A stretch of 64,000 bases of DNA from a virus. Made by a program: the position numbers and the translations under genes. Of this stretch, positions 1-64,000 are shown in pieces. The stretch spans positions 1-64,000 of the IMG/VR virus record IMGVR_UViG_3300023440_000003; one strand, given 5' to 3'. Position 1 is the first letter of the stretch. Every line of letters begins with the position of its first letter. The notes beneath the pieces are model-generated. The model was not told the DNA's origin. It made no database searches and was given only the letters and a program-made list of their open reading frames with translations.

Positions 1-141
1 TTATTTTTCAAATGTGAAAATTGCGGTAGTGAAGGTGTTATTAAACCATCTGATACAACAAAAGAACTTAAGCGCAATTGTGGTTATAGCGAATCGGAAC
101 CGTTAGGTGTTACTATACCAGAGTGTCCTAATTGTAGCTAA
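1..141 (+). CDS. C-terminal end of a zinc-ribbon protein (5' end outside window)
   Basis: The frame is open from the first base to a TAA at 139-141, giving 46 residues of a truncated protein. Two CxxC knuckles are visible, CENC near the start and CPNC just before the stop, with an additional single Cys between them. Paired CxxC knuckles are typical of zinc ribbons, which bind nucleic acid or stabilise a fold. The upstream part is missing, so the function of the whole protein cannot be given. It is followed closely by another plus-strand gene at 168. Confidence 0.6.
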   Translation, partial: LFFKCENCGSEGVIKPSDTTKELKRNCGYSESEPLGVTIPECPNCS

Positions 142-167
142 AAAATAAAAATTTTGGAGGTGTGATT

Positions 168-497
168 TTGACACTCAAAGAACTTGCTGAAGCTATAACA
201 GAAGCAAATGAGAAGTATATAAAATCTGATGATCGTCTGGACAAAGTAGCTAAAGATATGGTGAGTTGTATTCACAAAAATAAGGAGTTGCCTTATGATT
301 TATCACTATTGGCTTCTGATTTATCTGATGAGCTTATGAGAGCAGCAGAATTGGCTCCTCTGCACCCAGGCTATTCTACTTATTCTAAAGCTGTAGAAAG
401 TATTATTAAAAGATTTTCAGAAAAATATCCAGACATTGATGCGGCTTCCTTAGCTCCGTTACTTTTGCTCATTTTGTTAACTCAGTTTAGGTCGTAA
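168..497 (+). CDS. Hypothetical helical protein
   Basis: This gives about 109 residues with no domain that I recognise. I chose the TTG at 168 because a GGAGGTG ribosome binding site at 156-162 sits 5 bases before it; the GTG at 162 would lie inside that site. The protein is acidic and mostly alpha-helical in composition, with an N-terminal run of charged helix and a hydrophobic, leucine-rich C-terminus (LAPLLLLILL) that could be a buried or membrane-associated helix. A strong terminator lies directly downstream, so this gene and the partial gene before it end a transcription unit. Confidence 0.6.
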   Translation: MTLKELAEAITEANEKYIKSDDRLDKVAKDMVSCIHKNKELPYDLSLLASDLSDELMRAAELAPLHPGYSTYSKAVESIIKRFSEKYPDIDAASLAPLLLLILLTQFRS

Positions 498-506
498 AAA
501 TATTTT

Positions 507-539
507 GAGGAGGTGCTTACAAAGCACCTCCTCTTTTTT
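507..539 (+). terminator. Rho-independent terminator
   Basis: A perfect 12-bp stem (507-518 with 522-533, starting GAGGAGGTGC) closes on a 3-base loop and is followed by six T residues. It lies 9 bases after the stop codon of the gene at 168-497. The next gene, on the opposite strand, ends at 538, so the T tract overlaps that gene's stop codon. Confidence 0.9.
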
Positions 540-888
540 AGTTTACTTTTAAATACATGTACTTAGTAAAACATTTTTTTGGGTTTTGATAAAACATGTA
601 ACATCCTGCGGCAGTTTTATAATTAATGCTGGCTTGGTATATTTTGTCTTTGGTTATTAGAATCATCATTAACTTTCTGAAGCCGCAATCCATTCTCATA
701 GATAAATTGATCACTTCTGAAAATATTTTTTTAGCTTCTTTTGCCTTAACATCTTTATAAATAATGATTTTTTTATCCATATTGTCATTTTTGATCACTA
801 CATTTTTGGCAGCTGTATGTTTTATTATCATAGGTGAAAGAAGCAAATTGCATTGTGTTATGAGAACCAATGCAAAAATTACTTTCAT
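538..888 (-). CDS. Small secreted or membrane-anchored protein
   Basis: This 116-residue protein has an N-terminal hydrophobic stretch (MKVIFALVLITQC followed by LLLSPMII) that looks like a signal peptide or membrane anchor. The remainder is basic and contains three cysteines, in the contexts DCGF, AGCY and KKCF, which could form disulphides in the periplasm. A GAGGAGC ribosome binding site precedes the ATG. I do not recognise the family. The position upstream of sugar-modifying genes gives no clear functional hint; a superinfection-exclusion or envelope role is possible but is only a guess. Confidence 0.55.
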   Translation of the reverse strand: MKVIFALVLITQCNLLLSPMIIKHTAAKNVVIKNDNMDKKIIIYKDVKAKEAKKIFSEVINLSMRMDCGFRKLMMILITKDKIYQASINYKTAAGCYMFYQNPKKCFTKYMYLKVN

Positions 889-970
889 GATGCTCCTCTT
901 GATTTCATGGGAATTTTATCAGTTAAGGATGTGTGAAGTTTTTTCAGTGTTTTGCTTCCATCTTTAACTT

Positions 971-1729
971 TCATTCCGGCCTCTTTATATTAATTTCGAT
1001 TTCATGCTCATAAGAATCAATGTTTTTAAGAAGTTCGTCTGGTACAGGCCTTTTAAGTTCTTTCTTTGAATTGACCACTTGAGAAGACACTGAATAAAAT
1101 TCATTTTTGTCAGGTAGCGGTAAAGAAAAAGTACTACAGAGTTCAATGAAATGGTCAAAAGATTTTAACTGGTCGATAGATGTTTCGAAAGTTTTTATAT
1201 TTCTGGCATTCAGAAAACTCTTATAGTAACTGCAACGGTAATCCATTTCTAAAGCATACCAGTAGCATAGTTGATAATCATTATAACGGTGCCAGTCAGG
1301 GAGCTTAAGAAAAACCGGATCATCAGGATATAAATAATATCTAAGACCTAAATCAGTTCTTCCCGGAATAGTATTCAATTGATAAAGACTCAAAGCTATA
1401 TATCTGGGATTTCTCCGTAAAATTATGCATCCAAATTCAACCCCAAGTATGTAAAGAGGTTCAAGAAAGCCCTTGCAGAATAAATGGCTTGTTTCTACAT
1501 AAACGTCGCAATTCTGTTTGCGTATAAAAGGAAGCTTTTTCTCCAACAAAAATTTTTTAGCTATATCAGGGTCTGTCTGAACCTGTCTCATTACAGTGAC
1601 AAAATCAGGGGCAGGCTCATGCAAAGAAAGCACCCCTGGAACCAGGCTCATCAACCTACACAAATATCCCGTACCAGTACGTCCTGCAGTAATAGAAAAA
1701 ATCATGTACTTATCTTTTTTGCCAGCCAT
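971..1729 (-). CDS. P-loop sulfotransferase-like protein
   Basis: The 252-residue protein begins with a nucleotide-binding loop at about residues 14-23 (TAGRTGTGYL), which matches the 5'-phosphosulfate-binding loop of PAPS-dependent sulfotransferases. A later segment, RRNPRYIALSLYQLN, resembles the 3'-phosphate-binding motif of the same family. Such enzymes move a sulfuryl group from PAPS to a sugar or other hydroxyl group. Its start overlaps the end of the upstream glycosyltransferase gene by 28 bases, so the two are probably translated together and may modify the same glycan, on the virion or on the host surface. The sulfotransferase assignment is motif-based; the substrate cannot be inferred. 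Confidence 0.65.
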   Translation of the reverse strand: MAGKKDKYMIFSITAGRTGTGYLCRLMSLVPGVLSLHEPAPDFVTVMRQVQTDPDIAKKFLLEKKLPFIRKQNCDVYVETSHLFCKGFLEPLYILGVEFGCIILRRNPRYIALSLYQLNTIPGRTDLGLRYYLYPDDPVFLKLPDWHRYNDYQLCYWYALEMDYRCSYYKSFLNARNIKTFETSIDQLKSFDHFIELCSTFSLPLPDKNEFYSVSSQVVNSKKELKRPVPDELLKNIDSYEHEIEINIKRPE

Positions 1730-2451
1730 GACGGTGCTATTACTCCATCTTCTCTGTGATGTTTGCAGTGCAGGTCACAAATCACAGCTGGATAAATACC
1801 TTTCTCACGCACAACACGCCAGAAGCGTAAATCCTCCGCTTCGTTGTTTTGTATAGACTGCATTTCAAACATGCCAGCATCGTGAATTTCCGGGACGTTC
1901 TTTAACAGCACACAGCCAAAGCCAGTGTAATATTTATCGCTGTGCAAAATACCTTTTTTCGGTAGATCCCGCACAAAATGTGCGACTGCTATTCCCTCAT
2001 ACCCAGGGGGTGGCTCCCACTGAAATACATACGGCACATTAAAGCATCGGTCTTCGTTGCTATAACACACGGCTGACACGGCTACTGCATCAACCGCAAG
2101 CATACGTTCAAGTGCATCTTCTGGTGGTTCAATGTCGCTGTCCACCATCCAGATGTAGTCCAGTTTATGCATGTTTGCCAGCATGAGTATGATTTGCCGG
2201 CTTACGGCAATGGAGGGGATTTTGCTTACAAAAGCATGTTCATTCCAGGATGACCAACAGAATAATTTTACTCCATCATAACCCCTATTTCTATATTTCT
2301 GCACAAGCATGTTATAACGCTGTGCGTCAAGTGAATTTGCAATGATATACACCATGTCCGGCTTGCGTGTTTGATGCAAAACCGCCTGTAAAGCAATATC
2401 GCGTGAATACCACTTGTCATCACAGAGTGGGATGAATGCGCCTACCTTCAT
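1702..2451 (-). CDS. Glycosyltransferase, GT-A fold (GT2-like)
   Basis: The 249-residue protein has the layout of an inverting GT-A glycosyltransferase. An N-terminal Rossmann-like half (IPLCDDKWY then VYIIANS) is followed by a DxD metal- and nucleotide-sugar-binding motif at residues 104-106 (VDSDIEPPEDAL). It contains several Trp and His residues in the acceptor half (FQWEPPPGYEG, CKHHREDG). It overlaps the DNA methyltransferase fragment upstream by 4 bases and the sulfotransferase downstream by 28 bases, forming one minus-strand operon. A role in decorating phage proteins, DNA or host glycans is possible; the sequence does not say which. Confidence 0.75.
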   Translation of the reverse strand: MKVGAFIPLCDDKWYSRDIALQAVLHQTRKPDMVYIIANSLDAQRYNMLVQKYRNRGYDGVKLFCWSSWNEHAFVSKIPSIAVSRQIILMLANMHKLDYIWMVDSDIEPPEDALERMLAVDAVAVSAVCYSNEDRCFNVPYVFQWEPPPGYEGIAVAHFVRDLPKKGILHSDKYYTGFGCVLLKNVPEIHDAGMFEMQSIQNNEAEDLRFWRVVREKGIYPAVICDLHCKHHREDGVIAPSWLAKKIST

Positions 2452-2843
2452 GTAGAAGCTTCTAATTGCAATTGAGATACTGTATTTGCTATTCTTTTTT
2501 CTGCGAAAGCAATGTATTCTTTGTTTAACTCAATACCTACCCAGTGTCGTTCTAGTCGCTTTGCCGCTACCGCTGTTGTGCCGCTTCCCATGAAGGGGTC
2601 AAGTACTATGTTGCCATGTGGGCAACCAGCTTTAATCATCTTGTTTTGCATAATATCAGTGGTGTTGCCATATCGAAAGTCTACCATATTTAATTGGCAT
2701 GTGGCATCTGGATGGAATTTTTTGAAGTAATCTTCTGCTATATCTTTTATAGTATGGGGGCTGGAAAGAATTTTTAGCACACTTTCTGGATCGTCAGTTC
2801 CAAAGTATATAGCATCATTTTCTATTCTGTATTGTAAATCCAC
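2448..2843 (-). CDS. Truncated DNA methyltransferase (SAM-binding half only)
   Basis: The 131-residue protein ends with a clear SAM-binding motif I of DNA N4/N6-methyltransferases (VLDPFMGSGTTAVAA, then WVGIELNKEY). In this class the catalytic S/D-PPY motif lies N-terminal to motif I, but here only about 90 residues precede it and no PPY motif or target-recognition domain is present. The gene starts with GTG 8 bases after a TATAAT box, so it appears to be transcribed as it stands. It may be a decayed enzyme, one half of a split enzyme, or a repurposed SAM-binding protein. Methyl transfer by this protein alone is unlikely. Confidence 0.7.
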   Translation of the reverse strand: MDLQYRIENDAIYFGTDDPESVLKILSSPHTIKDIAEDYFKKFHPDATCQLNMVDFRYGNTTDIMQNKMIKAGCPHGNIVLDPFMGSGTTAVAAKRLERHWVGIELNKEYIAFAEKRIANTVSQLQLEAST

Positions 2844-2857
2844 GTTGAATAATTATA
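2844..2857 (-). promoter_or_regulatory. -10 box for the 2843-971 operon
   Basis: Read on the minus strand, a perfect TATAAT (2852-2857) is followed after 8 bases by the GTG start of the methyltransferase fragment. There is no Shine-Dalgarno sequence in that gap, so the transcript is predicted to be leaderless or nearly so. It lies just downstream of the terminator that ends the preceding minus-strand operon. Confidence 0.6.
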
Positions 2858-2880
2858 CTAAAAAATTATTGTAGAAAGAA

Positions 2881-2905
2881 AGGCAGTGCCTTAGAGGCAC
2901 TGCCT
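2881..2905 (-). terminator. Rho-independent terminator after the VWA gene
   Basis: An 11-bp perfect stem (AGGCAGTGCCT at 2881-2891 with 2895-2905) and a 3-base loop are followed, in the minus direction, by a T-rich tract. It lies 18 bases beyond the stop codon of the VWA protein gene and closes the MoxR-VWA operon. Confidence 0.75.
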
Positions 2906-2923
2906 GGTTTAGTTGTGATTACT

Positions 2924-3886
2924 TTACACCCTCAATTTTTTCGCGGTATTGATAAAGGATTTTATATCTACAATATTTGGATATAATTTACCTTTGAAGT
3001 CTGAAATAGATATATTTCCTCCCTGATACCATGGATGTTCATAAGCTTCTTTGAATCGTGTTTCAGAGGAAAACCAGTATATGGTGTTAATATGGCTATG
3101 TGGTATCAACGCATGTAATGCATCAAAATCGGTAAATATTATGATATGGCGTCCTCTCCATGGCCAGTTGCTACCAAACGATACTGATTCCATTTTGTTA
3201 CGTTTTATTTTTGTAGTAATGTATCCATTCGGTGCTGTATATAGTTCAATACCCCCGTGTTTTAGCGCCAGTTCTATCACCGTTGTATACAGCATAGCTT
3301 GTTCCACACACGAGCCACTTGTATCCAGCAGGATTATTATATTTTCTTTTTCTCTGGACGATGTGCATTTAGATAATGGTTTGTGATCTAATCTTCGTTG
3401 AAGTATTTTTTCCATATCATATTCATCATCTCCTTCTATTTTGTATCCACTTAGATCTTCGGCAAGTTTGTATATGATTCTGTCAAAAATATTTTGATAT
3501 CTCCTTATCTGGTAATAAGGTAGTCGTTCTTTTATATCTATTATTTCCAGTTTGTTTACACGATATTGTTTACTCAAAGCAGTCACATGCGTTACATGAT
3601 CATCTTGTTTCAGTTTTTGTGAAGAGTCTGTATGTTCTTCAGTTTTTTCAGTTTCATTATTTTTTGCCTTATTGTTTGTTGGTGCGTGATTTTGTTCTGC
3701 ATTTTCTTCGTTGTGCTTATTATTGGATGATGCAGTGCCTTGGTTATTGTTATTATTTGTTTCTGTTTGTAAATGACACTGGTCATGGCATGGCATTCCT
3801 ACACTAATATTCTGATTGTTATTCGCGTTATTACTGGATCCTTGTCCTTGATTATTTTCTATTTCCCATTTTCTTACAAATTTCAT
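2924..3886 (-). CDS. VWA-domain protein, partner of the adjacent MoxR-type ATPase
   Basis: The 320-residue protein has an N-terminal third of low complexity, very rich in Asn, Gln, Glu and His (many NNN and NNNQ runs), probably disordered. A C-terminal von Willebrand A domain carries the MIDAS motif DTSGSC (DxSxS) in the context IIILLDTSGSC, with a further Asp in HIIIFTDFDA. The start overlaps the stop of the upstream AAA+ gene by 4 bases. MoxR-type ATPases are commonly encoded next to VWA proteins and act together as metal-inserting or complex-remodelling chaperones (the CbbQ-CbbO and RavA-ViaA type). The phage target is unknown. The family call is firm; the partner is inferred from coupling. 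Confidence 0.8.
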   Translation of the reverse strand: MKFVRKWEIENNQGQGSSNNANNNQNISVGMPCHDQCHLQTETNNNNNQGTASSNNKHNEENAEQNHAPTNNKAKNNETEKTEEHTDSSQKLKQDDHVTHVTALSKQYRVNKLEIIDIKERLPYYQIRRYQNIFDRIIYKLAEDLSGYKIEGDDEYDMEKILQRRLDHKPLSKCTSSREKENIIILLDTSGSCVEQAMLYTTVIELALKHGGIELYTAPNGYITTKIKRNKMESVSFGSNWPWRGRHIIIFTDFDALHALIPHSHINTIYWFSSETRFKEAYEHPWYQGGNISISDFKGKLYPNIVDIKSFINTAKKLRV

Positions 3887-5265
3887 ATCAGTATGTTTGC
3901 TATAAATGATCTTGTTATGTAAAGGCTATGTTTATCTACCATGCTGATTATTTCTATTTTGTTTGGTGTGACGCGTGCTTTGTAATTATACATTTTCTCA
4001 TCTGGAGGATATTTGAGTATTATTTCATTTTTTGAGAATTTGACTATATAAACATCTGGGTTGTTTTTAAGTTTCTCCATAACGTCGTTCATCTTTATAT
4101 TTGCTTCAAATACCAATTTACCCATGGGGATATCCATTTTACTTAATTTATTGAAAATGTCATCATCTAACAACGCTTTTGCGGGAAGTGGTTGTTTCAG
4201 GACTATGTATGGTCCTTCTATATATGCTATATCTGCAAGAGTATAAGGATCTTCATTAGGCTGAAATTTTATTCTGGCCATCATATCGTAAGCACGTTCG
4301 GAGTACACTATAAATCCACCGGTATTTTCAAAGTATTCCACATCCATTTCTTTACCTTTTTCATAATCGATCTGCAATTCTTCTATCTTTCTAGGTTCTA
4401 ATTCTTTAGCTATCTGCCCAAATTTATTGATCTGATTAAAGTCTGCTTTCATTAATGGTTCTTCCAGATTAATGTTTATATTGTCCGCATTGTTAAGTAC
4501 TTGTTGAAGCAGCATATGATTTTCCATGTTTTTAGTTATAAATTGATACACCAGACTTCCAAAATCCACATGTCCATTGGTCACTTCAATAGCATCTAGC
4601 ATCTGTCTTAACTCTTGAATGGTTGCTGGTTTTGGTAGGTTTGCTGCAAGAGTCGCTACATAAAGCCCTACTGCTGTATCTATGTAAGGATTGTTTTTGT
4701 GACTAAATTCTAGTGCTTTTCTAACTATTTCAGGATGAGGATTCTGCAGTCGAAGTATTGGCATCCTCCTAAGCAGAGGTTCACTGAGCTCTCTTTCGTA
4801 ATTAAGTGTGAAGAATATTATGAGATTTTTGAAGTTTGCTACTGCTTTTTTACCTGCAAAATTTATTCTTCCAGTCTGTAGGAAGTCAAGCATAAAACTA
4901 TCAGCACTTGGTCTGGTTTTATCCCATTCATCCAGCAATAATATTACTTTGTGCTCGTGGCTTCTTTTTACTGCTTCCATTACAGGACCATCAGCTAGAG
5001 TTACTCCAGATTTGGTTTTTTCCGATGGTAAGAGTTTCATGATAAGATCATCTTCTCGTGTGCCAGGGAAGCACTGAAATACTATGAAGTCATATCCCAT
5101 CACTTCGGCAAGATACTGTACGAGCATTGATTTACCACTTCCTGGTGGACCTTCAATAAATGCTCCTTTTACGGGTTTATTATTCAGGACTGCCTTAATT
5201 TGATATTCTAACTGTGGTGTTATAAAATATCCGCGATTTTCCAGCTCCTGCTTCAAATTTTCCAT
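3883..5265 (-). CDS. MoxR-type AAA+ ATPase
   Basis: The 460-residue protein has a Walker A motif at about residues 39-46 (GPPGSGKS), a Walker B motif ending in DE at 112-113 (VILLLDEWDK), a sensor-1 Asn (FFTLNYEREL) and an arginine-finger segment (EPLLRRMP). This is the MoxR/CbbQ layout of AAA+ proteins. The C-terminal 200 residues form a separate region that I do not recognise. The ATPase is translationally coupled to the VWA protein downstream, and the pair probably forms a remodelling machine. A GGAGGC-type ribosome binding site precedes the ATG. What it remodels during infection cannot be told from sequence. Confidence 0.85.
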   Translation of the reverse strand: MENLKQELENRGYFITPQLEYQIKAVLNNKPVKGAFIEGPPGSGKSMLVQYLAEVMGYDFIVFQCFPGTREDDLIMKLLPSEKTKSGVTLADGPVMEAVKRSHEHKVILLLDEWDKTRPSADSFMLDFLQTGRINFAGKKAVANFKNLIIFFTLNYERELSEPLLRRMPILRLQNPHPEIVRKALEFSHKNNPYIDTAVGLYVATLAANLPKPATIQELRQMLDAIEVTNGHVDFGSLVYQFITKNMENHMLLQQVLNNADNININLEEPLMKADFNQINKFGQIAKELEPRKIEELQIDYEKGKEMDVEYFENTGGFIVYSERAYDMMARIKFQPNEDPYTLADIAYIEGPYIVLKQPLPAKALLDDDIFNKLSKMDIPMGKLVFEANIKMNDVMEKLKNNPDVYIVKFSKNEIILKYPPDEKMYNYKARVTPNKIEIISMVDKHSLYITRSFIANILI

Positions 5266-5287
5266 TCGTGCCTCCTGAGAATTTTTT

Positions 5288-5569
5288 TTAAATTATTCTT
5301 TTGTAGATTTCGGTTAATACCTTAGCAAGTTGTTCATGGTTTGCTTTTATATTGTCTTTAAACTTCAAATATTTATCTAAATCTTGTTGGTTTTCTATAA
5401 GGTTTTCTACTTTATCTTCTGACGGAAATATAGCTATCCGTATTTTATCAGCGAATTGTATTACCACTTTTGCTCCTACTTCCTGTGCTTCTTCTTGTAA
5501 CTTTTTAAGAGTATCATCCATATGAGCTATATCCTCTAGTTTCACAGTAATAGATTGATCTTTTTCCAT
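5288..5569 (-). CDS. Small acidic coiled-coil-like protein
   Basis: This is a 93-residue protein; I chose the ATG at 5569 because an AAAGGAGGTG ribosome binding site lies 6-7 bases upstream, and an in-frame GTG at 5578 would fall inside that site. The sequence alternates charged helices (LKKLQEEAQEVGAK, then LDKYLKFKDNIKANHEQLAK), suggesting a helical bundle or coiled coil. No family is recognised. It lies 22 bases upstream of the MoxR gene on the same strand and probably belongs to the same transcription unit, so it may be a third component of the MoxR-VWA system. Confidence 0.6.
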   Translation of the reverse strand: MEKDQSITVKLEDIAHMDDTLKKLQEEAQEVGAKVVIQFADKIRIAIFPSEDKVENLIENQQDLDKYLKFKDNIKANHEQLAKVLTEIYKRII

Positions 5570-5608
5570 GGGTGACACCTCCTTTTCTGAATTTAAATTC
5601 TTTTAACA

Positions 5609-5650
5609 ATAAAAATTAAAAACCTCCACCAGCACTTAGGCCGGTGGAGG
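5609..5650 (-). terminator. Rho-independent terminator or attenuator
   Basis: An 8-9 bp stem (CCTCCACC at 5623-5630 with 5643-5650) and a 12-base loop are followed on the minus strand by TTTTTAATTTTT. It separates the small gene at 5682-5855 from the MoxR-VWA operon. The next gene starts only about 40 bases beyond the T tract, so the structure could act as an attenuator on read-through transcripts. Confidence 0.7.
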
Positions 5651-5681
5651 TGGGAGTGAGGGATTAGGACAGGAGGCGGCC

Positions 5682-5855
5682 TTATGTTCTTTTAGTCATT
5701 TTATTCAGAATATTCCATTCTCTTTTAGTAAAAACAACATCACTTGAAAATTTGTTTTTCTTTGCTAATGTGGTGGCTTCGTTTCTAGAAGCGGCCTTTA
5801 CTTTAAGGACCTGTTGCTTTTTAAAATTGACACAATAATAGATTGTTCTCGGCAT
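5682..5855 (-). CDS. Small basic hypothetical protein
   Basis: This is a 57-residue ORF with a near-perfect ribosome binding site (ACAGGAGGTG) 6 bases before its ATG. It is rich in Lys and Arg, with a two-strand start (MPRTIYYCVNFKKQQVLKVK) and a helical C-terminus, resembling small phage-encoded basic proteins that interfere with host processes. The first 58 bases overlap the 3' end of the upstream gene in another frame. It is followed by a terminator. No family is recognised. Confidence 0.6.
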   Translation of the reverse strand: MPRTIYYCVNFKKQQVLKVKAASRNEATTLAKKNKFSSDVVFTKREWNILNKMTKRT

Positions 5856-6532
5856 TCTTTCACCTCCTGTTGTGATTTTCTTATGATGTAGTGAGGATGT
5901 TTTTGTAAATTGGTAGTTATGTGTATCCTTGGTATGAAAAATTGCTGTTTTATATTTAGTACTTTGAGTATGCTTTTTTCTTTTATAGCTCTGTAGGAGT
6001 GGGTAAAAGAAATATTTTTCACTATTAATGATTCTGGCAGTATATGTATTAATTTTCCTCCAATTGCTAGTTTTAGGTTGTAGTCTTTTTTGATTTTTTC
6101 TAGTTCCTCCACTATATCTGGCAAATTTTTCATAGCTTCGGCTTCATATATAAAATCTAATTTACCTGCTAGTCTCAAAATACGTGCTCCTACATATTTT
6201 GGTTCTCTTATAACCGTATTATTGAGCTTTTGTTTTAGTTCTTCTGGAGAATCTGTATTTATTGATAATATAGTTATCTGACCCACTGCAAATATTTCAG
6301 ATTCTTCTTCATCATATTCTGCAAATAGAACGAAGTCGCCAAAGTGCATATACTTACTGGCTAAAAAATTAATACCTCTATTGAATCCTAGTTTTTCAGC
6401 TTCCTCTAAAAATGAAGTTTTAGTGTAGTAAGGAAAATAGCATCTGGACTTAGGTCTGGCTTTACGTATAAAGTGTATCCAGCAGGTTGGCTCCACTGGA
6501 GCTAAAAAATTTTCTATTGTCATTTTTATCAT
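5798..6532 (-). CDS. Hypothetical protein, 244 residues
   Basis: The protein mixes predicted beta strands and helices and has no catalytic motif that I can name. It begins with MIKMTIENF and contains a Trp/Cys-bearing segment (PTCWIHFIRK) followed by a long alpha/beta region. There is no Shine-Dalgarno sequence upstream; the start lies 12 bases after the stop of the small membrane protein at 6545-6652, so translation is probably coupled. I considered Ku, because a LigD-like protein is encoded in this genome, but saw no Ku-like features. Confidence 0.55.
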   Translation of the reverse strand: MIKMTIENFLAPVEPTCWIHFIRKARPKSRCYFPYYTKTSFLEEAEKLGFNRGINFLASKYMHFGDFVLFAEYDEEESEIFAVGQITILSINTDSPEELKQKLNNTVIREPKYVGARILRLAGKLDFIYEAEAMKNLPDIVEELEKIKKDYNLKLAIGGKLIHILPESLIVKNISFTHSYRAIKEKSILKVLNIKQQFFIPRIHITTNLQKHPHYIIRKSQQEVKECREQSIIVSILKSNRSLK

Positions 6533-6544
6533 TTTCTAAATTTG

Positions 6545-6652
6545 TTACTCTTCTTCTTTATTCTTTTCTCTCATATTCTGTGCCGCTGTTATAACAGTGG
6601 CACTGATAGCCACCGCAATTGCGGTGGCTATTAAAATTTTCAATCCTTTCAT
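6545..6652 (-). CDS. Very small membrane protein (35 residues)
   Basis: An ATG preceded by GAAGGAGGTGATGCG opens a 35-residue frame with one hydrophobic helix (LKILIATAIAVAISATVITAA) flanked by Lys residues and a charged C-terminal tail ending EKNKEEE. This layout fits a small single-span membrane protein. The hydrophobic part is encoded by two adjacent DNA palindromes, which is unusual for coding sequence. The first gene of its operon, it has a TATGGT box upstream at 6686-6691. Function unknown. Confidence 0.6.
   Translation of the reverse strand: MKGLKILIATAIAVAISATVITAAQNMREKNKEEE
6582..6631. repeat. Two adjacent DNA palindromes inside a small ORF
   Basis: 6606-6631 is a perfect 26-bp palindrome (half site ATAGCCACCGCAA). 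6582-6601 is a 20-bp palindrome with one mismatched pair (half site GCCGCTGTTA). They are 4 bases apart and lie within the coding part of the 35-residue protein. No T tract follows on either strand, so they do not look like ordinary terminators. A protein-binding site, or an RNA hairpin controlling translation or stability, is possible. Confidence 0.7.
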
Positions 6653-6685
6653 CGCATCACCTCCTTCAAGAGTTTATTACCTTAT

Positions 6686-6691
6686 ACCATA
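6686..6691 (-). promoter_or_regulatory. -10 box for minus operon starting at 6652
   Basis: TATGGT followed by ATAAGG on the minus strand lies 33 bases upstream of the ATG at 6652, leaving room for a leader with the GGAGGTG ribosome binding site. A second copy of TATGGTA lies on the plus strand at 6743-6749, so this intergenic region appears to hold divergent promoters of the same type. Confidence 0.4.
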
Positions 6692-6742
6692 ATTTTACAT
6701 TCAAGTCAAATAAATACCTAACTTTGCTTCTTTACCATTTCT

Positions 6743-6748
6743 TATGGT
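6743..6748 (+). promoter_or_regulatory. -10 box (TATGGTAATAT) before 6763
   Basis: TATGGT is followed after 14 bases by the ATG at 6763, which has no Shine-Dalgarno sequence. This spacing matches that seen at 34221, 46891, 61527 and 9879, where similar TATGNT boxes precede start codons by 14-15 bases, so it is probably the same promoter class. Confidence 0.45.
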
Positions 6749-6762
6749 AATATTTAGCTTAG

Positions 6763-7218
6763 ATGAAGATGTTTAAGATCATAAAATTTAATGAGTCCTT
6801 TACTTCTCCGTCTCTTACCATGTTTCGAGCTAATTTTTATGGTTTGCGACGATTGTGTGGTTTCTTTCGAGCCGTCATTGCTTATGCGTCTCTTATATGG
6901 TTTGGTTATTCTGGTATTACTTTTTATCCTTACATTATTATCAAGGCAGAAGATGATTCTGGAGCTGTTAGATGTCATGAAAGTGTCCATTTAATTCAGC
7001 AAGCATTATTAGGGCGCAAGTTTTATTTATATTATATAGGCTATTACTTAAGAAATTTATTTAAGTATTTTAATCATGCTACAGCGTATCGAAAAATTCC
7101 TTACGAAGTAGAGGCCTATAAACTTCAATATGACAGGTTAGGTCTGCTGGATTTTTATAATCGTCATGGCATCATGGATTCTTTTAATTTTTATCAAATG
7201 TTGATTAATCCTCGATAA
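6763..7218 (+). CDS. Small membrane-associated HExxH metallopeptidase-like protein
   Basis: The 151-residue protein has one hydrophobic region near residues 35-60 (VIAYASLIWFGYSGITFYPYIII) followed by CHESVHLIQQALLG, a zinc-peptidase-like HExxH motif, and later a conserved-looking IPYEVEAYKLQYD segment that could provide the third, Glu, ligand. This combination (HExxH-x-x-Q, then P-x-E-x-E-A) is reminiscent of the minimal zinc peptidases often found beside phage or contractile-injection genes. A short leader without a ribosome binding site precedes it. The zinc-peptidase reading is a motif inference; substrate unknown. Confidence 0.6.
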   Translation: MKMFKIIKFNESFTSPSLTMFRANFYGLRRLCGFFRAVIAYASLIWFGYSGITFYPYIIIKAEDDSGAVRCHESVHLIQQALLGRKFYLYYIGYYLRNLFKYFNHATAYRKIPYEVEAYKLQYDRLGLLDFYNRHGIMDSFNFYQMLINPR

Positions 7219-7468
7219 TTATTCTGCACTCTTCTAGTATGTAATGACCTTCTAATTTCTTTTTTACCTCTTCAACTATTTCTTTAAATTCATCATCAGA
7301 AAGTTTTTGTTCATAGCCATCTTCGTATCCTATAGCATAGCCATTTTGCCGTGCAGTATTTTCACATTTCGGACATGGTTGTACGTATAGAATATAATTT
7401 CTGAAGCTGACTTGCAGTTTTGTTTTGCATCGCATACAAACCACACGTTTTATGATTCTGCCTGACAT
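7205..7468 (-). CDS. Small zinc-ribbon protein
   Basis: The 87-residue protein has two CxxC pairs (CMRC at about residues 11-14 and CPKC at about 32-35), giving a one-zinc ribbon in the N-terminal half. An acidic helical C-terminus follows (DDEFKEIVEEVKKKLEG). Such proteins often contact nucleic acid or RNA polymerase. It is a single minus-strand gene between two plus-strand genes, and its 3' end overlaps the end of the metallopeptidase-like gene by 14 bases. Confidence 0.65.
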   Translation of the reverse strand: MSGRIIKRVVCMRCKTKLQVSFRNYILYVQPCPKCENTARQNGYAIGYEDGYEQKLSDDEFKEIVEEVKKKLEGHYILEECRIIIED

Positions 7469-7512
7469 TTGATTTTATTTTATTATCATTAGCTAAATTA
7501 TTGAAACAATGT

Positions 7513-7518
7513 TATAAT
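7513..7518 (+). promoter_or_regulatory. -10 box (TATAAT) for the 7.5-9.9 kb unit
   Basis: TATAAT is followed after 6 bases by tandem start codons ATGATG at 7525, with no ribosome binding site. The transcript is predicted to be leaderless. No convincing -35 hexamer is seen 16-18 bases upstream. Confidence 0.5.
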
Positions 7519-7524
7519 TTAGTC

Positions 7525-7902
7525 ATGATGCGTTCTGACAGTTTAGTTACATATGTTCCTGAATTCAGTATCCCTCCTTCTATCCATTTAGGGGCTTCAT
7601 TGTTAGGAGCATTAGGTCTTGGATCTATACCCGTTGCAGTTAAAGTTTTGCCTGTTGGGGAAAAAATTCCATGGCCTATTATAGGACTAGCATCTTTGCT
7701 CTTGGGTTACACTGGTGCCACAAGGTTCTCATCGTTAATCGAACAGGCCATAATGGGAAAAATGCAGAGAGATCAGGTTAATAAATTGATCCTTCAAAAA
7801 TATCTTGCGGAGCAAAATCAGATGATTCCAATGCTTCCACCAATGCAGTTGCTTCCTTATTCTGCTTTATATCAGGCTTACGCTAATTTGCCGGTGCTAT
7901 GA
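7525..7902 (+). CDS. Small membrane protein, probable virion component
   Basis: This 125-residue protein has two hydrophobic stretches (about residues 21-43, beginning LGASLLGALGLG, and 49-66, IIGLASLLLGYTG) and a C-terminal half rich in Gln, Met, Leu and Pro. It belongs to the first of several plus-strand clusters of small glycine-rich hydrophobic proteins in this genome. Its stop overlaps the next start (ATGATG). I do not recognise the family. A role in the virion, the injection apparatus or lysis is possible. Confidence 0.6.
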   Translation: MMRSDSLVTYVPEFSIPPSIHLGASLLGALGLGSIPVAVKVLPVGEKIPWPIIGLASLLLGYTGATRFSSLIEQAIMGKMQRDQVNKLILQKYLAEQNQMIPMLPPMQLLPYSALYQAYANLPVL

Positions 7903-8132
7903 TGTATAGAAATCTGACCACAGCTATATTTAAGTTAGCTCAATTAGCCAAACAGAGAAACCAATTCAAACTTATGGAACAAACTAAAAAATCTGTAGAG
8001 CAACAATCTAAACAAATCAGTAAAGATACCAAACAGGCCATCAAAGAATTTAAACAACAACAAGGTCTAAAATCTGAATTTTCTGCAATTAATTTCGGTA
8101 CTAAACGTAAAAATACTAAAATAAAGTTATAG
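7899..8132 (+). CDS. Small basic protein with N-terminal IFKLAQ motif
   Basis: The 77-residue protein is very rich in Lys and Gln (EQQSKQISKDTKQAIKEF), probably one long helix with a disordered basic tail. It starts with MMYRNLTTAIFKLAQLAKQ and so carries the hydrophobic-x-Lys-x-Ala motif shared by many small proteins of this phage near their N-termini. Translation is coupled to the preceding gene by overlap. A basic, internal, DNA-associated virion protein would fit the composition, but this is only inference. Confidence 0.6.
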   Translation: MMYRNLTTAIFKLAQLAKQRNQFKLMEQTKKSVEQQSKQISKDTKQAIKEFKQQQGLKSEFSAINFGTKRKNTKIKL

Positions 8133-8153
8133 AAAAACTAAAGGAGGTTGCTT

Positions 8154-9095
8154 ATGTGGAATTTATTTTTAGAGCCATTATTACTTAAAGATGCGATAGC
8201 AGTATCTGTTATGAGAGAGTTATCCCCTTATGAACGCAAAGCTGCATATGCAGCAGAGCAAGTGGCAAAGTTTTTAAGAAGTCTTGCTATTGGGGCTCCT
8301 GCTGCAGCTGCTGGATCTGCTGCATCAGCCGCATCTACCGAAGCTGTCAGGCAATCGAATCTTTTAAGACGTGCTCTTAAATCTAAAAAAGGTCTTGGTA
8401 TAGGTCTGGGTATAGGTGCAGCAGCTTTAGGCCTTACAGGCATAAAATATTTTGGACAACCACGACAAAAATCTATAAAAGGAGGTGTGACAATGTATCC
8501 AGATTTAATGAAAGAGGCTATGAGGGGTTTTAATTTAAGACGTTTATTTACTCCCAGAGCTAAACTTGAAGCCGCTAAGGCCGTAGAGGATTTTCTGAGA
8601 TCTGCTTATGAAAGTCATATAGCACAACAGTTAAGAAGACTGAACAGACGTAATATGGCTATTGGTGCAGGAGTTGGTTTTGCAACTGGTTTAGGTTTAT
8701 ACAAGCTGCTAGGTGATAGATTAACTGGTATGGAAAAAGCTGCTGCTTTAGATATGCTTCCGGTAGATCCGTGGGTAGAAGCTTTATTAGAAGAAGAATT
8801 AATTAAAGAAGCTATGGCTGAAGCTATTGAAGATCAAATTCTTGAGGATTTGATCATGCAGGATCTTATAGAGCAGGAGATTTTTGAAGATATTTTGGCT
8901 AATGAACTTATAAAAGAAGCTTTTATACCTGCAAAGATTTTAGCAGCTGAACAATTTATGAGGCCTATTTCAAGAATTGCTGAGTTTGCTAAAGCTAATA
9001 AACGTATGTTAGCAGCTGCAGGTGCAGGTTTGGCCGGAGGTGGTCTTACTGGTTATCTTATGGGTAGGAGGAAAAGACGTAGACAGGGATTTTGA
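8154..9095 (+). CDS. Glycine-zipper-type protein with internal in-frame start
   Basis: The 313-residue protein follows a strong AAAGGAGGTTG ribosome binding site. It has Ala/Gly-rich hydrophobic helices near residues 40-60 and 80-95 (GLGIGLGIGAAALGL), a second pair (AIGAGVGFATGLGLY), an acidic region full of Glu/Ile (EALLEEELIKEAMAEAIE), and a final Gly-rich helix before a basic tail. Five hydrophobic-x-Lys-x-Ala motifs are present (LLKDA, LMKEA, MEKAA, LIKEA twice). An internal ATG at 8493 has a perfect ribosome binding site in frame, so a shorter 200-residue product starting MYPDLMKEA is likely too. It resembles two neighbouring proteins joined by loss of a stop codon. Probably a virion or membrane component; family unknown. 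Confidence 0.65.
   Translation: MWNLFLEPLLLKDAIAVSVMRELSPYERKAAYAAEQVAKFLRSLAIGAPAAAAGSAASAASTEAVRQSNLLRRALKSKKGLGIGLGIGAAALGLTGIKYFGQPRQKSIKGGVTMYPDLMKEAMRGFNLRRLFTPRAKLEAAKAVEDFLRSAYESHIAQQLRRLNRRNMAIGAGVGFATGLGLYKLLGDRLTGMEKAAALDMLPVDPWVEALLEEELIKEAMAEAIEDQILEDLIMQDLIEQEIFEDILANELIKEAFIPAKILAAEQFMRPISRIAEFAKANKRMLAAAGAGLAGGGLTGYLMGRRKRRRQGF
8478..8495 (+). promoter_or_regulatory. Internal in-frame ribosome binding site and start codon
   Basis: AAAGGAGGTGTGACA lies directly before ATG 8493, in frame with the gene starting at 8154. In the long protein the site is read as KGGVT before Met. The match to the consensus is as good as at true gene starts in this window. A second identical arrangement exists at 27843-27859 in another gene. 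Confidence 0.65.
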
Positions 9096-9476
9096 ATGGA
9101 AGGAATGGTAGAAAAACTAATATATTTGCTTATTGGAACAGCTATTGGACTATTGAGTCAAATTATTTCCTGGCTTCTACGTAGAGCTACTGACAAAAGC
9201 ACTCAGTCTGAAGTGCAGGTCAAACTTTTGGATCAGCAAGTTAATGGAATACTAGAACGTCTAGATGAATATGATGATATGCTTGATGCGGTACGTTCTG
9301 ATCTGGATAAGTTATCTGGAGCAAGTGATGAGTATACAAATTCTCAAAAAGTAATAATTGCCAGTCTAGAGATGGCTCAAAAACAAATGACGGAGGTGGT
9401 GAGGCTATGGACAAGCACACTGACATCATTAATGTCGATTTCTTTGATGAGGCCGAGAAGAAAATCGAAGAGATGA
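9096..9476 (+). CDS. Membrane-anchored coiled-coil protein (holin/spanin-like layout)
   Basis: This 126-residue protein has one N-terminal membrane span (LIYLLIGTAIGLLSQIISWLL) followed by a long charged helix with heptad-like spacing (VKLLDQQVNGILERLDEYDD, and so on) and a short basic end. Its ATG directly follows the TGA of the previous gene. The layout resembles small phage anchors such as inner-membrane spanins or holin-associated proteins, but also tail-associated proteins. The last 70 bases overlap the next gene in a different frame. Lysis involvement is only a suggestion. Confidence 0.55.
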   Translation: MEGMVEKLIYLLIGTAIGLLSQIISWLLRRATDKSTQSEVQVKLLDQQVNGILERLDEYDDMLDAVRSDLDKLSGASDEYTNSQKVIIASLEMAQKQMTEVVRLWTSTLTSLMSISLMRPRRKSKR

Positions 9477-9598
9477 TTATTAAAGTTAATGGTAATGAGC
9501 TTCTGAAACGATATCTTGAAGCTGTAAAGGAATTCACTGAAGCTAACCGAGCTTTTGTCCAGGTGGCGCATAGTTTTATTGATCGTATGAAAGAATGA
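9407..9598 (+). CDS. Small soluble helical protein
   Basis: This 63-residue acidic protein starts at an ATG with GGAGGTGGTGAGGCT upstream, a good ribosome binding site. It is mostly helix (DEAEKKIEEMIIKV, LLKRYLEAVKEFTEANRAFV). It overlaps both neighbours (70 bases upstream, 4 bases downstream), so it is part of a tightly coupled set of three small genes, 9096-9858. No family recognised. Confidence 0.55.
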   Translation: MDKHTDIINVDFFDEAEKKIEEMIIKVNGNELLKRYLEAVKEFTEANRAFVQVAHSFIDRMKE

Positions 9599-9858
9599 AG
9601 GAATTTGGTAGTAAAGTAATTAATCTGTTCGAAAAAATAATTGTTCGTATTTTGCTTTCTTTAGACGATCTTTTCAGCTTCAAAGCTCAAATAATGATTG
9701 CATGGTTGATTCTTTCATATTTAAGCGAATTTAAAACTGTAGTAGTGATATGTGCGGCTGTAGTGACTATCCTTGTAGGATGGGGTAGAGAAATTCAAAA
9801 GCCTGATAGTAATTTATTCAAATTGATTAAAGCGTTTCTGGAGTCCAGACAGACGTAA
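9595..9858 (+). CDS. Small two-span membrane protein
   Basis: The 87-residue protein has two probable membrane spans, AQIMIAWLILSYLSEF and TVVVICAAVVTILVGWG, after an amphipathic N-terminal helix. It is the last of three overlapping small genes and ends before a new promoter at 9879. Two-span small proteins of this size can be holins, but there is no endolysin gene nearby (the amidase is at 33.5 kb), so the holin reading is weak. Confidence 0.5.
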   Translation: MKEFGSKVINLFEKIIVRILLSLDDLFSFKAQIMIAWLILSYLSEFKTVVVICAAVVTILVGWGREIQKPDSNLFKLIKAFLESRQT

Positions 9859-9878
9859 TTTATATTTAATCATTTTCT

Positions 9879-9884
9879 TATGAT
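9879..9884 (+). promoter_or_regulatory. -10 box (TATGATAAAAT) before 9900
   Basis: TATGAT followed by AAAATG. The second in-frame ATG (9900) lies 15 bases after the box, as at 46912 and 61548. An ATG at 9888 lies 3 bases after the box and would be upstream of a normally spaced transcription start, so 9900 is favoured as the translation start. Confidence 0.5.
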
Positions 9885-9899
9885 AAAATGTTTTCCGTG

Positions 9900-10223
9900 A
9901 TGAGTGATCGGAACAAAATATATTTTCTATTGAAGATTGCAGCTTTACAGTTAAGTCCTCAGAGTATGGAACGATTGATTCAGCGTTTTAATCAGGCTGC
10001 TATAAATTTAAGACGTATGGGTACCGCTTCAGCAATGAAGCCATTGAGATTGTACACGAGTTTATTGGAGGAAGCGGTAAAGCCAGCTATAGGTACTGGT
10101 AAAATTCCTCTCATGGAAGAAGCAAAACTTACTAGGTTTCTTAAAGAAGTAAGACGTGCTCCTAAACCCATACCTTCAGATGTCGAACAAATACTTAAAA
10201 GATATTTTATGTATTATGGTTGA
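9900..10223 (+). CDS. Small protein with N-terminal FLLKIAAL motif
   Basis: About 107 residues. I chose ATG 9900 because the ATG at 9888 is only 3 bases from the promoter box; the difference is 4 residues. The N-terminus SDRNKIYFLLKIAALQL carries the hydrophobic-x-Lys-x-Ala motif. The rest is basic and helical (MERLIQRFNQAAINLRRMG) with a Tyr-rich end (FMYYG). It is followed directly by a related small gene. Probably a virion-associated small protein; the family is not known to me. Confidence 0.6.
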   Translation: MSDRNKIYFLLKIAALQLSPQSMERLIQRFNQAAINLRRMGTASAMKPLRLYTSLLEEAVKPAIGTGKIPLMEEAKLTRFLKEVRRAPKPIPSDVEQILKRYFMYYG

Positions 10224-10562
10224 ATGATGTATCCTGTGGTTGTATATCAGCATCCGATTCAGCCATATTCACCCAGTCCTTCATCCATGGCAATGAAAGG
10301 ATTAATGGGTAGAATTGTTACCAGCCCTTTGCTTTATGCTGGTTTAGGTGCATATATTGCTAAAGCCAGTCCAGAAGCAGTTAGTAGGTTTGGATTTTTA
10401 ATTCCTAAAAACATAAAAAAGTTTTTTCATAAACAAAAGATGCTTAAAGGAGCTTTGATGGGCGCAGCTGCGGGTATGTTAATGCGATTAGCCCATAAAA
10501 AATTACTGGAAGCAGAATTAGGTTATCCTGTACCTACTGGTATAGGTTATTACATTATTTGA
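10224..10562 (+). CDS. Small Gly/Ala-rich protein with GRIVTSP and C-terminal YYII motifs
   Basis: The 112-residue protein starts two bases from the previous stop. It contains GRIVTSPLLYAGLGAYIA, then a basic loop, a hydrophobic AAAGMLM helix, and ends in PVPTGIGYYII. The GR-[IV]-x-[TS]-[SA]-P segment and the aromatic/aliphatic C-terminus recur in the proteins at 10635, 44704 and 44955, so this is one member of a small phage paralogue family. The spans suggest membrane or coat insertion. Function unknown. Confidence 0.6.
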   Translation: MMYPVVVYQHPIQPYSPSPSSMAMKGLMGRIVTSPLLYAGLGAYIAKASPEAVSRFGFLIPKNIKKFFHKQKMLKGALMGAAAGMLMRLAHKKLLEAELGYPVPTGIGYYII

Positions 10563-10565
10563 GAT

Positions 10566-10593
10566 TTGATCCTGTGAAAACATTTGTTATAAT
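10566..10593 (+). promoter_or_regulatory. Sigma-70-like promoter before 10635
   Basis: TTGATC (10566-10571) is separated by 16 bases from TATAAT (10588-10593), with TG two bases upstream of the -10 box. It lies right after the stop codon of the previous gene and about 45 bases before the ATG at 10635, which has its own AAAGGAGGTG ribosome binding site. Confidence 0.6.
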
Positions 10594-10634
10594 AGAGTTC
10601 AGGACAAAATATTTTTAGTTAAAGGAGGTGCATC

Positions 10635-11054
10635 ATGTATTTAGATGATGTAATTTTAGAAGATCTTCTTCTGAACGAGATCGATCCTTATTATGCTGTT
10701 GACCCGTATCTTGACTATTTTGAAGACCCTTATGAAGAAGCATTAACAGATCTTCTGTACAAAGCTGCTTCTGCAAGAAGAAGAAGCAGAGCGGGAGGAC
10801 TCGCTGGAATTGCCGGTAGAGTTATTACTTCTCCGGTTCTCTCTGCAGCTACTGCTGCATTGCCAGGCGTAGCCACTGGACTTGCATTTGGTCGTCGCAT
10901 AGGTAGACCGGCTCTTGGAGCTGTTATTGGTGGTCTGGGCGGCGCTATTGGTGGTTTTGCTAGTGGTGCGCTTAGTAGATTCATTTTTAGAAAAGCTTTA
11001 GAGCAGGCCACTGGAAGAGCTTTACCGGTTTCTACCGGCTATTACATATGGTAA
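10635..11054 (+). CDS. Glycine-zipper protein of the GRxxTSP/YYI family
   Basis: The 139-residue protein starts with an acidic, Tyr/Leu-rich segment (YLDDVILEDLLLNEI), then LLYKAASARRRSRAGG (a KxA motif and a basic patch), then GRVITSPVLSAATAALPG and two Gly/Ala-rich hydrophobic helices with GxxxG spacing. It ends in LPVSTGYYIW. A strong AAAGGAGGTGCATC ribosome binding site precedes the ATG. It is the best-formed member of the family that also includes 10224, 44704 and 44955. Glycine zippers often insert in membranes or form pores, so a DNA-injection or membrane-piercing role is possible. Confidence 0.65.
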   Translation: MYLDDVILEDLLLNEIDPYYAVDPYLDYFEDPYEEALTDLLYKAASARRRSRAGGLAGIAGRVITSPVLSAATAALPGVATGLAFGRRIGRPALGAVIGGLGGAIGGFASGALSRFIFRKALEQATGRALPVSTGYYIW

Positions 11055-11088
11055 TTATTTGTTTGTTTTAACCATTAATTACCATATT

Positions 11089-11149
11089 TTGACTATGTTG
11101 TCTAATAACTAACTATTCATTGACTAAGTTATCTAAATTTAACTATTTA
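11089..11149 (+). repeat. Tandem 30-31 bp direct repeat in a leader region
   Basis: Two copies stand end to end: 11089-11119 and 11120-11149. Both begin TTGACTA and share GTT-TCTAA and TAACTATT; by eye they match at about 26 of 31 positions. They lie in the 109-base gap upstream of the gene at 11164, which has no ribosome binding site. They could be operator sites, promoter repeats or iteron-like binding sites. Confidence 0.65.
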
Positions 11150-11163
11150 GTTTCTGTTTAAGT

Positions 11164-11655
11164 ATGCGACAGAGCCTTGACACTGCTATTGCCTGGGCAG
11201 AAAAAGAATTCCAGCGTCAGAAATCTAAATTAGATACTCGTTTAAAGCGTGGAGAATTAACTCAGCAAGAATATAAAGAGCGTCTGAGAAGATTGGAAGA
11301 ACGCAGACAACAAGCTATAAAAAATATAAAGAAAAAATTTCAATTAAATAAAAAATCATCTGTACCTCCAGAAGCTTACTTATTTGCTGGGTCTGCAGGT
11401 TTGGGTTTAAGTGCGTTAGGTTCTCGCATGTATCTTAAGAGACGAGGCCCAAAATTTTATATTATGGTTGGACCTGCTGCATCCAGTCCAGTACCTCCTC
11501 AACATTCTATTGTCCTTAAGAGAAATGCTGCTAGAATGTCTCAGTGGAAGAATAAACTAATAAATCGTTTACCCACGTTACTTGCCGCAGGAAGTTTAGG
11601 TCTTGCGGCATTGGGTCTCTATTATTATGTAAAAAGAAGAAGATTAAAAGAATGA
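11164..11655 (+). CDS. Coiled-coil protein with two membrane segments
   Basis: The 163-residue protein begins with a charged helical stretch (about residues 1-60, such as LRRLEERRQQAIKNIKKKF), then a first hydrophobic segment (AYLFAGSAGLGLSALGS), a basic linker, and a second hydrophobic segment (LLAAGSLGLAALGLYYYV) before a basic end. No Shine-Dalgarno sequence is present. It is coupled to the next gene by a 4-base overlap, so genes 11164-12370 form an operon of three membrane-linked coiled-coil proteins. Confidence 0.55.
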   Translation: MRQSLDTAIAWAEKEFQRQKSKLDTRLKRGELTQQEYKERLRRLEERRQQAIKNIKKKFQLNKKSSVPPEAYLFAGSAGLGLSALGSRMYLKRRGPKFYIMVGPAASSPVPPQHSIVLKRNAARMSQWKNKLINRLPTLLAAGSLGLAALGLYYYVKRRRLKE

Positions 11656-11954
11656 AATGGCTTAAAAGGTATTGGTACATCCTTTTAATTACCTTGATAC
11701 TTGTTTTAGCTACAATTTTTGGTCGTTCTAACGCATTTTTTACCCTTTATAAAAAGTATAGAAAACGGTTGAATGATTTGATGGAGGATCTTGAGCATGC
11801 TGAAAATGTCAGATCTAAACAAGAAGAAACTATTAAGAACGATTATGACACCAAAATCAAAGAGTTAGATGAGCAAGTGGAAGCTACTTTTCAAAAAGCT
11901 AAAGCAGAAGATAAACTTGACGCTTTAGCTGAAAAACTTTTTGGTAAAAAATGA
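11652..11954 (+). CDS. N-terminally anchored coiled-coil protein (i-spanin-like layout)
   Basis: The 100-residue protein has an N-terminal membrane span (YWYILLITLILVLATIFG) followed by a long charged coiled-coil-like tail (LNDLMEDLEHAENVRSKQEE and so on). Start and stop overlap both neighbours by 4 bases. An inner-membrane anchor with a periplasmic coiled coil is the usual form of an i-spanin, and the next gene makes an exported coiled-coil protein, so a spanin-like lysis pair is a reasonable guess. No sequence family supports this directly. Confidence 0.5.
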   Translation: MKWLKRYWYILLITLILVLATIFGRSNAFFTLYKKYRKRLNDLMEDLEHAENVRSKQEETIKNDYDTKIKELDEQVEATFQKAKAEDKLDALAEKLFGKK

Positions 11955-12370
11955 AGAGGTTTATTTCTTTAACGATTGTTTGTTCTTTACTATTTAGCTT
12001 TGTTTCTTATGCAGATGATTTAAAGATAATCCGTTTGAAAAAAGGAGATAGTTTAGTAGCTCCTTACGATGGTAGATTTGTACCTGATTATATGTTTGAA
12101 AACATGGTGAAAACTGGATTGGAATTGAAAGCGTGCAACAAAAAGCTTACCTTGATAGAACAACGTGAAAAAGAATTATGCAATGTAAAGCTCAATTATG
12201 AAAAAGAAAAATTCAATATGTATCGTGATTTCTACAACAGAAGTATAGATGATTTGGAAAAAATCCTAGACAAACAACAATCTTTCTGGAAGAGTCCTGT
12301 TTTTAATTTTATTTTAGGAGCAGTTATAGCAGTGGCTACGGTTTGGGCTGTAGCTTATGCATTTCGATAA
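11951..12370 (+). CDS. Exported coiled-coil protein with C-terminal membrane anchor
   Basis: The 139-residue protein has a classical signal peptide (MKRFISLTIVCSLLFSFVSYA, likely cleaved before DD), a periplasmic helical part with two Cys residues (KACNKK and ELCNVK), and a C-terminal membrane span (FNFILGAVIAVATVWAVAYAF). There is no lipobox. The gene overlaps its upstream neighbour, which has an N-terminal anchor and coiled coil. Together they could bridge the envelope at lysis, as spanins do, which would imply a two-membrane host. This remains an inference from topology. Confidence 0.55.
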   Translation: MKRFISLTIVCSLLFSFVSYADDLKIIRLKKGDSLVAPYDGRFVPDYMFENMVKTGLELKACNKKLTLIEQREKELCNVKLNYEKEKFNMYRDFYNRSIDDLEKILDKQQSFWKSPVFNFILGAVIAVATVWAVAYAFR

Positions 12371-12371
12371 T

Positions 12372-13133
12372 TTAATCCATCCATAATGCACTTAAAATTG
12401 TTTTACCTCTTTTAGGTACTGTAATTAAACCTAATATGTTTTTATTAAATTTGGCTGCTTGTCTGTTTATTGGCATGTATAATCCTACATCTCGATATAT
12501 TTGTGCTACGGGATAATGTCCTAGGAAAGATGTATATGGTATTCCATAGGTTTTGATCCATTTTGCGATCTCTGCAGGAGTAGATCTAAATTGTGTATAT
12601 GTATATATACCTGGAGTGGGGACAACGGGTGAATTCAGAAAATAAATTTCCTCTGGCAAAAATGTTTTCAGGATTTGATTCCTTCGCATTAATTTTATAG
12701 TATCTTGGTCTATAATCGCATATATATCTCTCCAGTCATAAAACTGCTTCAGTCTATGTATAGCAGCTTCTACATCTCTAATTGTACCTGCTCCTTTTCT
12801 TCCCTTTAGATATAATGCTATCCTTAAAGTTTCTTCTTTGGGTATTAGTCTTTGGTATACGTTTAGTGGAATAAGGTTATACTGAATTGATGTTAATGGT
12901 CTGTCTACTTTTTGTAATGCCTGACGAAGGGTTTTTATCGTTAGTAGATCTTCCATATTAATGTACACAGGCATACGTTTTGCGCTAGATTCTAGGCTCA
13001 GTATGACTTTTCTTAATTCTGGAATTTTTATGATATATTCTCCGAAAGTCCCTAATTTTTTCTTTCCATGAAGAGCTACAGCTCTGATGGGCACTAGTCT
13101 TTGAGCAAGTTTGTAAAGGTAATATGCTAACAT
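12372..13133 (-). CDS. Hypothetical protein with N-terminal YLYKLAQR motif
   Basis: The 253-residue protein begins MLAYYLYKLAQRLVP, a clear case of the hydrophobic-x-Lys-x-Ala motif at the N-terminus. The rest is alpha/beta with no motif I can name (regions such as ALYLKGRKGAGTIRDVEAAI and PTPGIYTYTQFRS). It is a single minus-strand gene that ends 2 bases from the end of the plus-strand operon. No clear ribosome binding site. The motif suggests that it belongs to the virion set. Confidence 0.55.
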   Translation of the reverse strand: MLAYYLYKLAQRLVPIRAVALHGKKKLGTFGEYIIKIPELRKVILSLESSAKRMPVYINMEDLLTIKTLRQALQKVDRPLTSIQYNLIPLNVYQRLIPKEETLRIALYLKGRKGAGTIRDVEAAIHRLKQFYDWRDIYAIIDQDTIKLMRRNQILKTFLPEEIYFLNSPVVPTPGIYTYTQFRSTPAEIAKWIKTYGIPYTSFLGHYPVAQIYRDVGLYMPINRQAAKFNKNILGLITVPKRGKTILSALWMD

Positions 13134-13254
13134 AACTTAATTATACATTTGTCATAGACAGGTCTCAAAATTTGGATTTGGACTTGTTTTTTATTCTAAT
13201 AGTTTGTGTTATACTTTACTTGATGTCTAAAGCCTTTCAAGGAGGTGTAAAATC

Positions 13255-14607
13255 ATGAAGTACAGAATTTTGGATTATTATGATGATTTGACGGACAAGT
13301 ATCTCAGTCCTTTGCTTAAGGATGCACAGCTTCCTGAAAAAGACAAAAGCAAGTTATTGGATTCTGATTTTGCTTTGATACTTCGTTATCCGAATGGAGT
13401 AATAAATCGTCACTATCCTATTCACACCGAGCAAGATGTAAAACTTAGTATGGACTATTTTCTAAAAACCGCCAGCAAGCTGTCTCCTAGAGAACGTTAT
13501 GTTGCCGCTTATTATATTGCTAAGGCAGCTAATGCTTTTGGTATTGAAGTGCCTGGATACATAGAGACAATTCTTACTGGAGAGCCTTTTGAAGTAGAAA
13601 CTAACATTGTAGATGTTGTGGAAGAGCCCGAGGAAGAAGCTGAGGAAAGAGAATACTTACTTCCAAATGCCAAAATGCTCCCTGTAACCCCTGATAATAT
13701 AAAGGATTATGTCAAGAATTTTGAAAAAATTGCTGAAAATCTTGAACAAGAGCAAAAAGAAGAAGCAGCATTTAATCTTTTAAGGATTATGGCAAGGGAT
13801 AATAAGAAAGTTAATCTTCCTAGTACTATAGTAAAACTGGCTCAGGCATATTCTCAAAGGCTCATAGAAAAAGAACGTCAGAAGAAAAAATTAGAAGTAA
13901 GCGCAGAATTAAAGAAATTAGCTGCTTCATTGCCTTATGAATGGCATAAGCTTTCGCCTAATCAAAAATATACAATCGCGAAACTTTTAACCAAAGCAGC
14001 ATCTGATGATCCTACTTTTACTCTTGGTGATGTGGAAAGGACATTAATAGCTGATTATATTGACCACGGGCTTAATCCCAAATTGCTTCATTATAATTTG
14101 CAAACCAGAGCGGATAATTTATTAACTGCTTACACGACGTCTTCTAATTATGATCCTGATGTGGATATTGATGTATTAAAACGCAAACTTGTAGACATTG
14201 GTAAAGAAGCTCTTACACTTTATAAGTCAGGTTCTTATAGTGATAAAGATGTGATAAAACTTATAGAAGATTTGAATGAATGGGATAAACATGCCGGATA
14301 TGCAGGAAGATACTCTGAGTTTTATTTGGACGATCCTTATGTGACTTTTTCCAGACATGGTTATAGTTCTTATCTTAAAGGACGTATTTCCGAACCTGAT
14401 CGAAGCACTGCTATAGCGAAGCTAGCATCGTCTAGAGAATATCCTAATGCTCCTGATTATTCTTCTATTAGAGAGGCCTTTTTTGATCAGGTAGGCCCAT
14501 CTCCTGTTCGAAGACCTGTAGTTATAGGTATTAGTAAAGTTGCTGCCAGAAGAGCGGACCCTTTGATATCTATTTTATCTGAAATCTTTAATATCTTAGG
14601 GTTTTAA
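13255..14607 (+). CDS. Scaffold-like or internal virion protein with nine KxA motifs
   Basis: The 450-residue protein follows an AAGGAGGTG ribosome binding site. Residues about 35-60 (LLDSDFALILRYPNG then HYPIHT) match the small protein at 45274 (LPDSAFAIVYRDP then KYPIHD), so both share a YPIHD-type domain that I recall from phage capsid-protease neighbourhoods. By my count the pattern [LIF]-x-K-x-A occurs nine times (LLKDA, FLKTA, IAKAA, FEKIA, IVKLA, LKKLA, LTKAA, IAKLA, ISKVA). A Glu-rich linker lies near residue 125. Position before the portal and the many candidate cleavage sites suggest a scaffold or prohead-core protein. The assignment is inferred, not by family. Confidence 0.55.
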   Translation: MKYRILDYYDDLTDKYLSPLLKDAQLPEKDKSKLLDSDFALILRYPNGVINRHYPIHTEQDVKLSMDYFLKTASKLSPRERYVAAYYIAKAANAFGIEVPGYIETILTGEPFEVETNIVDVVEEPEEEAEEREYLLPNAKMLPVTPDNIKDYVKNFEKIAENLEQEQKEEAAFNLLRIMARDNKKVNLPSTIVKLAQAYSQRLIEKERQKKKLEVSAELKKLAASLPYEWHKLSPNQKYTIAKLLTKAASDDPTFTLGDVERTLIADYIDHGLNPKLLHYNLQTRADNLLTAYTTSSNYDPDVDIDVLKRKLVDIGKEALTLYKSGSYSDKDVIKLIEDLNEWDKHAGYAGRYSEFYLDDPYVTFSRHGYSSYLKGRISEPDRSTAIAKLASSREYPNAPDYSSIREAFFDQVGPSPVRRPVVIGISKVAARRADPLISILSEIFNILGF

Positions 14608-14618
14608 GGGCTTGACAT

Positions 14619-15263
14619 ATGGCATTAAATATTGCGGATTTATTGACTAATGAATTAATAGACGCAAGAATTCTAGCTACCTTTCTGACCAAATATTTTA
14701 AGGATGAATGGATACCCGTATTAACTTCTTCATTAATAGATTATCTGGAGTCTAATTACAATGTAGTTCTTCCACAACGCGTCAGGGATAAAATAGGTGC
14801 ACTGCAGACTTTATTTATGAATGATTTATTCTGGGAAGAATGGCATGTTTTTGAGAAATGTGCTTTGGCTCTTGCTCATAAATTTGTGCGTTTCGACGTA
14901 GCTCAAGAAATGGAACCAGAAGAATTAACTTATGCAATAAAAGTATCAAGAGATCTACGTAAAGAATCTTTCAGTGATGAAGTCAGAGCTTATATTACTC
15001 TGGTTTATATAGATCAGGGTTGTTTGTATCCTGATGAATTTATAGTTAATAAAATCTTTTTTAAAGATATATTGAATAAATTAAAAGTAGCTGACATCGT
15101 TGATTCGTTAGGGGTTGCACGTAAAAAAATAAAGCAGGATAATTTTAATATGGTGAAGGATCCTCTTCTTCGTGAACAACTTCGGAGGTATCTTGCAGTT
15201 CAGGCTTTTTTAAAAGATATGGAACGCACTTATAGACAACAAAAATTGGAGTATAAATTATGA
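14619..15263 (+). CDS. Hypothetical protein upstream of the portal
   Basis: The 214-residue, mainly helical protein shows no motif I recognise (segments such as ILATFLTKYFKDEWIPVLTSSL and QLRRYLAVQAFLKDMERTY). Its stop overlaps the portal start by 4 bases, so it is translated with the portal and may be a head-completion, neck or assembly factor. The ATG is at 14619, 11 bases after the previous stop; no strong ribosome binding site is visible. Confidence 0.55.
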   Translation: MALNIADLLTNELIDARILATFLTKYFKDEWIPVLTSSLIDYLESNYNVVLPQRVRDKIGALQTLFMNDLFWEEWHVFEKCALALAHKFVRFDVAQEMEPEELTYAIKVSRDLRKESFSDEVRAYITLVYIDQGCLYPDEFIVNKIFFKDILNKLKVADIVDSLGVARKKIKQDNFNMVKDPLLREQLRRYLAVQAFLKDMERTYRQQKLEYKL

Positions 15264-17146
15264 AAAATCCTTACACAATTATAGGACTGGATCAGGTTTT
15301 TAAAGAGGACATAAAGAGCGTAGTATCTCCTTTAGTCAAAGACATATATTCAATGATTGATTTATGTGAACATTTTCTGGTTAATGAAGGCTTGATTGCT
15401 ACTATTGTAAGCAAGCTGGCTTCTTATGTAGTTACAGATATAGTAACAGATGTAAAAGACCGAGAAGCTGCTAATAAAATAATTGATATTTTAGATCGCA
15501 ATAGAATTTTAGAGATGCTAGTTCATTTTAATGCTGTTGTTCTTGGTTATGGAAATTTATTCTTAAGTGTTATGAAACCATTCACCAGGGTATTAAGATG
15601 TAAAAAATGTGGATTTGAAGATAAAATTGCCCGGTTTAGAGTGGTAACTATTTCAGCAAGGTATGAAATTGTAGGTATCTGTGAAAAATGTAAACAGCGT
15701 ACTGTGTTCGATGTTCAGGATATTATTCAAACTAATAAGACTTATATTTTCAAAATATGGGATCCCAGAGATATAGTGATTGACGTGGATCCTATAGGAC
15801 ATAAAAACAGATACATTTTGAAAGTACCTAAACAGATTATTAATAGAATAAAACGATATTCCGCCACACCTATACCTACTACGTTGAATATTAATCCTCA
15901 AATGGTTTATAAATTTGGGGAAATTAAGGCTTTTCTTGAAACACTCGATCTAAATTTCTTAAAGGCTATTAAACATAAAAAAGGCATACTATTCGCCCCA
16001 GGAGAAGTATTACATGTAAGGCGTATAGGTAATTTTGCTTTTTGGGAATCTGTGTGGGGCCTTCCTATACATGCTGCTGCTTTGGAGGATTTAATAGCTT
16101 ATTCTATATTAAAGCGTTACAGGAATTACTTAGCTAGAGAGCGTACTATCCCCTTAAGGTTCGTATATCCTCAGATATCTGGAGAAATTATTAAGCTTTT
16201 AGATTTAAAAACACACGCATCTAATGTTATCAAGGCTTTTGAGCAATGGGCAAGAAATAAATCGACTATTCATTATATTCCTATACCGGTGGGGATGCTT
16301 AACCTGGGTGCAGAAGGTGCTATGATTAATCTGGAGCCTATGATTCAGTCATTAGAACAAAAAATTATAATGAGCTGTAATGTTCCTCAAGAGTTTGTTT
16401 ATGGAGGCATTTCTAGCTGGACTGGTAGCAGTATAGCATTGCGAATGTTAGAGAATCATTTAAGATTTTTGCTTAATATAGATGCTCGAATACTTAACTA
16501 CATAAAAGATAAAATAGCTTTAATAGAAGGAGTTTATGAAGAGTTAAAGGATATAAAGCTACGTCTTGCTTCACCAAGAACAGTTGATGATATAGCCAAG
16601 CAGCGTATTATGCTTGAACTTAACCAGCGGAATTTATTATCTGACAGCACTCTTCTTAAAGAGCTCGGTGTGGATCCTGATAAAGAACATGAAAATACGA
16701 TTTCTGATTTTCGTAAACGAGCAGAACGCCAGGTTGAGTTTATGAAGGCAGAACTTGAAGTTAAGAAAGAAGCTGCAAAATATCAAGTAGAATCTCAGAT
16801 AGAACTTCAGACTTTACAAAAACAATTATTAGCTGCTCATGGGATAGAATTTGAAAAATTTACTCAGCTTCCTCAGGAAGCACAGGCTCTGGTTTATCGT
16901 CTTCTTTCTATGAAACCTTCTGAAAGAATGTTTGCACTAAGTATGTTACAACAACAGTTTCCTGTCTTGTATAATCACATACTTCCAATACTAGACCAAT
17001 TAATTCAACAGCAACAACAACAATCTGAACAGCCACAGGAGCAACCTGAAACTCAACAGGGAGGTACTGAACAATCTGGCAAAACACCTGCAGAGGCTCC
17101 ACTTCCTGAACAACGTCCTCCACGAAGAGAAGAAAAGCCAGTGTAA
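15260..17146 (+). CDS. Portal protein with zinc-ribbon insertion
   Basis: The 628-residue protein has the overall form of a large phage portal: an alpha/beta wing, a stem and a long C-terminal helical part. The segment SCNVPQEFVYGGISSWTGSS, followed by a helix (ALRMLENHLRFLL), is a typical portal motif. Unusually it contains a zinc-ribbon (C114-x-x-C117 and C141-x-x-C144) within the wing. The C-terminal 80 residues are rich in Gln, Pro and Glu and likely disordered. The portal forms the dodecameric ring through which DNA enters the head and binds the terminase. The upstream gene overlaps by 4 bases. Confidence 0.8.
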   Translation: MKNPYTIIGLDQVFKEDIKSVVSPLVKDIYSMIDLCEHFLVNEGLIATIVSKLASYVVTDIVTDVKDREAANKIIDILDRNRILEMLVHFNAVVLGYGNLFLSVMKPFTRVLRCKKCGFEDKIARFRVVTISARYEIVGICEKCKQRTVFDVQDIIQTNKTYIFKIWDPRDIVIDVDPIGHKNRYILKVPKQIINRIKRYSATPIPTTLNINPQMVYKFGEIKAFLETLDLNFLKAIKHKKGILFAPGEVLHVRRIGNFAFWESVWGLPIHAAALEDLIAYSILKRYRNYLARERTIPLRFVYPQISGEIIKLLDLKTHASNVIKAFEQWARNKSTIHYIPIPVGMLNLGAEGAMINLEPMIQSLEQKIIMSCNVPQEFVYGGISSWTGSSIALRMLENHLRFLLNIDARILNYIKDKIALIEGVYEELKDIKLRLASPRTVDDIAKQRIMLELNQRNLLSDSTLLKELGVDPDKEHENTISDFRKRAERQVEFMKAELEVKKEAAKYQVESQIELQTLQKQLLAAHGIEFEKFTQLPQEAQALVYRLLSMKPSERMFALSMLQQQFPVLYNHILPILDQLIQQQQQQSEQPQEQPETQQGGTEQSGKTPAEAPLPEQRPPRREEKPV

Positions 17147-17169
17147 GACTTTCATGAAGGAGGTGAATA

Positions 17170-17526
17170 ATGGCTAAATTAGTAGATTTACCATCTAAAC
17201 CAAAAAAGAAAAAATCGGTAGATAACATTATTGAAGATTTTATTTCTGGCATCAAATCAGAATCTATATCTGATATAGATAGAATACTTGCTCCATGGCA
17301 GCAAGCAGTTAAGAAAATTGATGATTCTGTTTTTCATATAGAAAAATTCTGCATAGATAATCCTGATGATAAAATAGAATTTGAGATGTTAATGAACCGT
17401 ATAAAGAAGGAGCCTGATAAGTTTTTAGATCTTACTATTAAAGATTATTTCAGCAAAGATGGCCTTTATTTTGTAGTGGTTCAATACTATGAAGTAAAGG
17501 AGGGTAACGATGCCGACAGTGAATAA
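17170..17526 (+). CDS. Small acidic protein after the portal
   Basis: The 118-residue protein follows a GAAGGAGGTGAATA ribosome binding site. It starts with a basic patch (PSKPKKKKSVD) and continues as acidic helices (IIEDFISGIKSESISDIDRI). It overlaps the next gene by 17 bases. No family is recognised; the position between the portal and small virion proteins suggests a head- or neck-associated role. Confidence 0.55.
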   Translation: MAKLVDLPSKPKKKKSVDNIIEDFISGIKSESISDIDRILAPWQQAVKKIDDSVFHIEKFCIDNPDDKIEFEMLMNRIKKEPDKFLDLTIKDYFSKDGLYFVVVQYYEVKEGNDADSE

Positions 17527-17881
17527 TGATGTAATTTTTACCAGTCAACCAGTTAAATCCACAGTAGTTCAAAATATAGCAGTTGGTGGTGGTGAAGATC
17601 TTATAGTAAATTTTGGTCTGCGTCAGGATAATCTGTTGAATTTAACCAAGATACAGCGGATTATGATAAGCAAGCCAGGAACCGGTACTGCCAGTTTGCA
17701 GATTACTTTGAGTGATAATTATGAAAACTATGTGATAGTGAATACTACTTTTTCTGACTATTTTGTCTTCACCCCTGATCCTGCTCTTCCATGGTTTAAG
17801 GATGAAACTTTAATAATAACAGTTGGCACACCAGATGCTGGTGATTATGTCATAAGCGTAGTTCATGGAGCCATTATATAA
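17510..17881 (+). CDS. Small beta-rich virion protein
   Basis: The 123-residue protein is dominated by predicted beta strands with many Thr, Val, Asn and Gly residues (VVQNIAVGGGEDLIVNFGL, TGTASLQITLSDNYENYVIV). This resembles head-decoration or tail-tube-adjacent proteins, and also the beta-sandwich protein at 37259. An AAGGAGGGTAACG ribosome binding site precedes the ATG. It abuts the next gene by one shared base. Function inferred from composition and position only. Confidence 0.5.
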   Translation: MPTVNNDVIFTSQPVKSTVVQNIAVGGGEDLIVNFGLRQDNLLNLTKIQRIMISKPGTGTASLQITLSDNYENYVIVNTTFSDYFVFTPDPALPWFKDETLIITVGTPDAGDYVISVVHGAII

Positions 17882-18492
17882 TGGCAGGAGCTAGGCCATA
17901 TAGTTCTAAGTCTATATCTAGAGATACCACAGAAACATCTACGATAAATTCAGCTACCCCTTTAACTAAAGAACCTCCTTTGGTTGTTATTGGACCTAGA
18001 AAAGGCAGGGATAGGGTTTTATTGACTGAGTCTTTGAAAAATCAGGATGATATCTTAAATGCTCCTGCATTTTTTTACATTAAAGCTAACACAAGTGTGA
18101 TTTATTATCATAAGATTATTATTCAAAGTGTAGATTCTTCAATAAATGAAGGAGTTTCACCCATTCCAACAAACAAGGGGCCTATTTATCTTGTAGGTAA
18201 GAAACCTCCTACAACAGTAAGAATTTCTGGAACGTACCTGATGGGGAAGAATGTAGAAACTGGAGAAATAATAACGCCTAAAGATTTCGTAAAAGAATAT
18301 TACAATTACTTGTCTGCCGAAACGTCTACTAAAAATAACTATGATGTATATCTTTCTTATTTTGGTGATTTAATTAAAGTTTTAGTTTTGGGAGCTTCTT
18401 TTGGAAACACTTATGCTCCTGTACTTTCTGTGGCATTTAACTTAGCACTCCTTGATGAAAGTGATGTATTTAAGAATTTAGTTACCAGTTAA
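17881..18492 (+). CDS. Virion structural protein (neck or tail)
   Basis: The 203-residue protein has a Ser/Thr-rich, probably flexible N-terminus and then a compact alpha/beta region (PAFFYIKANTSVIYYHKIII, VYLSYFGDLIKVLVLG). It starts at the last base of the preceding stop codon. The context (portal, small beta proteins, then tape measure on the other strand) points to a neck, tail terminator or baseplate component. Its 3' end overlaps the end of the minus-strand tape-measure gene by 11 bases. Confidence 0.5.
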   Translation: MAGARPYSSKSISRDTTETSTINSATPLTKEPPLVVIGPRKGRDRVLLTESLKNQDDILNAPAFFYIKANTSVIYYHKIIIQSVDSSINEGVSPIPTNKGPIYLVGKKPPTTVRISGTYLMGKNVETGEIITPKDFVKEYYNYLSAETSTKNNYDVYLSYFGDLIKVLVLGASFGNTYAPVLSVAFNLALLDESDVFKNLVTS

Positions 18493-21346
18493 GGCTTGTT
18501 TTGGTATTCATAGCTATTTCAAGAAGTTGTTTGATTTCTTTTATACTATTATCTATCTGAGCAAGCCATTCTTTTTCACTTTTCTTTTCAACTTCTGCTT
18601 TTTTAAGTTCAGCTATCATTTCTTCAGGCTCTTTTAATGGTGTTACTTCGTATTTTTCATATTTAGCTACGATTCTTTTGATGTGTTGTGCTGTTTGTTC
18701 ATCCAGTCTGTAAGTTTTGACTAATCTATCTACTTCTTTTATTGATTGATCTTTAGGTAGTGCAGTAATATTAATTAATTCTCGTGTGAGAGCATGACGT
18801 AGTTCTGGAGCCATAGTTTCAGGTAATGCAGCTTCGAGTTCTCTTCCAAATCGTTCCATACGTTTTGCAGCTACTTCTATAGTTTGTTCAGTGAGTCCTT
18901 GTTTTAACTCAGCCGCTGTGAGAAGCAATCCTGATTGTTGAATTTTGTTTGCTATATCAGCAGGCAATTTGCCTTGAGAAAGGAGATTTTCCATTTCCTG
19001 TCTTCTCTGATTTAATAATTCAAATATTGGACTTGAACTGCCGTAGGTCATATATGCCATGATTCTTGCACCTGTAGGATCTAGGCCATTAAATATCTGA
19101 AATAATTTAACTGCTCCTTGAAATCTTGCTTTTGGATCAGAAATATTCACACCAAGAGCTTTTAGCATCAAGTTTGTATGAGTTTTCAGAGCGGAGAAAA
19201 ATCTATAGCTTTGCATTAATGTCTTTTTTGGTGCTGTTTTTATTTTGAATAACATATCCAACATACCACCTTCATTAAAGATTTGTCCCGCGGCACCAAA
19301 TAGATCAAACACGTTAGTAAATCCTCCTGCTGGAGTTTTTCCTACTTCTGCAGCCAACGCCGCCACAAAAGCTAAAGGTGATTGCATTACTATTTGTGCA
19401 CCTGTTCTGAAAGCTGTCATGGCTGCCTGAACAGGTCCTCCCATATTGACAAAAACATCTCTATACAGCCGTTCTCCTCTATAAGCTGCACCAAGAACTC
19501 TACCTAATATAGCATTATTCATTTGTATTAACGGACTTGCTTCTTGAGCAGTGACTACTTGAGGATAATAACCTATATTTCTACCCATGGATAAGATCAT
19601 TTGTACTAACGGCATAGCTCTTTCCGGTCCTACACCAAACGGAGCGAAACGTTGCAATCCTGGTCTAATTATGTTAAACCACGCAGTGGGTTGTATTCCT
19701 AATCTTGTGCCTACAAGTATGGCTTCTCTGGTAACTACTTCTGGAGGTAAATTATATCTTACTGCAACTTCTCCCATACTAAGTGCTAATTGTCTCATCA
19801 CCGCTGAAGCTGATTCGGGTCCGTACCATGGTAAGATTTCCCCAGTTCGGATAAGTGCTTCCATAAGTTCTGGAGATCTTTCTATTAAAACGTTTTCTAG
19901 TGCATGTGTTACTTTATTTATACGTTCAACGTATTTTTGTACCAATTCTCTGGATCTTAATCTGTAATACAGGCGGTTATATACTTGTCTACCAAAATCT
20001 ATTTGTCTCTGAGCCTCTTCTGCACCCATTAATGGTGTCCAGATAGTTTCTAAGAACGGAGCTGCCAGATACTCATACCATCCTCTTAACATTCCTGTAG
20101 CAAATAGTCCTGCTCTTGTAGCAAGTCTTTCATACCATGCATATTCTCTAAATAATGGTTGATACATTCGTATGCCCTGTGGAGTAGTCCTAATTGTGAG
20201 TCCTTGCATAATTCCTGGAACCATCGCTGCGGGCACTTCTCTTAGCAAGTTTCGTTGCACTGTTCTTCTTACACGTGCTTCCATATTCACACGTCTAAGT
20301 ACATCAGTTATTAATTGACTGCTTCCATAGAATTGGGAAGATTTCACGTATCCAATAAAGTTTTGATATATTTCTGCGACACTTTGTACATCCATACCAA
20401 AAGGCACTATGCCTTGAGGATTCCATAACCAAGAAGCAGCCTGGGCCCATCTTTGCAGTATATCTGGATTTCTGTATAACTCCTCAATAGCTTCTATTCT
20501 TCCCATCATTTCTCTGGAACTTATTCCATATCTTCTTGCAAGTTCACTCACACGTCTCACATAAGTTGGCATCCATGATCGTACGAAAAAGCCCCATTCT
20601 TCTGGAGTAGCAAATATTGTTCTTGCAACTGGTCCTGCGAGTATTGCCCCTATACCAATTCCTCCAGCGATAGCGCCTGCAACTGGCAGTACAGTCCCTG
20701 CAGCCGGGACTAAAGCACCTAATTTAGACAGTTTGCTCCATAATAACATTCCACCAATAATTCCCATCAATCCTTCTTGTTGAAAACCCAGTAATCTTAA
20801 GAACATATTGCCTGGAACAATTGTGGGAATTTGTGTCCATCCCATTAATGCAGATCCTATACCGAACAGCATTCCAGAAGTATTTACCCATGGAAATACA
20901 TTTATTGCAGCCCATCCTATTCTTTCTCTCCAGGAAAGCTGGCCAAATGGGATTGTTAATTGTTCACGTATTCTTTCTCTGGCTTCATACACAACTCTTT
21001 GTGCTTCCGAAAATTGTGTTAAAGTACCTAAATAACTGAATGGACTTATTCCCATAGTATACATAAATTTAGCGGCAGGCGATGCCTGAAAAGGCAACAT
21101 AACCCTGGCAGCGTAATCCATTGCAGAAGGACCAAACTGTACTCCGAACCCACCAAGTGTGGCCGCACTTAAACCAGGGGCCATTCCATATCCTGGCATT
21201 AGAGGCATTCCTGTCATCATAGCAGCAGTCACAGGGCCAACAGTAGTTTGCATTTGTTGAATAGTCTGACGGCGGAGTTTCATTAACTCGGTTTGTACGT
21301 TTGAAGTATCAAGTTCTACTGCTATGCGATAAGTATCTTCTGGCAT
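18482..21346 (-). CDS. Tape-measure-like tail protein
   Basis: The 954-residue protein starts with TYRIAVELDTSNVQTELMKL, which is typical of tape-measure N-termini (a short beta strand and then a coiled segment). Large stretches are Gly/Ala-rich and hydrophobic (AAGTVLPVAGAIAGGIGIGA, GPSAMDYAARVML), as in the membrane-active parts of these proteins. The C-terminus is a charged coiled coil (EEMIAELKKAEVEKKSEKEW). Length sets tail length in this family. Its ATG directly abuts the stop codon of the LigD-type gene upstream. No fold-specific motif proves the call, but length, layout and start sequence all fit. Confidence 0.7.
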   Translation of the reverse strand: MPEDTYRIAVELDTSNVQTELMKLRRQTIQQMQTTVGPVTAAMMTGMPLMPGYGMAPGLSAATLGGFGVQFGPSAMDYAARVMLPFQASPAAKFMYTMGISPFSYLGTLTQFSEAQRVVYEARERIREQLTIPFGQLSWRERIGWAAINVFPWVNTSGMLFGIGSALMGWTQIPTIVPGNMFLRLLGFQQEGLMGIIGGMLLWSKLSKLGALVPAAGTVLPVAGAIAGGIGIGAILAGPVARTIFATPEEWGFFVRSWMPTYVRRVSELARRYGISSREMMGRIEAIEELYRNPDILQRWAQAASWLWNPQGIVPFGMDVQSVAEIYQNFIGYVKSSQFYGSSQLITDVLRRVNMEARVRRTVQRNLLREVPAAMVPGIMQGLTIRTTPQGIRMYQPLFREYAWYERLATRAGLFATGMLRGWYEYLAAPFLETIWTPLMGAEEAQRQIDFGRQVYNRLYYRLRSRELVQKYVERINKVTHALENVLIERSPELMEALIRTGEILPWYGPESASAVMRQLALSMGEVAVRYNLPPEVVTREAILVGTRLGIQPTAWFNIIRPGLQRFAPFGVGPERAMPLVQMILSMGRNIGYYPQVVTAQEASPLIQMNNAILGRVLGAAYRGERLYRDVFVNMGGPVQAAMTAFRTGAQIVMQSPLAFVAALAAEVGKTPAGGFTNVFDLFGAAGQIFNEGGMLDMLFKIKTAPKKTLMQSYRFFSALKTHTNLMLKALGVNISDPKARFQGAVKLFQIFNGLDPTGARIMAYMTYGSSSPIFELLNQRRQEMENLLSQGKLPADIANKIQQSGLLLTAAELKQGLTEQTIEVAAKRMERFGRELEAALPETMAPELRHALTRELINITALPKDQSIKEVDRLVKTYRLDEQTAQHIKRIVAKYEKYEVTPLKEPEEMIAELKKAEVEKKSEKEWLAQIDNSIKEIKQLLEIAMNTKTSLNW

Positions 21347-24300
21347 TTATGGCCTCTTAGGTTCAAAAGGTTTAATATTGGATATTATATTTTCCATACT
21401 GGCTTGTTCTGGTTTAAATTCATCTATGTTTGTTACTGGCACACTTAAGAGACCTGTTTCTAGATTCATCGAAAATAATCCTCTGTAGCTTCCACCATAT
21501 TTCATTGGTGATATATCTAATCGAATTTGTCCTTTGCCTGGCTTTTTTGTAATAGTGTATTTATCTGGTGCGCCACTTGCCGTTATAAATTGTTGTAATT
21601 TTCTCTTTATCATATCTCTAGCTTCGTCGATAGTTCGTTTTTTCTTTAAATAGCCTATGACATAAAAACCTCTTCCTCCTGAGAATCTAACTTCCACTTG
21701 TTTAATGTCTGGATCTTTTTTCATGAAATCTCTTACCTTTTTTGTTACTTCTTTGATTTGATCAAAATCTACATCAGGCCCTGGATCGATATCTACAACT
21801 AATCTATCAGTTATAGCACCAAATGATGGATGAAATTCTACAGTTCTTCTTTCAATCCAGTATTGAAAGTCTTCTGGATTGTCTACATCTCCTTTATGTT
21901 GTTTTATTTTTATTTTTTCTTCATCTATATTACGTCTTAGTACTATCCTGGAAGGATCAAATGCTTGCATTACAATTACCTGAGGGAATTGTTTCAATTC
22001 ATTAAGAAGATTTTTTCTGATTTTTGGTTGCATATAGAGTAAGAATATATCTCTTTTGGTAAAACTACCGAATGGTGCGTCTACTATGATATTATCCCAT
22101 CTTTCTGGATCGGGAGTTTTTGATGCTACTTTTTCTATAAATTCTTTGCCCTTTTCAGGATGCCATCCTATAAAAACTGGCTGTCTAAGTGCTCCATCGG
22201 GGTATTGTCCGGCTGCTCTGATTTTTGCCACTCGACCTATATATTTTTCTGGATGTTCTGCCATATCTTTTCTTTGTTCCATTGTAAATCCTGCACCTAC
22301 TCTTCCTACCACGGGCCCGTTAGGTTCGAAAGAGTATTCTATACCTCCAGCATATTTGCCTCTCCAGTTTGGAGAAGAGGATTCAAAGATACCTACTACA
22401 TAAACATCATATTCAGGTTTGAATTTTGCTTTTACAGGTTTTTCTACATCTTCGAGATTTTGTATTACTATACCTTCTTTAGATTCAGGTATGGATCCGG
22501 TACGTATTGCATCAAAAAGCATTTGCTTTTCTTCTTTGGTAAACGCTGCTTGTGGAGGTTCTGCATAAGGAAAGTGTTGAACGAATTCATTAATCAGCCT
22601 TAGTTTTTCTTTGTAAGGTAATTCTTTTTCTACATATTGGTCTTTAAATTTTACAACATCAAATACCGTAAGGCGGGGCTGGACTTTTTTGCTTTCAATA
22701 AGTTTTCTACTTATTGGAGTCTCGCTATGGGTAACACTTACTATTTCATTAATTGGTTTAGCCTGTCCTTTTTCATCTGTAAGAAAAAGTTCGGCTCTGA
22801 ATATACTTCCTTTGAATGATGAAGGCACTTTGAATTTTCCATAAGGAGGAACTTTATATGTATGTTCTATTAATCCCGTACTTGTGCTTACAGCCCATCT
22901 TGGTGAAAAGAGCTTGACTTTACCATCTGGTTTTACATAAAGAAGAACTTGTACACCATCATCTTTTCTGGTAAATATGTATCTATCATCATTTAGGAAT
23001 CTTTTAATTGCTTCTTCTGGAGTTATTTCTTTGTATTTTTCTTTACCTTCCGGAAGGTCCAGTAGTTTATCTCTGGTATCGGTAACATTTATCATGTACC
23101 AGTTATCACCTTGACCTTTAGTTAACAGGTATTCTTGAGTTTCATTTGCTCGATATATGTTGAATCTTATATGAGAATCATCTGCACTTAAGATGTCAGC
23201 TTTACCTCTGAACTCTATGGTTACTGTTCCTGCACCATAGTATCCATCAGGAATGCGTCCTGAAAAATTCATATAGTCCATTGTGTGATCTGGTTGTCTT
23301 ATGAATAATCGACGTTCTCCTGGCATAGGCCAGTATCTTCCCGCCCAACTGTAAGCTATTTTTGTTTTAGGATCTCCAAGTCTGAAATCGAGGTGGCTAT
23401 TCGATACAAGCAAACTGCCTGCAAAGTAATTATGATTATCTTCTACTTCAATATCATATCGTTCTAGTGGTTTTGACGGATTTACTTTTATATACTTTAT
23501 CTCTCTGATAGGTACAGGCAATAAGGTCATTTCATTATGCGTTGCAGCTGTCCAGTTGTAATATCCTATTTCATCTAAAGGACATTTATATTCCATGCCT
23601 TTAGCGATGTAAGGAGCTACTAATTTTAGGAATCTTTCTATACTTTTTTTCCTGTTTATGGAAATATAGTAGTAGGTTTTGCCGTTAGGATAAGTTCTAT
23701 TTCTTAGAGTAGCGTGGATTTCGTATTTTTCTCGTAGCCATGTAATAATAAGTTGTACATCTTCTTTAGGAAAGCCGAGAGTGTGTAAGAGTATTTGCTG
23801 ATGCGGACTAATTCTTTTTCCTCGGTCTGATCTAGGTCTACGTTTGTATCGAGCTGAATGTTTAATAACATAGTCGCCTCCCGGAACATATTGACCATCA
23901 TCCATATACCATACTGCTAATGCTCTTTCGTCTATCATATCTAATATTTCCTTAGTGATACGTTTCTTGCCGTCTTTGTATAAGATATTTCTGAGTAGAT
24001 AAAACCATGGATGTTTTATTCTGAAATAGTAATAGTCTTGTCTTTTGCCTTTACCTTGTCTAATTTCGACGTCCATTTTAAACGTTGGAGAGAGAAGTTT
24101 GTAACCAAAATCGAAATACTCTTTGTTGACTTGTCCCCAATTGAATGTCCAAGGAGTAGTCTGCGGAATAGACCCATCACCTAATAGCGCACCTAAGATA
24201 AATTGTTTTTGATCTTCTGTTAAATTTTGCACAGGCATCAACATATAATCCCCTTTACGAACATCTTTAGCCAGTTTTGGGATAATTTTTCCATCCACAT

Positions 24301-24778
24301 ATACATACACTTTATGGTTTCCTGTCAGTGTTATTGACCCACGTCTCGAGTGGAATCTAAGTCTTATCCATTCAGTGGATGTTCCATTTTTATACCAGTT
24401 AACCACCCTTTTCCATTCCAGTTTACCTGTTCTAAAATTGTAGCTTAGGACTTTTATAGGTAGACGTTTGTTGACTATTTCTTGAATTCTTATTCTTCCC
24501 TTGTCAGTGATAATTCGTGTGCCTCCCGTCAAACATCCAGCACGTTTAGCATTATGCTTTTGAATGACGCATTCCCATTCTACTGGCGGATCATCAGGTC
24601 CAAGTTTTATAGTCGGAATTGGGGATTTTTGTTCAAAATTTATAATTCCAGTTATAGCAGTATCATTGTATCTGGATTGTGCTCTCTGTATTAATTTATC
24701 CGCTTCTTGCAATAATGGGTCTTCAAGTACAGCCAGATTGTTTAGATTTTCCGCTATTTTAGTTAATTTTTTCCACAT
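21347..24778 (-). CDS. ligD-like: LigD-type NHEJ ligase: phosphoesterase-ligase-polymerase, intein-containing
   Basis: The 1143-residue precursor contains a 379-residue intein (82-460); the spliced protein would have 764 residues. After a 68-residue leader comes a 3'-phosphoesterase domain with H75, H462, D464, R466 (SHLDFR), H498 and Y502 (DHTMDY). The ATP-dependent ligase domain has the nucleotidyl Lys K605 (KDDG, residues 605-608), E663, F706-D707, E768-G769 (EGIVIQ) and K783/K785. The C-terminal domain is a primase-polymerase with DID metal ligands (VVDIDPGP), SGGRGFYV and a GxxRG-SxN segment. The order matches Pseudomonas LigD (PE-Lig-Pol). LigD repairs double-strand breaks with Ku; no Ku gene is seen here. 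All catalytic residues I can check are present. Confidence 0.88.
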   Translation of the reverse strand: MWKKLTKIAENLNNLAVLEDPLLQEADKLIQRAQSRYNDTAITGIINFEQKSPIPTIKLGPDDPPVEWECVIQKHNAKRAGCLTGGTRIITDKGRIRIQEIVNKRLPIKVLSYNFRTGKLEWKRVVNWYKNGTSTEWIRLRFHSRRGSITLTGNHKVYVYVDGKIIPKLAKDVRKGDYMLMPVQNLTEDQKQFILGALLGDGSIPQTTPWTFNWGQVNKEYFDFGYKLLSPTFKMDVEIRQGKGKRQDYYYFRIKHPWFYLLRNILYKDGKKRITKEILDMIDERALAVWYMDDGQYVPGGDYVIKHSARYKRRPRSDRGKRISPHQQILLHTLGFPKEDVQLIITWLREKYEIHATLRNRTYPNGKTYYYISINRKKSIERFLKLVAPYIAKGMEYKCPLDEIGYYNWTAATHNEMTLLPVPIREIKYIKVNPSKPLERYDIEVEDNHNYFAGSLLVSNSHLDFRLGDPKTKIAYSWAGRYWPMPGERRLFIRQPDHTMDYMNFSGRIPDGYYGAGTVTIEFRGKADILSADDSHIRFNIYRANETQEYLLTKGQGDNWYMINVTDTRDKLLDLPEGKEKYKEITPEEAIKRFLNDDRYIFTRKDDGVQVLLYVKPDGKVKLFSPRWAVSTSTGLIEHTYKVPPYGKFKVPSSFKGSIFRAELFLTDEKGQAKPINEIVSVTHSETPISRKLIESKKVQPRLTVFDVVKFKDQYVEKELPYKEKLRLINEFVQHFPYAEPPQAAFTKEEKQMLFDAIRTGSIPESKEGIVIQNLEDVEKPVKAKFKPEYDVYVVGIFESSSPNWRGKYAGGIEYSFEPNGPVVGRVGAGFTMEQRKDMAEHPEKYIGRVAKIRAAGQYPDGALRQPVFIGWHPEKGKEFIEKVASKTPDPERWDNIIVDAPFGSFTKRDIFLLYMQPKIRKNLLNELKQFPQVIVMQAFDPSRIVLRRNIDEEKIKIKQHKGDVDNPEDFQYWIERRTVEFHPSFGAITDRLVVDIDPGPDVDFDQIKEVTKKVRDFMKKDPDIKQVEVRFSGGRGFYVIGYLKKKRTIDEARDMIKRKLQQFITASGAPDKYTITKKPGKGQIRLDISPMKYGGSYRGLFSMNLETGLLSVPVTNIDEFKPEQASMENIISNIKPFEPKRP
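23399..24535 (-). mobile_element. Intein with LAGLIDADG homing endonuclease in LigD
   Basis: The 379-residue insert begins with Cys (CLTGGTRI, block A), has a block B with TLTGNH, two LAGLIDADG-type motifs (ILGALLGDGS and LAVWYMDDGQ) and ends in YDIEVEDNHNYFAGSLLVSN before a Ser+1. The last two residues are Ser-Asn rather than the usual His-Asn. Removal joins AKRAG to SHLDFRL, restoring a recognisable LigD phosphoesterase active site. Insertion in the most conserved motif of the host gene is typical of homing inteins. Confidence 0.9.
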
Positions 24779-24793
24779 TTTGTGCTCTTTTTG

Positions 24794-24804
24794 ATTTTAT
24801 CATA
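24794..24804 (-). promoter_or_regulatory. -10 box (TATGATAAAAT) for the LigD-tape measure operon
   Basis: Read on the minus strand, TATGATAAAAT lies with its hexamer ending 20 bases before the LigD ATG, and no ribosome binding site is seen. The box matches the one before 9900 and is close to those before 34241, 46912 and 61548. No convincing -35 hexamer is present, which fits a non-sigma-70 or extended -10 promoter. Confidence 0.5.
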
Positions 24805-24814
24805 GTGACTTCTG

Positions 24815-24844
24815 TTGAAGAAACCCTTATTTAGCGGGTATAAG
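24815..24844 (+). promoter_or_regulatory. Sigma-70-like promoter for the helicase operon
   Basis: TTGAAG (24815-24820), 18 bases, TATAAG (24839-24844). It drives genes 24875-27134, and the first gene has a GAGGAGGTGGAGG ribosome binding site. It lies in the same intergenic region as the divergent TATGATAAAAT box, so different promoter classes face away from each other. Confidence 0.5.
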
Positions 24845-24874
24845 TAGAGAAAATTACGACGAGGAGGTGGAGGC

Positions 24875-25081
24875 ATGAATGATCAATTTATAAGGCTCAA
24901 GCGCGAGGATTTAGAAAACTTAGATTCCGTTAAAGATTTACTGACAGAGGTTATTTTGGCAGATAATACAGTAATTTACATGGTGAAAGATAACAAGCTA
25001 AATGATGTTGTTGAGTTTATAGACGAGTTTATGGATAGCTTCGACTACTTTCATGAATTTTATAGGAGGCTTATAAGATGA
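24875..25081 (+). CDS. Small acidic hypothetical protein
   Basis: This 68-residue acidic protein (LKREDLENLDSVKDLLTEVI, then FIDEFMDSFDYFHEFY) has a strong ribosome binding site and overlaps the helicase start by 4 bases. It is the first gene of the helicase-RuvC operon and could be an accessory or regulatory subunit. No family recognised. Confidence 0.6.
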   Translation: MNDQFIRLKREDLENLDSVKDLLTEVILADNTVIYMVKDNKLNDVVEFIDEFMDSFDYFHEFYRRLIR

Positions 25082-26637
25082 TAGCTACTTATAGAGATAA
25101 GTACGTAGTTATTGATGATGGTTATCACTATAAACAGTACTTAAAAAAGCTTGGTTTCGTCTGGGACTCTAAGATGAAAGCATGGAAATTATTGGCTGAT
25201 GTAGGAGCTTTTCGCGCGTTAAAAGAATTACGTACAACTTTTGCAGTGCCTGTAATTATAGACAGTAGACTCAAGCGATACAAAGAACGATTAGCTCAAT
25301 TGCTTAGAATGAAGATAGATTATTCGTCTTTTCAGCCTACTAAGCCTTCTATGGAACATCAGATCGATTCTACGTTACTGATTTTAAAAGCCAAACGTGC
25401 AGGCATTTTTAATGACACAGGTACGGGTAAAACTAAGATTGCGGTGGATGCTATAGAGTTTCTTATTAATAATGGATATATTCGTAACGTTTTAATTATT
25501 ACTCCAAAGCATTTAATTAAAAAATGGAAACGTGAGATAGCAAAGTTTACAAAATTGGATCCTGAAAGTATAGACATTATAAACTATGAGTTTTTTTCCA
25601 GAAATCCAGATTTTAATATCACTTACGATATGATTGTTCTGGACGAAGCTACTTATATTAAAAATCCAAAAGCTAAACGGACTCAGACTATCTGGAAATT
25701 AGGTGCTGGAGTTCCATTTAAAGTAGTACTTACTGCAACACCTACTACGCAATCCATCGAAGATTTGTGGTCTATTATGTTTTTCCTTGATGGTGGTAAG
25801 CGTCTTGGTACCAGTTTTAGTGCATTCAGAGATAAGTACATGCATAAGCGTGAGGTAAGACGACGGGATGGTAGTAAATTTGTAAAGTACATTCCTATCA
25901 AACGATTAATTGGAGAGATTACTGAGAATATTTCTGATATTACAGTCGCTTACACGAAAGATGTGATAAAAGATTTACCATCTAAACTATACGACGAAAG
26001 GCCGTTGGAGCCTACTAAAGAAATGCTTGATTATCATCATATGGTGAAAAAAGGTATTTTTATATCTGGAGAAGACAAACTGTACAGAATCAAAAATACC
26101 ATTATTCGTCTACATCAAATCACTTCTGGTTTTGTTTACGATCCAGATAAGGATCGGTATATAATATTTAAAAATAATCCTAAACTTGAAGCTTTGAAAG
26201 AGATTTTAGAAGAAGAAGTCAGAGGCAAGAAAGTTTTAATCTGGAGGACATTTGTTATAGAGACAGGTTTGATAAAAGAGGTGGTGCACAAAGCAGGATT
26301 AAAGCCATTGATTCTGGATGCTAAAACTAAAGATCCTGCTGCGGTTCTTGATGAATTTCATAATAAAGATGATAGAGTGATAATTGCCAGTCCTTTTTCT
26401 CATAAATATGGGCATGAGATATTTGCAGATGTGATAATCTTCTATTCCAATTCTTTTTCTGTGGAAACAAGAAAACAGGCAGAAGACAGAAGTCACAGAT
26501 ATGGTTCTGTGAGGTCGCCACTCTATATAGATTTATATTACGAGGGAATGATGGATGATTATGTATTGAAGAGTTTAAAAAGAAATATAGATGTTTTAGA
26601 CACCACAATATCCAATTTAAGGAGGGCGTTGATATGA
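25078..26637 (+). CDS. SNF2-family DNA helicase/translocase
   Basis: The 519-residue protein has the SF2/SNF2 motifs in order: Walker A TGTGKT at residues 114-119, DEAT at 189-192, LTATP near 219, and a motif VI QAEDRSHRYG near the C-terminus. The N-terminal 60 residues include FVWDSKMKAWKL, which resembles the small domain preceding annealing-helicase-type SNF2 proteins. Phage SNF2 proteins act in replication, recombination or fork repair. It is coupled to the RuvC-like gene by a 4-base overlap, so a role in recombination or replication-fork handling is likely. Confidence 0.88.
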   Translation: MIATYRDKYVVIDDGYHYKQYLKKLGFVWDSKMKAWKLLADVGAFRALKELRTTFAVPVIIDSRLKRYKERLAQLLRMKIDYSSFQPTKPSMEHQIDSTLLILKAKRAGIFNDTGTGKTKIAVDAIEFLINNGYIRNVLIITPKHLIKKWKREIAKFTKLDPESIDIINYEFFSRNPDFNITYDMIVLDEATYIKNPKAKRTQTIWKLGAGVPFKVVLTATPTTQSIEDLWSIMFFLDGGKRLGTSFSAFRDKYMHKREVRRRDGSKFVKYIPIKRLIGEITENISDITVAYTKDVIKDLPSKLYDERPLEPTKEMLDYHHMVKKGIFISGEDKLYRIKNTIIRLHQITSGFVYDPDKDRYIIFKNNPKLEALKEILEEEVRGKKVLIWRTFVIETGLIKEVVHKAGLKPLILDAKTKDPAAVLDEFHNKDDRVIIASPFSHKYGHEIFADVIIFYSNSFSVETRKQAEDRSHRYGSVRSPLYIDLYYEGMMDDYVLKSLKRNIDVLDTTISNLRRALI

Positions 26638-27134
26638 GAGTAATTGGTATTGATCCATCTTTGAGGTACACAGGAGTTGTGATTTTAAATGATGATTACA
26701 TTGAGAGATCCGTATTGTTATATTCGGTGAAGAAAGTTGATGTGAAAAATGCCGAGCCAATATATGTCGAAGATATGTATATTGGTTTGGATGAATATCT
26801 ACCCAAATTAATATCCAAATATAACCCAACAATAGCTGGTGTAGAAATACCTTTTATCCCTAGAAACATGGGACATTTGAATAAAATTCTTATTCTCTGC
26901 GGCTGGATTCAACATATTATTTACAAATCTCAGAATGGTGTAAGTGCTTTATTTGATGTAACTGTGCCTCAAATCAGGAATCATTTGAATGTATTTAAGA
27001 ATTTTAAACATAATATCCGAACAAAGGTTAAGTCTTTAGTAGTTAACGCTGATTGGACTGGTAAGGACAGTCAACACTTGTATGACGCCACAGCAGTAGC
27101 ATTGACTGCTATGCATATGATGAATCTAAAGTGA
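26634..27134 (+). CDS. ruvC-like: RuvC-like Holliday junction resolvase
   Basis: The 166-residue protein starts VIGIDPSLRYTGV, placing catalytic Asp at residue 7. A second acid sits at E71 (AGVEIPF) and the C-terminal motif HLYDATAVALTA gives H148 and D151. These match the RNase H-like fold of RuvC, which cuts branched DNA. Length is close to bacterial RuvC (about 170). It is translated from an ATG overlapping the helicase stop (GGAGGGCG upstream). It would resolve replication or recombination intermediates before packaging. Confidence 0.85.
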   Translation: MRVIGIDPSLRYTGVVILNDDYIERSVLLYSVKKVDVKNAEPIYVEDMYIGLDEYLPKLISKYNPTIAGVEIPFIPRNMGHLNKILILCGWIQHIIYKSQNGVSALFDVTVPQIRNHLNVFKNFKHNIRTKVKSLVVNADWTGKDSQHLYDATAVALTAMHMMNLK

Positions 27135-27232
27135 GTACTATTTTTTGCTATTCTAGCTTTTAAAACTAGTTTTGATTCTATTTTTATTTTTTAGTTAGAA
27201 TATGTAGTAGTTTGTTTTTATTAGAGGTGATT

Positions 27233-28414
27233 ATGCTTTACAACGATTGGTTAAGTAAGTCGTTATACAGGCATCAGCTTTATAAAACTGCTTTTTTACC
27301 CCCTTTACCTGTGGGTTTACGTTTAAGGGCTATCGAACTGCCCGCAGTTGGACTTGAAACTTTGAGACAATCAGGACATAGATTATCTCAATATTTAGGT
27401 TCTTTAAGATCTTCACGTCAATATCGTAGAGGTTTACGGAATCTTGGTTCAGCTTTAGAACGAGGTGGTGAACTTGCTCTTAGGCAGGCTCAATCTTTAG
27501 AACGTTTATTTAATGCTGTAAGTACGGCAGCTATGAATGCTAGTGCTGAAAGATTTTTTTCTCAATTAGGACGCGCAGGATCTTTATATGCCGCAAGAGC
27601 ATCAGGAATTTCTCGTTTGGGTAAAGCTTTAGAATCAGCTGCTCAGCTTCAGGCTGCAAAAAATATTGGAGAATTCTTAAGGACATATGGCACTCCTCCT
27701 GTTCGTAATGCAAGAGTTAGTAGAAGTATTTTTTCTAAAGTGATGCCTTATGCTTTGATTGGTGCAGGTGGATATTTATTGGCCAGAGCGATATCGAAAC
27801 CAAAATCTAAGTCTAAATATATATCAAAAACTGCTTCTATTTATGGAGGTGAACCTATGTATTACATACATCCATTGTTAATAAAAATAGCTGAAGATCG
27901 AGCTTTAGAAGAACTTCAGAATCGCTTAGCTCAACTCAGACAATTTGGTGTTTTAAACTATCCAGATGTTGTGCAGGCTTTAGAGATTGCGCCTCCTTTG
28001 CTATTAGGTGTTGCAGGTATAGGTTTAGGAGGATTTCTCGGTAGAAGGCATCCTCTTGCTGTGGGTCTTGGTACTATGCTTGGAGGTATTCTTGGGGGTT
28101 TTGGTGGTTATAAACTGGGTCAATGGTTAGCTAATGTATATGCATCAGATCCTGAACGATTGGCACTAGCACGTAAGTATGGTGAGGCGCTTCTTGCTTA
28201 TCGAAGAGCTTTAGGATTATCTGCTCCTTCTTTACCGTCAGATCCTGTAAGATTGATGAAAGCTATATCTGCTTTGACTCCTGCTGCTGTGAAGGAAGAA
28301 ATTGCACGACAAAGATTAGAAGATAGTATTAGAGCACAAAAAGCTGCGTTGTTAAGTAAAGCAATGGCTGATCAGATGTTAGGAAAAGATACTAATTTAT
28401 CTATAGGAATTTGA
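27233..28414 (+). CDS. Large glycine-zipper protein with internal in-frame start
   Basis: The 393-residue protein starts at ATG 27233 after TTAGAGGTGATT. The first half has a QLYKTAFLP motif near the N-terminus and long Ala/Arg/Leu-rich helices (RGLRNLGSALERGGELALRQ). The second half starts at an internal ATG (27857) with a perfect ribosome binding site; it contains LLIKIAED, a Gly-rich hydrophobic region (LLLGVAGIGLGGFLG, GTMLGGILGGFGGYKLG) and a helical end. It looks like two adjacent small-protein genes fused in frame. Probably an internal virion or membrane-active protein; family unknown. Confidence 0.6.
   Translation: MLYNDWLSKSLYRHQLYKTAFLPPLPVGLRLRAIELPAVGLETLRQSGHRLSQYLGSLRSSRQYRRGLRNLGSALERGGELALRQAQSLERLFNAVSTAAMNASAERFFSQLGRAGSLYAARASGISRLGKALESAAQLQAAKNIGEFLRTYGTPPVRNARVSRSIFSKVMPYALIGAGGYLLARAISKPKSKSKYISKTASIYGGEPMYYIHPLLIKIAEDRALEELQNRLAQLRQFGVLNYPDVVQALEIAPPLLLGVAGIGLGGFLGRRHPLAVGLGTMLGGILGGFGGYKLGQWLANVYASDPERLALARKYGEALLAYRRALGLSAPSLPSDPVRLMKAISALTPAAVKEEIARQRLEDSIRAQKAALLSKAMADQMLGKDTNLSIGI
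27843..27859 (+). promoter_or_regulatory. Internal in-frame ribosome binding site and start codon
   Basis: TATGGAGGTGAACCT precedes ATG 27857, in frame with the gene starting at 27233. In the long protein it is read as YGGEP before Met. The predicted short product begins MYYIHPLLIKIAED and has 185 residues. This is the second such site in the window; see 8478-8495. Confidence 0.65.
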
Positions 28415-28417
28415 GAC

Positions 28418-28705
28418 ATGAAGGATAATTTAATTCTTGCAGCATATTATTTGTACAAATACGCTAAAGGAGGACATTCTCGTAAAGATCCCACTCCTGA
28501 ACTCGTTGATCATGTTGCTGCCAGAATAATGAAGGAACATCCTGAATACACCAGAGAGCAGGCTTATCGTATTGCAGTTAAGCAACTCCAAAGACATGGT
28601 TATTTGAAGAAAGGAACCATGCAGTTAACAGAAAAAGGTAAACGCCAGGCTCAAAAGCATTATAAACATAGACGAGCATTAGATTGGAAAAAACGACCTT
28701 ATTAA
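28418..28705 (+). CDS. Small basic protein with YLYKYAKGG motif
   Basis: The 95-residue protein has the N-terminal KxA motif (ILAAYYLYKYAKGG), then a helical region (ELVDHVAARIMKEHPEYTRE) and a strongly basic end (KRQAQKHYKHRRALDWKKRP). The middle resembles a small winged-helix or helix-turn-helix layout, but this is weak. It starts 3 bases after the preceding stop with no clear ribosome binding site. A DNA-binding virion protein would fit the charge. Confidence 0.55.
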   Translation: MKDNLILAAYYLYKYAKGGHSRKDPTPELVDHVAARIMKEHPEYTREQAYRIAVKQLQRHGYLKKGTMQLTEKGKRQAQKHYKHRRALDWKKRPY

Positions 28706-28718
28706 GGAGGTGAATGTT

Positions 28719-29108
28719 ATGTTTGAGTACATTACTCCAGAGAACTTAGCTATTTTAGATATCGTATCGGATTTACACATCCAAGAAAATGACCCAGTTT
28801 ATACGTTAATGAAGTATGCTGACGCGCAACGTGCGGCTTTGATTGCTGGAACTGGACTTAGTTTAGCTGGTGGAGGAGGTTTGCTGTATGATTTGATCAG
28901 AAAAAGACTGATTCAGAAAAAATTACAACAGCTTGGAGGCACCCCTATAGCATCATTGCCTGCGACTACCGGAGGATTGAGAATTTCTGATTTGTTGGGA
29001 CGACGCAGTTCTAATTTGCTTTCAATACTTAAGCGGAAAAAACATTTGTGGCCTGTGTTTGCTCTTACTTTAGGTGGAGGTCTTTTAACTTATGGTTTAT
29101 TGGATTAG
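28719..29108 (+). CDS. Small Gly/Leu-rich membrane-type protein
   Basis: About 129 residues, starting at the ATG at 28719 because AAGGAGGTG lies 6-7 bases upstream (an in-frame GTG at 28710 is inside that site). It has an acidic N-terminus, the motif TLMKYADAQRA, a Gly-rich hydrophobic helix (ALIAGTGLSLAGGGGLLYDL), a basic linker and a second hydrophobic helix (LWPVFALTLGGGLLTYGLL). This is the common layout of the small-protein set. Function unknown. Confidence 0.6.
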   Translation: MFEYITPENLAILDIVSDLHIQENDPVYTLMKYADAQRAALIAGTGLSLAGGGGLLYDLIRKRLIQKKLQQLGGTPIASLPATTGGLRISDLLGRRSSNLLSILKRKKHLWPVFALTLGGGLLTYGLLD

Positions 29109-29128
29109 ATCTTTAAGGAGGTGAATTT

Positions 29129-29965
29129 ATGGATCCAAAACTTTTAAGAGCACGAACTTTGTCAAGCAGATTATTGGATGAATATATAAGATTGAAAGGT
29201 CTTTCTGAAAAAGCCAGGTTAGTATCAGAACATGCCATGAAAGATTTGCGAAGAGCACCACAGCAATTCATACCTGAATGGGGTCAAACTCTATCACAAT
29301 TAGAATCTGAATTTTCTAGGATGTATCGGGTTATGCGAACTTTACCGACGGAAACTGTTGAAGCCTTGCGTCAATATCATAAGGCAGTTCCTAAAGTGTT
29401 TAGTCATCCATTACCTTTAGCTTTAGGTGTATTGGGATTAGGTTTAGGATATCTTGCCAGCCGCAAGGACTATCAAGTTCCAGGATATATTCCTCTGGGT
29501 TTGGGTACTATAGGTTTAGCAGGAACAGCGGGAAGCCTGATGAAAGCACGTTCAGCGCATAGCGCTGCCGCGGATTTACTTTCATTGTTACCTGATATTG
29601 ATTTCTCCAGAGTGTTTCCAAGAGATGCTGGCGCTATGCCAGATTTTACTAATGTTGTTAGGAATGTAGAAGAATATTTAAAAGCCCGACAGAATTTAGC
29701 TGAAGCTTTTGCTAAAAATCGGGCTGCTCGTAGTTATAGTAGTGCTTTAAGACAGTTGAGATTAAATAAGAGTTATGTTGAGGAATTATTATCCAGAATG
29801 GGACGTATGGATTATGATATTACGCGTTTTATGGAATTGAGTCGTGATTTTATATCTCGCCAGTTAGAAGCCAATAGGTTACGCAGGTTGGGGCGTCTTT
29901 TCTGGATGGCTTCTCTTCCGTTGTTTACTTATTATGCTGGCACGAAGTTATTCAACAGGCAGTAA
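29129..29965 (+). CDS. Helical protein with central membrane-like segment
   Basis: The 278-residue protein follows an AAGGAGGTGAATTT ribosome binding site. It is mostly long helices (LLRARTLSSRLLDEYIRL, ARQNLAEAFAKNRAARSYSS) around a hydrophobic Gly/Leu segment (LPLALGVLGLGLGYLAS and PLGLGTIGLAGTAGSL). The C-terminal 20 residues (FWMASLPLFTYYAGTKLF) may form another span. Probably a virion- or membrane-associated protein of the same cluster. The gene ends 6 bases from the convergent minus-strand operon. Confidence 0.55.
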   Translation: MDPKLLRARTLSSRLLDEYIRLKGLSEKARLVSEHAMKDLRRAPQQFIPEWGQTLSQLESEFSRMYRVMRTLPTETVEALRQYHKAVPKVFSHPLPLALGVLGLGLGYLASRKDYQVPGYIPLGLGTIGLAGTAGSLMKARSAHSAAADLLSLLPDIDFSRVFPRDAGAMPDFTNVVRNVEEYLKARQNLAEAFAKNRAARSYSSALRQLRLNKSYVEELLSRMGRMDYDITRFMELSRDFISRQLEANRLRRLGRLFWMASLPLFTYYAGTKLFNRQ

Positions 29966-29970
29966 ATAAT

Positions 29971-30558
29971 TTATTTGAATATTTTTTCCCATTCTCTTAA
30001 TTTCTCTATTTGAGCCTCTTCTTCTTTTTCTGTCATAGGGAATAATCGATTCATAAGTGTGCTTATAGCTTTAGTTTTATTGTTATCATCTGCTGTAAGA
30101 GCTATAACGGATAGTAATATTATTTCTTTAAAATAGTTCCATATCTGCATCAATGCTATTTCCTCTATTTCATTCAAGGGTTCATTTTTTAATTTGTATA
30201 TGATTCTTGGAAGAGTTTTTATTATTAATGTATCTACTATGTCTTCTGAATATAATTTTTTTAGTTCTTCTCTGAATCGATCTGTGGATATTTTTTTGTT
30301 GATATTTTCGGTGAATTGATTAAATGCTTCCTCGATTTTGTTTACTATAGGCAGAGGAAGCTTCTTGTACTGTTCTGCAATAGCCTTCTTATCAGTAGTT
30401 CCATTTAAGTCAAATAAATAGTCAACGATATAGTTTGAAGTTTTAAACTCGTACCGAAAAGTCACATAGAATTTATTTTTGATAATCCAGTAGCTTTCTT
30501 CTACATAACCTTCGACCAAAGCAGTTCTTACATCAATTCTGCTGTGTTTTATTTTCAT
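29971..30558 (-). CDS. Hypothetical protein, paralogue of the 30555 gene
   Basis: The 195-residue protein has EESYWIIKNKFYVTFRYEF near the N-terminus and KKLPLPIVNKIEEAFNQFTE in the middle. Both segments match the protein encoded by the adjacent gene (SKSYWVIPNKLHVTF and KSLPTPLIDKILNLYLIFT), with the same spacing, so they arose by duplication. Two short overlapping paralogues of this type resemble tail-assembly chaperone pairs, but no slippery sequence is obvious and the tape measure is 9 kb away. The C-terminal half is acidic and helical. Confidence 0.55.
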   Translation of the reverse strand: MKIKHSRIDVRTALVEGYVEESYWIIKNKFYVTFRYEFKTSNYIVDYLFDLNGTTDKKAIAEQYKKLPLPIVNKIEEAFNQFTENINKKISTDRFREELKKLYSEDIVDTLIIKTLPRIIYKLKNEPLNEIEEIALMQIWNYFKEIILLSVIALTADDNNKTKAISTLMNRLFPMTEKEEEAQIEKLREWEKIFK

Positions 30559-30941
30559 TTATTGAGCAGTTCATTACATTCTCTTGTGAAAATAAGATAA
30601 AGATTAAGTATTTTGTCAATTAGTGGTGTAGGAAGTGATTTAAGATATTCTTCGGCTTCTTCAGGATTGGAAAACTTCTGATCACCTAATTCTGTTATTT
30701 GATGGCACATATAATAAAAATTCCAGTTAACAGTAACATCCTGAACATTTTTAGACATTAGTTCTTCTCTAATTTGAAGAGCTTCTTCATTAATCAGGCT
30801 TTGAAATGTAACGTGCAATTTATTTGGTATTACCCAGTAACTTTTGGATACTCTTCCTCCTGGGGTTAATAAGTTTTCTGGTGTAAAATTAGAATCATCT
30901 TTTACTTCATACTTAAGTGTTGGAAACAGTTCATCTGTCAT
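30555..30941 (-). CDS. Hypothetical protein, paralogue of the 29971 gene
   Basis: The 128-residue protein shares the SYW-x-I-x-NK-x-x-VTF segment and a downstream LP-x-P-[LI]-[IV]-[DN]-KI segment with the next gene. Its stop overlaps the next start by 4 bases (ATGA), and its own start overlaps the stop of the gene before it. It lacks the extra 65-residue C-terminal part of its paralogue. Possible tail-assembly chaperone or small structural protein; uncertain. Confidence 0.55.
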   Translation of the reverse strand: MTDELFPTLKYEVKDDSNFTPENLLTPGGRVSKSYWVIPNKLHVTFQSLINEEALQIREELMSKNVQDVTVNWNFYYMCHQITELGDQKFSNPEEAEEYLKSLPTPLIDKILNLYLIFTRECNELLNK

Positions 30942-31324
30942 AACTTTCCTCCTGAAAGGATTTTGATTAGCTTTAATGGCACGGGTTTTTCTTTAGACAT
31001 TAGGTAGCAGACTTCTCGTAAAAATAATCTAATTCTTTCTGGATCTTGATTCATTGCTTTGCATATGTTTGTGAAATGGTAAAGATATTGTTCATTATCC
31101 TGTCTGAAAAAATAATACACAGCATCTGCTATCGAAAATGGATTTTTATCTTGTAGATCTTTTAGTGCTTGTAATGTGACTCTATGCATGACTTCCAGAA
31201 TATAGTCATTATGTTTGTTTTGTGCTAAAGATCTTTCGAAGGTTTTCCTTAAACTATCTATGATAGTTTTAGATGAAGGATTCTTCACATAGGATAGCTT
31301 ATATTGGTTTGTTTTAATTGTCAA
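30938..31324 (-). CDS. Hypothetical helical protein, first gene of a three-gene minus operon
   Basis: The 128-residue protein is basic and helical, with no motif I recognise (SSKTIIDSLRKTFERSLAQ, LFLREVCYLMSKEKPVPLK). It is the first gene of the operon ending at 29971 and overlaps the next start by 4 bases. There is no clear ribosome binding site. The region between it and the plus-strand gene at 31371 carries divergent promoters. Confidence 0.5.
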   Translation of the reverse strand: MTIKTNQYKLSYVKNPSSKTIIDSLRKTFERSLAQNKHNDYILEVMHRVTLQALKDLQDKNPFSIADAVYYFFRQDNEQYLYHFTNICKAMNQDPERIRLFLREVCYLMSKEKPVPLKLIKILSGGKL

Positions 31325-31336
31325 CTACAATATAAT
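31309..31336 (+). promoter_or_regulatory. Promoter before 31371
   Basis: TTGTTT (31309-31314), 16 bases, TATAAT (31331-31336). The ATG at 31371 has AAAGGAGGTAAAACA upstream. The -35 lies inside the start of the divergent minus-strand gene. Confidence 0.5.
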
Positions 31337-31370
31337 ATTCTTAGACATTATTACTAAAGGAGGTAAAACA

Positions 31371-31733
31371 ATGTATTACGACATCATGCTTTACAAATTA
31401 GCACAACAACAACAAATGAATGAAGAAGCATTGAAAAGAGCTTTAGGGCGTAGATTTATTCAAACACTGGCGTTAAGTGAGCGACTCGCTGAACAGACTT
31501 TACCTCGTTTTGGAGTTGCTGTAGGATCTGGTGTTTTAGGTGGAGCTCTTGGTGGCGCTGCTACTGCTCTATTACGGAAAGGACCTGTTGGTCGTACTAT
31601 GGGTAAAGGTGCTTTGATTGGTGGTGTTTTGGGTGCGGGATTAGGTATTTATGATTGGCTTCGTCGTAGAAAGATTCAGCGTGCATTAGCTAGAAATATG
31701 CTTATGAATTATATGTATCAATACAGATTATGA
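31371..31733 (+). CDS. Small glycine-zipper protein with MLYKLAQ motif
   Basis: The 120-residue protein starts MYYDIMLYKLAQQQQ, the clearest N-terminal KxA motif in the window. It continues with a helix, then Gly/Ala-rich hydrophobic segments with GxxxG spacing (GVAVGSGVLGGALGGAATALL, GALIGGVLGAGLGIYDWL) and a basic tail. This matches the layout of the 10635 and 8154 proteins. It overlaps the next gene by 4 bases. Probably a virion- or membrane-inserted protein. Confidence 0.6.
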   Translation: MYYDIMLYKLAQQQQMNEEALKRALGRRFIQTLALSERLAEQTLPRFGVAVGSGVLGGALGGAATALLRKGPVGRTMGKGALIGGVLGAGLGIYDWLRRRKIQRALARNMLMNYMYQYRL

Positions 31734-32149
31734 GTATTATTAAAGATCTTGAAAGTTATTTTGGAAGTTCTACTGCGGATGATGTTGCTAGTGTAAAGTC
31801 TATACCTTTTGATGTAAAAGTTACTTTTACTTCTGCTGAACTTGCTGGCCATCGAGTTACAGTAGAAAAAGTTATTAATTTACCATCACCCAACGTTTAT
31901 ATAGAAAACGTTAGTGCCATAAAACGCAGCGGTTTAGGTTATTTTTCTATTTTGCTGAGTAAGAGTTCTATTAGTCAAAATAGTCTTGTAGATGTTTTTT
32001 ATGAAGTAATAGACGTATCTGATAAGATTATAGACGAGATTGGGATGAATTATTTCTCTTCAGATCAGACTCCTAGGTTATGGGTAGTGGTCACTAGTTA
32101 TGGAACCCCTTTAGAAGTTGAGGTTCAAATTTCGGGGCTAATTAGATAG
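31730..32149 (+). CDS. Beta-rich virion protein
   Basis: The 139-residue protein is dominated by beta strands (VKVTFTSAELAGHRVTVEKV, RLWVVVTSYGTPLEVEVQI), like small tail or head-decoration proteins. It is the first of three genes that lead to the endolysin. It is coupled by overlap to the KxA protein before it. The family is not recognised. Confidence 0.5.
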   Translation: MSIIKDLESYFGSSTADDVASVKSIPFDVKVTFTSAELAGHRVTVEKVINLPSPNVYIENVSAIKRSGLGYFSILLSKSSISQNSLVDVFYEVIDVSDKIIDEIGMNYFSSDQTPRLWVVVTSYGTPLEVEVQISGLIR

Positions 32150-32153
32150 TAAA

Positions 32154-33488
32154 ATGTTTAGAGTTAGGCCCAAAAGCTTCGGTGTCTATTCTAGAGCTAC
32201 TGTAGTTCAGAGTAAGGTATCTATTTATCGTTTAGGTGGTAGTAATGTGTTTGTTTTGCGCCCTTCGGTACCAATTTTAGGATCTATGGACGACTCTATT
32301 GTAATTCATACATTGCCTAATGGAGGTAATGCTGAATTGATCCAAGTCTTTAAGTCTTTGGATGATAACATAGAATCTGTGTCTTTTATCGTTGGATTAG
32401 ACGCAACTCCTACTATCGTTGATAATTTTGAAGGTGCTTTTGCCTGGCAGACTAGTGATGCCACTAATACTCCGGCAACCCAAGATATTAATGCTTATGA
32501 AGGTAATTATGCTATGAAAATTTCTACTACTAAAAATCGAAGCCTTAACGACAAAGTTTTTTTGTCGTATCAGACTGCTCAGGATTGGTCTGGATATGAA
32601 TTTATAAAATTTTATTGGCAGTGCAATGAAGATTTATATTTCCGTTTTTATATATCCGATGGAGTGAATTTTATGTATATAGATTTACCGAAATCCAATG
32701 TTTACACTGAGCAAGTAATAAGATTATCAAGTATGATTCCGGATGGAGGGACTTATCCTGATTTAACTGCAGTAGTAGAGGTAGGTTTTTTGGTTATACG
32801 AGATAATGAAAATACTACAGCATATGTGGATAATATAGTATTGATACCAGATAGTGCTGTATCTTTTGATGTACAAATTCTTGATCTTGGTTCCACACCT
32901 TCAGTCGTTCCTCCTTTTACTGTAAAGCCTTTCGATGATGGATCTACTTTTACCACATTTACTTTGTCAAATTATATTAAAAATGAAGTAGAGATAGAAA
33001 CTCCTATCGGGATATCTGACCTATCTAACTTATTAGTCAAGGGTAATTTTTATGGAGTACGTATTTTCAATGTGCAGGGCGATTGGCCTTTACAAATTTA
33101 TGGAGGGATATCAGCGGATCCATCACTTTATATGGTATATACTAGCACTGACGGTACAAATTTTAGTGAACTTGCAGGCAATTCTGCACATTTTTATACG
33201 AAAGTAGAGTTGAGTCAAGGAAGTTTTTTGAGGCATTTAAGTCTGCATCCAGAAATTGTACCAAACAATTCTAGAGTTGAAGTTAGATGTATGTTGTATA
33301 ATAATGAAGTCATACATCATGTAATTAATGATACTATAATTACAGATAAACTTGAAGTTACTTTTGAACCTCCTTTATTTATTCCCAGAGGTGCTTATGG
33401 TTTGTTACATATTTATGATAATTCTGTAGGCGGTTCTTGGTTAATAAAGAGATTATTATTATATGAAAAAGCAGAGTATATACCATAG
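32154..33488 (+). CDS. Tail fibre or adhesin with carbohydrate-binding-like domain
   Basis: The 444-residue protein is beta-rich. Its central part (about residues 85-225) has the layout of a jelly-roll carbohydrate-binding module: DNFEGAFAWQTSD, then aromatic/Trp segments (SGYEFIKFYWQC) and a terminal strand ending AYVDNIVLIP. This suggests sugar or cell-surface binding. It stands directly before the endolysin gene (2 bases between). A tail-tip or fibre role is inferred from these features and context. Confidence 0.6.
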   Translation: MFRVRPKSFGVYSRATVVQSKVSIYRLGGSNVFVLRPSVPILGSMDDSIVIHTLPNGGNAELIQVFKSLDDNIESVSFIVGLDATPTIVDNFEGAFAWQTSDATNTPATQDINAYEGNYAMKISTTKNRSLNDKVFLSYQTAQDWSGYEFIKFYWQCNEDLYFRFYISDGVNFMYIDLPKSNVYTEQVIRLSSMIPDGGTYPDLTAVVEVGFLVIRDNENTTAYVDNIVLIPDSAVSFDVQILDLGSTPSVVPPFTVKPFDDGSTFTTFTLSNYIKNEVEIETPIGISDLSNLLVKGNFYGVRIFNVQGDWPLQIYGGISADPSLYMVYTSTDGTNFSELAGNSAHFYTKVELSQGSFLRHLSLHPEIVPNNSRVEVRCMLYNNEVIHHVINDTIITDKLEVTFEPPLFIPRGAYGLLHIYDNSVGGSWLIKRLLLYEKAEYIP

Positions 33489-33490
33489 CT

Positions 33491-33919
33491 ATGAGAAGGA
33501 TTGATTATATAGTAATTCATCATTCTGCAAGTTCTTACGGTGATTCAAAATTAATAGATAGATGGCATAGAGAAAGAGGATTCAAAAAGATAGGTTATCA
33601 CTATATCATTTTAAATGGCTTTAGAAAAAATAGCCGGGAATACGAAGTAGCTTTTGATGGTTTTATAGAACCTGGAAGAAAATTATCAGAAATAGGTGCA
33701 CACGTGAAAGGATATAACAAGAATTCTATAGGCATATGCCTTATAGGAAATCATTTGTTTACGTTAAATCAATTCATAAGTTTGAAAATTCTTGTTAAAG
33801 AGCTAAAAAATAAATTTCCTACTGCTAAGGTGGTAGGTCATTGTGACCTGGATCCAGTAAATAAACCTGACTGCCCAGGATTTGATGTTGATACATTTAT
33901 AGCTGAAGTTTTGGATTAA
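33491..33919 (+). CDS. N-acetylmuramoyl-L-alanine amidase (T7-lysozyme type endolysin)
   Basis: The 142-residue protein is a single amidase_2 domain. The zinc ligands are likely H10 (YIVIHHSAS), H117 (VVGHCDLDP) and C128 (NKPDCPG), with K126 in the position of the catalytic Lys of T7 lysozyme and Y36 (GYHYII) as the conserved Tyr. It cleaves the amide bond between muramic acid and the stem peptide, so it is probably the lysis enzyme, though a tail-tip role is possible because it follows an adhesin-like gene. There is no signal peptide, so release would need a holin. Confidence 0.9.
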   Translation: MRRIDYIVIHHSASSYGDSKLIDRWHRERGFKKIGYHYIILNGFRKNSREYEVAFDGFIEPGRKLSEIGAHVKGYNKNSIGICLIGNHLFTLNQFISLKILVKELKNKFPTAKVVGHCDLDPVNKPDCPGFDVDTFIAEVLD

Positions 33920-33927
33920 TCTTTCAT

Positions 33928-34198
33928 ACCAGGGAGGATCCCAGTAGTCCCCCTTGGCCGGGGGGCTCGGGGCACTACGGGTCTAGCCCCACCCCGCCCG
34001 TGGCCCTGAGAATCCTGGGATCGAAGAGGCTGTATGAGTAGGAGGGGCGCCCGGTAGGGGGTAGCCTCTCCGCTGCCCTGCGGTAGGTCCCACCTACCGC
34101 AGGGAAGGCTGACTGGGGACCCGGGACCCGGTCAGCCCAGGGTCAGCGTCGGACCGGCCTGGTCCACCGGTGGCGCTGACTTGGAGTTTTTTTTTTTT
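33928..34198 (+). ncRNA. GC-rich structured RNA, about 270 nt, unassigned
   Basis: The gap 33920-34240 is the only gap over 300 bases without a gene. In 33931-34180, 177 of 250 bases are G or C by my count, against about a third elsewhere. Clear helices: GATCCCAG 33937-33944 with 34015-34022 (long-range); AGAGGCT 34025-34031 with 34063-34069; a perfect 13-bp stem CCCTGCGGTAGGT 34076-34088 with 34092-34104; GGCTGAC plus 4 more pairs, 34107-34117 with 34127-34137; and GTCAGCG 34142-34148 with 34174-34180 before a 12-T tract. No long ORF is present. It lies between endolysin and a holin-like gene. It does not resemble tRNA, tmRNA, SRP or RNase P RNA by eye. Confidence 0.75.
34137..34198 (+). terminator. 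Terminal hairpin and poly-T of the structured RNA
   Basis: GTCAGCG 34142-34148 pairs with CGCTGAC 34174-34180; CCAG 34137-34140 can extend the stem with TTGG 34181-34184; an inner stem GGACC/GGTCC is possible. After GAG comes a run of 12 T residues (34187-34198). This is a strong intrinsic terminator and gives the 3' end of the RNA. Confidence 0.8.
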
Positions 34199-34220
34199 AG
34201 CTATTATTTTATTTTAGACT

Positions 34221-34226
34221 TTTGAT
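34221..34226 (+). promoter_or_regulatory. -10 box (TTTGATAAAAT) before 34241
   Basis: TTTGAT followed by AAAAT; the ATG at 34241 lies 14 bases after the hexamer and has no ribosome binding site. It differs from the TATGATAAAAT box at 9879 by one base and has the same spacing, so it seems to be the same promoter class. Confidence 0.45.
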
Positions 34227-34240
34227 AAAATAGCTAAAAA

Positions 34241-34474
34241 ATGAAGGTTCTAGATTTAGAATTTATACGCAATAAGAAAAGGTGGAAGTACTTTTTATAT
34301 AAACTTTCTTTTTACATGATTTTATTATCTACGGCGATATTTTTTGGAGCAGTTCTTTTTGCACTTATAGAAGGATTGGTTAAGTATAGATTATGGAAGT
34401 TAGTTGGTGTAGCAGCGTTAGGCGTGTTTGTATTTTTTATTATATTCCATTACACTTGTGAGGAATTTGATTGA
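34241..34474 (+). CDS. Small two-span membrane protein, holin candidate
   Basis: The 77-residue protein has a charged N-terminus (LEFIRNKKRWKYF) and two membrane spans (SFYMILLSTAIFFGAVLFALI and LVGVAALGVFVFFIIF). Size and two-span layout fit a class II holin, and the amidase gene is the nearest protein-coding neighbour upstream, with only the structured RNA between them. Holin function is an inference from topology and position. The last 25 bases overlap the convergent minus-strand gene. Confidence 0.5.
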   Translation: MKVLDLEFIRNKKRWKYFLYKLSFYMILLSTAIFFGAVLFALIEGLVKYRLWKLVGVAALGVFVFFIIFHYTCEEFD

Positions 34475-34794
34475 TTTGATAGCGTTTCTAATAGTTGTTT
34501 TATTTTTATGAATCTCCTAGGATTTCCATTAGGTATATATTCTATACCATTTTCTGTAATTTTAGGGATATAACCGTCTAGCATTTTTTGATAAAGTTGT
34601 TTCATTTCTTTTGGTGATTTGTTTAGTTTGATCATCAGAAAATGATACAACAGACTATCTAAGTATTTAAGAATTTTCACAGATTTACTTCTTCTTACTA
34701 CATGGCATTTTTCAATGTATATCTCAATGTAATCAGTTACTCCTTTTTTGACTAATTCTTGTCGATACAAGAATTTTTTGAATTCTTGAATCAT
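34450..34794 (-). CDS. Hypothetical helical protein, paralogue of the 36339 gene
   Basis: The 114-residue protein shares its layout with the protein at 36339-36689: EFKKF near the start, then Cys-His (KCHVV versus YCHLI), a LDSLLYHF/LDTLLEHF helix, a DGYIPK/EGYLPR loop and a C-terminal helix. The two flank a six-gene minus-strand operon. No domain is recognised. GGAGGCGGGA before the ATG is a good ribosome binding site. Confidence 0.6.
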   Translation of the reverse strand: MIQEFKKFLYRQELVKKGVTDYIEIYIEKCHVVRRSKSVKILKYLDSLLYHFLMIKLNKSPKEMKQLYQKMLDGYIPKITENGIEYIPNGNPRRFIKIKQLLETLSNQSNSSQV

Positions 34795-34804
34795 TCCCGC
34801 CTCC

Positions 34805-35299
34805 TTAATAATGAAAATCTACTAATACTACCCATTTGTTTAATAGGAGTTCAGGTGGATTCACTTCTAGAAAGTGTGTTATATATTCTCCATATTCTGA
34901 TTCATCTATTATTATACACGCTTCTCCTGAACATACGCCTTCATCATTGTCTGCTTTGCATTGTATAAGTTCATTTAATATGATATCATCTATACGTTCT
35001 ACTACACTTATTTTCAGGTTATATTTTTTTACTATATTGTCCCATTCTTCTCCAGTGAAATAAGATTTATTTTTAATAATACGATCCCATTCTTTTGGGA
35101 TGATGTGTAGTATATCTAAATATGTATTCCATCTGTGTAAGTTAGAATTTATAACAAAGTAATCCGCTATACCACCAGCCCAGAATTTACCTTCGTAATT
35201 TACGAAGTTGTTTTCGTACAACCATCGTTCTACCATATCAGCCACTTCTTCTCTATTTAACTTGTCGTCCAATACGACTACACGTAACAACGCATGCAT
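34805..35299 (-). CDS. Hypothetical protein in an unknown minus-strand operon
   Basis: The 164-residue acidic protein is alpha/beta with Trp-rich segments (VERWLYENNFVNYEGKFWAG) and ends in a strand (KWVVLVDFHY). No catalytic motif is visible. It overlaps the small gene upstream closely and is followed by the 34794 gene with 10 bases between. Function unknown; it may be an early, host-directed protein because of its place in a non-structural operon. Confidence 0.5.
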   Translation of the reverse strand: MHALLRVVVLDDKLNREEVADMVERWLYENNFVNYEGKFWAGGIADYFVINSNLHRWNTYLDILHIIPKEWDRIIKNKSYFTGEEWDNIVKKYNLKISVVERIDDIILNELIQCKADNDEGVCSGEACIIIDESEYGEYITHFLEVNPPELLLNKWVVLVDFHY

Positions 35300-35302
35300 T
35301 TT

Positions 35303-35521
35303 TCATACTCGTATTACATCAATATTTTTTATCCATAGGTCTATGTAAGAAATCTCATAATTTTTATTATTAAATTTCTTTTCTAATTCTTGAGATATAG
35401 CTTGCATTACTTTTATAGGATTTTTGTTAGAGGTTACATATATCTGATCTGTAATAACTCGTTTACTACCATCAGTTCGTTTTTTGTGTTCAATTAGATA
35501 TTTCACTTTGAACAGTCTCAT
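35303..35521 (-). CDS. Small basic hypothetical protein
   Basis: The 72-residue protein begins with a basic beta strand pair (MRLFKVKYLIEHKKRTDGSK, then VITDQIYVTS) and a helix (VMQAISQELEKKF). It is 20 bases downstream of the 35542 gene and 3 bases upstream of the next, within one operon. No family recognised. Confidence 0.5.
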   Translation of the reverse strand: MRLFKVKYLIEHKKRTDGSKRVITDQIYVTSNKNPIKVMQAISQELEKKFNNKNYEISYIDLWIKNIDVIRV

Positions 35522-35541
35522 TTGTTGACTCCTTGTTGGAT

Positions 35542-36342
35542 TTAGGTGTAATTTAGCTCCATTAAACTAGTGATATTGTCAATGTAATCTATGTTATAGT
35601 ATAGAGTCCTCATGGCACTTCCATAAATATAAATAGTCATATTGTTCTCTCGAATTTTTTTAATAGGATGTAACATCGTCATAGCGGAAAGATGATGTTC
35701 TACACTATACAATATTGATCCTTGACTCATGTTTGGAAATGAAATAATTGTTTTTCCTGTGCTTAAATCAGCAGTAATACCCCAAAGCCAGCGTGATATT
35801 AAGGCTAGACGCGGTTGCATTAAAGGAATCAGTCCACACACAGGATCCATGTATTCAGACCACGACTGTAAATTTTTCTTGAATAAATATATATATCCGT
35901 ATGAATCAATATCGCTAAGACTTATATTAGAACGTGATAATGGCCATGTATGACCTGAAATGCATGATATAATGTAGTTGTAAGTATCTAAGTGTATTGC
36001 TTTAATTTTTACGCCTTTATCGTTGAGCCATCCCCTTAAGAGTTTAGTATTGATTTTTTGCGATGTAATCATAGCTGATATTTCTTTCTCATCTATTGTT
36101 AAGTTTGGGGTATTACATTGTCTTGTTATTGATATGATAACTGTACATTTTTTATCTCTGATAGTTGTAGCCCCAAAAACTGCTTGGCCTAGCTGGTCTT
36201 TGATAAGTATTGTCATAGGAGGTAATAATTCTTGTTTAAATAATATATCAATTTTATTTTGTTGATTGCCTGCTGTAATTTCAGTAGAGGATTTTTGGAT
36301 TACAAATGAGTGAAATGAAGGATTATTAAATTCTATCTTCAA
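35542..36342 (-). CDS. Hypothetical protein, 266 residues
   Basis: The protein is alpha/beta and largely uncharged, with Trp/Pro segments (GHTWPLSRSNISLSDIDSYG, ALISRWLWGITADLSTGK). No known motif is visible. It starts within the stop of the 36339 gene (4-base overlap) and is the largest gene of the operon 37174-34450. Function unknown. Confidence 0.5.
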   Translation of the reverse strand: MKIEFNNPSFHSFVIQKSSTEITAGNQQNKIDILFKQELLPPMTILIKDQLGQAVFGATTIRDKKCTVIISITRQCNTPNLTIDEKEISAMITSQKINTKLLRGWLNDKGVKIKAIHLDTYNYIISCISGHTWPLSRSNISLSDIDSYGYIYLFKKNLQSWSEYMDPVCGLIPLMQPRLALISRWLWGITADLSTGKTIISFPNMSQGSILYSVEHHLSAMTMLHPIKKIRENNMTIYIYGSAMRTLYYNIDYIDNITSLMELNYT

Positions 36343-36689
36343 TGTGATCCTCCGAATTCTTCATTTAGATGTATTATGAATCTTCTCACGCTTATAAAAG
36401 TGTTGGTATTGTAGAATTTTATTTCATTATCTTTTTTACGTGGAAGATAACCTTCTTTTGCTCTCTTTATTATCGTTTTACACGTGTTTTCGTCAAAGTC
36501 GAACTTTGTATATATGAAATGTTCCAATAATGTGTCTAAAACATTAAATGATGCTATATATTTGCGGTCAATTAAATGACAATAATTGATATATTTTTCT
36601 AAAAGCTGTTCCGTGTCGGAAGTAACATCAATTAGAGATTCTAGTACAAACTTTTTGAATTCCGTTATTATTTCAGTCACATTTTCCAT
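36339..36689 (-). CDS. Hypothetical helical protein, paralogue of the 34450 gene
   Basis: The 116-residue acidic protein matches the 34450 protein in the order EFKKF, CH, LD-x-LL-x-HF, K-x-GY-[LI]-P-[RK]-K and a C-terminal helix. The divergence is high, so the duplication is old. It overlaps both neighbours. No function is known to me. Confidence 0.55.
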   Translation of the reverse strand: MENVTEIITEFKKFVLESLIDVTSDTEQLLEKYINYCHLIDRKYIASFNVLDTLLEHFIYTKFDFDENTCKTIIKRAKEGYLPRKKDNEIKFYNTNTFISVRRFIIHLNEEFGGSH

Positions 36690-37174
36690 GTCAATTCCTC
36701 CAGATCAATGTCTTCTATTTCTTTTTTGATTTTCTTTTCATACACATCTACAGGTACAATCATATAATCTCCTATCAAATTGACAATATTATTTTCTTTT
36801 GCGTATGCAGGAAATGTCCATATTCTGATGTGGTTATTTACCTTATCTATAATGAAAGCTCTGTTAATTCCGAACACTGTAGGTGAGGTTGTAATTTTAG
36901 GCAGCAGTATTGTTTCCAATACTACATCTGTAATGGTACCCCTATAATAGGTCCGGTTAATTCTACTATTGTCTCTAATAGGAGTTGTGTCTATATTTAC
37001 AGTGACGTACATATCTATAGGAGATTGATGAAACATAGTAAGGTCCTGATCAATTTTTTGATGTATTAAAATTTTGTCTACCGCTACTACTGCACGCATT
37101 TCTAGCACATCATTAGAATCCGGTGTTATAGCTATAATAGCTTCTTTGCTTATTATGAAAAATATTTGTTCCAT
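36677..37174 (-). CDS. Hypothetical beta-rich protein, first gene of the operon
   Basis: About 165 residues. I chose ATG 37174 because CAAGGAGGTGAGC lies immediately upstream; an in-frame GTG at 37180 would be inside that site. The protein is rich in Ile, Val and Asp (IIAITPDSNDVLEMRAVVAV, IDMYVTVNIDTTPIRDNSRI) and likely a beta-sandwich or OB-like fold. It is the first gene of the minus operon, divergent from the tail-fibre unit at 37259. Confidence 0.55.
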   Translation of the reverse strand: MEQIFFIISKEAIIAITPDSNDVLEMRAVVAVDKILIHQKIDQDLTMFHQSPIDMYVTVNIDTTPIRDNSRINRTYYRGTITDVVLETILLPKITTSPTVFGINRAFIIDKVNNHIRIWTFPAYAKENNIVNLIGDYMIVPVDVYEKKIKKEIEDIDLEELTWKM

Positions 37175-37242
37175 GCTCACCTCCTTGAAGTTTTTAACTC
37201 TTATAACATCATTTTACCTTTATGGTTAATAATAAAGTTTGC

Positions 37243-37248
37243 TATAAT
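37243..37248 (+). promoter_or_regulatory. -10 box (TATAAT) for the tail-fibre unit
   Basis: TATAAT, preceded by TTTGC, is followed by two in-frame ATGs at 37250 and 37259. A transcription start 6-7 bases downstream favours the ATG at 37259. No ribosome binding site is seen, so the transcript is nearly leaderless. Confidence 0.5.
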
Positions 37249-37258
37249 AATGCATGAA

Positions 37259-37567
37259 ATGCCACAGTTTAAAGATTTACAAGCAGATAATTTCTTTTAC
37301 GCAACTGAAACTACTTACACAATAAGTGCATCTGGCTGGACTGAGGTGGATTTTGGCTTCGAAGCTAAGATTCTTGTATCCGTAGAAAATAAAAGTACCA
37401 CAGGATATCTAGAAGTAGCTTTATCTCCTATAAGTAACCCAAATCCACCTCAGCCTAATTATGCTAGATTGGAGCCTGGAGGTGATCCTTTAGACTTACC
37501 TAGGCTGACTATTTCAAGGATTTATATAAGAGGAACATCAGATAAATTTATAATAAAAGCTGTGTGA
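37259..37567 (+). CDS. Small beta-sandwich virion protein
   Basis: The roughly 102-residue protein begins MPQFKDLQADNFFYATETTY and is beta-rich (GWTEVDFGFEAKILVSVENK, TTGYLEVALSPIS), like the protein at 17510. It is the first gene of the tail-fibre region. Its start is set by the upstream -10 box. Role inferred from position. Confidence 0.55.
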   Translation: MPQFKDLQADNFFYATETTYTISASGWTEVDFGFEAKILVSVENKSTTGYLEVALSPISNPNPPQPNYARLEPGGDPLDLPRLTISRIYIRGTSDKFIIKAV

Positions 37568-37575
37568 GGTGAGTT

Positions 37576-37842
37576 ATGGCTGTAACTTATACTATTAATG
37601 GGATGAGTATCACAGTCAACGGAGCTACTTTTACTTTGACTGCTGACACTATTCAGGATAAGAGATATGTTTTTTATGATGATGGTACTGGCACGATTAA
37701 TTTTGTTGAAGTCGTTCCAAATGGAGCTGAATATAGCTTACCGTCAGGAGCTGCTGAATTATTACATGTGGTTGTTCCATGTAACTGTGTTGATCTAGTT
37801 AATGTAGATGGTTGGGGAATTATTGATGTAAGTGGAGGTTAA
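37576..37842 (+). CDS. Small beta-rich virion protein
   Basis: The 88-residue protein starts after GTGAGGTGAGTT and is nearly all beta strand (VTYTINGMSITVNGATFTLT), with Cys-Asn-Cys (VPCNCVDL) near the end. It probably forms a fibre or collar subunit. Two bases separate it from the next gene. Confidence 0.5.
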   Translation: MAVTYTINGMSITVNGATFTLTADTIQDKRYVFYDDGTGTINFVEVVPNGAEYSLPSGAAELLHVVVPCNCVDLVNVDGWGIIDVSGG

Positions 37843-37844
37843 AT

Positions 37845-38723
37845 GTGGCTTATTATTCTTTCCTATCTAATTCAGCAAACTTAATTACTGACATAAAGAA
37901 TGTTCTTGTGACTAATGAAGGATGGATAGATTATGACCCGACATACAATGTAGTTCAGACTCCAGCTACTGCGGCCTATCCTTTTTTCTTTAGGTTTGTG
38001 CAGGTGTTAAATCATTATAGGTTAGATGGAGCTGCCTATCTTGGTTGGGATAATGTCAATCACACTGGTAGTTTTGCTTCTCCAACAAAGTATGCTCAAT
38101 TTTATAGCACTACTCCAACAGTTACTCCTGCTGCAGTCAATGTAATTATGTACGTCTGGAATAATGGTTTCATTATATGGCTTAAAGGTGCTGCTACAGA
38201 TGGTACTCCCTATACAGGTATGTTTTATATAGGAGATATGGAAGTTTTAAGTGACTTTCCTAATACTATGCCTCTTGCTTATCTTGCTACATATGGAACT
38301 GTGTATGCTCCTGGTTTTGTGGGAGCATGTCCATACACGAGAAATCAAACAGAATTCATATGGAATAATACTGGTTACTATTTTGTTCTTTCTTCCATAA
38401 TTCCTGCTGCAAATTATTATGTTCATGTAGGCACAACCACAACTCCTGAAGGTGAGAGGTTATGGTTGAATGAATTGTTTTTAGTTAACGTCAATAATCT
38501 GACTGCCAACGCTGTTGCTCAGGGTATTATGGGAAAGCTTAGATTTGTGAGAGGTATTTCACAAGATGTAGCATTACTTGACGGTGATGAAATTGTCGAC
38601 CAGTTTAACAGCTGGACTTTTGTGTCCTTACCTCAAGATGGAGGAAATCAGTTCAACAATGCAATGTGGAATGATTTGAGAAATTATACCTCTTTTAAGT
38701 ACATTGCTATTTTTAAGGCGTAG
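37845..38723 (+). CDS. Tail fibre/adhesin paralogue 1
   Basis: The 292-residue protein starts with GTG after GGAGGTTAAAT. It shares most of its length with the protein at 38908 (NEGWIDYDPTYNV, LGWDNVNHTGS, NGFIIWLKG, YIGDMEVLSDFP, DVALLDGDEIVDQ), but the last 30 residues differ almost entirely before a common hydrophobic end. It is rich in Tyr, Trp and Asn, as expected of receptor-binding surfaces. Together with the next small gene it forms a unit that was duplicated in tandem. Confidence 0.65.
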   Translation: MAYYSFLSNSANLITDIKNVLVTNEGWIDYDPTYNVVQTPATAAYPFFFRFVQVLNHYRLDGAAYLGWDNVNHTGSFASPTKYAQFYSTTPTVTPAAVNVIMYVWNNGFIIWLKGAATDGTPYTGMFYIGDMEVLSDFPNTMPLAYLATYGTVYAPGFVGACPYTRNQTEFIWNNTGYYFVLSSIIPAANYYVHVGTTTTPEGERLWLNELFLVNVNNLTANAVAQGIMGKLRFVRGISQDVALLDGDEIVDQFNSWTFVSLPQDGGNQFNNAMWNDLRNYTSFKYIAIFKA

Positions 38724-38725
38724 AT

Positions 38726-38896
38726 ATGGCAATTTATACAAGTGGATATCAGTTTAATGCACCTATCTCTCAACAGAGAACTATTATCATGAATCCGGTT
38801 TATATAGCTGACTATCATACATCTATTCTCTCCACAATATCATACGGAGTTACTACTTTTACTGTAAAGCTTAGAAGATTATTCTTGTTTTTGTAG
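38726..38896 (+). CDS. Small beta-rich protein, partner of adhesin 1
   Basis: This 56-residue ORF starts at ATG 38726, 2 bases after the preceding stop, with sequence MAIYTSGYQFNAP. It matches the start and end of the protein at 39771 (MAVYTYGYSTSIS; LRRLFLFL versus IRRVWVFL). The shorter middle suggests a deletion. It is therefore a likely real but reduced copy of the partner protein. Confidence 0.6.
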   Translation: MAIYTSGYQFNAPISQQRTIIMNPVYIADYHTSILSTISYGVTTFTVKLRRLFLFL

Positions 38897-38907
38897 GGAG
38901 GTCAGCT

Positions 38908-39771
38908 ATGGGATTCTATATAGGGTCTGCCACCAGAGACATTTTAATATCCACTATAAAAACCAATCTTGTCAATGAGGGTTGGATTGATTACGATCCA
39001 ACATACAATGTAATTCAAACTCCTACAACAGCAACATATCAGTTTTTTGTAAGGTTCATATCGATAGATGATCAAAAGCTTAGCATCGCTTGTTATTTAA
39101 ATTGGGATAATGTGAATCATACTGGGTCACAGTCGTCTAACACTAAGGATATTGTATTTTTTGATTCTCCTCCTAATACGACTCCACCTAACGTTAACTA
39201 CATTTTGAGATCGTGGGGAAATGGATTTATTCTATGGCTGAAAGGAGATCCTCTACATGGAAGTCCACAATATAATCTTGCATATATTGGAGATCTAGCA
39301 GTTGTTACTGATTTTCCTCATCCATTTCCAGTAATATTTATGTGTTCTTCGTATTTTTCTGGTGCTTCTCATCTTGGATCTGGATATATTGTAGCCAAAA
39401 ACCGTTTTGGCGAATTTGTGTGGGGTGGTCCTGCACATTACGCTCATCTTGTTTCAATCCCGCCATGTTCCACATGGGAAGGAGGTTATACGATAAATGG
39501 AGATGTAAATACTCCAGATGGACAGAGATTATGGATGCCTGAGTTGTATCTAGTAGCAGCAAAACAGCCTCAAGGTGTTTATGGCCGACTGCAATATATT
39601 AAAGGTATTACTCAGGATATAGCTTTTTTTGATGGGGACGAATTGATAGATCAAAGCGGGAACAGTTTTGTTGTAGCAAATCTTTACAATCGTTATGGCG
39701 AATTCTGCAATTTACTAGGGGCTTATCCTTATGCATATAATATAAAAAGAGTTGCTATACAGAAAATCTGA
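38908..39771 (+). CDS. Tail fibre/adhesin paralogue 2
   Basis: The 287-residue protein follows AGGGAGGTCAGCT and is a paralogue of the protein at 37845, with the same opening (NEGWIDYDPTYNV) and the same order of Trp/Tyr motifs. The last 30 residues (VANLYNRYGEFCNLLGAYPY) differ from paralogue 1, so receptor contacts may lie there. It overlaps the next gene by one base. Likely a receptor-binding component. Confidence 0.65.
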   Translation: MGFYIGSATRDILISTIKTNLVNEGWIDYDPTYNVIQTPTTATYQFFVRFISIDDQKLSIACYLNWDNVNHTGSQSSNTKDIVFFDSPPNTTPPNVNYILRSWGNGFILWLKGDPLHGSPQYNLAYIGDLAVVTDFPHPFPVIFMCSSYFSGASHLGSGYIVAKNRFGEFVWGGPAHYAHLVSIPPCSTWEGGYTINGDVNTPDGQRLWMPELYLVAAKQPQGVYGRLQYIKGITQDIAFFDGDELIDQSGNSFVVANLYNRYGEFCNLLGAYPYAYNIKRVAIQKI

Positions 39772-40004
39772 TGGCTGTATACACTTATGGATACAGTACC
39801 AGCATTTCTCTTAACAATGTTAATTCAAACACACATATAGTAACCGGTGCAGTCGAACCTTTGGCTGTCCAAGTTTCTTTTCAGAGTTCTTATCTTAGCC
39901 TTGAGTTTGGCGTAGGCTTACCCAGACGAGTTACTGTATTTTTAACCAATACATCTCCAGAGGCTTTTAGAGTTCAGATAAGACGTGTATGGGTGTTTTT
40001 ATAA
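39771..40004 (+). CDS. Small beta-rich protein, partner of adhesin 2
   Basis: The 77-residue protein is all beta in composition (AVEPLAVQVSFQSSYLSLEF) and ends IRRVWVFL. It is the second copy of the partner gene in the tandem duplication 37845-40004. Starts on the last base of the preceding stop. Probably a fibre chaperone or tip subunit. Confidence 0.55.
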   Translation: MAVYTYGYSTSISLNNVNSNTHIVTGAVEPLAVQVSFQSSYLSLEFGVGLPRRVTVFLTNTSPEAFRVQIRRVWVFL

Positions 40005-40092
40005 TACTACTTTTTCCAAACACTATATTTTTAATCTAGCTGCTTTGGCTACGTATTGATAATTTAATGATTGTTTTTTAAAATCGTTTTTA

Positions 40093-41136
40093 ATGCCTTT
40101 GGTGCTTAGAAGATATCTTAGAATATTGTTTTGTCGTGCAGATAAAGGAGGAGTAGGTCATTATAGGGTTACATTGCCTGTCAAATATCTAAGAAATACA
40201 GGTTTTTTCTGCACAGATAGTATGGCTATTTCTGCTTCTTTAGTTGAATCACATGACGTTCTTTATTTCAGTAGACAATATAAATGGGAAATCATAAGCT
40301 TTCTGCAAAAATTTTCTGCTGGATTGCCAATTATTCACGATTTTGATGATTATTTGTTTCATGTTGATCCTGCAAATCCTGCTTCTGCTTTGTTTTACAG
40401 ACCTGAAGTACAGAAGGGCTTGATAGAATTCACAAAAATGTCTAAAGTTGTGACTGTGTCTACCGAGCCATTGATGGAAGAAATGAAAAAGCGTTTTCCT
40501 AAAAAACTTATTGTATTGTGTCCTAATGGTATTGAAGATGATAATTGGTTAAATCCTGAAGCTAAAAAGCCTAATGATAAAATCAGAATTGGATGGGCGG
40601 GTTCTGTTAGTCACGTTGGAGATATGAGAATTATTGCAGATGCTGTAAATGAGATAGCCAGAAAATACCAAAACAAAGTGGAATTTCATTTTTTTGGAGT
40701 TACTGAGGAATGGTTAAGTAATGTAGGCATCAAAACTGATGCTCCTAACATTCACACACACAAACCTGTACCGGTGGAAATGTATATGGCTATGTTAAAA
40801 AATTTGAATTTTGATATAGGCTTTGCTCCTTTAGATCTTACAAGGTTCAATGATTGTAAAAGCAACATCAAATTTTTAGAATACACTGCCGCTGGTGTAC
40901 CCGGGATTTATTCTCCAGCATATCCGTATAAGTCAAGTATAGAACATGGCGTTACGGGTTTATTGGTTAAAAAGAATCAGATAAAGCATTGGATAAAAGC
41001 TTTTGAACAATTGATTCATGATGAAGCCATGAGAAAAGAATTGGTAATTAAAGCTCAAGAGTGTGTTAGAAAGAAATGGACTATGAATCAAACTGTAGAA
41101 TACTGGAGTAATGCAATTGAAGCCGCAATTCAATGA
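40093..41136 (+). CDS. Glycosyltransferase, GT-B fold (GT4-like)
   Basis: The 347-residue protein has the two-domain GT-B layout: an N-terminal half with a Gly-rich loop (DKGGVGHYRVTLP) and a C-terminal half with RIGWAGSVSHVGD and the nucleotide-sugar-binding signature SNIKFLEYTAAGVPGIYS. Such enzymes transfer sugars from nucleotide donors to glycans or proteins. It is located between tail-fibre genes, next to a methyltransferase remnant, which suggests modification of fibre proteins or of host receptor glycans. There is no clear ribosome binding site before the ATG. Confidence 0.85.
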   Translation: MPLVLRRYLRILFCRADKGGVGHYRVTLPVKYLRNTGFFCTDSMAISASLVESHDVLYFSRQYKWEIISFLQKFSAGLPIIHDFDDYLFHVDPANPASALFYRPEVQKGLIEFTKMSKVVTVSTEPLMEEMKKRFPKKLIVLCPNGIEDDNWLNPEAKKPNDKIRIGWAGSVSHVGDMRIIADAVNEIARKYQNKVEFHFFGVTEEWLSNVGIKTDAPNIHTHKPVPVEMYMAMLKNLNFDIGFAPLDLTRFNDCKSNIKFLEYTAAGVPGIYSPAYPYKSSIEHGVTGLLVKKNQIKHWIKAFEQLIHDEAMRKELVIKAQECVRKKWTMNQTVEYWSNAIEAAIQ

Positions 41137-41242
41137 TCATAGGTCTTTTGTAGGACCACCTGATAAATTTGATCTTATTGGTGCTATACAATTTAAGGAG
41201 TATAAAAATATTAATGTAATCATGAAGAAATACGGAATTTAA
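41111..41242 (+). pseudogene. Truncated methyltransferase N-terminus
   Basis: An ATG (41111) after GGAGTA opens a 43-residue frame overlapping the end of the glycosyltransferase by 26 bases. The start NDHRSFVGPPDKFDLIGAIQ matches, as I recall it, the N-terminal signature of phage SAM-dependent methyltransferases linked to glycosyltransferases, which continues in full-length enzymes to a DIGCGSLR-type SAM motif. Here it stops after KKYGI, so the catalytic part is missing. It may be a remnant after deletion in the fibre region. Confidence 0.5.
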
Positions 41243-41257
41243 AAGATACCTGTAAAA

Positions 41258-41286
41258 TTGCACTGTGGTTATTAGACTGGTATAAT
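41258..41286 (+). promoter_or_regulatory. Sigma-70-type promoter before 41321
   Basis: TTGCAC (41258-41263), exactly 17 bases, TATAAT (41281-41286). This is the best -35/-10 pair in the window and would be read by host RNA polymerase. The gene at 41321 follows with an AGAGAGGTGCT ribosome binding site. Confidence 0.75.
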
Positions 41287-41320
41287 TTAATCTAGGTTAT
41301 AAAATTAGAGAGGTGCTATA

Positions 41321-41815
41321 ATGGCTATCATAGAAAATGAAGTCATAATTCCTCAACTTTATTCAGAATGGCGCACAGATGTCATAAATTTTTTAAGATC
41401 TTTGGTTTATGAGTTAAGAGATCATAAGCATAAATTAACTACTGGATGTACAGTTAAGGATCTCTTATCAATATTTCAATCGGTAAAAGTACGTGTAGAC
41501 AAAATTAAACAGTTATTGAATTCGCCATTTCTGTCGAGACTGGAAAGTGATTTGCAAAACGAAATAAGCCCATTGTTTTCGATTACTTCTAAATTGCAAG
41601 AACTGGATCAGTATCATCAACAATTAGAACTGCTTATCAATAAGAAATTTTTTGATCCTAATGAACCTCCTCCCCCAAATGGTCTTTCTCTGCGAGATAA
41701 ATATTTTGATGCTTCTGGAAATCCCAAGCTGGTAAATCCTGATCTTACTGATAGAATGATCGACCCTGCAGACTTTACAGATATTGTCAATTTGATGACA
41801 AGTTATGGAATTTAG
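41321..41815 (+). CDS. Helical fibre-associated protein
   Basis: The 164-residue protein is mostly helical in its first two thirds (WRTDVINFLRSLVYELRDHK, LESDLQNEISPLFSITSKLQ) and ends with a Pro-rich linker (DPNEPPPPNG) and an acidic tail. This layout is common for attachment or trimerising parts of fibres. It is the first gene of the unit 41321-44664. Confidence 0.55.
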   Translation: MAIIENEVIIPQLYSEWRTDVINFLRSLVYELRDHKHKLTTGCTVKDLLSIFQSVKVRVDKIKQLLNSPFLSRLESDLQNEISPLFSITSKLQELDQYHQQLELLINKKFFDPNEPPPPNGLSLRDKYFDASGNPKLVNPDLTDRMIDPADFTDIVNLMTSYGI

Positions 41816-41818
41816 TGT

Positions 41819-42838
41819 ATGGGTTGGTTATCTGGATGGCAATACCGGCGATTAATTACTGTGGACAATTCTCAAGGTGTATCTAAAAATGACTACCAAG
41901 TTCTTGTAGAACTAAATTCTTCTAATTTCGATTTTACTAAGGTTAACAGTGATGGTTCAGATTTAAGAGCTACTTTATCTGATGGTACAACTGTTATACC
42001 TTTGTGGATTGATATATGGGATACGGTTACACCATATGCTCGTATATTTGTTAAACTTCCATCCATATCTGTAGGTATTAATCAGTTTTATCTTTATTAC
42101 GGTAATCCTGGAGTAGGTTCAGCCTCTGATCCGTTTCAAGTTTTTGATGAATATCGTGATTTCGAACCTTCAGAGGATTTGACAGGATGGACTACTACAT
42201 GGATTAGTGCTTCAAATGTTTCTTATGTATATGATATACCAGCGAAATACAATAGCTATGGTAAATATTATAAAGATCCATCTACTGGATATGGAGCTGT
42301 AGTTGATTATAAGACCCTTTCACAGTACGAAGATTTTATTGCGGAACTGTGGGTATATGTAGCTTTCAATTATAGTTATTATGACCAGCATTATGGAATT
42401 CTACTGTATAAAAGTGGATCGACGGTATACAGGGCAGGTTTATCAAATCCAGGAGCTTCTAATTCTCCTCGTTTGTATGCTATAGCAGGTTACAAATTAA
42501 TAAGTTTATGGCCAAATAATAACGTATGGTATTTTATTAGAGCAAAAGTTCAATATGATGTAGCTAATAATCAGACTACATGTACTACAGAAGTTTATCA
42601 CGAGGATTTAACCTTGATGGACAGTTATACTTATACATCTAGTGTTTTGGCAAATGTAATAGGAGTCCATTTAGCATCTGGTTATTCTCAAACAGGAAAA
42701 GTAGGAGTGGATAGTTTAAGGAAAATGAAATGGATTTATCCAGACCCTATTGTCACTGTAGGTAGTGAAGAGCTTGCTCCACCACTTGGTTCATCAAGAC
42801 GTCGTAGGGTAATATTTTATTATGGAGAATACCGATGA
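41819..42838 (+). CDS. DUF2341-containing fibre protein
   Basis: The 339-residue protein starts WLSGWQYRRLITVDNSQ, the typical opening of DUF2341 (W-x-YRR-x-I-x-x-[DN]N), and continues with FYLYYGNPGVGSASDPFQVF, also typical of that domain. A lectin-like beta-rich region follows. DUF2341 occurs in surface and tail proteins and is thought to be a binding domain. It ends with a basic tail (SRRRRVIFYYGEYR) and overlaps the next gene by 4 bases. Confidence 0.7.
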   Translation: MGWLSGWQYRRLITVDNSQGVSKNDYQVLVELNSSNFDFTKVNSDGSDLRATLSDGTTVIPLWIDIWDTVTPYARIFVKLPSISVGINQFYLYYGNPGVGSASDPFQVFDEYRDFEPSEDLTGWTTTWISASNVSYVYDIPAKYNSYGKYYKDPSTGYGAVVDYKTLSQYEDFIAELWVYVAFNYSYYDQHYGILLYKSGSTVYRAGLSNPGASNSPRLYAIAGYKLISLWPNNNVWYFIRAKVQYDVANNQTTCTTEVYHEDLTLMDSYTYTSSVLANVIGVHLASGYSQTGKVGVDSLRKMKWIYPDPIVTVGSEELAPPLGSSRRRRVIFYYGEYR

Positions 42839-43218
42839 CGGTTAGAAAGAGTCAGACCCTGCAAGATCTAGTTTTTGTGATTCCTCTGGTTAAAGTTACT
42901 GGAGAAGCTGCCGCAGGTCTTGTAACCACTCTCTCAACCAGGATTATTGATCCAACAGGTAATCCTCTTCTACCAGGTATTGATTATGATGAAGCTGTTT
43001 TTAGTGAACCACATTCTGATGGAAACTACGTGGTTAAATTTCCACAAACGGCTAATTTGAAAGCATTTACTTTAGAAGATGCTACTAATCCTTATGTTTT
43101 GATACTTGATTCTACTGACCCGGATACATATCCTACTGTATTAGAAGTGTGGATTGTGTCTGAGTATGCCTGGGAAAGAAAGGCTAGAATTATTGATTAT
43201 ATAAAAAGTTATAGCTAA
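42835..43218 (+). CDS. Small fibre or tail-associated protein
   Basis: The 127-residue protein has beta-rich content with segments (AGLVTTLSTRIIDPTGNPLL, YVVKFPQTANLKAF) like those of tail-fibre attachment proteins. It overlaps the DUF2341 gene by 4 bases and is followed by the beta-helix protein. The family is not recognised with certainty. Confidence 0.5.
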   Translation: MTVRKSQTLQDLVFVIPLVKVTGEAAAGLVTTLSTRIIDPTGNPLLPGIDYDEAVFSEPHSDGNYVVKFPQTANLKAFTLEDATNPYVLILDSTDPDTYPTVLEVWIVSEYAWERKARIIDYIKSYS

Positions 43219-43230
43219 TGGAGATCTAAA

Positions 43231-44664
43231 ATGCGTTGGTTTGTAAAAAGTACAGGTGATGATAACAATTCAGGTGAGACGATAGATCAGGCATTTGCCA
43301 CATTACAGAAGGCTTTAGAAGTTGCTGCGGATGGTGATGAAATTATTATTTTAGATAATATTGTTAACACTTCCGACATTATTTTACCTAATAAATCGTT
43401 AATTATTCGTGGACATAGACTAGGATACTATCCTTTAACTGATGGTGAATCGCGACCCAGCTCTATACAATTTAAACAAGGCAGTGTAATGGTTTTTTCT
43501 CAGGGCTCTGCTCCTATAGTGATTGAAGACCTTGATTTCATTTTTGATTCTGATACGCCTTCTGCATCAGGTGCAGATATACTATTACAGTCCGGTACCA
43601 GTTTTTGTTACCATAAGACGTTTCAAAGCTGTATGATATCTTCTTATAGGAATAATCCTGTAGTTAATTTGAACTTATCGTATATTGGTTTGATGAATTT
43701 TTATAATGTACATATACAGTCTTATACAGAGAATGAATGTTTAATTTTGACTAATATTACAGGAGTTTTTGCTGACGGACTTTTAACTCAGCATGTCTCT
43801 GCCAGCGGAGATGTTAACCCTCATGTGTTGTTGATGGTTAATAATTCAATACCAAAATCTTTTATAGTCAGAGAATCAAGTTTTTTATTTGTTAATGAAG
43901 ATACTGGTTATACTAATTACATTTTTGTTTCAGATAATTCTCCAGGAATAGGTGTAGTTTTTGATAAAAATACTTATGCTCTAATAGAATTTAACGATCT
44001 CACCCAGAGTAAATATTTTACTAGTCAGATGCCTTCTGGTGCTAAAGAATACGATCCTTCTCCTTCAGAAGCTTTATTTACTTATCCTATTGCTTCTAGT
44101 ATTATGGTATCACCCCCGGGTATTTATAATGTCACAATTTCTACTAAGACTGCGGGAGGTTCGGGGATACCATTTACTATGATAAATGTGCTTAATGATC
44201 AAGGTAAATTACTTCATGAATTTCAGACTGATCAGAATGGAAATGCATCTATTACATTGAATCAAGGAACATATCACATCCGGGCTTATGCTGTGGGGTA
44301 TACCTTTACGGAATCAATAGTTAATATTACACAGGATACTCAAATAGATCTTACAGGTTCTGAAATTTATTACACTCCATCACCAGATCCAGCATTGTGT
44401 CGTATTCACATTTATGTTAAAGATTTCGGATTGCAACCTCGTGCTAATATAAGAGTATATGTGGATATTTCGGATTTACCTCAGACTATAGGCTCTAATA
44501 TAGGAGTGCTTAATACACAGACTTTTCTTACCGATGCTAATGGGTATGTTTATTTTGATGTGGCTCAAGGTGCTACAATTACTGTCAATATTCCAGATGC
44601 CAGATTGAAAAAAGAATTTACGGTACCTCTGCAATCTTCACTTAATTTAGCTGATATTGTGTGA
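43231..44664 (+). CDS. Tailspike-like protein: right-handed beta-helix and two CarboxypepD/Cna-B-like domains
   Basis: The 477-residue protein starts WFVKSTGDDNNSGETIDQAF followed by LQKALEVAADGDEIIILDN, the usual start of a right-handed parallel beta-helix (pectate-lyase type). Residues 300-385 (IPFTMINVLNDQGKLLHEFQ, YHIRAYAVGYTFTES) and 400-477 (ANIRVYVDISDLPQ, TDANGYVYFDVAQG) are two small beta-sandwich domains of the Cna-B/carboxypeptidase-regulatory type. Such proteins bind or cut host surface polysaccharides. No obvious catalytic residues can be chosen by eye. GGAGATCTAAA before the ATG. Confidence 0.65.
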   Translation: MRWFVKSTGDDNNSGETIDQAFATLQKALEVAADGDEIIILDNIVNTSDIILPNKSLIIRGHRLGYYPLTDGESRPSSIQFKQGSVMVFSQGSAPIVIEDLDFIFDSDTPSASGADILLQSGTSFCYHKTFQSCMISSYRNNPVVNLNLSYIGLMNFYNVHIQSYTENECLILTNITGVFADGLLTQHVSASGDVNPHVLLMVNNSIPKSFIVRESSFLFVNEDTGYTNYIFVSDNSPGIGVVFDKNTYALIEFNDLTQSKYFTSQMPSGAKEYDPSPSEALFTYPIASSIMVSPPGIYNVTISTKTAGGSGIPFTMINVLNDQGKLLHEFQTDQNGNASITLNQGTYHIRAYAVGYTFTESIVNITQDTQIDLTGSEIYYTPSPDPALCRIHIYVKDFGLQPRANIRVYVDISDLPQTIGSNIGVLNTQTFLTDANGYVYFDVAQGATITVNIPDARLKKEFTVPLQSSLNLADIV

Positions 44665-44685
44665 TTTTAGAGAATAATAAGTTGA

Positions 44686-44691
44686 TATGAT
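44686..44691 (+). promoter_or_regulatory. -10 box (TATGATAATAT) before 44704
   Basis: TATGAT is followed by an ATG at 44695 and an in-frame ATG at 44704, 12 bases after the box. As at 9888/9900, the second ATG is better placed relative to a start site 6-7 bases downstream. No ribosome binding site is seen. Confidence 0.45.
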
Positions 44692-44703
44692 AATATGTTT
44701 ACC

Positions 44704-44958
44704 ATGAATGAAGCTAAAAAAACAGCATTATGGTCGCGTATTTTAAGTTCCCCTTTATTAGTGTTATTAGCTAAAGGCACAGTGATGAGTGGATTAAGTA
44801 GAGCAGCCGGTTTGCCATGGAAGTATGCTTTGCCTATTGGAGCTTCTGCAGCTTTTGCAGATTTGGTGTGGGTATACCTTGAGCGAATGGCTAATTTACG
44901 TGCAATTCAACATTATAATCCACAAATTCAGATACCAAAGTCAGTGTATGTAATATGA
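44704..44958 (+). CDS. Small Gly/Ala-rich protein of the RxxxSP/YVI family
   Basis: The roughly 84-residue protein contains SRILSSPLLVLLAKGTV, a hydrophobic AAGLPWKYALPIGASAAFA segment and ends HYNPQIQIPKSVYVI. The same order (SR/GR-[IV]-[IL]-[ST]-[SA]-P, a hydrophobic core, then YNP and an aromatic/aliphatic end) is seen in the next gene and, more loosely, in 10224 and 10635. Probably a membrane- or shell-inserted small virion protein. Confidence 0.6.
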   Translation: MNEAKKTALWSRILSSPLLVLLAKGTVMSGLSRAAGLPWKYALPIGASAAFADLVWVYLERMANLRAIQHYNPQIQIPKSVYVI

Positions 44959-45230
44959 TGGATAATTGGCCATACTATGTTGGAAGATTTATAACTGCTC
45001 CTGCAGTTGAGGCAACTAGTGTTTTATTAGGTGCTAAATTGTTAGAAAAGAAATTTCCTGATGTATTTAAAAAATTAAGTCCCAGAGGCAGAGCAGTGGC
45101 ATATCTTACACTAGCAGCGCTCGCTTATACTACATCGCATTTAAGCAGAAAACATTTGGTTAAGAGCTTACAACAATATAATCCTAATATTAAAGTAAGC
45201 ATGCCATGGTCATTTTATTATTTAATATAG
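44955..45230 (+). CDS. Small Gly/Ala-rich protein, paralogue of the 44704 gene
   Basis: The 91-residue protein (GRFITAPAVEATSVLL, LQQYNPNIKVSMPWSFYYLI) is a paralogue of the preceding one: GR-x-[IL]-[TS]-[AS]-P near the start, a hydrophobic middle and the QQYNPNIK/QHYNPQIQ segment before an aromatic C-terminus. Its start overlaps the preceding stop by 4 bases. Confidence 0.6.
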   Translation: MMDNWPYYVGRFITAPAVEATSVLLGAKLLEKKFPDVFKKLSPRGRAVAYLTLAALAYTTSHLSRKHLVKSLQQYNPNIKVSMPWSFYYLI

Positions 45231-45273
45231 GCTTTGGTAGAATAAATGGTAGAATCCTTCAGGAGGTGGTATC

Positions 45274-45603
45274 ATGGACAATTTAGTATATGCAAGCTTT
45301 TTACTTAAAGAAGCAGCTAAACTCAGTTATAGGGAGCGGCAGCGTTTGCCTGATTCTGCTTTTGCTATTGTTTACAGAGATCCTAAGACTGGAGAAAAAA
45401 TCAGAAAGTACCCTATTCACGATAGGGCCCATGCAAAAAATGCGCTGGCTCGTGTTGCTCAGTTCGGTACCCCTGAAGAAAGAGAAATAGTCAGACGAAA
45501 GGTTTATCAGCGATATCCTGACTTGAAGAAGCAAAGAGAAGAAAAAATAGGTAGACCTTTGACTAGACGTGATTTACGTAAGCGCAAGTTACCTAAGAAG
45601 TAA
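45274..45603 (+). CDS. Small YPIHD-domain protein
   Basis: The 109-residue basic protein has FLLKEAAKLSY at the N-terminus (a KxA motif), then LPDSAFAIVYRDPKTGEK, KYPIHDRAHAKNALARVAQ and TPEEREIVRRKVYQRYP. I recall this DSAFA-YPIHD-HAxNALARVxQ-TPEE arrangement as a small domain attached to phage prohead-protease or structural proteins. The first part also occurs in the scaffold-like protein at 13255. CAGGAGGTGGTATC precedes the ATG. It may be an internal or capsid-associated protein. Confidence 0.65.
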   Translation: MDNLVYASFLLKEAAKLSYRERQRLPDSAFAIVYRDPKTGEKIRKYPIHDRAHAKNALARVAQFGTPEEREIVRRKVYQRYPDLKKQREEKIGRPLTRRDLRKRKLPKK

Positions 45604-45604
45604 T

Positions 45605-46855
45605 TCAATTTGCATTTGTACACAAAATTAATACTTTATCTGGATACTTTGAATGTCTAAACACTAATATTTGAACAAATCCTGATATATTTCGTGGGGT
45701 TAGTATTATTTTTTGAGTTTTGGGGTTAAGTTTCTCTAAAAGTGCACTTATCTTTCTATACAAGGCTATATATTCTGTGGTTGACCCCAGTAACCTGAAG
45801 CCTTTATTATATAGCTTTTTGATAAGATTTCTTAAATCGTCCTTATATTTGTATTGTATTATTGCTATGTTTATATCTGGCTTATTTATTTCAGCATTCT
45901 CGAAGAATCTGTCGTATAGGTGAATGGTATGTCGACCATAAAGTTCAACGCCAGCACTTTTTGCTGCCCATAATATAGGGTTTATGTATCCATAATAACC
46001 GTTCTTTTTATTATGGTCTCTTTCTTTATCTAAAAATACAGCAGCTTTTTTGGATAATGATCTGGGAAGTTTTAACATTACTTTATCGTCAGTTTTTACG
46101 AAATATAATCCAAGAAATTTGAATTCCTCATTTTTCCTTATTGGTGTGATACGGATCTTAAATTTATAACGTCCAAATACAGACTTAATGTAGTTTATGA
46201 TTTTTTCATCACTTAAACTAGATTGAACTCCTATTAAAAAATCATCAGCATATCTGAATGTCACCATCGATAGCGATCTATTATATGCTTTTGTAATCAC
46301 ATTAAGTCTGTAAGTTAAGCCCGTAGTAAGTATTCCGGCAAGTATAGGTGATGTAGGTAATCCATAAGGGATATGACCATTTATGAAACAATACGTTTTA
46401 ATTACGTCTATGAATCTATCTATATCCATACCTAACTGCAACTTATTTACCTTAGCTATAAAATTTATTGAATCGTCCAATGCGACGTCATAAGTTTCAT
46501 ATAATTTTTTTGGGAGAACATATTTATATAGGTCTAATCTGTCAGGAGTTATTGATTCGAAGTAATTTATTACATCCACTTTAAAAAATCTTCTGTCATC
46601 TTGCAGTATATGAAAGAGTTGTAGGAATTTTTGGCCTGAATGTACTGATGAGATAGCGAAATCAGTACAGTTAGTTTCGACATATTTTAGATATATGATG
46701 TAGTGTGTACTTAGAGTGTTATGCAAAATTTTTAGAACTTTTTCGTAAGGACCTAACGGTATATATATTTTTTTAAACTTATCTTTCTTCTTTATTTGTC
46801 TGACTCTATACACTTTGGGTATTTCTTTCTTGAAAATTTTTGTTTCAAACTCCAT
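45605..46855 (-). CDS. Free-standing reverse transcriptase
   Basis: The 416-residue protein has RT motifs in order: FFKVDVINYFESI (palm, first Asp), IPYGLPTSPILAG (fingers/palm), the catalytic FRYADDFLIG (YADD box) and FKFLGLYF. The C-terminal 150 residues form a thumb-like region that I cannot assign. The LPTSP motif is as in retron, group II and abortive-infection-type RTs, not the TSQ form of diversity-generating retroelements. AAGGAGGTGATGC precedes the ATG. Genes abut it on both sides (1 base downstream, 56 upstream), so there is no room for an intron, msr-msd RNA or template repeat. It may be a defence-type or unassigned phage RT. Confidence 0.88.
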   Translation of the reverse strand: MEFETKIFKKEIPKVYRVRQIKKKDKFKKIYIPLGPYEKVLKILHNTLSTHYIIYLKYVETNCTDFAISSVHSGQKFLQLFHILQDDRRFFKVDVINYFESITPDRLDLYKYVLPKKLYETYDVALDDSINFIAKVNKLQLGMDIDRFIDVIKTYCFINGHIPYGLPTSPILAGILTTGLTYRLNVITKAYNRSLSMVTFRYADDFLIGVQSSLSDEKIINYIKSVFGRYKFKIRITPIRKNEEFKFLGLYFVKTDDKVMLKLPRSLSKKAAVFLDKERDHNKKNGYYGYINPILWAAKSAGVELYGRHTIHLYDRFFENAEINKPDINIAIIQYKYKDDLRNLIKKLYNKGFRLLGSTTEYIALYRKISALLEKLNPKTQKIILTPRNISGFVQILVFRHSKYPDKVLILCTNAN

Positions 46856-46890
46856 GCATCACCTCCTTTTCTACTTCTTATATCTCTAAA

Positions 46891-46896
46891 TATGCT
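46891..46896 (+). promoter_or_regulatory. -10 box (TATGCTAAAAT) before the RNA polymerase gene
   Basis: TATGCTAAAATG: the hexamer ends 3 bases before an ATG at 46900 and 15 bases before an in-frame ATG at 46912. The same sequence TATGCTAAAAT precedes the gene at 61548, again with 15 bases to the ATG. The divergent RT gene has its ribosome binding site in the same 56-base gap. Confidence 0.55.
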
Positions 46897-46911
46897 AAAA
46901 TGTTCAAAGAA

Positions 46912-49900
46912 ATGGTCAAGGAATTCATTCAATTTGTCAAGTCAGTATTTCCGATAGCCACACAGAATCGTGAGATTAAACTGGATAATGTCTATACAGA
47001 TGCTTCCAAAATACCCGATGTATCTGATTATCAAATCCAAAAAAGATACAGACTTGAAGGCCGAAGTTTAAGTGTACCGGTTTATGCAGATTTTACTCTG
47101 TATGAAAAAGGCAAAGTTGTTGCTAAAGCACAGAAGTTGCTAATCGCTCGCGTACCGTTAAAACTTCCTAGAGGAACTTATCTGTTTAAGGGTAATGAGT
47201 TCTTTGTTGCAAATCAGCTTCGTTTGAAGCCAGGAATTTATGTCAGAATTAGAGAAAACGGAGAAGTGGAGGCCCATTTCAATTTAGCTAAGTGGACTTT
47301 TAAAGCTTATTTTAATGGAAGTAAAGTTTATGCTAAGTTCACAAGAGGTCCTGCTATACCTTACTATACATTACTGAAGCTATTTGGTGCTTCTGAAGAT
47401 GAGATTAAAAATGCATTTGGCGAACTATATAATGAGAACATTTTATATGACGAAGATGCTATTCTTGGGTGGTATCGTGCATATTATGGAGAAGGTACTA
47501 AGGAAGAAGCTGTAAAAACATTCAAAAGTATATTATCCTCCGGTTACAGGTTTGATCCGGAAATTTCCAGGCATCTTTTAAATATAGAAGCATCAAACAT
47601 TAATAAAGATGTCCTGCTTGCAGCTTTAAAAAAACTTATCGCAGTACGGAGAGGTGAGAAAGAACCTGATGATAGAGATGCTTTGTTTTTTAAACAGCTA
47701 TTGGAAGAAAGCGATATATTAAGTGAACATTTTCATAATATGAAATCAAAAGTTATTTTTAAAATACGAAGAAATCTAGTATTAAAAGACAAAATAAGAG
47801 ATATTGTTCCTATAGCTGTATTTCAGAGTGTTGTAGACAATGTTTTTACTAAAGATCTTGTAAATCCTTTAAAGCAAACAAATCCAGTAACCATTGCAGA
47901 AAACAATTCCAGAGTAACTATTTTTGGAGAAGGAGGTATTAAGTCAGAATATGCAGTGCCTTATCAGGCTAGAGCACTTAATCCGTCGCATTTTGGTATT
48001 GTAGATCCAGTAAGGACTCCAGAATCTTCAAAGGTAGGGGCTGTATTATTTAGAACAATTGGAGCTGGTAAAGATCCGAAGACTGGTCTACCAGCAACTG
48101 AAGTTTTAGATGTGAAAACAGGAAAGCTTAAACGGATAACATCAACTGAATTTTTTAATTCAAGGGTTGCTTTTCCTGACCAAATTAAAGAAGTAAAAAA
48201 TGGTAAGGTAGTTTTTAAGAACAAGTCTCAGGTAAAAATACTATACCGTGGAAATATTGAAATAGTTCCTGCATCTAAAGTGGATTATGTTGTGCCTAAC
48301 TACATGAATGTTTTTACTGTTTCGACCCTATTTTTACCTTTTTTACAATCATTACACCCTAACCGTGCTTCTAAAGCAGCAAACACCATAACACAAGCAC
48401 TTCCATTAAAATACAGGGAACCTCCTTTGGTCCAAAGCGCAATATCAGAAAATTTATCTATGGTGGATATTGTAGGCAGGCAATATTCAGTGAGATCTCC
48501 TGTGGATGGAGAGATAAAATCGGTTAAGAATAATGTGATAGTCATCAAAGATAAAAAAGGAAAAGAGCATAAAATATCTTTAGCTGATTATCTTCCATTG
48601 AACCAAAATAGTTTCATCTCTATGGAAATTAAAGAAAATATAAAACCTGGCGTAAAGGTAAAAAAGGGAGATTTGCTGGCAGATACTAATTTTACAAAAG
48701 ATGGTCAGTTGGCGTTAGGAGTGAATGCTATTACTGCTTTAATGCCGTTCAAACATTTAAATTTTGAGGATGGTATTGTGGTATCAGAGTCTTTTGCTAA
48801 AAAGCTTACTTCTCAACGTTTATTTCACTTTCGTTATCCTTTAGGTTCTGATGTAAAAATTGACAAAGAACTTTATCGATCACTTTATCCTCATGAATTA
48901 CTTGAAGACAATTATAAAAAGTTGGATGAGGATGGAATAATAAAGAAAGGAGCAGTAGTTAAAGATGGTGATATATTAATAGCGGGCTTAGTAAAAAAGA
49001 AGGAAAGTAAAATAGACGAAATAATTGCTCGGTTAAACAGACGTTTAGTTCAACCCTGGGTAAAAAAGCCATTAATTTGGGATAAAGAGTTTGATGGCAT
49101 AGTAAAAGACGTAATTAAGACAAAACAGTTTATATCTATAACTGTTCTTACTGAAGAACCAGCAATAGTTGGAGACAAATTGACAAACTCTCATGGTTCA
49201 AAAGGAGTCATTGTGCACATAATTCCTGATGATCAAATGCCTAAACTTCCGGATGGTCGAACTGTAGAGGTAATCATAAATCCTGTCTCTATTCTTGGAA
49301 GAAATAATCCATCTCAGGTTTATGAAATGGTAGCTGGAAAAGTAGCTGAAAAACTAAAACAGCCTTTAAAAATTCCAGCATTTGGAGTAGATGACACTCA
49401 TAAGTTATTAAAAAATCTCACCAAACAATATGGGGTTTCGGATACTGAAACTTTAATTGATCCAGTTACCGGAAAGAAAATCCCCAATGTTATGGTTGGT
49501 CCTATGTACATTTATAAACTGGAACATCAAGTAGAAGAAAAAATGTCAGCCAGATACAAAGGAGCCTATGATCAGTGGGATATGACTCCAGCAAAAGGTG
49601 TTGATGAACCTGGACAGGCTGTAGGGCTTATGGAAATATATGCTTTATTGGCTCATGGTGCAGGAAATGTATTAAAAGAAATGGCTACATGGAAGTCAGA
49701 GCGTAATCCTTTATTCTGGGAGGCCATAGAAAATAACTTACCTCCTCCGCCCCCAAAGACTACATTTGTTACTAAAAAATTCGAGAACTTATTGAGAGCT
49801 GCTGGAATTGATGTAAAAAAAGAAGGGCATCTCGTAAGGATAATGCCACTTACTCAAAGCCAGGTTAAATCTCTCACACAAAATCGTTTCATAAAAAATG

Positions 49901-52900
49901 CCAAGATGGTAGTAGCTGGTACTTTAAAAGAAGAAAGTGGTGGTCTTTTTGATCCAGAACTAACTGGTGGTTTACGTGGAGATAAATGGGCTGCTATTAA
50001 GTTACCGGATAAGTTACCTTCACCTATCGTATTGCGTGTGTTTAGCTTATTATTGAATATGAAAGAAAAAGATATTAAAGATATAATTCTTGGTGTTAAA
50101 AAAATTCAGGGAATGTCTGGTTCTGAAGCTATTCTCAAACTGTTAAAGTCTAAATCTTTAGACGAATATTTGAAGCAAGCTCAGGATATGGCTGACGTAG
50201 CTAAGCGGTCTAATAATTTGAACGAGTTAAATAAAGCTAACTTGATTATACGTTTTATAAAATACATGAAGGAGAATAACATTAAATGGGAGGAATTCTT
50301 TCTCGATCGCTTGCCGGTACTCCCTCCTCAATTCCGTCCTGTGTATGTTGATAAACATAACAGGTTATTTCATTCAGATTTTAATCTTGTATACAGAGAT
50401 ATTAAATTACTGGCGGACCAGATCCAGAGAGCAAAGCAGGAAGGTTTACCTGAAGACGAGATTAACAAAATGAAGAAAGATTTATATGAATCTATTGAAA
50501 TTCTGTATGGTCTGGCGGATCCTTCTTCTAGATATTATGGTAAACGTAAACCCAGAGGAATACTTGACTACATTCATGGACCAAAACCTAAAGAAGGTTA
50601 CTACCAGCACAAAGTACTCCGTAAAACTCAGGATTTATCTGGACGCTCTGTTATTGTTCCTAATCCTGGCCTCCATCCAGATGAAATCGGTATCCCAGAG
50701 GAAATGGCGTGGAAGATATTTGAACCTTTTATTTTAGCTAAACTTAAATCAGAGTTTGCTATGTCTCCTGCTGAAGCAAGGATCGAACTGGCTAATCGAG
50801 GTGATAAGGCCAGAAAAGCTTTGGAATTGGTCGCCAGCGAACGGTTAGTTATTGTTAATCGCGCACCTTCACTTCATAAATACAATATGCTCGCTTTTAA
50901 ACCTAAAATTGTTCCAGGACATGCTATACATTTTCCAAACGTCGTAGTATCTATGCAAAGTGGTGATTACGATGGCAACTCGTTAGCTGGTGATGAATAT
51001 GTGATTTATTCGTTGAAAGATGAAATATATTTTCGTCCTATTAAAGACTTTCCTAGGGAAGATTCTCCGTACAAGATTAGTAAAAGAGGTGTTAAATATT
51101 TTAAAGTTCCACCAGGCATCAAGGTTCTTGCCTATGATTATAATACAAACACCTTGAAGTGGGATAAGGTCAGTAGTTTTAGTGAACATCCAGTTCAGAA
51201 AGTTTATAAAGTTAAGACTTATCATGGAGCTTCGGCTGTAGTTACTGGAGATCATTCTTTACTTGTTTTTGATCCAAGAGATTATACTTTCAAACGTATG
51301 TCTCCTTTGGAGATAATGCGTAATAAAAACAGGCGTTTTTTTGTGGTCAGACCTAAGAAAATTCGTCCTCTCGTAGAGGTTCCGCGTATAAAATTAGGCG
51401 ATTTGGAGTTAGATTTGGATTTTGAACTTGGTTATTTAATTGGATGTTATGTTGGGGATGGTTGGGTTGACAATCGGAATGGTTTTTACATTGCTAGTAT
51501 GGATAACGGAATTTACGGTAAGCTTAAAAGACTAATAAAGCGGAAATTTAATGTGGCTATGAAAGCTAGAAAAGCTGTAACCAAGATTTTTAAGGGTTAT
51601 GAAGCAACTTCTAGAAAGTTATACGCTAATTTACCTAAGGAATTCAGACGATTTTTAAAAGAAAATTGTGGAAGCAAAGCTAGTGATAAAAAATTACCTT
51701 CTCCTATTTACTTTTGTTCGCCTGTTATTTTCAGATTAGGATTATTATCTGGTTTACTTGATACGGATGGTACAGTGCATCAATCTTCTGAAGGTAGGTT
51801 CACTATCCTTTATAATACTATTTCTGAAGTTTTAGCAGATGAAGTTAGAATATTAGCTCTTAGTCTTGGTATCAGATCTACGATTAAAAAGGTTAAGAAT
51901 ACAGATGGTGTTGAGTATTTTCAGATTATATTTTCCTGCAAGGATTTAGCTGAAGCTGTTTTTGGAAAAGGTATACACCTTAGACTATATCATACAAAGA
52001 AAAAGAAGATTCTGAGTAAGCTTTTTGAAGTAAAGCGAGATAAACGTTTCAATGGCAGTTTGTTCAATATTGTTCCTATATCTGAAGAGTTAATATATCT
52101 TTTGAATTATTCATATCGAAAAGGTTCTAGATTTTCAGCTGATTTCATCTTAGATACTATTAAGCGTGAATACGTTCCGAAGGAAATGATATCTTCTATA
52201 TTACATAATGTTCATCCTAGACATGAACATTTAAAAAAACAGTTCGAGTTACTTAAAGCTTTTATAGAGACAGATGATGTATGGTTTGATTTTATTACAG
52301 AAGTCATTCCGCAGCAGGAAGTTCCTACCTATGATTTAACTACAGAATCTAAGACTTTTCTGTGTGGTATAGATTTCATAGTTTATGATACTACTGCAAT
52401 ACATGTTCCAGTAACTCAAGAAGCTCTGCAGGATGCAGTAAAGCTTTTACCTTCTCAGAATTGGCTTCATGAGGGGCGTCCTAAAGAAATATGGCTTACG
52501 CCAAAGATTGAAGCAATATGGGGGCTCTATAAAATAACCCGAGACGGAAAAGATAAAAGCAAACAGTTTAAATTCAATAATGTAGATGATGCATTACGTG
52601 CTTTTCACAGAGGTGATATTGACATTACGGATACTGTTGTGATTAATAATCAAAAAACTACTTTAGGTAGAGCCTTAGTTAACCGTATTTTACCTAAAGA
52701 TTTCAGAGATCCTAATATTAAACTAGACAAAACCACTATAAATAAATTGATGCGGAATATTTTTGAAAAATATGGCGGTAAAGAAGGTGCCAGGGTTGCA
52801 GGAGAATTGAATAAACTTGGAGGAGATTTTGCTTATCTTATCGGATTTAAATTGTCTTTAGATGATTTTAGTCCTAAATTTGAGGATTTATTGGACAAAG

Positions 52901-54432
52901 CGTTTGTAGAATCGCTTAAAACTAAAGATCCATCAAAAATTAACCGTAAGGCTATGGAGCTGCGTCAAAAAATAATGAAGTCTTTAATGAAGCAGGATGA
53001 TAACACTTTGGTACAATTAGTTAAATCCGGTACACGCGCTAAAAAAGATTCCTTAATGCAACTTTTAGCTTCGCCAGTACAGCTTGCTGATGTATATGAT
53101 CGTCCAATTCCTGTAATAGTTCCAAGAGGATATGCTAAAGGTATGGACACTATTGATTACTTATTTGCTTCTTATGGTGCTAGAAAAGGAGCGATAGAAA
53201 AAACAGTTAAAACAGGGGAACCTGGAGAGCTTTCAAAAGAACTTGTTGCTGCAGCGATAGATTATGTAATAACTATGGAAGATTGTGGAACTAGAAAAGG
53301 AATCGTTATGGATGTGGATAAGGCAGATGCTTTAAACAGAGCTTTAGCAGAAAATGTGGTTAAAAATGGTAAGATTATTGCAAAACGTAATGAGATAGTT
53401 GATGGTAAAGTATATGAAAAACTCAAAGAATCAGGAGTGAAACAGGTAAAGGTAAGATCACCTTTGACATGTGAAGCCCCTGATGGTATATGTGTGTTAT
53501 GTTATGGTGCTAAACCTGATGGCACAATGCCTCATATAGGAGAATACGTAGGAATTAAGAGTGCACAGTATTTAAGTGAACCTGTAACACAGATGACTAT
53601 ATCTTCTGTACATACTGGTGGACTTGTTAAAGATATGGGCACTTCTTTTCAGGATATTAGAGCCGTAATGGAAATGAGTAATGTGCCTGCTAGAGCCACG
53701 GTTGCTAAAGTTGCTGGCAAAGTAGAAAAAATTGTGAAACGGCCAGAAGGCGGATATGAAATAATAATAGATGGAAAATCTCATATCACTTCTCCATGGG
53801 TTGAACCTAAAGTTAAAGAAGGAGATGAAGTAGCCAAGGGTGATATTTTAACTACTGGTTTACCCCATCCAAAAGATATCTATGATGCCGCAGGCTTGGA
53901 AGCTGCACGTAATTTTGTAGTGAATTATCTTGATACTGCTTATCAACAAAATGGTATGAAGTTAGACAGGCGTCATTTTGAAATTATAGGCAAAGTTATG
54001 TTTGATACAGCTGTTGTTACTGATCCTGGTGACACGGATTTAGTTCCCGGAGATTACGTTAAAATTAATAAACTCAAAGCTTTAAACGCACAGATGCCTC
54101 CAGAAATAGACGTATCTTTAGAAGACGCAGCAGGTAGAATCTTGGCAACTCCTGTAGATAAATATCCTGCAGGTACTAAGTTAACTTCTGAGATAATAGA
54201 TGATTTAAGAAAGAAAAAAATAAAAACCGTAAAAGTTAGAAGCAAGCCAGCATCATTCAAACCCGTAGTTAAAGGTATAGAACAATTGCCATTGCTTCGT
54301 GATGATTGGCTTACAAGAATGGCTTATAGAGATATTAAAAATACTGCTATAGAAGGGGCTCTACGTTCATGGAGTTCTGACTTACAAGGCTACAGTCCGA
54401 TACCAAAATTAGTGTATGGAGAGACTCCATGA
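46912..54432 (+). CDS. rpoBC-like: Fused beta-beta' DNA-directed RNA polymerase, intein-containing
   Basis: The precursor has about 2506 residues; splicing removes 470 and leaves about 2036. The beta half shows NPLKQTNPVT, PSHFGIVDPVRTPES, HLNFEDGIVVSES, VGDKLTNSHGSKGV and YKLEHQVEEKMSAR. The beta' half follows after a PPPPP linker, with QDLSGRSVIVPNPGL, VNRAPSLHKYNM, the catalytic loop SGDYDGN (then intein, then TTAIHVPV), a bridge-helix segment (SGTRAKKDSLMQL), ASYGARKGAIEKTVKT, a Cys cluster (TCEAPDGICVLCYG) and the trigger-loop start SEPVTQMTISSVHTGG. The N-terminal zinc domain of beta' is absent. Start at 46912 fits the promoter; 46900 is possible. It would transcribe phage genes; no alpha, omega or sigma is seen here. 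Confidence 0.93.
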   Translation: MVKEFIQFVKSVFPIATQNREIKLDNVYTDASKIPDVSDYQIQKRYRLEGRSLSVPVYADFTLYEKGKVVAKAQKLLIARVPLKLPRGTYLFKGNEFFVANQLRLKPGIYVRIRENGEVEAHFNLAKWTFKAYFNGSKVYAKFTRGPAIPYYTLLKLFGASEDEIKNAFGELYNENILYDEDAILGWYRAYYGEGTKEEAVKTFKSILSSGYRFDPEISRHLLNIEASNINKDVLLAALKKLIAVRRGEKEPDDRDALFFKQLLEESDILSEHFHNMKSKVIFKIRRNLVLKDKIRDIVPIAVFQSVVDNVFTKDLVNPLKQTNPVTIAENNSRVTIFGEGGIKSEYAVPYQARALNPSHFGIVDPVRTPESSKVGAVLFRTIGAGKDPKTGLPATEVLDVKTGKLKRITSTEFFNSRVAFPDQIKEVKNGKVVFKNKSQVKILYRGNIEIVPASKVDYVVPNYMNVFTVSTLFLPFLQSLHPNRASKAANTITQALPLKYREPPLVQSAISENLSMVDIVGRQYSVRSPVDGEIKSVKNNVIVIKDKKGKEHKISLADYLPLNQNSFISMEIKENIKPGVKVKKGDLLADTNFTKDGQLALGVNAITALMPFKHLNFEDGIVVSESFAKKLTSQRLFHFRYPLGSDVKIDKELYRSLYPHELLEDNYKKLDEDGIIKKGAVVKDGDILIAGLVKKKESKIDEIIARLNRRLVQPWVKKPLIWDKEFDGIVKDVIKTKQFISITVLTEEPAIVGDKLTNSHGSKGVIVHIIPDDQMPKLPDGRTVEVIINPVSILGRNNPSQVYEMVAGKVAEKLKQPLKIPAFGVDDTHKLLKNLTKQYGVSDTETLIDPVTGKKIPNVMVGPMYIYKLEHQVEEKMSARYKGAYDQWDMTPAKGVDEPGQAVGLMEIYALLAHGAGNVLKEMATWKSERNPLFWEAIENNLPPPPPKTTFVTKKFENLLRAAGIDVKKEGHLVRIMPLTQSQVKSLTQNRFIKNAKMVVAGTLKEESGGLFDPELTGGLRGDKWAAIKLPDKLPSPIVLRVFSLLLNMKEKDIKDIILGVKKIQGMSGSEAILKLLKSKSLDEYLKQAQDMADVAKRSNNLNELNKANLIIRFIKYMKENNIKWEEFFLDRLPVLPPQFRPVYVDKHNRLFHSDFNLVYRDIKLLADQIQRAKQEGLPEDEINKMKKDLYESIEILYGLADPSSRYYGKRKPRGILDYIHGPKPKEGYYQHKVLRKTQDLSGRSVIVPNPGLHPDEIGIPEEMAWKIFEPFILAKLKSEFAMSPAEARIELANRGDKARKALELVASERLVIVNRAPSLHKYNMLAFKPKIVPGHAIHFPNVVVSMQSGDYDGNSLAGDEYVIYSLKDEIYFRPIKDFPREDSPYKISKRGVKYFKVPPGIKVLAYDYNTNTLKWDKVSSFSEHPVQKVYKVKTYHGASAVVTGDHSLLVFDPRDYTFKRMSPLEIMRNKNRRFFVVRPKKIRPLVEVPRIKLGDLELDLDFELGYLIGCYVGDGWVDNRNGFYIASMDNGIYGKLKRLIKRKFNVAMKARKAVTKIFKGYEATSRKLYANLPKEFRRFLKENCGSKASDKKLPSPIYFCSPVIFRLGLLSGLLDTDGTVHQSSEGRFTILYNTISEVLADEVRILALSLGIRSTIKKVKNTDGVEYFQIIFSCKDLAEAVFGKGIHLRLYHTKKKKILSKLFEVKRDKRFNGSLFNIVPISEELIYLLNYSYRKGSRFSADFILDTIKREYVPKEMISSILHNVHPRHEHLKKQFELLKAFIETDDVWFDFITEVIPQQEVPTYDLTTESKTFLCGIDFIVYDTTAIHVPVTQEALQDAVKLLPSQNWLHEGRPKEIWLTPKIEAIWGLYKITRDGKDKSKQFKFNNVDDALRAFHRGDIDITDTVVINNQKTTLGRALVNRILPKDFRDPNIKLDKTTINKLMRNIFEKYGGKEGARVAGELNKLGGDFAYLIGFKLSLDDFSPKFEDLLDKAFVESLKTKDPSKINRKAMELRQKIMKSLMKQDDNTLVQLVKSGTRAKKDSLMQLLASPVQLADVYDRPIPVIVPRGYAKGMDTIDYLFASYGARKGAIEKTVKTGEPGELSKELVAAAIDYVITMEDCGTRKGIVMDVDKADALNRALAENVVKNGKIIAKRNEIVDGKVYEKLKESGVKQVKVRSPLTCEAPDGICVLCYGAKPDGTMPHIGEYVGIKSAQYLSEPVTQMTISSVHTGGLVKDMGTSFQDIRAVMEMSNVPARATVAKVAGKVEKIVKRPEGGYEIIIDGKSHITSPWVEPKVKEGDEVAKGDILTTGLPHPKDIYDAAGLEAARNFVVNYLDTAYQQNGMKLDRRHFEIIGKVMFDTAVVTDPGDTDLVPGDYVKINKLKALNAQMPPEIDVSLEDAAGRILATPVDKYPAGTKLTSEIIDDLRKKKIKTVKVRSKPASFKPVVKGIEQLPLLRDDWLTRMAYRDIKNTAIEGALRSWSSDLQGYSPIPKLVYGETP
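50980..52389 (+). mobile_element. Intein with LAGLIDADG endonuclease in the RNA polymerase catalytic loop
   Basis: The 470-residue insert starts with Ser (SLAGDEYV, block A), has a block B with VVTGDH, two LAGLIDADG-type motifs (LGYLIGCYVGDGW and LLSGLLDTDGTV) and ends in PTYDLTTESKTFLCGIDFIV then YD, before Thr+1. The final residue is Asp instead of Asn. Excision joins SGDYDGN to TTAIHVPV, which aligns with NADFDGD-QMAVHVPL of bacterial beta'. The insertion lies exactly in the magnesium-binding motif. Confidence 0.88.
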
Positions 54433-55478
54433 AGATAAGGGTTGCAGAGATTATCTTAGTAGATACACGCAAGGGTAAATTAAAGGTAAAGTGTCTTGAT
54501 AACGAAGAGTTATTCACCATCACCAGAATGGCTGTGATACTTGGATCTTCTAATTATTATTCTGGTTTTTTTAAATATCCAGAGAAGGGCGATAGAGTGC
54601 TGTTATTAGAACAGGAAAATGATCCTGATCCTGTTATCTTACCAATATTTGTACCTGAATCTAGGATAATGTTCGAAGATGAAGATAATGAATTTTATCT
54701 TGTGGAATTGCTTCATTTAATAAACAATCTGGATGCTCAGCCAGGAGATTATGTGATTTATGGAAAAAATGATAATTATGTAATAGTTCGGGCGAACGGT
54801 AATATTATCTTTAAGACTGGCTTTACTAAAGTATTAATGTCCGCTTCCATTAATATAGGAGGTTTTTATACTGATGCTATGAATTTTATATTTAGAAGCC
54901 ATTTAGGTTTATTTGCGTTGAAATTACTTTATAATAGAAACGTTGGACCTTCAGCTATTTTTGAAATCAATCAGCCTCCCAATTTATCTGGCGATTCTCC
55001 ACTTGTTGCATTTAAGGCTGGCAATACTATAAAGAACTTTTTAAGCTTTGAACTTGATAGAAATGACGGAAGTATTAGGTTGTATTCTGATAGTTTTACT
55101 ATTAAAATAGATTCTGATGGTAATCTAGAATATGAAACTGAAGGGAATAATAAAGTGATTATTCGTCAGAATCTAGATCATACTATTGAAGGCAAAGCCG
55201 ATTTAAGAGTTAAACAAGATATATCTACTCAGGTATCTGGAAATGCATCTATTCAAACGTCAGGAGACATGAATATTAAAAGTAAGGAACTGGTTATACA
55301 AGTTACAGGTGATGCTGTGATCAAAGCCACCAATGCTATAGTGGATGCAACTACTGTTACCCTAGGGAAATCGCCTCAATCGCCTATAGTTACGGGATTT
55401 CCTGATGGAACTATGCCAGTGTGTTATGTTACCGGAGCTCCAATACAGGGAAGTACTACATGTAAGGCAGGAAAATGA
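54429..55478 (+). CDS. Baseplate central spike-like protein
   Basis: The 349-residue protein begins with an OB-fold-like barrel (RVAEIILVDTRKGKLKVKCL, GDRVLLLEQENDPDPVI) and ends with a beta-helical needle (IEGKADLRVKQDISTQVSGN and QVTGDAVIKATNAIVDATT) and a Cys-bearing tip (VTGAPIQGSTTCKAGK). This is the gpV/gp5/gp45 layout of phage tail spikes that pierce the outer membrane. Its ATG overlaps the stop of the RNA polymerase by 4 bases, so a polymerase and a structural protein share one transcript. Confidence 0.7.
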   Translation: MKIRVAEIILVDTRKGKLKVKCLDNEELFTITRMAVILGSSNYYSGFFKYPEKGDRVLLLEQENDPDPVILPIFVPESRIMFEDEDNEFYLVELLHLINNLDAQPGDYVIYGKNDNYVIVRANGNIIFKTGFTKVLMSASINIGGFYTDAMNFIFRSHLGLFALKLLYNRNVGPSAIFEINQPPNLSGDSPLVAFKAGNTIKNFLSFELDRNDGSIRLYSDSFTIKIDSDGNLEYETEGNNKVIIRQNLDHTIEGKADLRVKQDISTQVSGNASIQTSGDMNIKSKELVIQVTGDAVIKATNAIVDATTVTLGKSPQSPIVTGFPDGTMPVCYVTGAPIQGSTTCKAGK

Positions 55479-56086
55479 ATTTAATGAATTTAATGGCACA
55501 AGAACTGGGTTGGGTAAATGCTCAGCAGGCAGTTCTGCGATACTCTTTTATAGATTCTTTTGTCAATCCTGGGGATATAGTAATAGATATTGGTGCTGGG
55601 TATGGATTTCTAGGAGATTATATAATTAAAGTGTCTGGAAAGAGCATTACTTACATTCCAGTAGAACCTCATGATGATTTTTATTCACGTCTTGTTGAAA
55701 AATATCCTCATGCTATTAAAAAAAGTTTATTTCACATAGCTTCTCCTTCTAATATTTTTGGTGATATACTTCCCGCTGATGTAGTTGTAGCTTCAGGAGT
55801 AATAGCGGAATTATCTATAGATCGTACTATTAAATTGCCAGTAGATCAGAAAGAAAAATTGTTTATAAAATTACTACTTAGTATTCCTAGCAAAACCTAC
55901 ATCTTTGATATATGGGACAAACATTTCTTTAGGCGTAGGGGTGGAGATACTCAGGTTAGAGTATCGGATCCAGGATTAATACTAAATTACGTCGAAGAAA
56001 ATTTAAATAAGGAAGATAAGGTTTTTTATTTAAGACCCATAAAAGATGACTATGAAGCTTCATTCTTTGTGATAACAAAAAAGTAA
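55475..56086 (+). CDS. SAM-dependent methyltransferase-like protein
   Basis: The 203-residue protein has the class I motif I VIDIGAGYGFLGDYI near residues 36-50, an acidic residue after the second strand (IPVEPHDDF) and a Rossmann-like strand order. It overlaps the spike gene by 4 bases. The substrate could be DNA, RNA, protein or glycan; nothing in the sequence decides. Its N-terminus (WVNAQQAVLRYSFIDSF) is helical. Confidence 0.65.
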   Translation: MNLMNLMAQELGWVNAQQAVLRYSFIDSFVNPGDIVIDIGAGYGFLGDYIIKVSGKSITYIPVEPHDDFYSRLVEKYPHAIKKSLFHIASPSNIFGDILPADVVVASGVIAELSIDRTIKLPVDQKEKLFIKLLLSIPSKTYIFDIWDKHFFRRRGGDTQVRVSDPGLILNYVEENLNKEDKVFYLRPIKDDYEASFFVITKK

Positions 56087-56099
56087 AAGGAGGAATTTT

Positions 56100-56441
56100 A
56101 TGAAGAATTTGATTGTCCAGTATTTTACTTTAGTTCAAAAACAAGTTCCCCAAGCTCAGATGGAAGCATTCGCCAAAAAATCAGGATTAAACACTCAAAA
56201 TATATCTCAAATTGCTAAGATAGTGGTTGCAATAAACAGTGCGTTCAATACAGCAATCCTTGCCACGCAGGATACTCCCGAAGTATTTCCTAAAGTGTTC
56301 GCTAATGTTGTAGATAATAACATGAAAGAATTAGGTCTAGATTTAAATTCTTTACCTAAAGATCTAGTTTTTGGGGTAATAGAGGCTATCTTGGCAATAA
56401 GTTCTCAAATTTTGAATGAAGTGTCCGAGAATCAACCCTGA
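56100..56441 (+). CDS. Small helical hypothetical protein
   Basis: The 113-residue protein follows AAAGGAGGAATTTT. It is alpha-helical with Val/Ile/Ala-rich stretches (IAKIVVAINSAFNTAILATQ, LVFGVIEAILAISSQILNEV) and few charges at the end. It ends overlapping the convergent 655-residue gene by 10 bases. No family is recognised. Confidence 0.55.
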   Translation: MKNLIVQYFTLVQKQVPQAQMEAFAKKSGLNTQNISQIAKIVVAINSAFNTAILATQDTPEVFPKVFANVVDNNMKELGLDLNSLPKDLVFGVIEAILAISSQILNEVSENQP

Positions 56442-58399
56442 AAGGCAAATTTTAATTCTTTTACATAAGACAGGAATTTATCGAACTCATCTATTAAAAT
56501 TTTAAGTTCATCTTCTGGGTAATCTATACCGCCTAATCTTGCCATTAACAAATATTTGGCCAGAATGCTTTCAGCTTCTTCTAGAATAGGTAAACCCTCG
56601 ATCAAATATGCCATATTTTCAGGAGCTGCAAGAGACAAACTAAAAATAGAATCCAGAGTAGTTGCATCGTTTAATTCTATTGCGATTTTTATGATCTGCC
56701 ATGGCATTATTAAGTTATTGAATTTATCAAGTAATTCTCTGCCTTTATAAGATGCTTTTTTCAACATTTCGTTTATGGAACTTGATGGCAGATAGAAATC
56801 ATTAATGTATACTTCACTATGCTGCATAGCCAGTTTAAGCAGATTTCCTGCATCACTAGGTTTATATCTGTGAGAAAGTATAAAAGTCGCTTCATCCCAG
56901 GTTAAGTTTTTAAGGTCAAATGTTATCGTATCGTAATATATTGATGCTCCTTTTATGATTCTATCTAAGTAAGGTCCTTCTATACTGAAAGTTTTACTTT
57001 GTCTGTCATAACGTATGATACAGGTAGAAAGGTCTTTATTAATATCATGCTTGGCTTGCTTGAGTATGTTTGCATTGCATTTTATTACTTCTGTTTTTTT
57101 AGTCACCTCTATTAACTTAACAGATTTGCCAGGTAATCTTATATTTGATTCATCATCGCTTATCATTACCATTGCATGATCTGAAGAATTATTTATAACA
57201 ACTTTATATTTCTTATCGAGTCCATCGAAAATGATAGTATAACCATGTCGTTTATCTATTTCTTTGGTAACTACTTGCCAGGGACCAAATGCATATTTAT
57301 CATCTATCACAATAAAGTAGTATCTTCCTGGTAAAGCAATAGGATGCTCTTTTAAATGTACGTTCTTTTTTAATTTAGTTATTGCTGCAAAAGGTTCATC
57401 AAAACTTACATCAAACCATTTATCACTTATAAAAATGTATCCTTTATCTATCGTTTTATCGTCTTTTATATCTTTCCATTGAAATACTTTGCCTTCTAAT
57501 TTGAGTTTTCTTTCTGGCGAATATGTAATAATACTATCGCCGGCTTTTGCAGTTATGAAATCAATACTGGCTATTTTTACAGGATATGTTTTACCAAAAT
57601 TTAATGTGACCGTTTGATGTGCTGCAATGAACTCTATGAATTTTTTACTGTCTATATTATATTTTTCTGCTATTTTATGTAGTGTTGTATAGTCTCCTTT
57701 TATTTTTATAGGGTTCCATATTTTCTGACTATTCATTATGATTGTAAATTTTCCTGGAACTTCTGCATCTTTGCGTATTTGTATTACTGGTCTATCAATA
57801 CTATCCTCAAAAACTTCGGTCAGCTTATTTATATCCGGAAAGACTCTACTTTGAAGCACATCCAGTATTTCATTGAAATGTGGGTACTTAACTCTTAACT
57901 TATCTACTTCTCTTTTATGCTGATTTAGTATGTTGGCTAATTTAAGAAGTTTCGTTCTATTCGTTAATGAAGAGACTTTCTCAAGCAAAGCTCTGGAACC
58001 AGACTGTGGAGCCAATGCTCCCCCGCCTATATCAGGTTGTTTTGGAATTCCAGCCGTTCCTGCAAATAATTTGTTTCCTTGTAAGGCATCATATAGTTTT
58101 CGTGGATTGGCATAAGTAAGTTTTTTATCAACTATCATAAGATCTATTGGTAAGAGTTTTCTGTTTCTTATAATTACCGGAAGATCCACACGTGCATCTT
58201 CTGAATATATGGTTACATATCCTATAGCATTATTTTCATCCGCCTTAATAAAAATAACGTCCATTATATATGGTGCAGTTTCTGGATATTTTTCCGTTAC
58301 AGTTTGTATTACAATACCAGTCCACTGTGATGGATCTGGAGGAAGACTAATTTCCTCACTGTTACTACGGAGCACGTTTGTAATAGGGTTCACTGCCAT
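56432..58399 (-). CDS. Large hypothetical virion protein, 655 residues
   Basis: The protein has a mixed alpha/beta N-terminal half, a central beta-rich region with repeated strands (VTLNFGKTYPVKIASIDFIT, ALPGRYYFIVIDDKYAFGPW) and a helical C-terminus. Five hydrophobic-x-Lys-x-Ala motifs occur (LLKLA twice, LHKIA, LKKAS, IIKIA), as in the scaffold-like and protease-like proteins. No enzyme motif is seen. It lies next to a small minus-strand virion-type gene. Probably a virion protein; the type cannot be given. Confidence 0.5.
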   Translation of the reverse strand: MAVNPITNVLRSNSEEISLPPDPSQWTGIVIQTVTEKYPETAPYIMDVIFIKADENNAIGYVTIYSEDARVDLPVIIRNRKLLPIDLMIVDKKLTYANPRKLYDALQGNKLFAGTAGIPKQPDIGGGALAPQSGSRALLEKVSSLTNRTKLLKLANILNQHKREVDKLRVKYPHFNEILDVLQSRVFPDINKLTEVFEDSIDRPVIQIRKDAEVPGKFTIIMNSQKIWNPIKIKGDYTTLHKIAEKYNIDSKKFIEFIAAHQTVTLNFGKTYPVKIASIDFITAKAGDSIITYSPERKLKLEGKVFQWKDIKDDKTIDKGYIFISDKWFDVSFDEPFAAITKLKKNVHLKEHPIALPGRYYFIVIDDKYAFGPWQVVTKEIDKRHGYTIIFDGLDKKYKVVINNSSDHAMVMISDDESNIRLPGKSVKLIEVTKKTEVIKCNANILKQAKHDINKDLSTCIIRYDRQSKTFSIEGPYLDRIIKGASIYYDTITFDLKNLTWDEATFILSHRYKPSDAGNLLKLAMQHSEVYINDFYLPSSSINEMLKKASYKGRELLDKFNNLIMPWQIIKIAIELNDATTLDSIFSLSLAAPENMAYLIEGLPILEEAESILAKYLLMARLGGIDYPEDELKILIDEFDKFLSYVKELKFAFQG

Positions 58400-58439
58400 T
58401 TGTCTAAAAGTATATCACAGAGATTAATTAACTTCCAAT

Positions 58440-59126
58440 TTAAGGATAGATTACAGGACCCTTGCATGTAGAACTACTTGTAGCTGATGTAGTGGTTCCT
58501 GTTACTGTCATATAAGCTTCACTGCCTGATATTATAGCTTCATAAATATTTATTATTTCAGTCACAAGAGTTTGCATAAATTTGGGCAATTCTCCTGTGG
58601 GATTACCTGTGCTATCATATTTTGTAAATCCCAGACTTATGAAATAAGATATAATCGCATTTTCCAGCGATGATCTATTCTGTAATGACAAGTCAGCATA
58701 TGCAGATCCAGATGTGGTGGGTGTCGTCTCTAGATTTGTGATATCTAGAGTATTGATCTGATTAAGGAATTGTCTAAATGCATTTACGAATATATTTAGA
58801 AAATCATCTCCAAAACCTTGTTGTATGTTTAATGCAGCCTTTGCATTATTGATTGCAGTAGCTACTGCTGGATGATTACTATCAGGTATTATTGAAAACA
58901 TTAACGTTATCGAGGTTACGTTAGTTATTATTGGGCCTGCGATTATAGCTGTCGCAGTTATTGAAGTATAATCGTAAAACAGATCTCCCATAGCCTTTGC
59001 TATTATTTCATCGAACCTTTCATTTATATTTGGTATTAATGGTTTATTACTAACGATGTCTGGATATGTATTTTGATACTCTGTGAGTATCAGATTACCT
59101 AATTTTTTATCTATACTAATTGACAT
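58440..59126 (-). CDS. Virion-type protein, 228 residues
   Basis: The protein is rich in Thr, Ile, Ala and Asn (ITATAIIAGPIITNVTSITL), with a Ser/Thr-rich C-terminus ending TSSSTCKGPVIYP. This composition is typical of phage shell or tail proteins with long beta strands. It is divergent from the gene upstream of the terminase. No family is recognised. Confidence 0.5.
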   Translation of the reverse strand: MSISIDKKLGNLILTEYQNTYPDIVSNKPLIPNINERFDEIIAKAMGDLFYDYTSITATAIIAGPIITNVTSITLMFSIIPDSNHPAVATAINNAKAALNIQQGFGDDFLNIFVNAFRQFLNQINTLDITNLETTPTTSGSAYADLSLQNRSSLENAIISYFISLGFTKYDSTGNPTGELPKFMQTLVTEIINIYEAIISGSEAYMTVTGTTTSATSSSTCKGPVIYP

Positions 59127-59155
59127 TGAATTGCCTCAATGATAAAGTAGAATAC

Positions 59156-59980
59156 GTGATTAGATTACCTTGCATACGTTTCATAGCGGCTTCATTAATT
59201 TTATTTGATGATATAGAACAATGTAAAGAGTTTCTTGTACAGAATTACGTTCCTTTACCTCCGGATGATAAATTACAAAAATTGAATGAAGTAGTGAAAG
59301 GCTCTTCAAAACGATTGACAAAGACTCAAAAAATAAAACTTCTGAAAGAAAAGAAAATGCCAGAATTTGCAAGGTATTTTATAAAGGGTGAAATAGACAT
59401 GGAGCCTGATTTTGATGAGCTCTTACACGTGCAGCAAAGTTTTAATATAAGAATACCACTTCAAGCTTTTTTGATGACCAAAGACCCTGACATGTTGAAA
59501 TTAAGTCCTTTTGAGGTTTCTGAAAAAACACGTGAACTTTATAAATTCTATTTATTTGACATAGAAAAGATGAGATTAAAAGACTGGATAGTTTATCTTA
59601 AGTTACTGTATGAATTATTTCCTACGGATGCCAAATTGCTACTTATGCTTAAGAAAGGAGAAACTTTCTTATTTAAAAGGCACTTCAAACACTATTTGAA
59701 GATAAGTATGGATGATGTAAATATGGAGCTTAATAGTACTGCTGTTACAGTATTTCGCTTGTTAAGTGAACAGATTATTAAACAGGATGAATATGGAAAT
59801 TTATACCTTGAAATGAAGCCAGAAGTTTTTAGGGAGGCTAGATTATGGGCTAATTTACTTATTAATTCTATGAAGGTATTCAGAGAACAACTGACAGGAG
59901 AACAGATACCAGAAAAAGTGGAATTAGTGCCACATGAATATGATATACCCACATTAAAAAGATTAATAGATGGGAAGTAA
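59156..59980 (+). CDS. Protein upstream of terminase; possible small terminase subunit
   Basis: About 274 residues, started at GTG 59156, 12 bases after AATGATAAAG (a form of the TATGAT box); an in-frame TTG at 59120 lies within the start of the divergent gene. The protein is basic and helical (KRLTKTQKIKLLKEKKMPEF, HFKHYLKISMDDVNMEL) and has no motif I can name. It overlaps the terminase gene by 11 bases, so a packaging role is likely, but no small-terminase signature is visible. Confidence 0.5.
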   Translation: MIRLPCIRFIAASLILFDDIEQCKEFLVQNYVPLPPDDKLQKLNEVVKGSSKRLTKTQKIKLLKEKKMPEFARYFIKGEIDMEPDFDELLHVQQSFNIRIPLQAFLMTKDPDMLKLSPFEVSEKTRELYKFYLFDIEKMRLKDWIVYLKLLYELFPTDAKLLLMLKKGETFLFKRHFKHYLKISMDDVNMELNSTAVTVFRLLSEQIIKQDEYGNLYLEMKPEVFREARLWANLLINSMKVFREQLTGEQIPEKVELVPHEYDIPTLKRLIDGK

Positions 59981-61505
59981 CAAACCAGTACAGCTTCGCA
60001 GAAGCGATCTTGTTGCAAGTCTTATATATATCGGAGGAAAGCCTTTTGATTTTAAAAATAGAGAATATTTAATACCTATTTATGATACATTTAGGCCGGT
60101 TGTATTAAAAGGTGGTAGACAGATTGAAAAAAGTACTTTGCTTGCTGTGATTATGATTATTGACGGAATAAGTCATGATTTTTTCAATTCGTTATATGTG
60201 AGTTATACTCAAAAACAGGTATCATTTTTTTCTAATTTACGTTTCGATCCTATAGCGTCATACTCTCCTTACATAAAATCTCATTTCTATACCGGCTCAA
60301 ATCTAATAAAAAGGGTTGGTGATAAAACTTTTCGCAATGGTTCTGCGTTCTTTTTTAGATCAATGTATTCACATCATACAGCAGAATCTATAAGAGGATT
60401 AAGCGCTGATAGAATATGTTTCGATGAGGTTCAAAGTCTCGATCCTAGAGGAATGTCTATAGTGGAGGAATGTATGTCCCACTCACCGTATAAATATGTA
60501 ATATATGCAGGTACAGCAAAATCTCCTCAGAATGAAATAGAACGTATGTGGAATATGTCGACTCAGATTGAGTATATGATCAAATGTGAAGCATGCAACC
60601 ACTGGAATTATCAGGATGAGAAAATAATAGGCAAAAACAGTTATATATGCAGTAGATGTGGAAAGCCTATAGATATGAGAAATGGTACTCTTGTTATGAT
60701 GGGAGATAAATATGCGCCATACTTTGGAATGCGTATCACTCAGATGCAGGCTCCTTTTGTAAGTTTTGATGAAATAAAACTTAAATATGAACGTATGCCA
60801 TTATATCTGTTCTATAATGAAGTCCTGGGTCTTCCTTATGAATTTGCAGAACGCCCCATCAGTTTAAGAGAACTGCAGGCTTGTTGTGTTGATAGAGATT
60901 TCATAGAGTCTTCTACTCTTGTAGGTAGAACTGTAGCTGCGGGAATAGATTGGGGAGGCGGTACCAGATCTTTTACTGAGGTGGTTATAGGAGAATTTAT
61001 AAATGGTAAGTACAAAGTCTATTATGTGCATAGATTAAAAGTAGCAGATCCTATTGAGCAGGTGGATTTTCTATCTAGATTGCTGAAGACTTATAAAGTC
61101 AGAATTGCCGTATGTGATATGGGTTTTGGTGACATGAAAGTACAGGAGCTTAGAGCTCTAACTGGCATTCCAGTTATTGGTTGTTATTATTCATCTACTA
61201 AAGTCAGAAGCATTATATATAAAGAAAAAGAAAATATGATCCATGTAAATAGAACCTGGGCCTTAAGTGAAGTATTTCGTCTTTTGAAACGTAGAAGGTT
61301 TGAATTTCCCAGATATTCTATAATGGCAGAATTTTTTGAAGAAATCCTGAACGTAACAACTGAGGTACATCAAGTTCAGGGGCAAGATACAATTATGTAT
61401 ATTCACGATGCCGAACATCCAGATGATTTTCTTCATGCGCTGAATTATTTTAAAATAGCCTGCGATTATAAAAAATTCGTTGACAATCTTAACATAGTGG
61501 TTTAG
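59970..61505 (+). CDS. terL: Terminase large subunit
   Basis: The 511-residue protein has the ATPase Walker A at residues 48-56 (GGRQIEKST, with Glu at the position usually held by Gly), Walker B ending D152-E153 (ICFDEVQ) and a motif III segment (YAGTAKSP). A zinc-ribbon-like set C206/C209 and C227/C230 lies between the domains. The nuclease domain shows D327 (AGIDWGGG), D383 (VCDMGFGD) and D485/D486 (HPDDFLHAL). It is the motor that pumps DNA into the prohead and cuts it. It overlaps the upstream gene by 11 bases. Confidence 0.9.
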   Translation: MGSNKPVQLRRSDLVASLIYIGGKPFDFKNREYLIPIYDTFRPVVLKGGRQIEKSTLLAVIMIIDGISHDFFNSLYVSYTQKQVSFFSNLRFDPIASYSPYIKSHFYTGSNLIKRVGDKTFRNGSAFFFRSMYSHHTAESIRGLSADRICFDEVQSLDPRGMSIVEECMSHSPYKYVIYAGTAKSPQNEIERMWNMSTQIEYMIKCEACNHWNYQDEKIIGKNSYICSRCGKPIDMRNGTLVMMGDKYAPYFGMRITQMQAPFVSFDEIKLKYERMPLYLFYNEVLGLPYEFAERPISLRELQACCVDRDFIESSTLVGRTVAAGIDWGGGTRSFTEVVIGEFINGKYKVYYVHRLKVADPIEQVDFLSRLLKTYKVRIAVCDMGFGDMKVQELRALTGIPVIGCYYSSTKVRSIIYKEKENMIHVNRTWALSEVFRLLKRRRFEFPRYSIMAEFFEEILNVTTEVHQVQGQDTIMYIHDAEHPDDFLHALNYFKIACDYKKFVDNLNIVV

Positions 61506-61526
61506 TTTGGGTATTGAACATATGAA

Positions 61527-61532
61527 TATGCT
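61527..61532 (+). promoter_or_regulatory. -10 box (TATGCTAAAAT) before 61548
   Basis: TATGCTAAAAT lies 15 bases before the ATG at 61548, which has no ribosome binding site. The 11-base box is identical to the one before the RNA polymerase gene. Confidence 0.5.
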
Positions 61533-61547
61533 AAAATTGACTTGACT

Positions 61548-62576
61548 ATGGAAATAGTTAAGAAAGCCATAGATCTGTATTATAGTGAAAAACTAGATCC
61601 TCATGCTGTATTAGCCGCCTGGGTTTTACGTGATAGACCTCCCAGAGCTGTTATAGAAAAAGCTGCTAAGGAAATAAATCAAGCTCTTTATACTGAGGAA
61701 GTCCTGAGAAGAGGTAATCTGGATGTAAATATTCCTTTGATAAATATAGACAAAGTAATGAAACTTATTGAATCTTACGAAAATAGTAACCCCAGATCTG
61801 AACCTCTTCCAGAAATAGATTTAGTATCTACTCCTTCCGCTATAGGAGAACTTGTTTCTAACGGTCGTATGGAATTATGGTTAAACGATATGTTAAAGCA
61901 AGCAGATGATCGTCCTAAAAGTTCTCCAGAAGCTTTGAGAGAAAAAGTTATTAATTTGTTGAAAACCACGTATACAGAAGAGTATAGGAAAATTAAAGAT
62001 CACTTAGTTAATACTATTCTTGATCTTGAAGATTTTACTGAAAAAGTAGCATCTGCTATGGTCAATGATACTGTATATTTAAATGTAGCTCCTCAGTCCT
62101 TTTTTCCTATTCTGGATCACTATATAAAAAATCCTGGAATTAAGAGTCTGATATTGCAAAAATATAATGAAGGCTTATCTAAGCATGCTTCTATTGATTC
62201 TTCTGAAATGATAAGTGGTGATAGAGTCATTGATGTTATTGATAAAATGAGCACTATTTACTATTTAAAATCCGACAACAGAACTAGACATCTCGATCAC
62301 ACTACAATATCTATTCCAGTTTTATACACTTTATTTTCTGAAATGGGATGTGAAGATATGTTGGACACCTCAGAAATAAAGCCAATAAAAAAAGAAAAAT
62401 CGGACGAAATAGAACTTGAAGTAAAAATACCTATTCCTAAAAGCCCGGGTGATCTAATTAATTATCTGTTAAGTTTCGACGTAGCGGAGTCTATTGATTA
62501 CAAACCTATTCTTCAGTCCATTATTGATCTGGCCAAACTCAAAATGCTATTGGGGGTGTTAGATGAATCGGAATGA
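61548..62576 (+). CDS. Hypothetical helical protein between terminase and protease
   Basis: The 342-residue protein is helical and carries at least four hydrophobic-x-Lys-x-Ala motifs (IVKKA, IEKAA, MLKQA, LSKHA). It overlaps the next gene by 14 bases. Order (terminase, this gene, small gene, protease) suggests a capsid-maturation or scaffold role. I chose ATG 61548 because the upstream TTG at 61542 lacks a ribosome binding site. Confidence 0.5.
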   Translation: MEIVKKAIDLYYSEKLDPHAVLAAWVLRDRPPRAVIEKAAKEINQALYTEEVLRRGNLDVNIPLINIDKVMKLIESYENSNPRSEPLPEIDLVSTPSAIGELVSNGRMELWLNDMLKQADDRPKSSPEALREKVINLLKTTYTEEYRKIKDHLVNTILDLEDFTEKVASAMVNDTVYLNVAPQSFFPILDHYIKNPGIKSLILQKYNEGLSKHASIDSSEMISGDRVIDVIDKMSTIYYLKSDNRTRHLDHTTISIPVLYTLFSEMGCEDMLDTSEIKPIKKEKSDEIELEVKIPIPKSPGDLINYLLSFDVAESIDYKPILQSIIDLAKLKMLLGVLDESE

Positions 62577-63021
62577 AATAGTATATGCTATGCTTTACAA
62601 AACTGCAGCTGGAGGGTCAATAGAACCGTTAGGAGTGCGCCACAGACTAAGAAGAATTGTAAGATTATTAACACCTCCTATGGTAGGCTTAGGAATACTT
62701 CACATGTACCACACTGTTAGATCATGGATCGATAAACGCCATTTTGAAAAAGTACTTGAAGAAGTCATGAAAGAACCATCAATAGCAAGATATCCAAAAG
62801 AACAAGTGCGTAGATATGCTGAAACTTTTTATGAACTCAATCCGGATCTTGCTACAAAAGCTGAAGTCTTAAAAACTTTTCTACGGTCTGCCTTAGCGAT
62901 GCAAGGTATAGATCCGGGTTTTGCTAGTAAAGTTGTGCAGAGAACTAAACCACCTATTGATATCAGTGTGCCTTTAGGTCCTATTATAGCTCAAAAACTT
63001 TTTGGGTCTATGGGATCATGA
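62563..63021 (+). CDS. Small protein with MLYKTAAGG motif
   Basis: The 152-residue basic protein begins EIVYAMLYKTAAGGS, an N-terminal KxA motif, then has a hydrophobic helix (RIVRLLTPPMVGLGILHMYH) and helical segments (VRRYAETFYELNPDLATKAE). GGGGGTGTTAG lies upstream of the ATG. It overlaps the protease-like gene by 4 bases. Likely part of the head module. Confidence 0.55.
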   Translation: MNRNEIVYAMLYKTAAGGSIEPLGVRHRLRRIVRLLTPPMVGLGILHMYHTVRSWIDKRHFEKVLEEVMKEPSIARYPKEQVRRYAETFYELNPDLATKAEVLKTFLRSALAMQGIDPGFASKVVQRTKPPIDISVPLGPIIAQKLFGSMGS

Positions 63022-64000
63022 TTAAGTATTTTTCAGATAGTATGATTCTTGCTTATGTAGATTTAAAAAAAGACATACTCCATAAAATTGCATCAAGTCC
63101 AGATCTTGAAAAAATCGCTGAAGAATCATTACGCAAAAAACCTTTAGAACCTGGGTATCGTAGAATTCTAATAAATGCACTAGGCGCTGGAGAATACTGG
63201 GGATTTAACAAGAGAGGTGATTATTTTCCTGAGAATGAACTGAATCCCTCAGAATATAGATTTGGCATCCCATATGGATATCAAACTTATGAAACTCATG
63301 GGAAAGTCTATTTACATCATAAAAAAGACAATCCTGAATTTTGCATTGGTAAAGTTGCAATGGCCTATTGGCATGATGGTTTAAAAAGAGTGTTTGTGTT
63401 AGGAGATGTACTGGAAAAGAAAGCTGCAAATTACTTAGAACACTTAAGATCTGGAAATCCAGTTCCCACATCAATGGGTGCAGCTGTGTTATTTGACGCT
63501 TGTAGTATATGTGCACCTGATTATGAATACTTAACTCAGTTTCATCCTGATGAAGTAAAGTTATTAATTAAACAAGGACAACTTCCTGGAGTACGCACTA
63601 AGCCCTCAGAAAGTCCATGTATACATGTACCCCACAGAGTTAGTACATATTATCCAGAATTAGACAAGTATGCCTATATGGTAAATTATTATCCCGTATT
63701 TATAGATATTTCTATTGTAGATAGGCCAGCAGATTCAATATCTGCAGCACTTAAAAAAATTGCGTCAATTGATGAAAGTTTGATTTTTAATACAAGCAAT
63801 CTGGCTAGAACTAAAACATTTATACATGAACAGTTATTACCTCAGTCAGTAGACAGCAAAGATATACTGCTTTTGGTCAAACTTGCTAATTTCTTAGGTC
63901 CCAAGAATACACTAAATTACCTCAGCAAATTACGCATTCCCTTAACTAAAGCTGAATTTGAAGCTATTAAACAAACTAAAATCGTCAAAACGGCTAATTT
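63018..64000 (+). CDS. Prohead-protease-like protein, C-terminus outside window
   Basis: The frame is open from ATG 63018 to the window end (327 residues). EYWGFNKRGDYFPENEL, then TYETHGKVYLHHKKDNPE and GNPVPTSMGAAV fit capsid-maturation proteases, with likely catalytic His at H100/H101 and Ser at S152, followed by a FDACSICAPDYEY Cys pair. Seven KxA motifs are present (LHKIA, LEKIA, IGKVA, LEKKA, LKKIA, LVKLA, IVKTA), consistent with self-cleavage if this is the site. It follows small head genes, and the major capsid gene would be expected next. The protease family call is good; the cleavage motif is a hypothesis. Confidence 0.7.
   Translation, partial: MIKYFSDSMILAYVDLKKDILHKIASSPDLEKIAEESLRKKPLEPGYRRILINALGAGEYWGFNKRGDYFPENELNPSEYRFGIPYGYQTYETHGKVYLHHKKDNPEFCIGKVAMAYWHDGLKRVFVLGDVLEKKAANYLEHLRSGNPVPTSMGAAVLFDACSICAPDYEYLTQFHPDEVKLLIKQGQLPGVRTKPSESPCIHVPHRVSTYYPELDKYAYMVNYYPVFIDISIVDRPADSISAALKKIASIDESLIFNTSNLARTKTFIHEQLLPQSVDSKDILLLVKLANFLGPKNTLNYLSKLRIPLTKAEFEAIKQTKIVKTAN

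Follow-up and report, generated by a model that had tools for sequence, protein, structure and literature searches.

In the window (i.e., the 64,000-base stretch analysed here, bases 1-64000 of a linear virus record of 79,587 bases), an endolysin gene and a short hydrophobic ORF lie in tandem on the + strand, separated by 321 nt of ORF-free sequence (33920-34240) with a G+C content of 0.60. The endolysin (33491-33919) is an N-acetylmuramoyl-L-alanine amidase (Amidase_2, E 3e-14; phrog_822, lysis, E 9e-40), and the downstream ORF (34241-34474) encodes 77 residues with two hydrophobic stretches and has no clear Shine-Dalgarno sequence. The initial annotation had termed this ORF a holin-like gene; its hydrophobic character stands, but no family match was obtained, with no hit in Pfam or PHROG and no significant one in NCBIfam. 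The gap is the only ORF-free one longer than 300 nt, as had been stated for the window, and this is also true of the entire record, where the next-largest gaps measure 219 and 215 nt. It houses the element described here, which starts 9 nt past the endolysin stop codon and reaches a run of twelve T residues (T12) ahead of the 77-aa ORF.

Other genes in the window include a GpA-type terminase, baseplate genes, and a portal that is 22% related to that of Salmonella phage Arash. The virus also encodes a fused beta-beta' RNA polymerase of 2,530 aa (46840-54432, + strand), which shares 30-32% identity, over the aligned part, with the enzymes of Arash and Vibrio phage D69; it contains an intein that sits in the catalytic loop, and its motif is DYDGN, against DYDGD in two relatives, the third catalytic aspartate appearing to have become asparagine. 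A large ORF on the minus strand (21347-24778), primase/ligase-like in its C-terminal part, likewise appears to carry an intein when its translation is read by eye. The window further contains a perfect 26-nt palindrome (6606-6631) and two adjacent tail-fibre-like genes sharing a 50-nt stretch that is 84% identical (37914-37963 and 38974-39023), probably through duplication. The heat-loving setting proposed for this DNA is in keeping with the amino-acid composition of its proteins: the IVYWREL index is 0.415, compared to 0.33-0.39 in comparison loci, which suggests that the host, a bacterium, is probably thermophilic, the index being an indirect indicator rather than proof.

The element is set apart by its base composition. 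At positions 33931-34180, 177 of the 250 bases are G or C (0.708), just as first counted, against 0.350 elsewhere, and among all 250-nt windows the maximum (0.712, at 33929-34178) is followed by a next-highest value of only 0.524 (genome SD 0.042). A protein-coding reading was rejected, as all frames contain stops and no ORF with a start reaches a useful length. When folded as + strand RNA, the region gave a minimum free energy (MFE) of -154.6 kcal/mol, whereas dinucleotide-matched shuffles averaged -130.75 +/- 5.59 kcal/mol (z -4.27; 0/200 as stable). In a comparison of the two strands, the + strand reached z -4.46 (0/300 shuffles as stable) and the minus strand z -2.0 (9/300). The core alone (33929-34184, +; approximately 256 nt including both strands of the closing helix, G+C 0.71) still had a z of -4.1 when folded at 37 °C and of -2.9 when folded at 70 °C, with none of 100 shuffles as stable. 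The GC-rich, multi-helix region that had been noted is thus confirmed, and with its fold, its strand preference, and the lack of an ORF all favoring a structured RNA on the + strand, we regard the element as very probably a real one. A genome-wide scan by 200-nt windows put 34001-34200 (+) first for energetic stability, yet not for lowest z; structured gaps elsewhere, both in this virus and among its relatives, match or go below the element's value. The z-score alone is therefore not unique evidence, and it is G+C contrast together with absolute stability that distinguishes the element.

Hairpins of this strength could also act in single-stranded DNA, as part of an origin, a recombination site, or a packaging site. 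Folded as DNA, the + strand again beats its shuffles (z -3.3), and a second pair of strong GC-rich hairpins lies between divergent genes at record positions 75863-76077 (fold z -6.5), one of them being the 34-nt near-palindrome CGGGTAGGAAGGGGAATTCCCCCCTTCCTACCCG. Such a DNA-level role is nevertheless improbable, given the RNA-like strand asymmetry, the 10 G-U pairs held by the 70 °C fold, which become mismatches if the other strand is read, and the presence of T12 on one side only.

At 37 °C the RNA has two predicted architectures lying 1 kcal/mol apart, whereas at 55-70 °C a single compact plan is obtained, consisting of a closing helix, a four-helix 5' domain, and four 3' hairpins, followed by T12. 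The closing helix (CCAGG/CUUGG, 33929-33933/34180-34184; 5 bp with one G-U), taken from the 55 °C fold, forms all five pairs at that temperature and three of five at 70 °C, and is replaced by other pairing in the 37 °C MFE structure. The 5' domain (33937-34022), present at both 55 and 70 °C and captured in our structure model R1, comprises P1 (33937-33944/34015-34022; 8 bp, perfect), P2 (33947-33953/33960-33966; 7 bp, loop UUGGCC), P3 (33967-33973/34003-34009; 7 bp), and P4 (33976-33982/33996-34002; 7 bp). The 3' hairpins are P5 (34041-34071; 34041-34052/34059-34071, 8+4 bp, with pair probabilities of ~1.0 in the 8-bp part), P6 (34076-34104; 34076-34088/34092-34104, 13 bp, perfect, CCC loop), P7 (34107-34137; 34107-34117/34127-34137, 11 bp with one G-U), and P8 (34141-34181; 34141-34150/34172-34181, 10 bp, plus an inner 5 bp with two alternatives). 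All of these parts are on the + strand. The helices of 13, 11, 8, 7, and 7 bp listed in the initial annotation are all present, although of the two long ones only the 13-bp helix is perfect, and not both as claimed. Its suggested pseudoknot between GACCC (34118-34122) and GGGTC (33979-33983) was rejected, since it needs the 5' strand of P4, a more stable local helix with which it would compete.

Four of the six hairpin loops (UUGGCC, CUAGCCCCACCCC, GACCCGGGA, and GGCCU) have self-complementary cores, namely GGCC, CUAG, CCCGGG, and GGCC; the CCCGGG core is a 6-nt palindrome within the 9-nt loop of P7. Permuting loop letters gave P 0.04 for four such loops when pooled and 0.0014 within loops, and 1.5% of refolded shuffles reached at least three self-complementary loops. 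This test was made post hoc, once the pattern had been seen, and the palindromes are thus a lead only; that the RNA self-associates through them is speculative.

The T12 tract (34187-34198, +), a candidate release site and longer than any other run of A or of T in the window, lies 2 nt past the closing helix and 5 nt past P8. An intrinsic terminator was taken to require a U tract 0-2 nt after the stem, and owing to the 5-nt spacer our strict scan did not call T12; of the 3' hairpin with a 12-T tract described earlier, the tract is there, with this spacer between it and the last hairpin. The end of T12 also forms part of a perfect 13-bp AT-rich inverted repeat (34193-34205/34229-34241, +), whose last base doubles as the opening base of the holin-like start codon. 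The U tract is predicted to pair with 34023-34031 at 37 °C, an interaction that may represent an alternative state. Upstream, a possible extended -10 (TGGATTAAT, 33912-33920, +) was read by eye and would, as a weak inference, place the RNA start at ~33927-33928; it is absent from the promoters found by our scan.

These features bear on a cis-acting reading, in which the fold and T12 would stop or slow the polymerase and shield the 3' end of the endolysin transcript, while read-through, perhaps with an antitermination factor, would set the level and timing of holin-like gene expression. The element fills the space between the endolysin gene and the holin-like ORF, in the same orientation as both, T12 is present, the inverted repeat reaches the start codon, the U tract has a possible alternative partner, and a fused RNA polymerase is encoded by the virus itself; having a hydrophobic gene next door also fits this role. 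However, the element is far bigger than a terminator or the known put elements, T12 starts 5 nt beyond P8 and was passed over by the terminator scan, and the holin identity of the 77-aa ORF is unproven. What appears to be an ordinary terminator of this virus, in the gap at 5579-5797 (minus strand), has just one 12-bp hairpin, trailed by a T-rich stretch, so that one hairpin would suffice and the approximately 200 nt of extra folded RNA are not needed for termination. We therefore consider the cis-acting reading the main alternative, possible but somewhat unlikely.

A retron-like reverse transcriptase (RT) is encoded on the minus strand at 45605-46855, head-to-head with the RNA polymerase gene. 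Its best matches are retron RT models (NF038233, E 5e-14; Ec86 in the PDB), with scores far under the curated cut-offs, and neither NAXXH nor VTG, the retron signatures, was seen in its sequence by eye. No msr-msd or other ncRNA adjoins it, and there is no upstream room for one. Relatives of the RT were found neither in phage records nor in IMG/VR, and self-comparison yielded no template/variable repeat pair, so that a diversity-generating retroelement was rejected. The element could in principle be the template or partner RNA of this enzyme, encoded apart from it: it has a closing helix, the RT has no space for an RNA of its own, and searches found each of the two in this record only. Yet 11.7 kb and opposite strands separate them, and together with the missing signatures and the low scores this led us to reject retron membership; a link between RT and RNA is possible but weak, and the partner reading is very remote.

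Searches for families and relatives of the element were consistently negative. With Rfam 15, no match in the window exceeded the gathering threshold (including GOLLD, ROOL, OLE, tmRNA, RNase P, SRP, 6S, group I and II introns, and HDV-like models), and relaxed searches (E up to 10) returned only weak, unconvincing hairpin matches, the best involving a microRNA model, to which a simple minus-strand hairpin scored far under the cut-off. ARAGORN found no tRNA or tmRNA, and the earlier by-eye exclusion of tRNA, tmRNA, SRP RNA, RNase P RNA, and GOLLD/ROOL is thereby upheld. In blastn searches of phages and plasmids only chance matches were obtained. Single-protein scans with the terminase, portal, and capsid protein revealed no close relatives; portal relatives aligned at 21-28%, an RNA-polymerase alignment yielded 80 loci at 27-36%, and GTDB genomes yielded 26 at 26-36%. 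Neither blastn nor nhmmer detected the element in the part of these relative loci searched. Structure models of both domains (R1 and R2), applied to 50 virus records reached via endolysin, portal, or RNA-polymerase relatives, recovered only the window itself and one chance-level match (E 0.5), an absence that is weak evidence because the relatives are remote, many of the records are fragments, and those nearest to the window's own may be missing. The P6 hairpin pattern gave nothing in IMG/VR.

The foreign composition of the element and its absence from relatives would also suit a GC-rich fragment picked up recently from the host or from mobile DNA and serving no purpose in the virus. Against such an origin, neither phages nor plasmids yielded a match, nor did rRNA or any other Rfam family; 103 Thermotogota genomes contained nothing at E 0.01, and a Thermotogota host origin was rejected on this basis. 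Moreover, a random GC-rich piece would not give z -4 on one strand, and we judge this explanation to be improbable too.

Taken together, we tentatively favor a stand-alone, very stable, late non-coding phage RNA of ~256 nt, followed by a U-rich 3' end. The + strand would be transcribed, with the RNA forming the closing section of the tail/endolysin transcript or, alternatively, beginning at a start of its own directly downstream of the endolysin gene; the RNA would be freed at the U tract of T12 and act in trans late in infection as an independently folded molecule, probably a scaffold binding either a protein or itself. Some 200 nt of strong additional structure, the helix that closes it, and the asymmetry between strands suggest that the RNA is retained in its own right, and since this structure exceeds what a terminator needs, a stand-alone RNA is preferred over an attenuator or 3' shield. 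At 55 °C the closing helix brings its ends together, leaving 9 nt to the endolysin stop codon on one side and 2 nt to T12 on the other, whereas the near-equal 37 °C folds and the lack of a homologue in the collections searched count against it. A more ambitious version, in which the RNA founds a class of small phage RNAs self-assembling via palindromic loops, or serves as a template of the distant RT, and is extra GC-rich for lysis in the heat, is doubtful.

If real, the element would be an orphan structured RNA from a little-known phage lineage whose members encode a fused RNA polymerase of their own. Its modest size would suit SHAPE, cryo-EM, or mass photometry, and it is probably heat-stable. 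With it one could ask, in a small system, whether short phage RNAs self-assemble like GOLLD, ROOL, and OLE; should the cis-acting reading prevail, it would be a new kind of lysis-gene attenuator.

The element ranks as a new candidate among phage structured RNAs, orphan as to family, and several known systems invite comparison. The lambda late leader with tR' and the HK022 put RNA, the models for the cis-acting reading, likewise combine structured RNA and a T tract before a lysis-type gene; the element shares no demonstrated sequence with them, is much more stable, and follows the endolysin rather than opening a late operon, as the lambda leader does. The HIV-1 dimer-initiation-site hairpin is the basis for comparing the P7 loop, which has the same layout, a 6-nt G/C palindrome preceded by two purines and followed by one; this is an analogy only, as sequence and setting are unrelated. 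Retron msr-msd RNAs also have a 5'-3' closing helix and several hairpins, and a retron-like RT is present in the genome, but the element is not adjacent to this RT, which has no visible retron signatures. GOLLD and ROOL are similarly phage-encoded, extensively folded, ORF-free, and of unknown function, and GOLLD expression goes up during lysis (PMC12286853); GOLLD exceeds 800 nt, however, and the element has neither tRNA genes nearby nor an Rfam match. Although no sequence or model match links the element to OLE, both are extremophile RNAs, and OLE dimerises partly via a symmetric loop that carries the palindrome GGCC (PMC12286853), a motif found here in two loops. OLE and GOLLD provide the precedent for symmetric palindromic kissing loops (PMC12286853).
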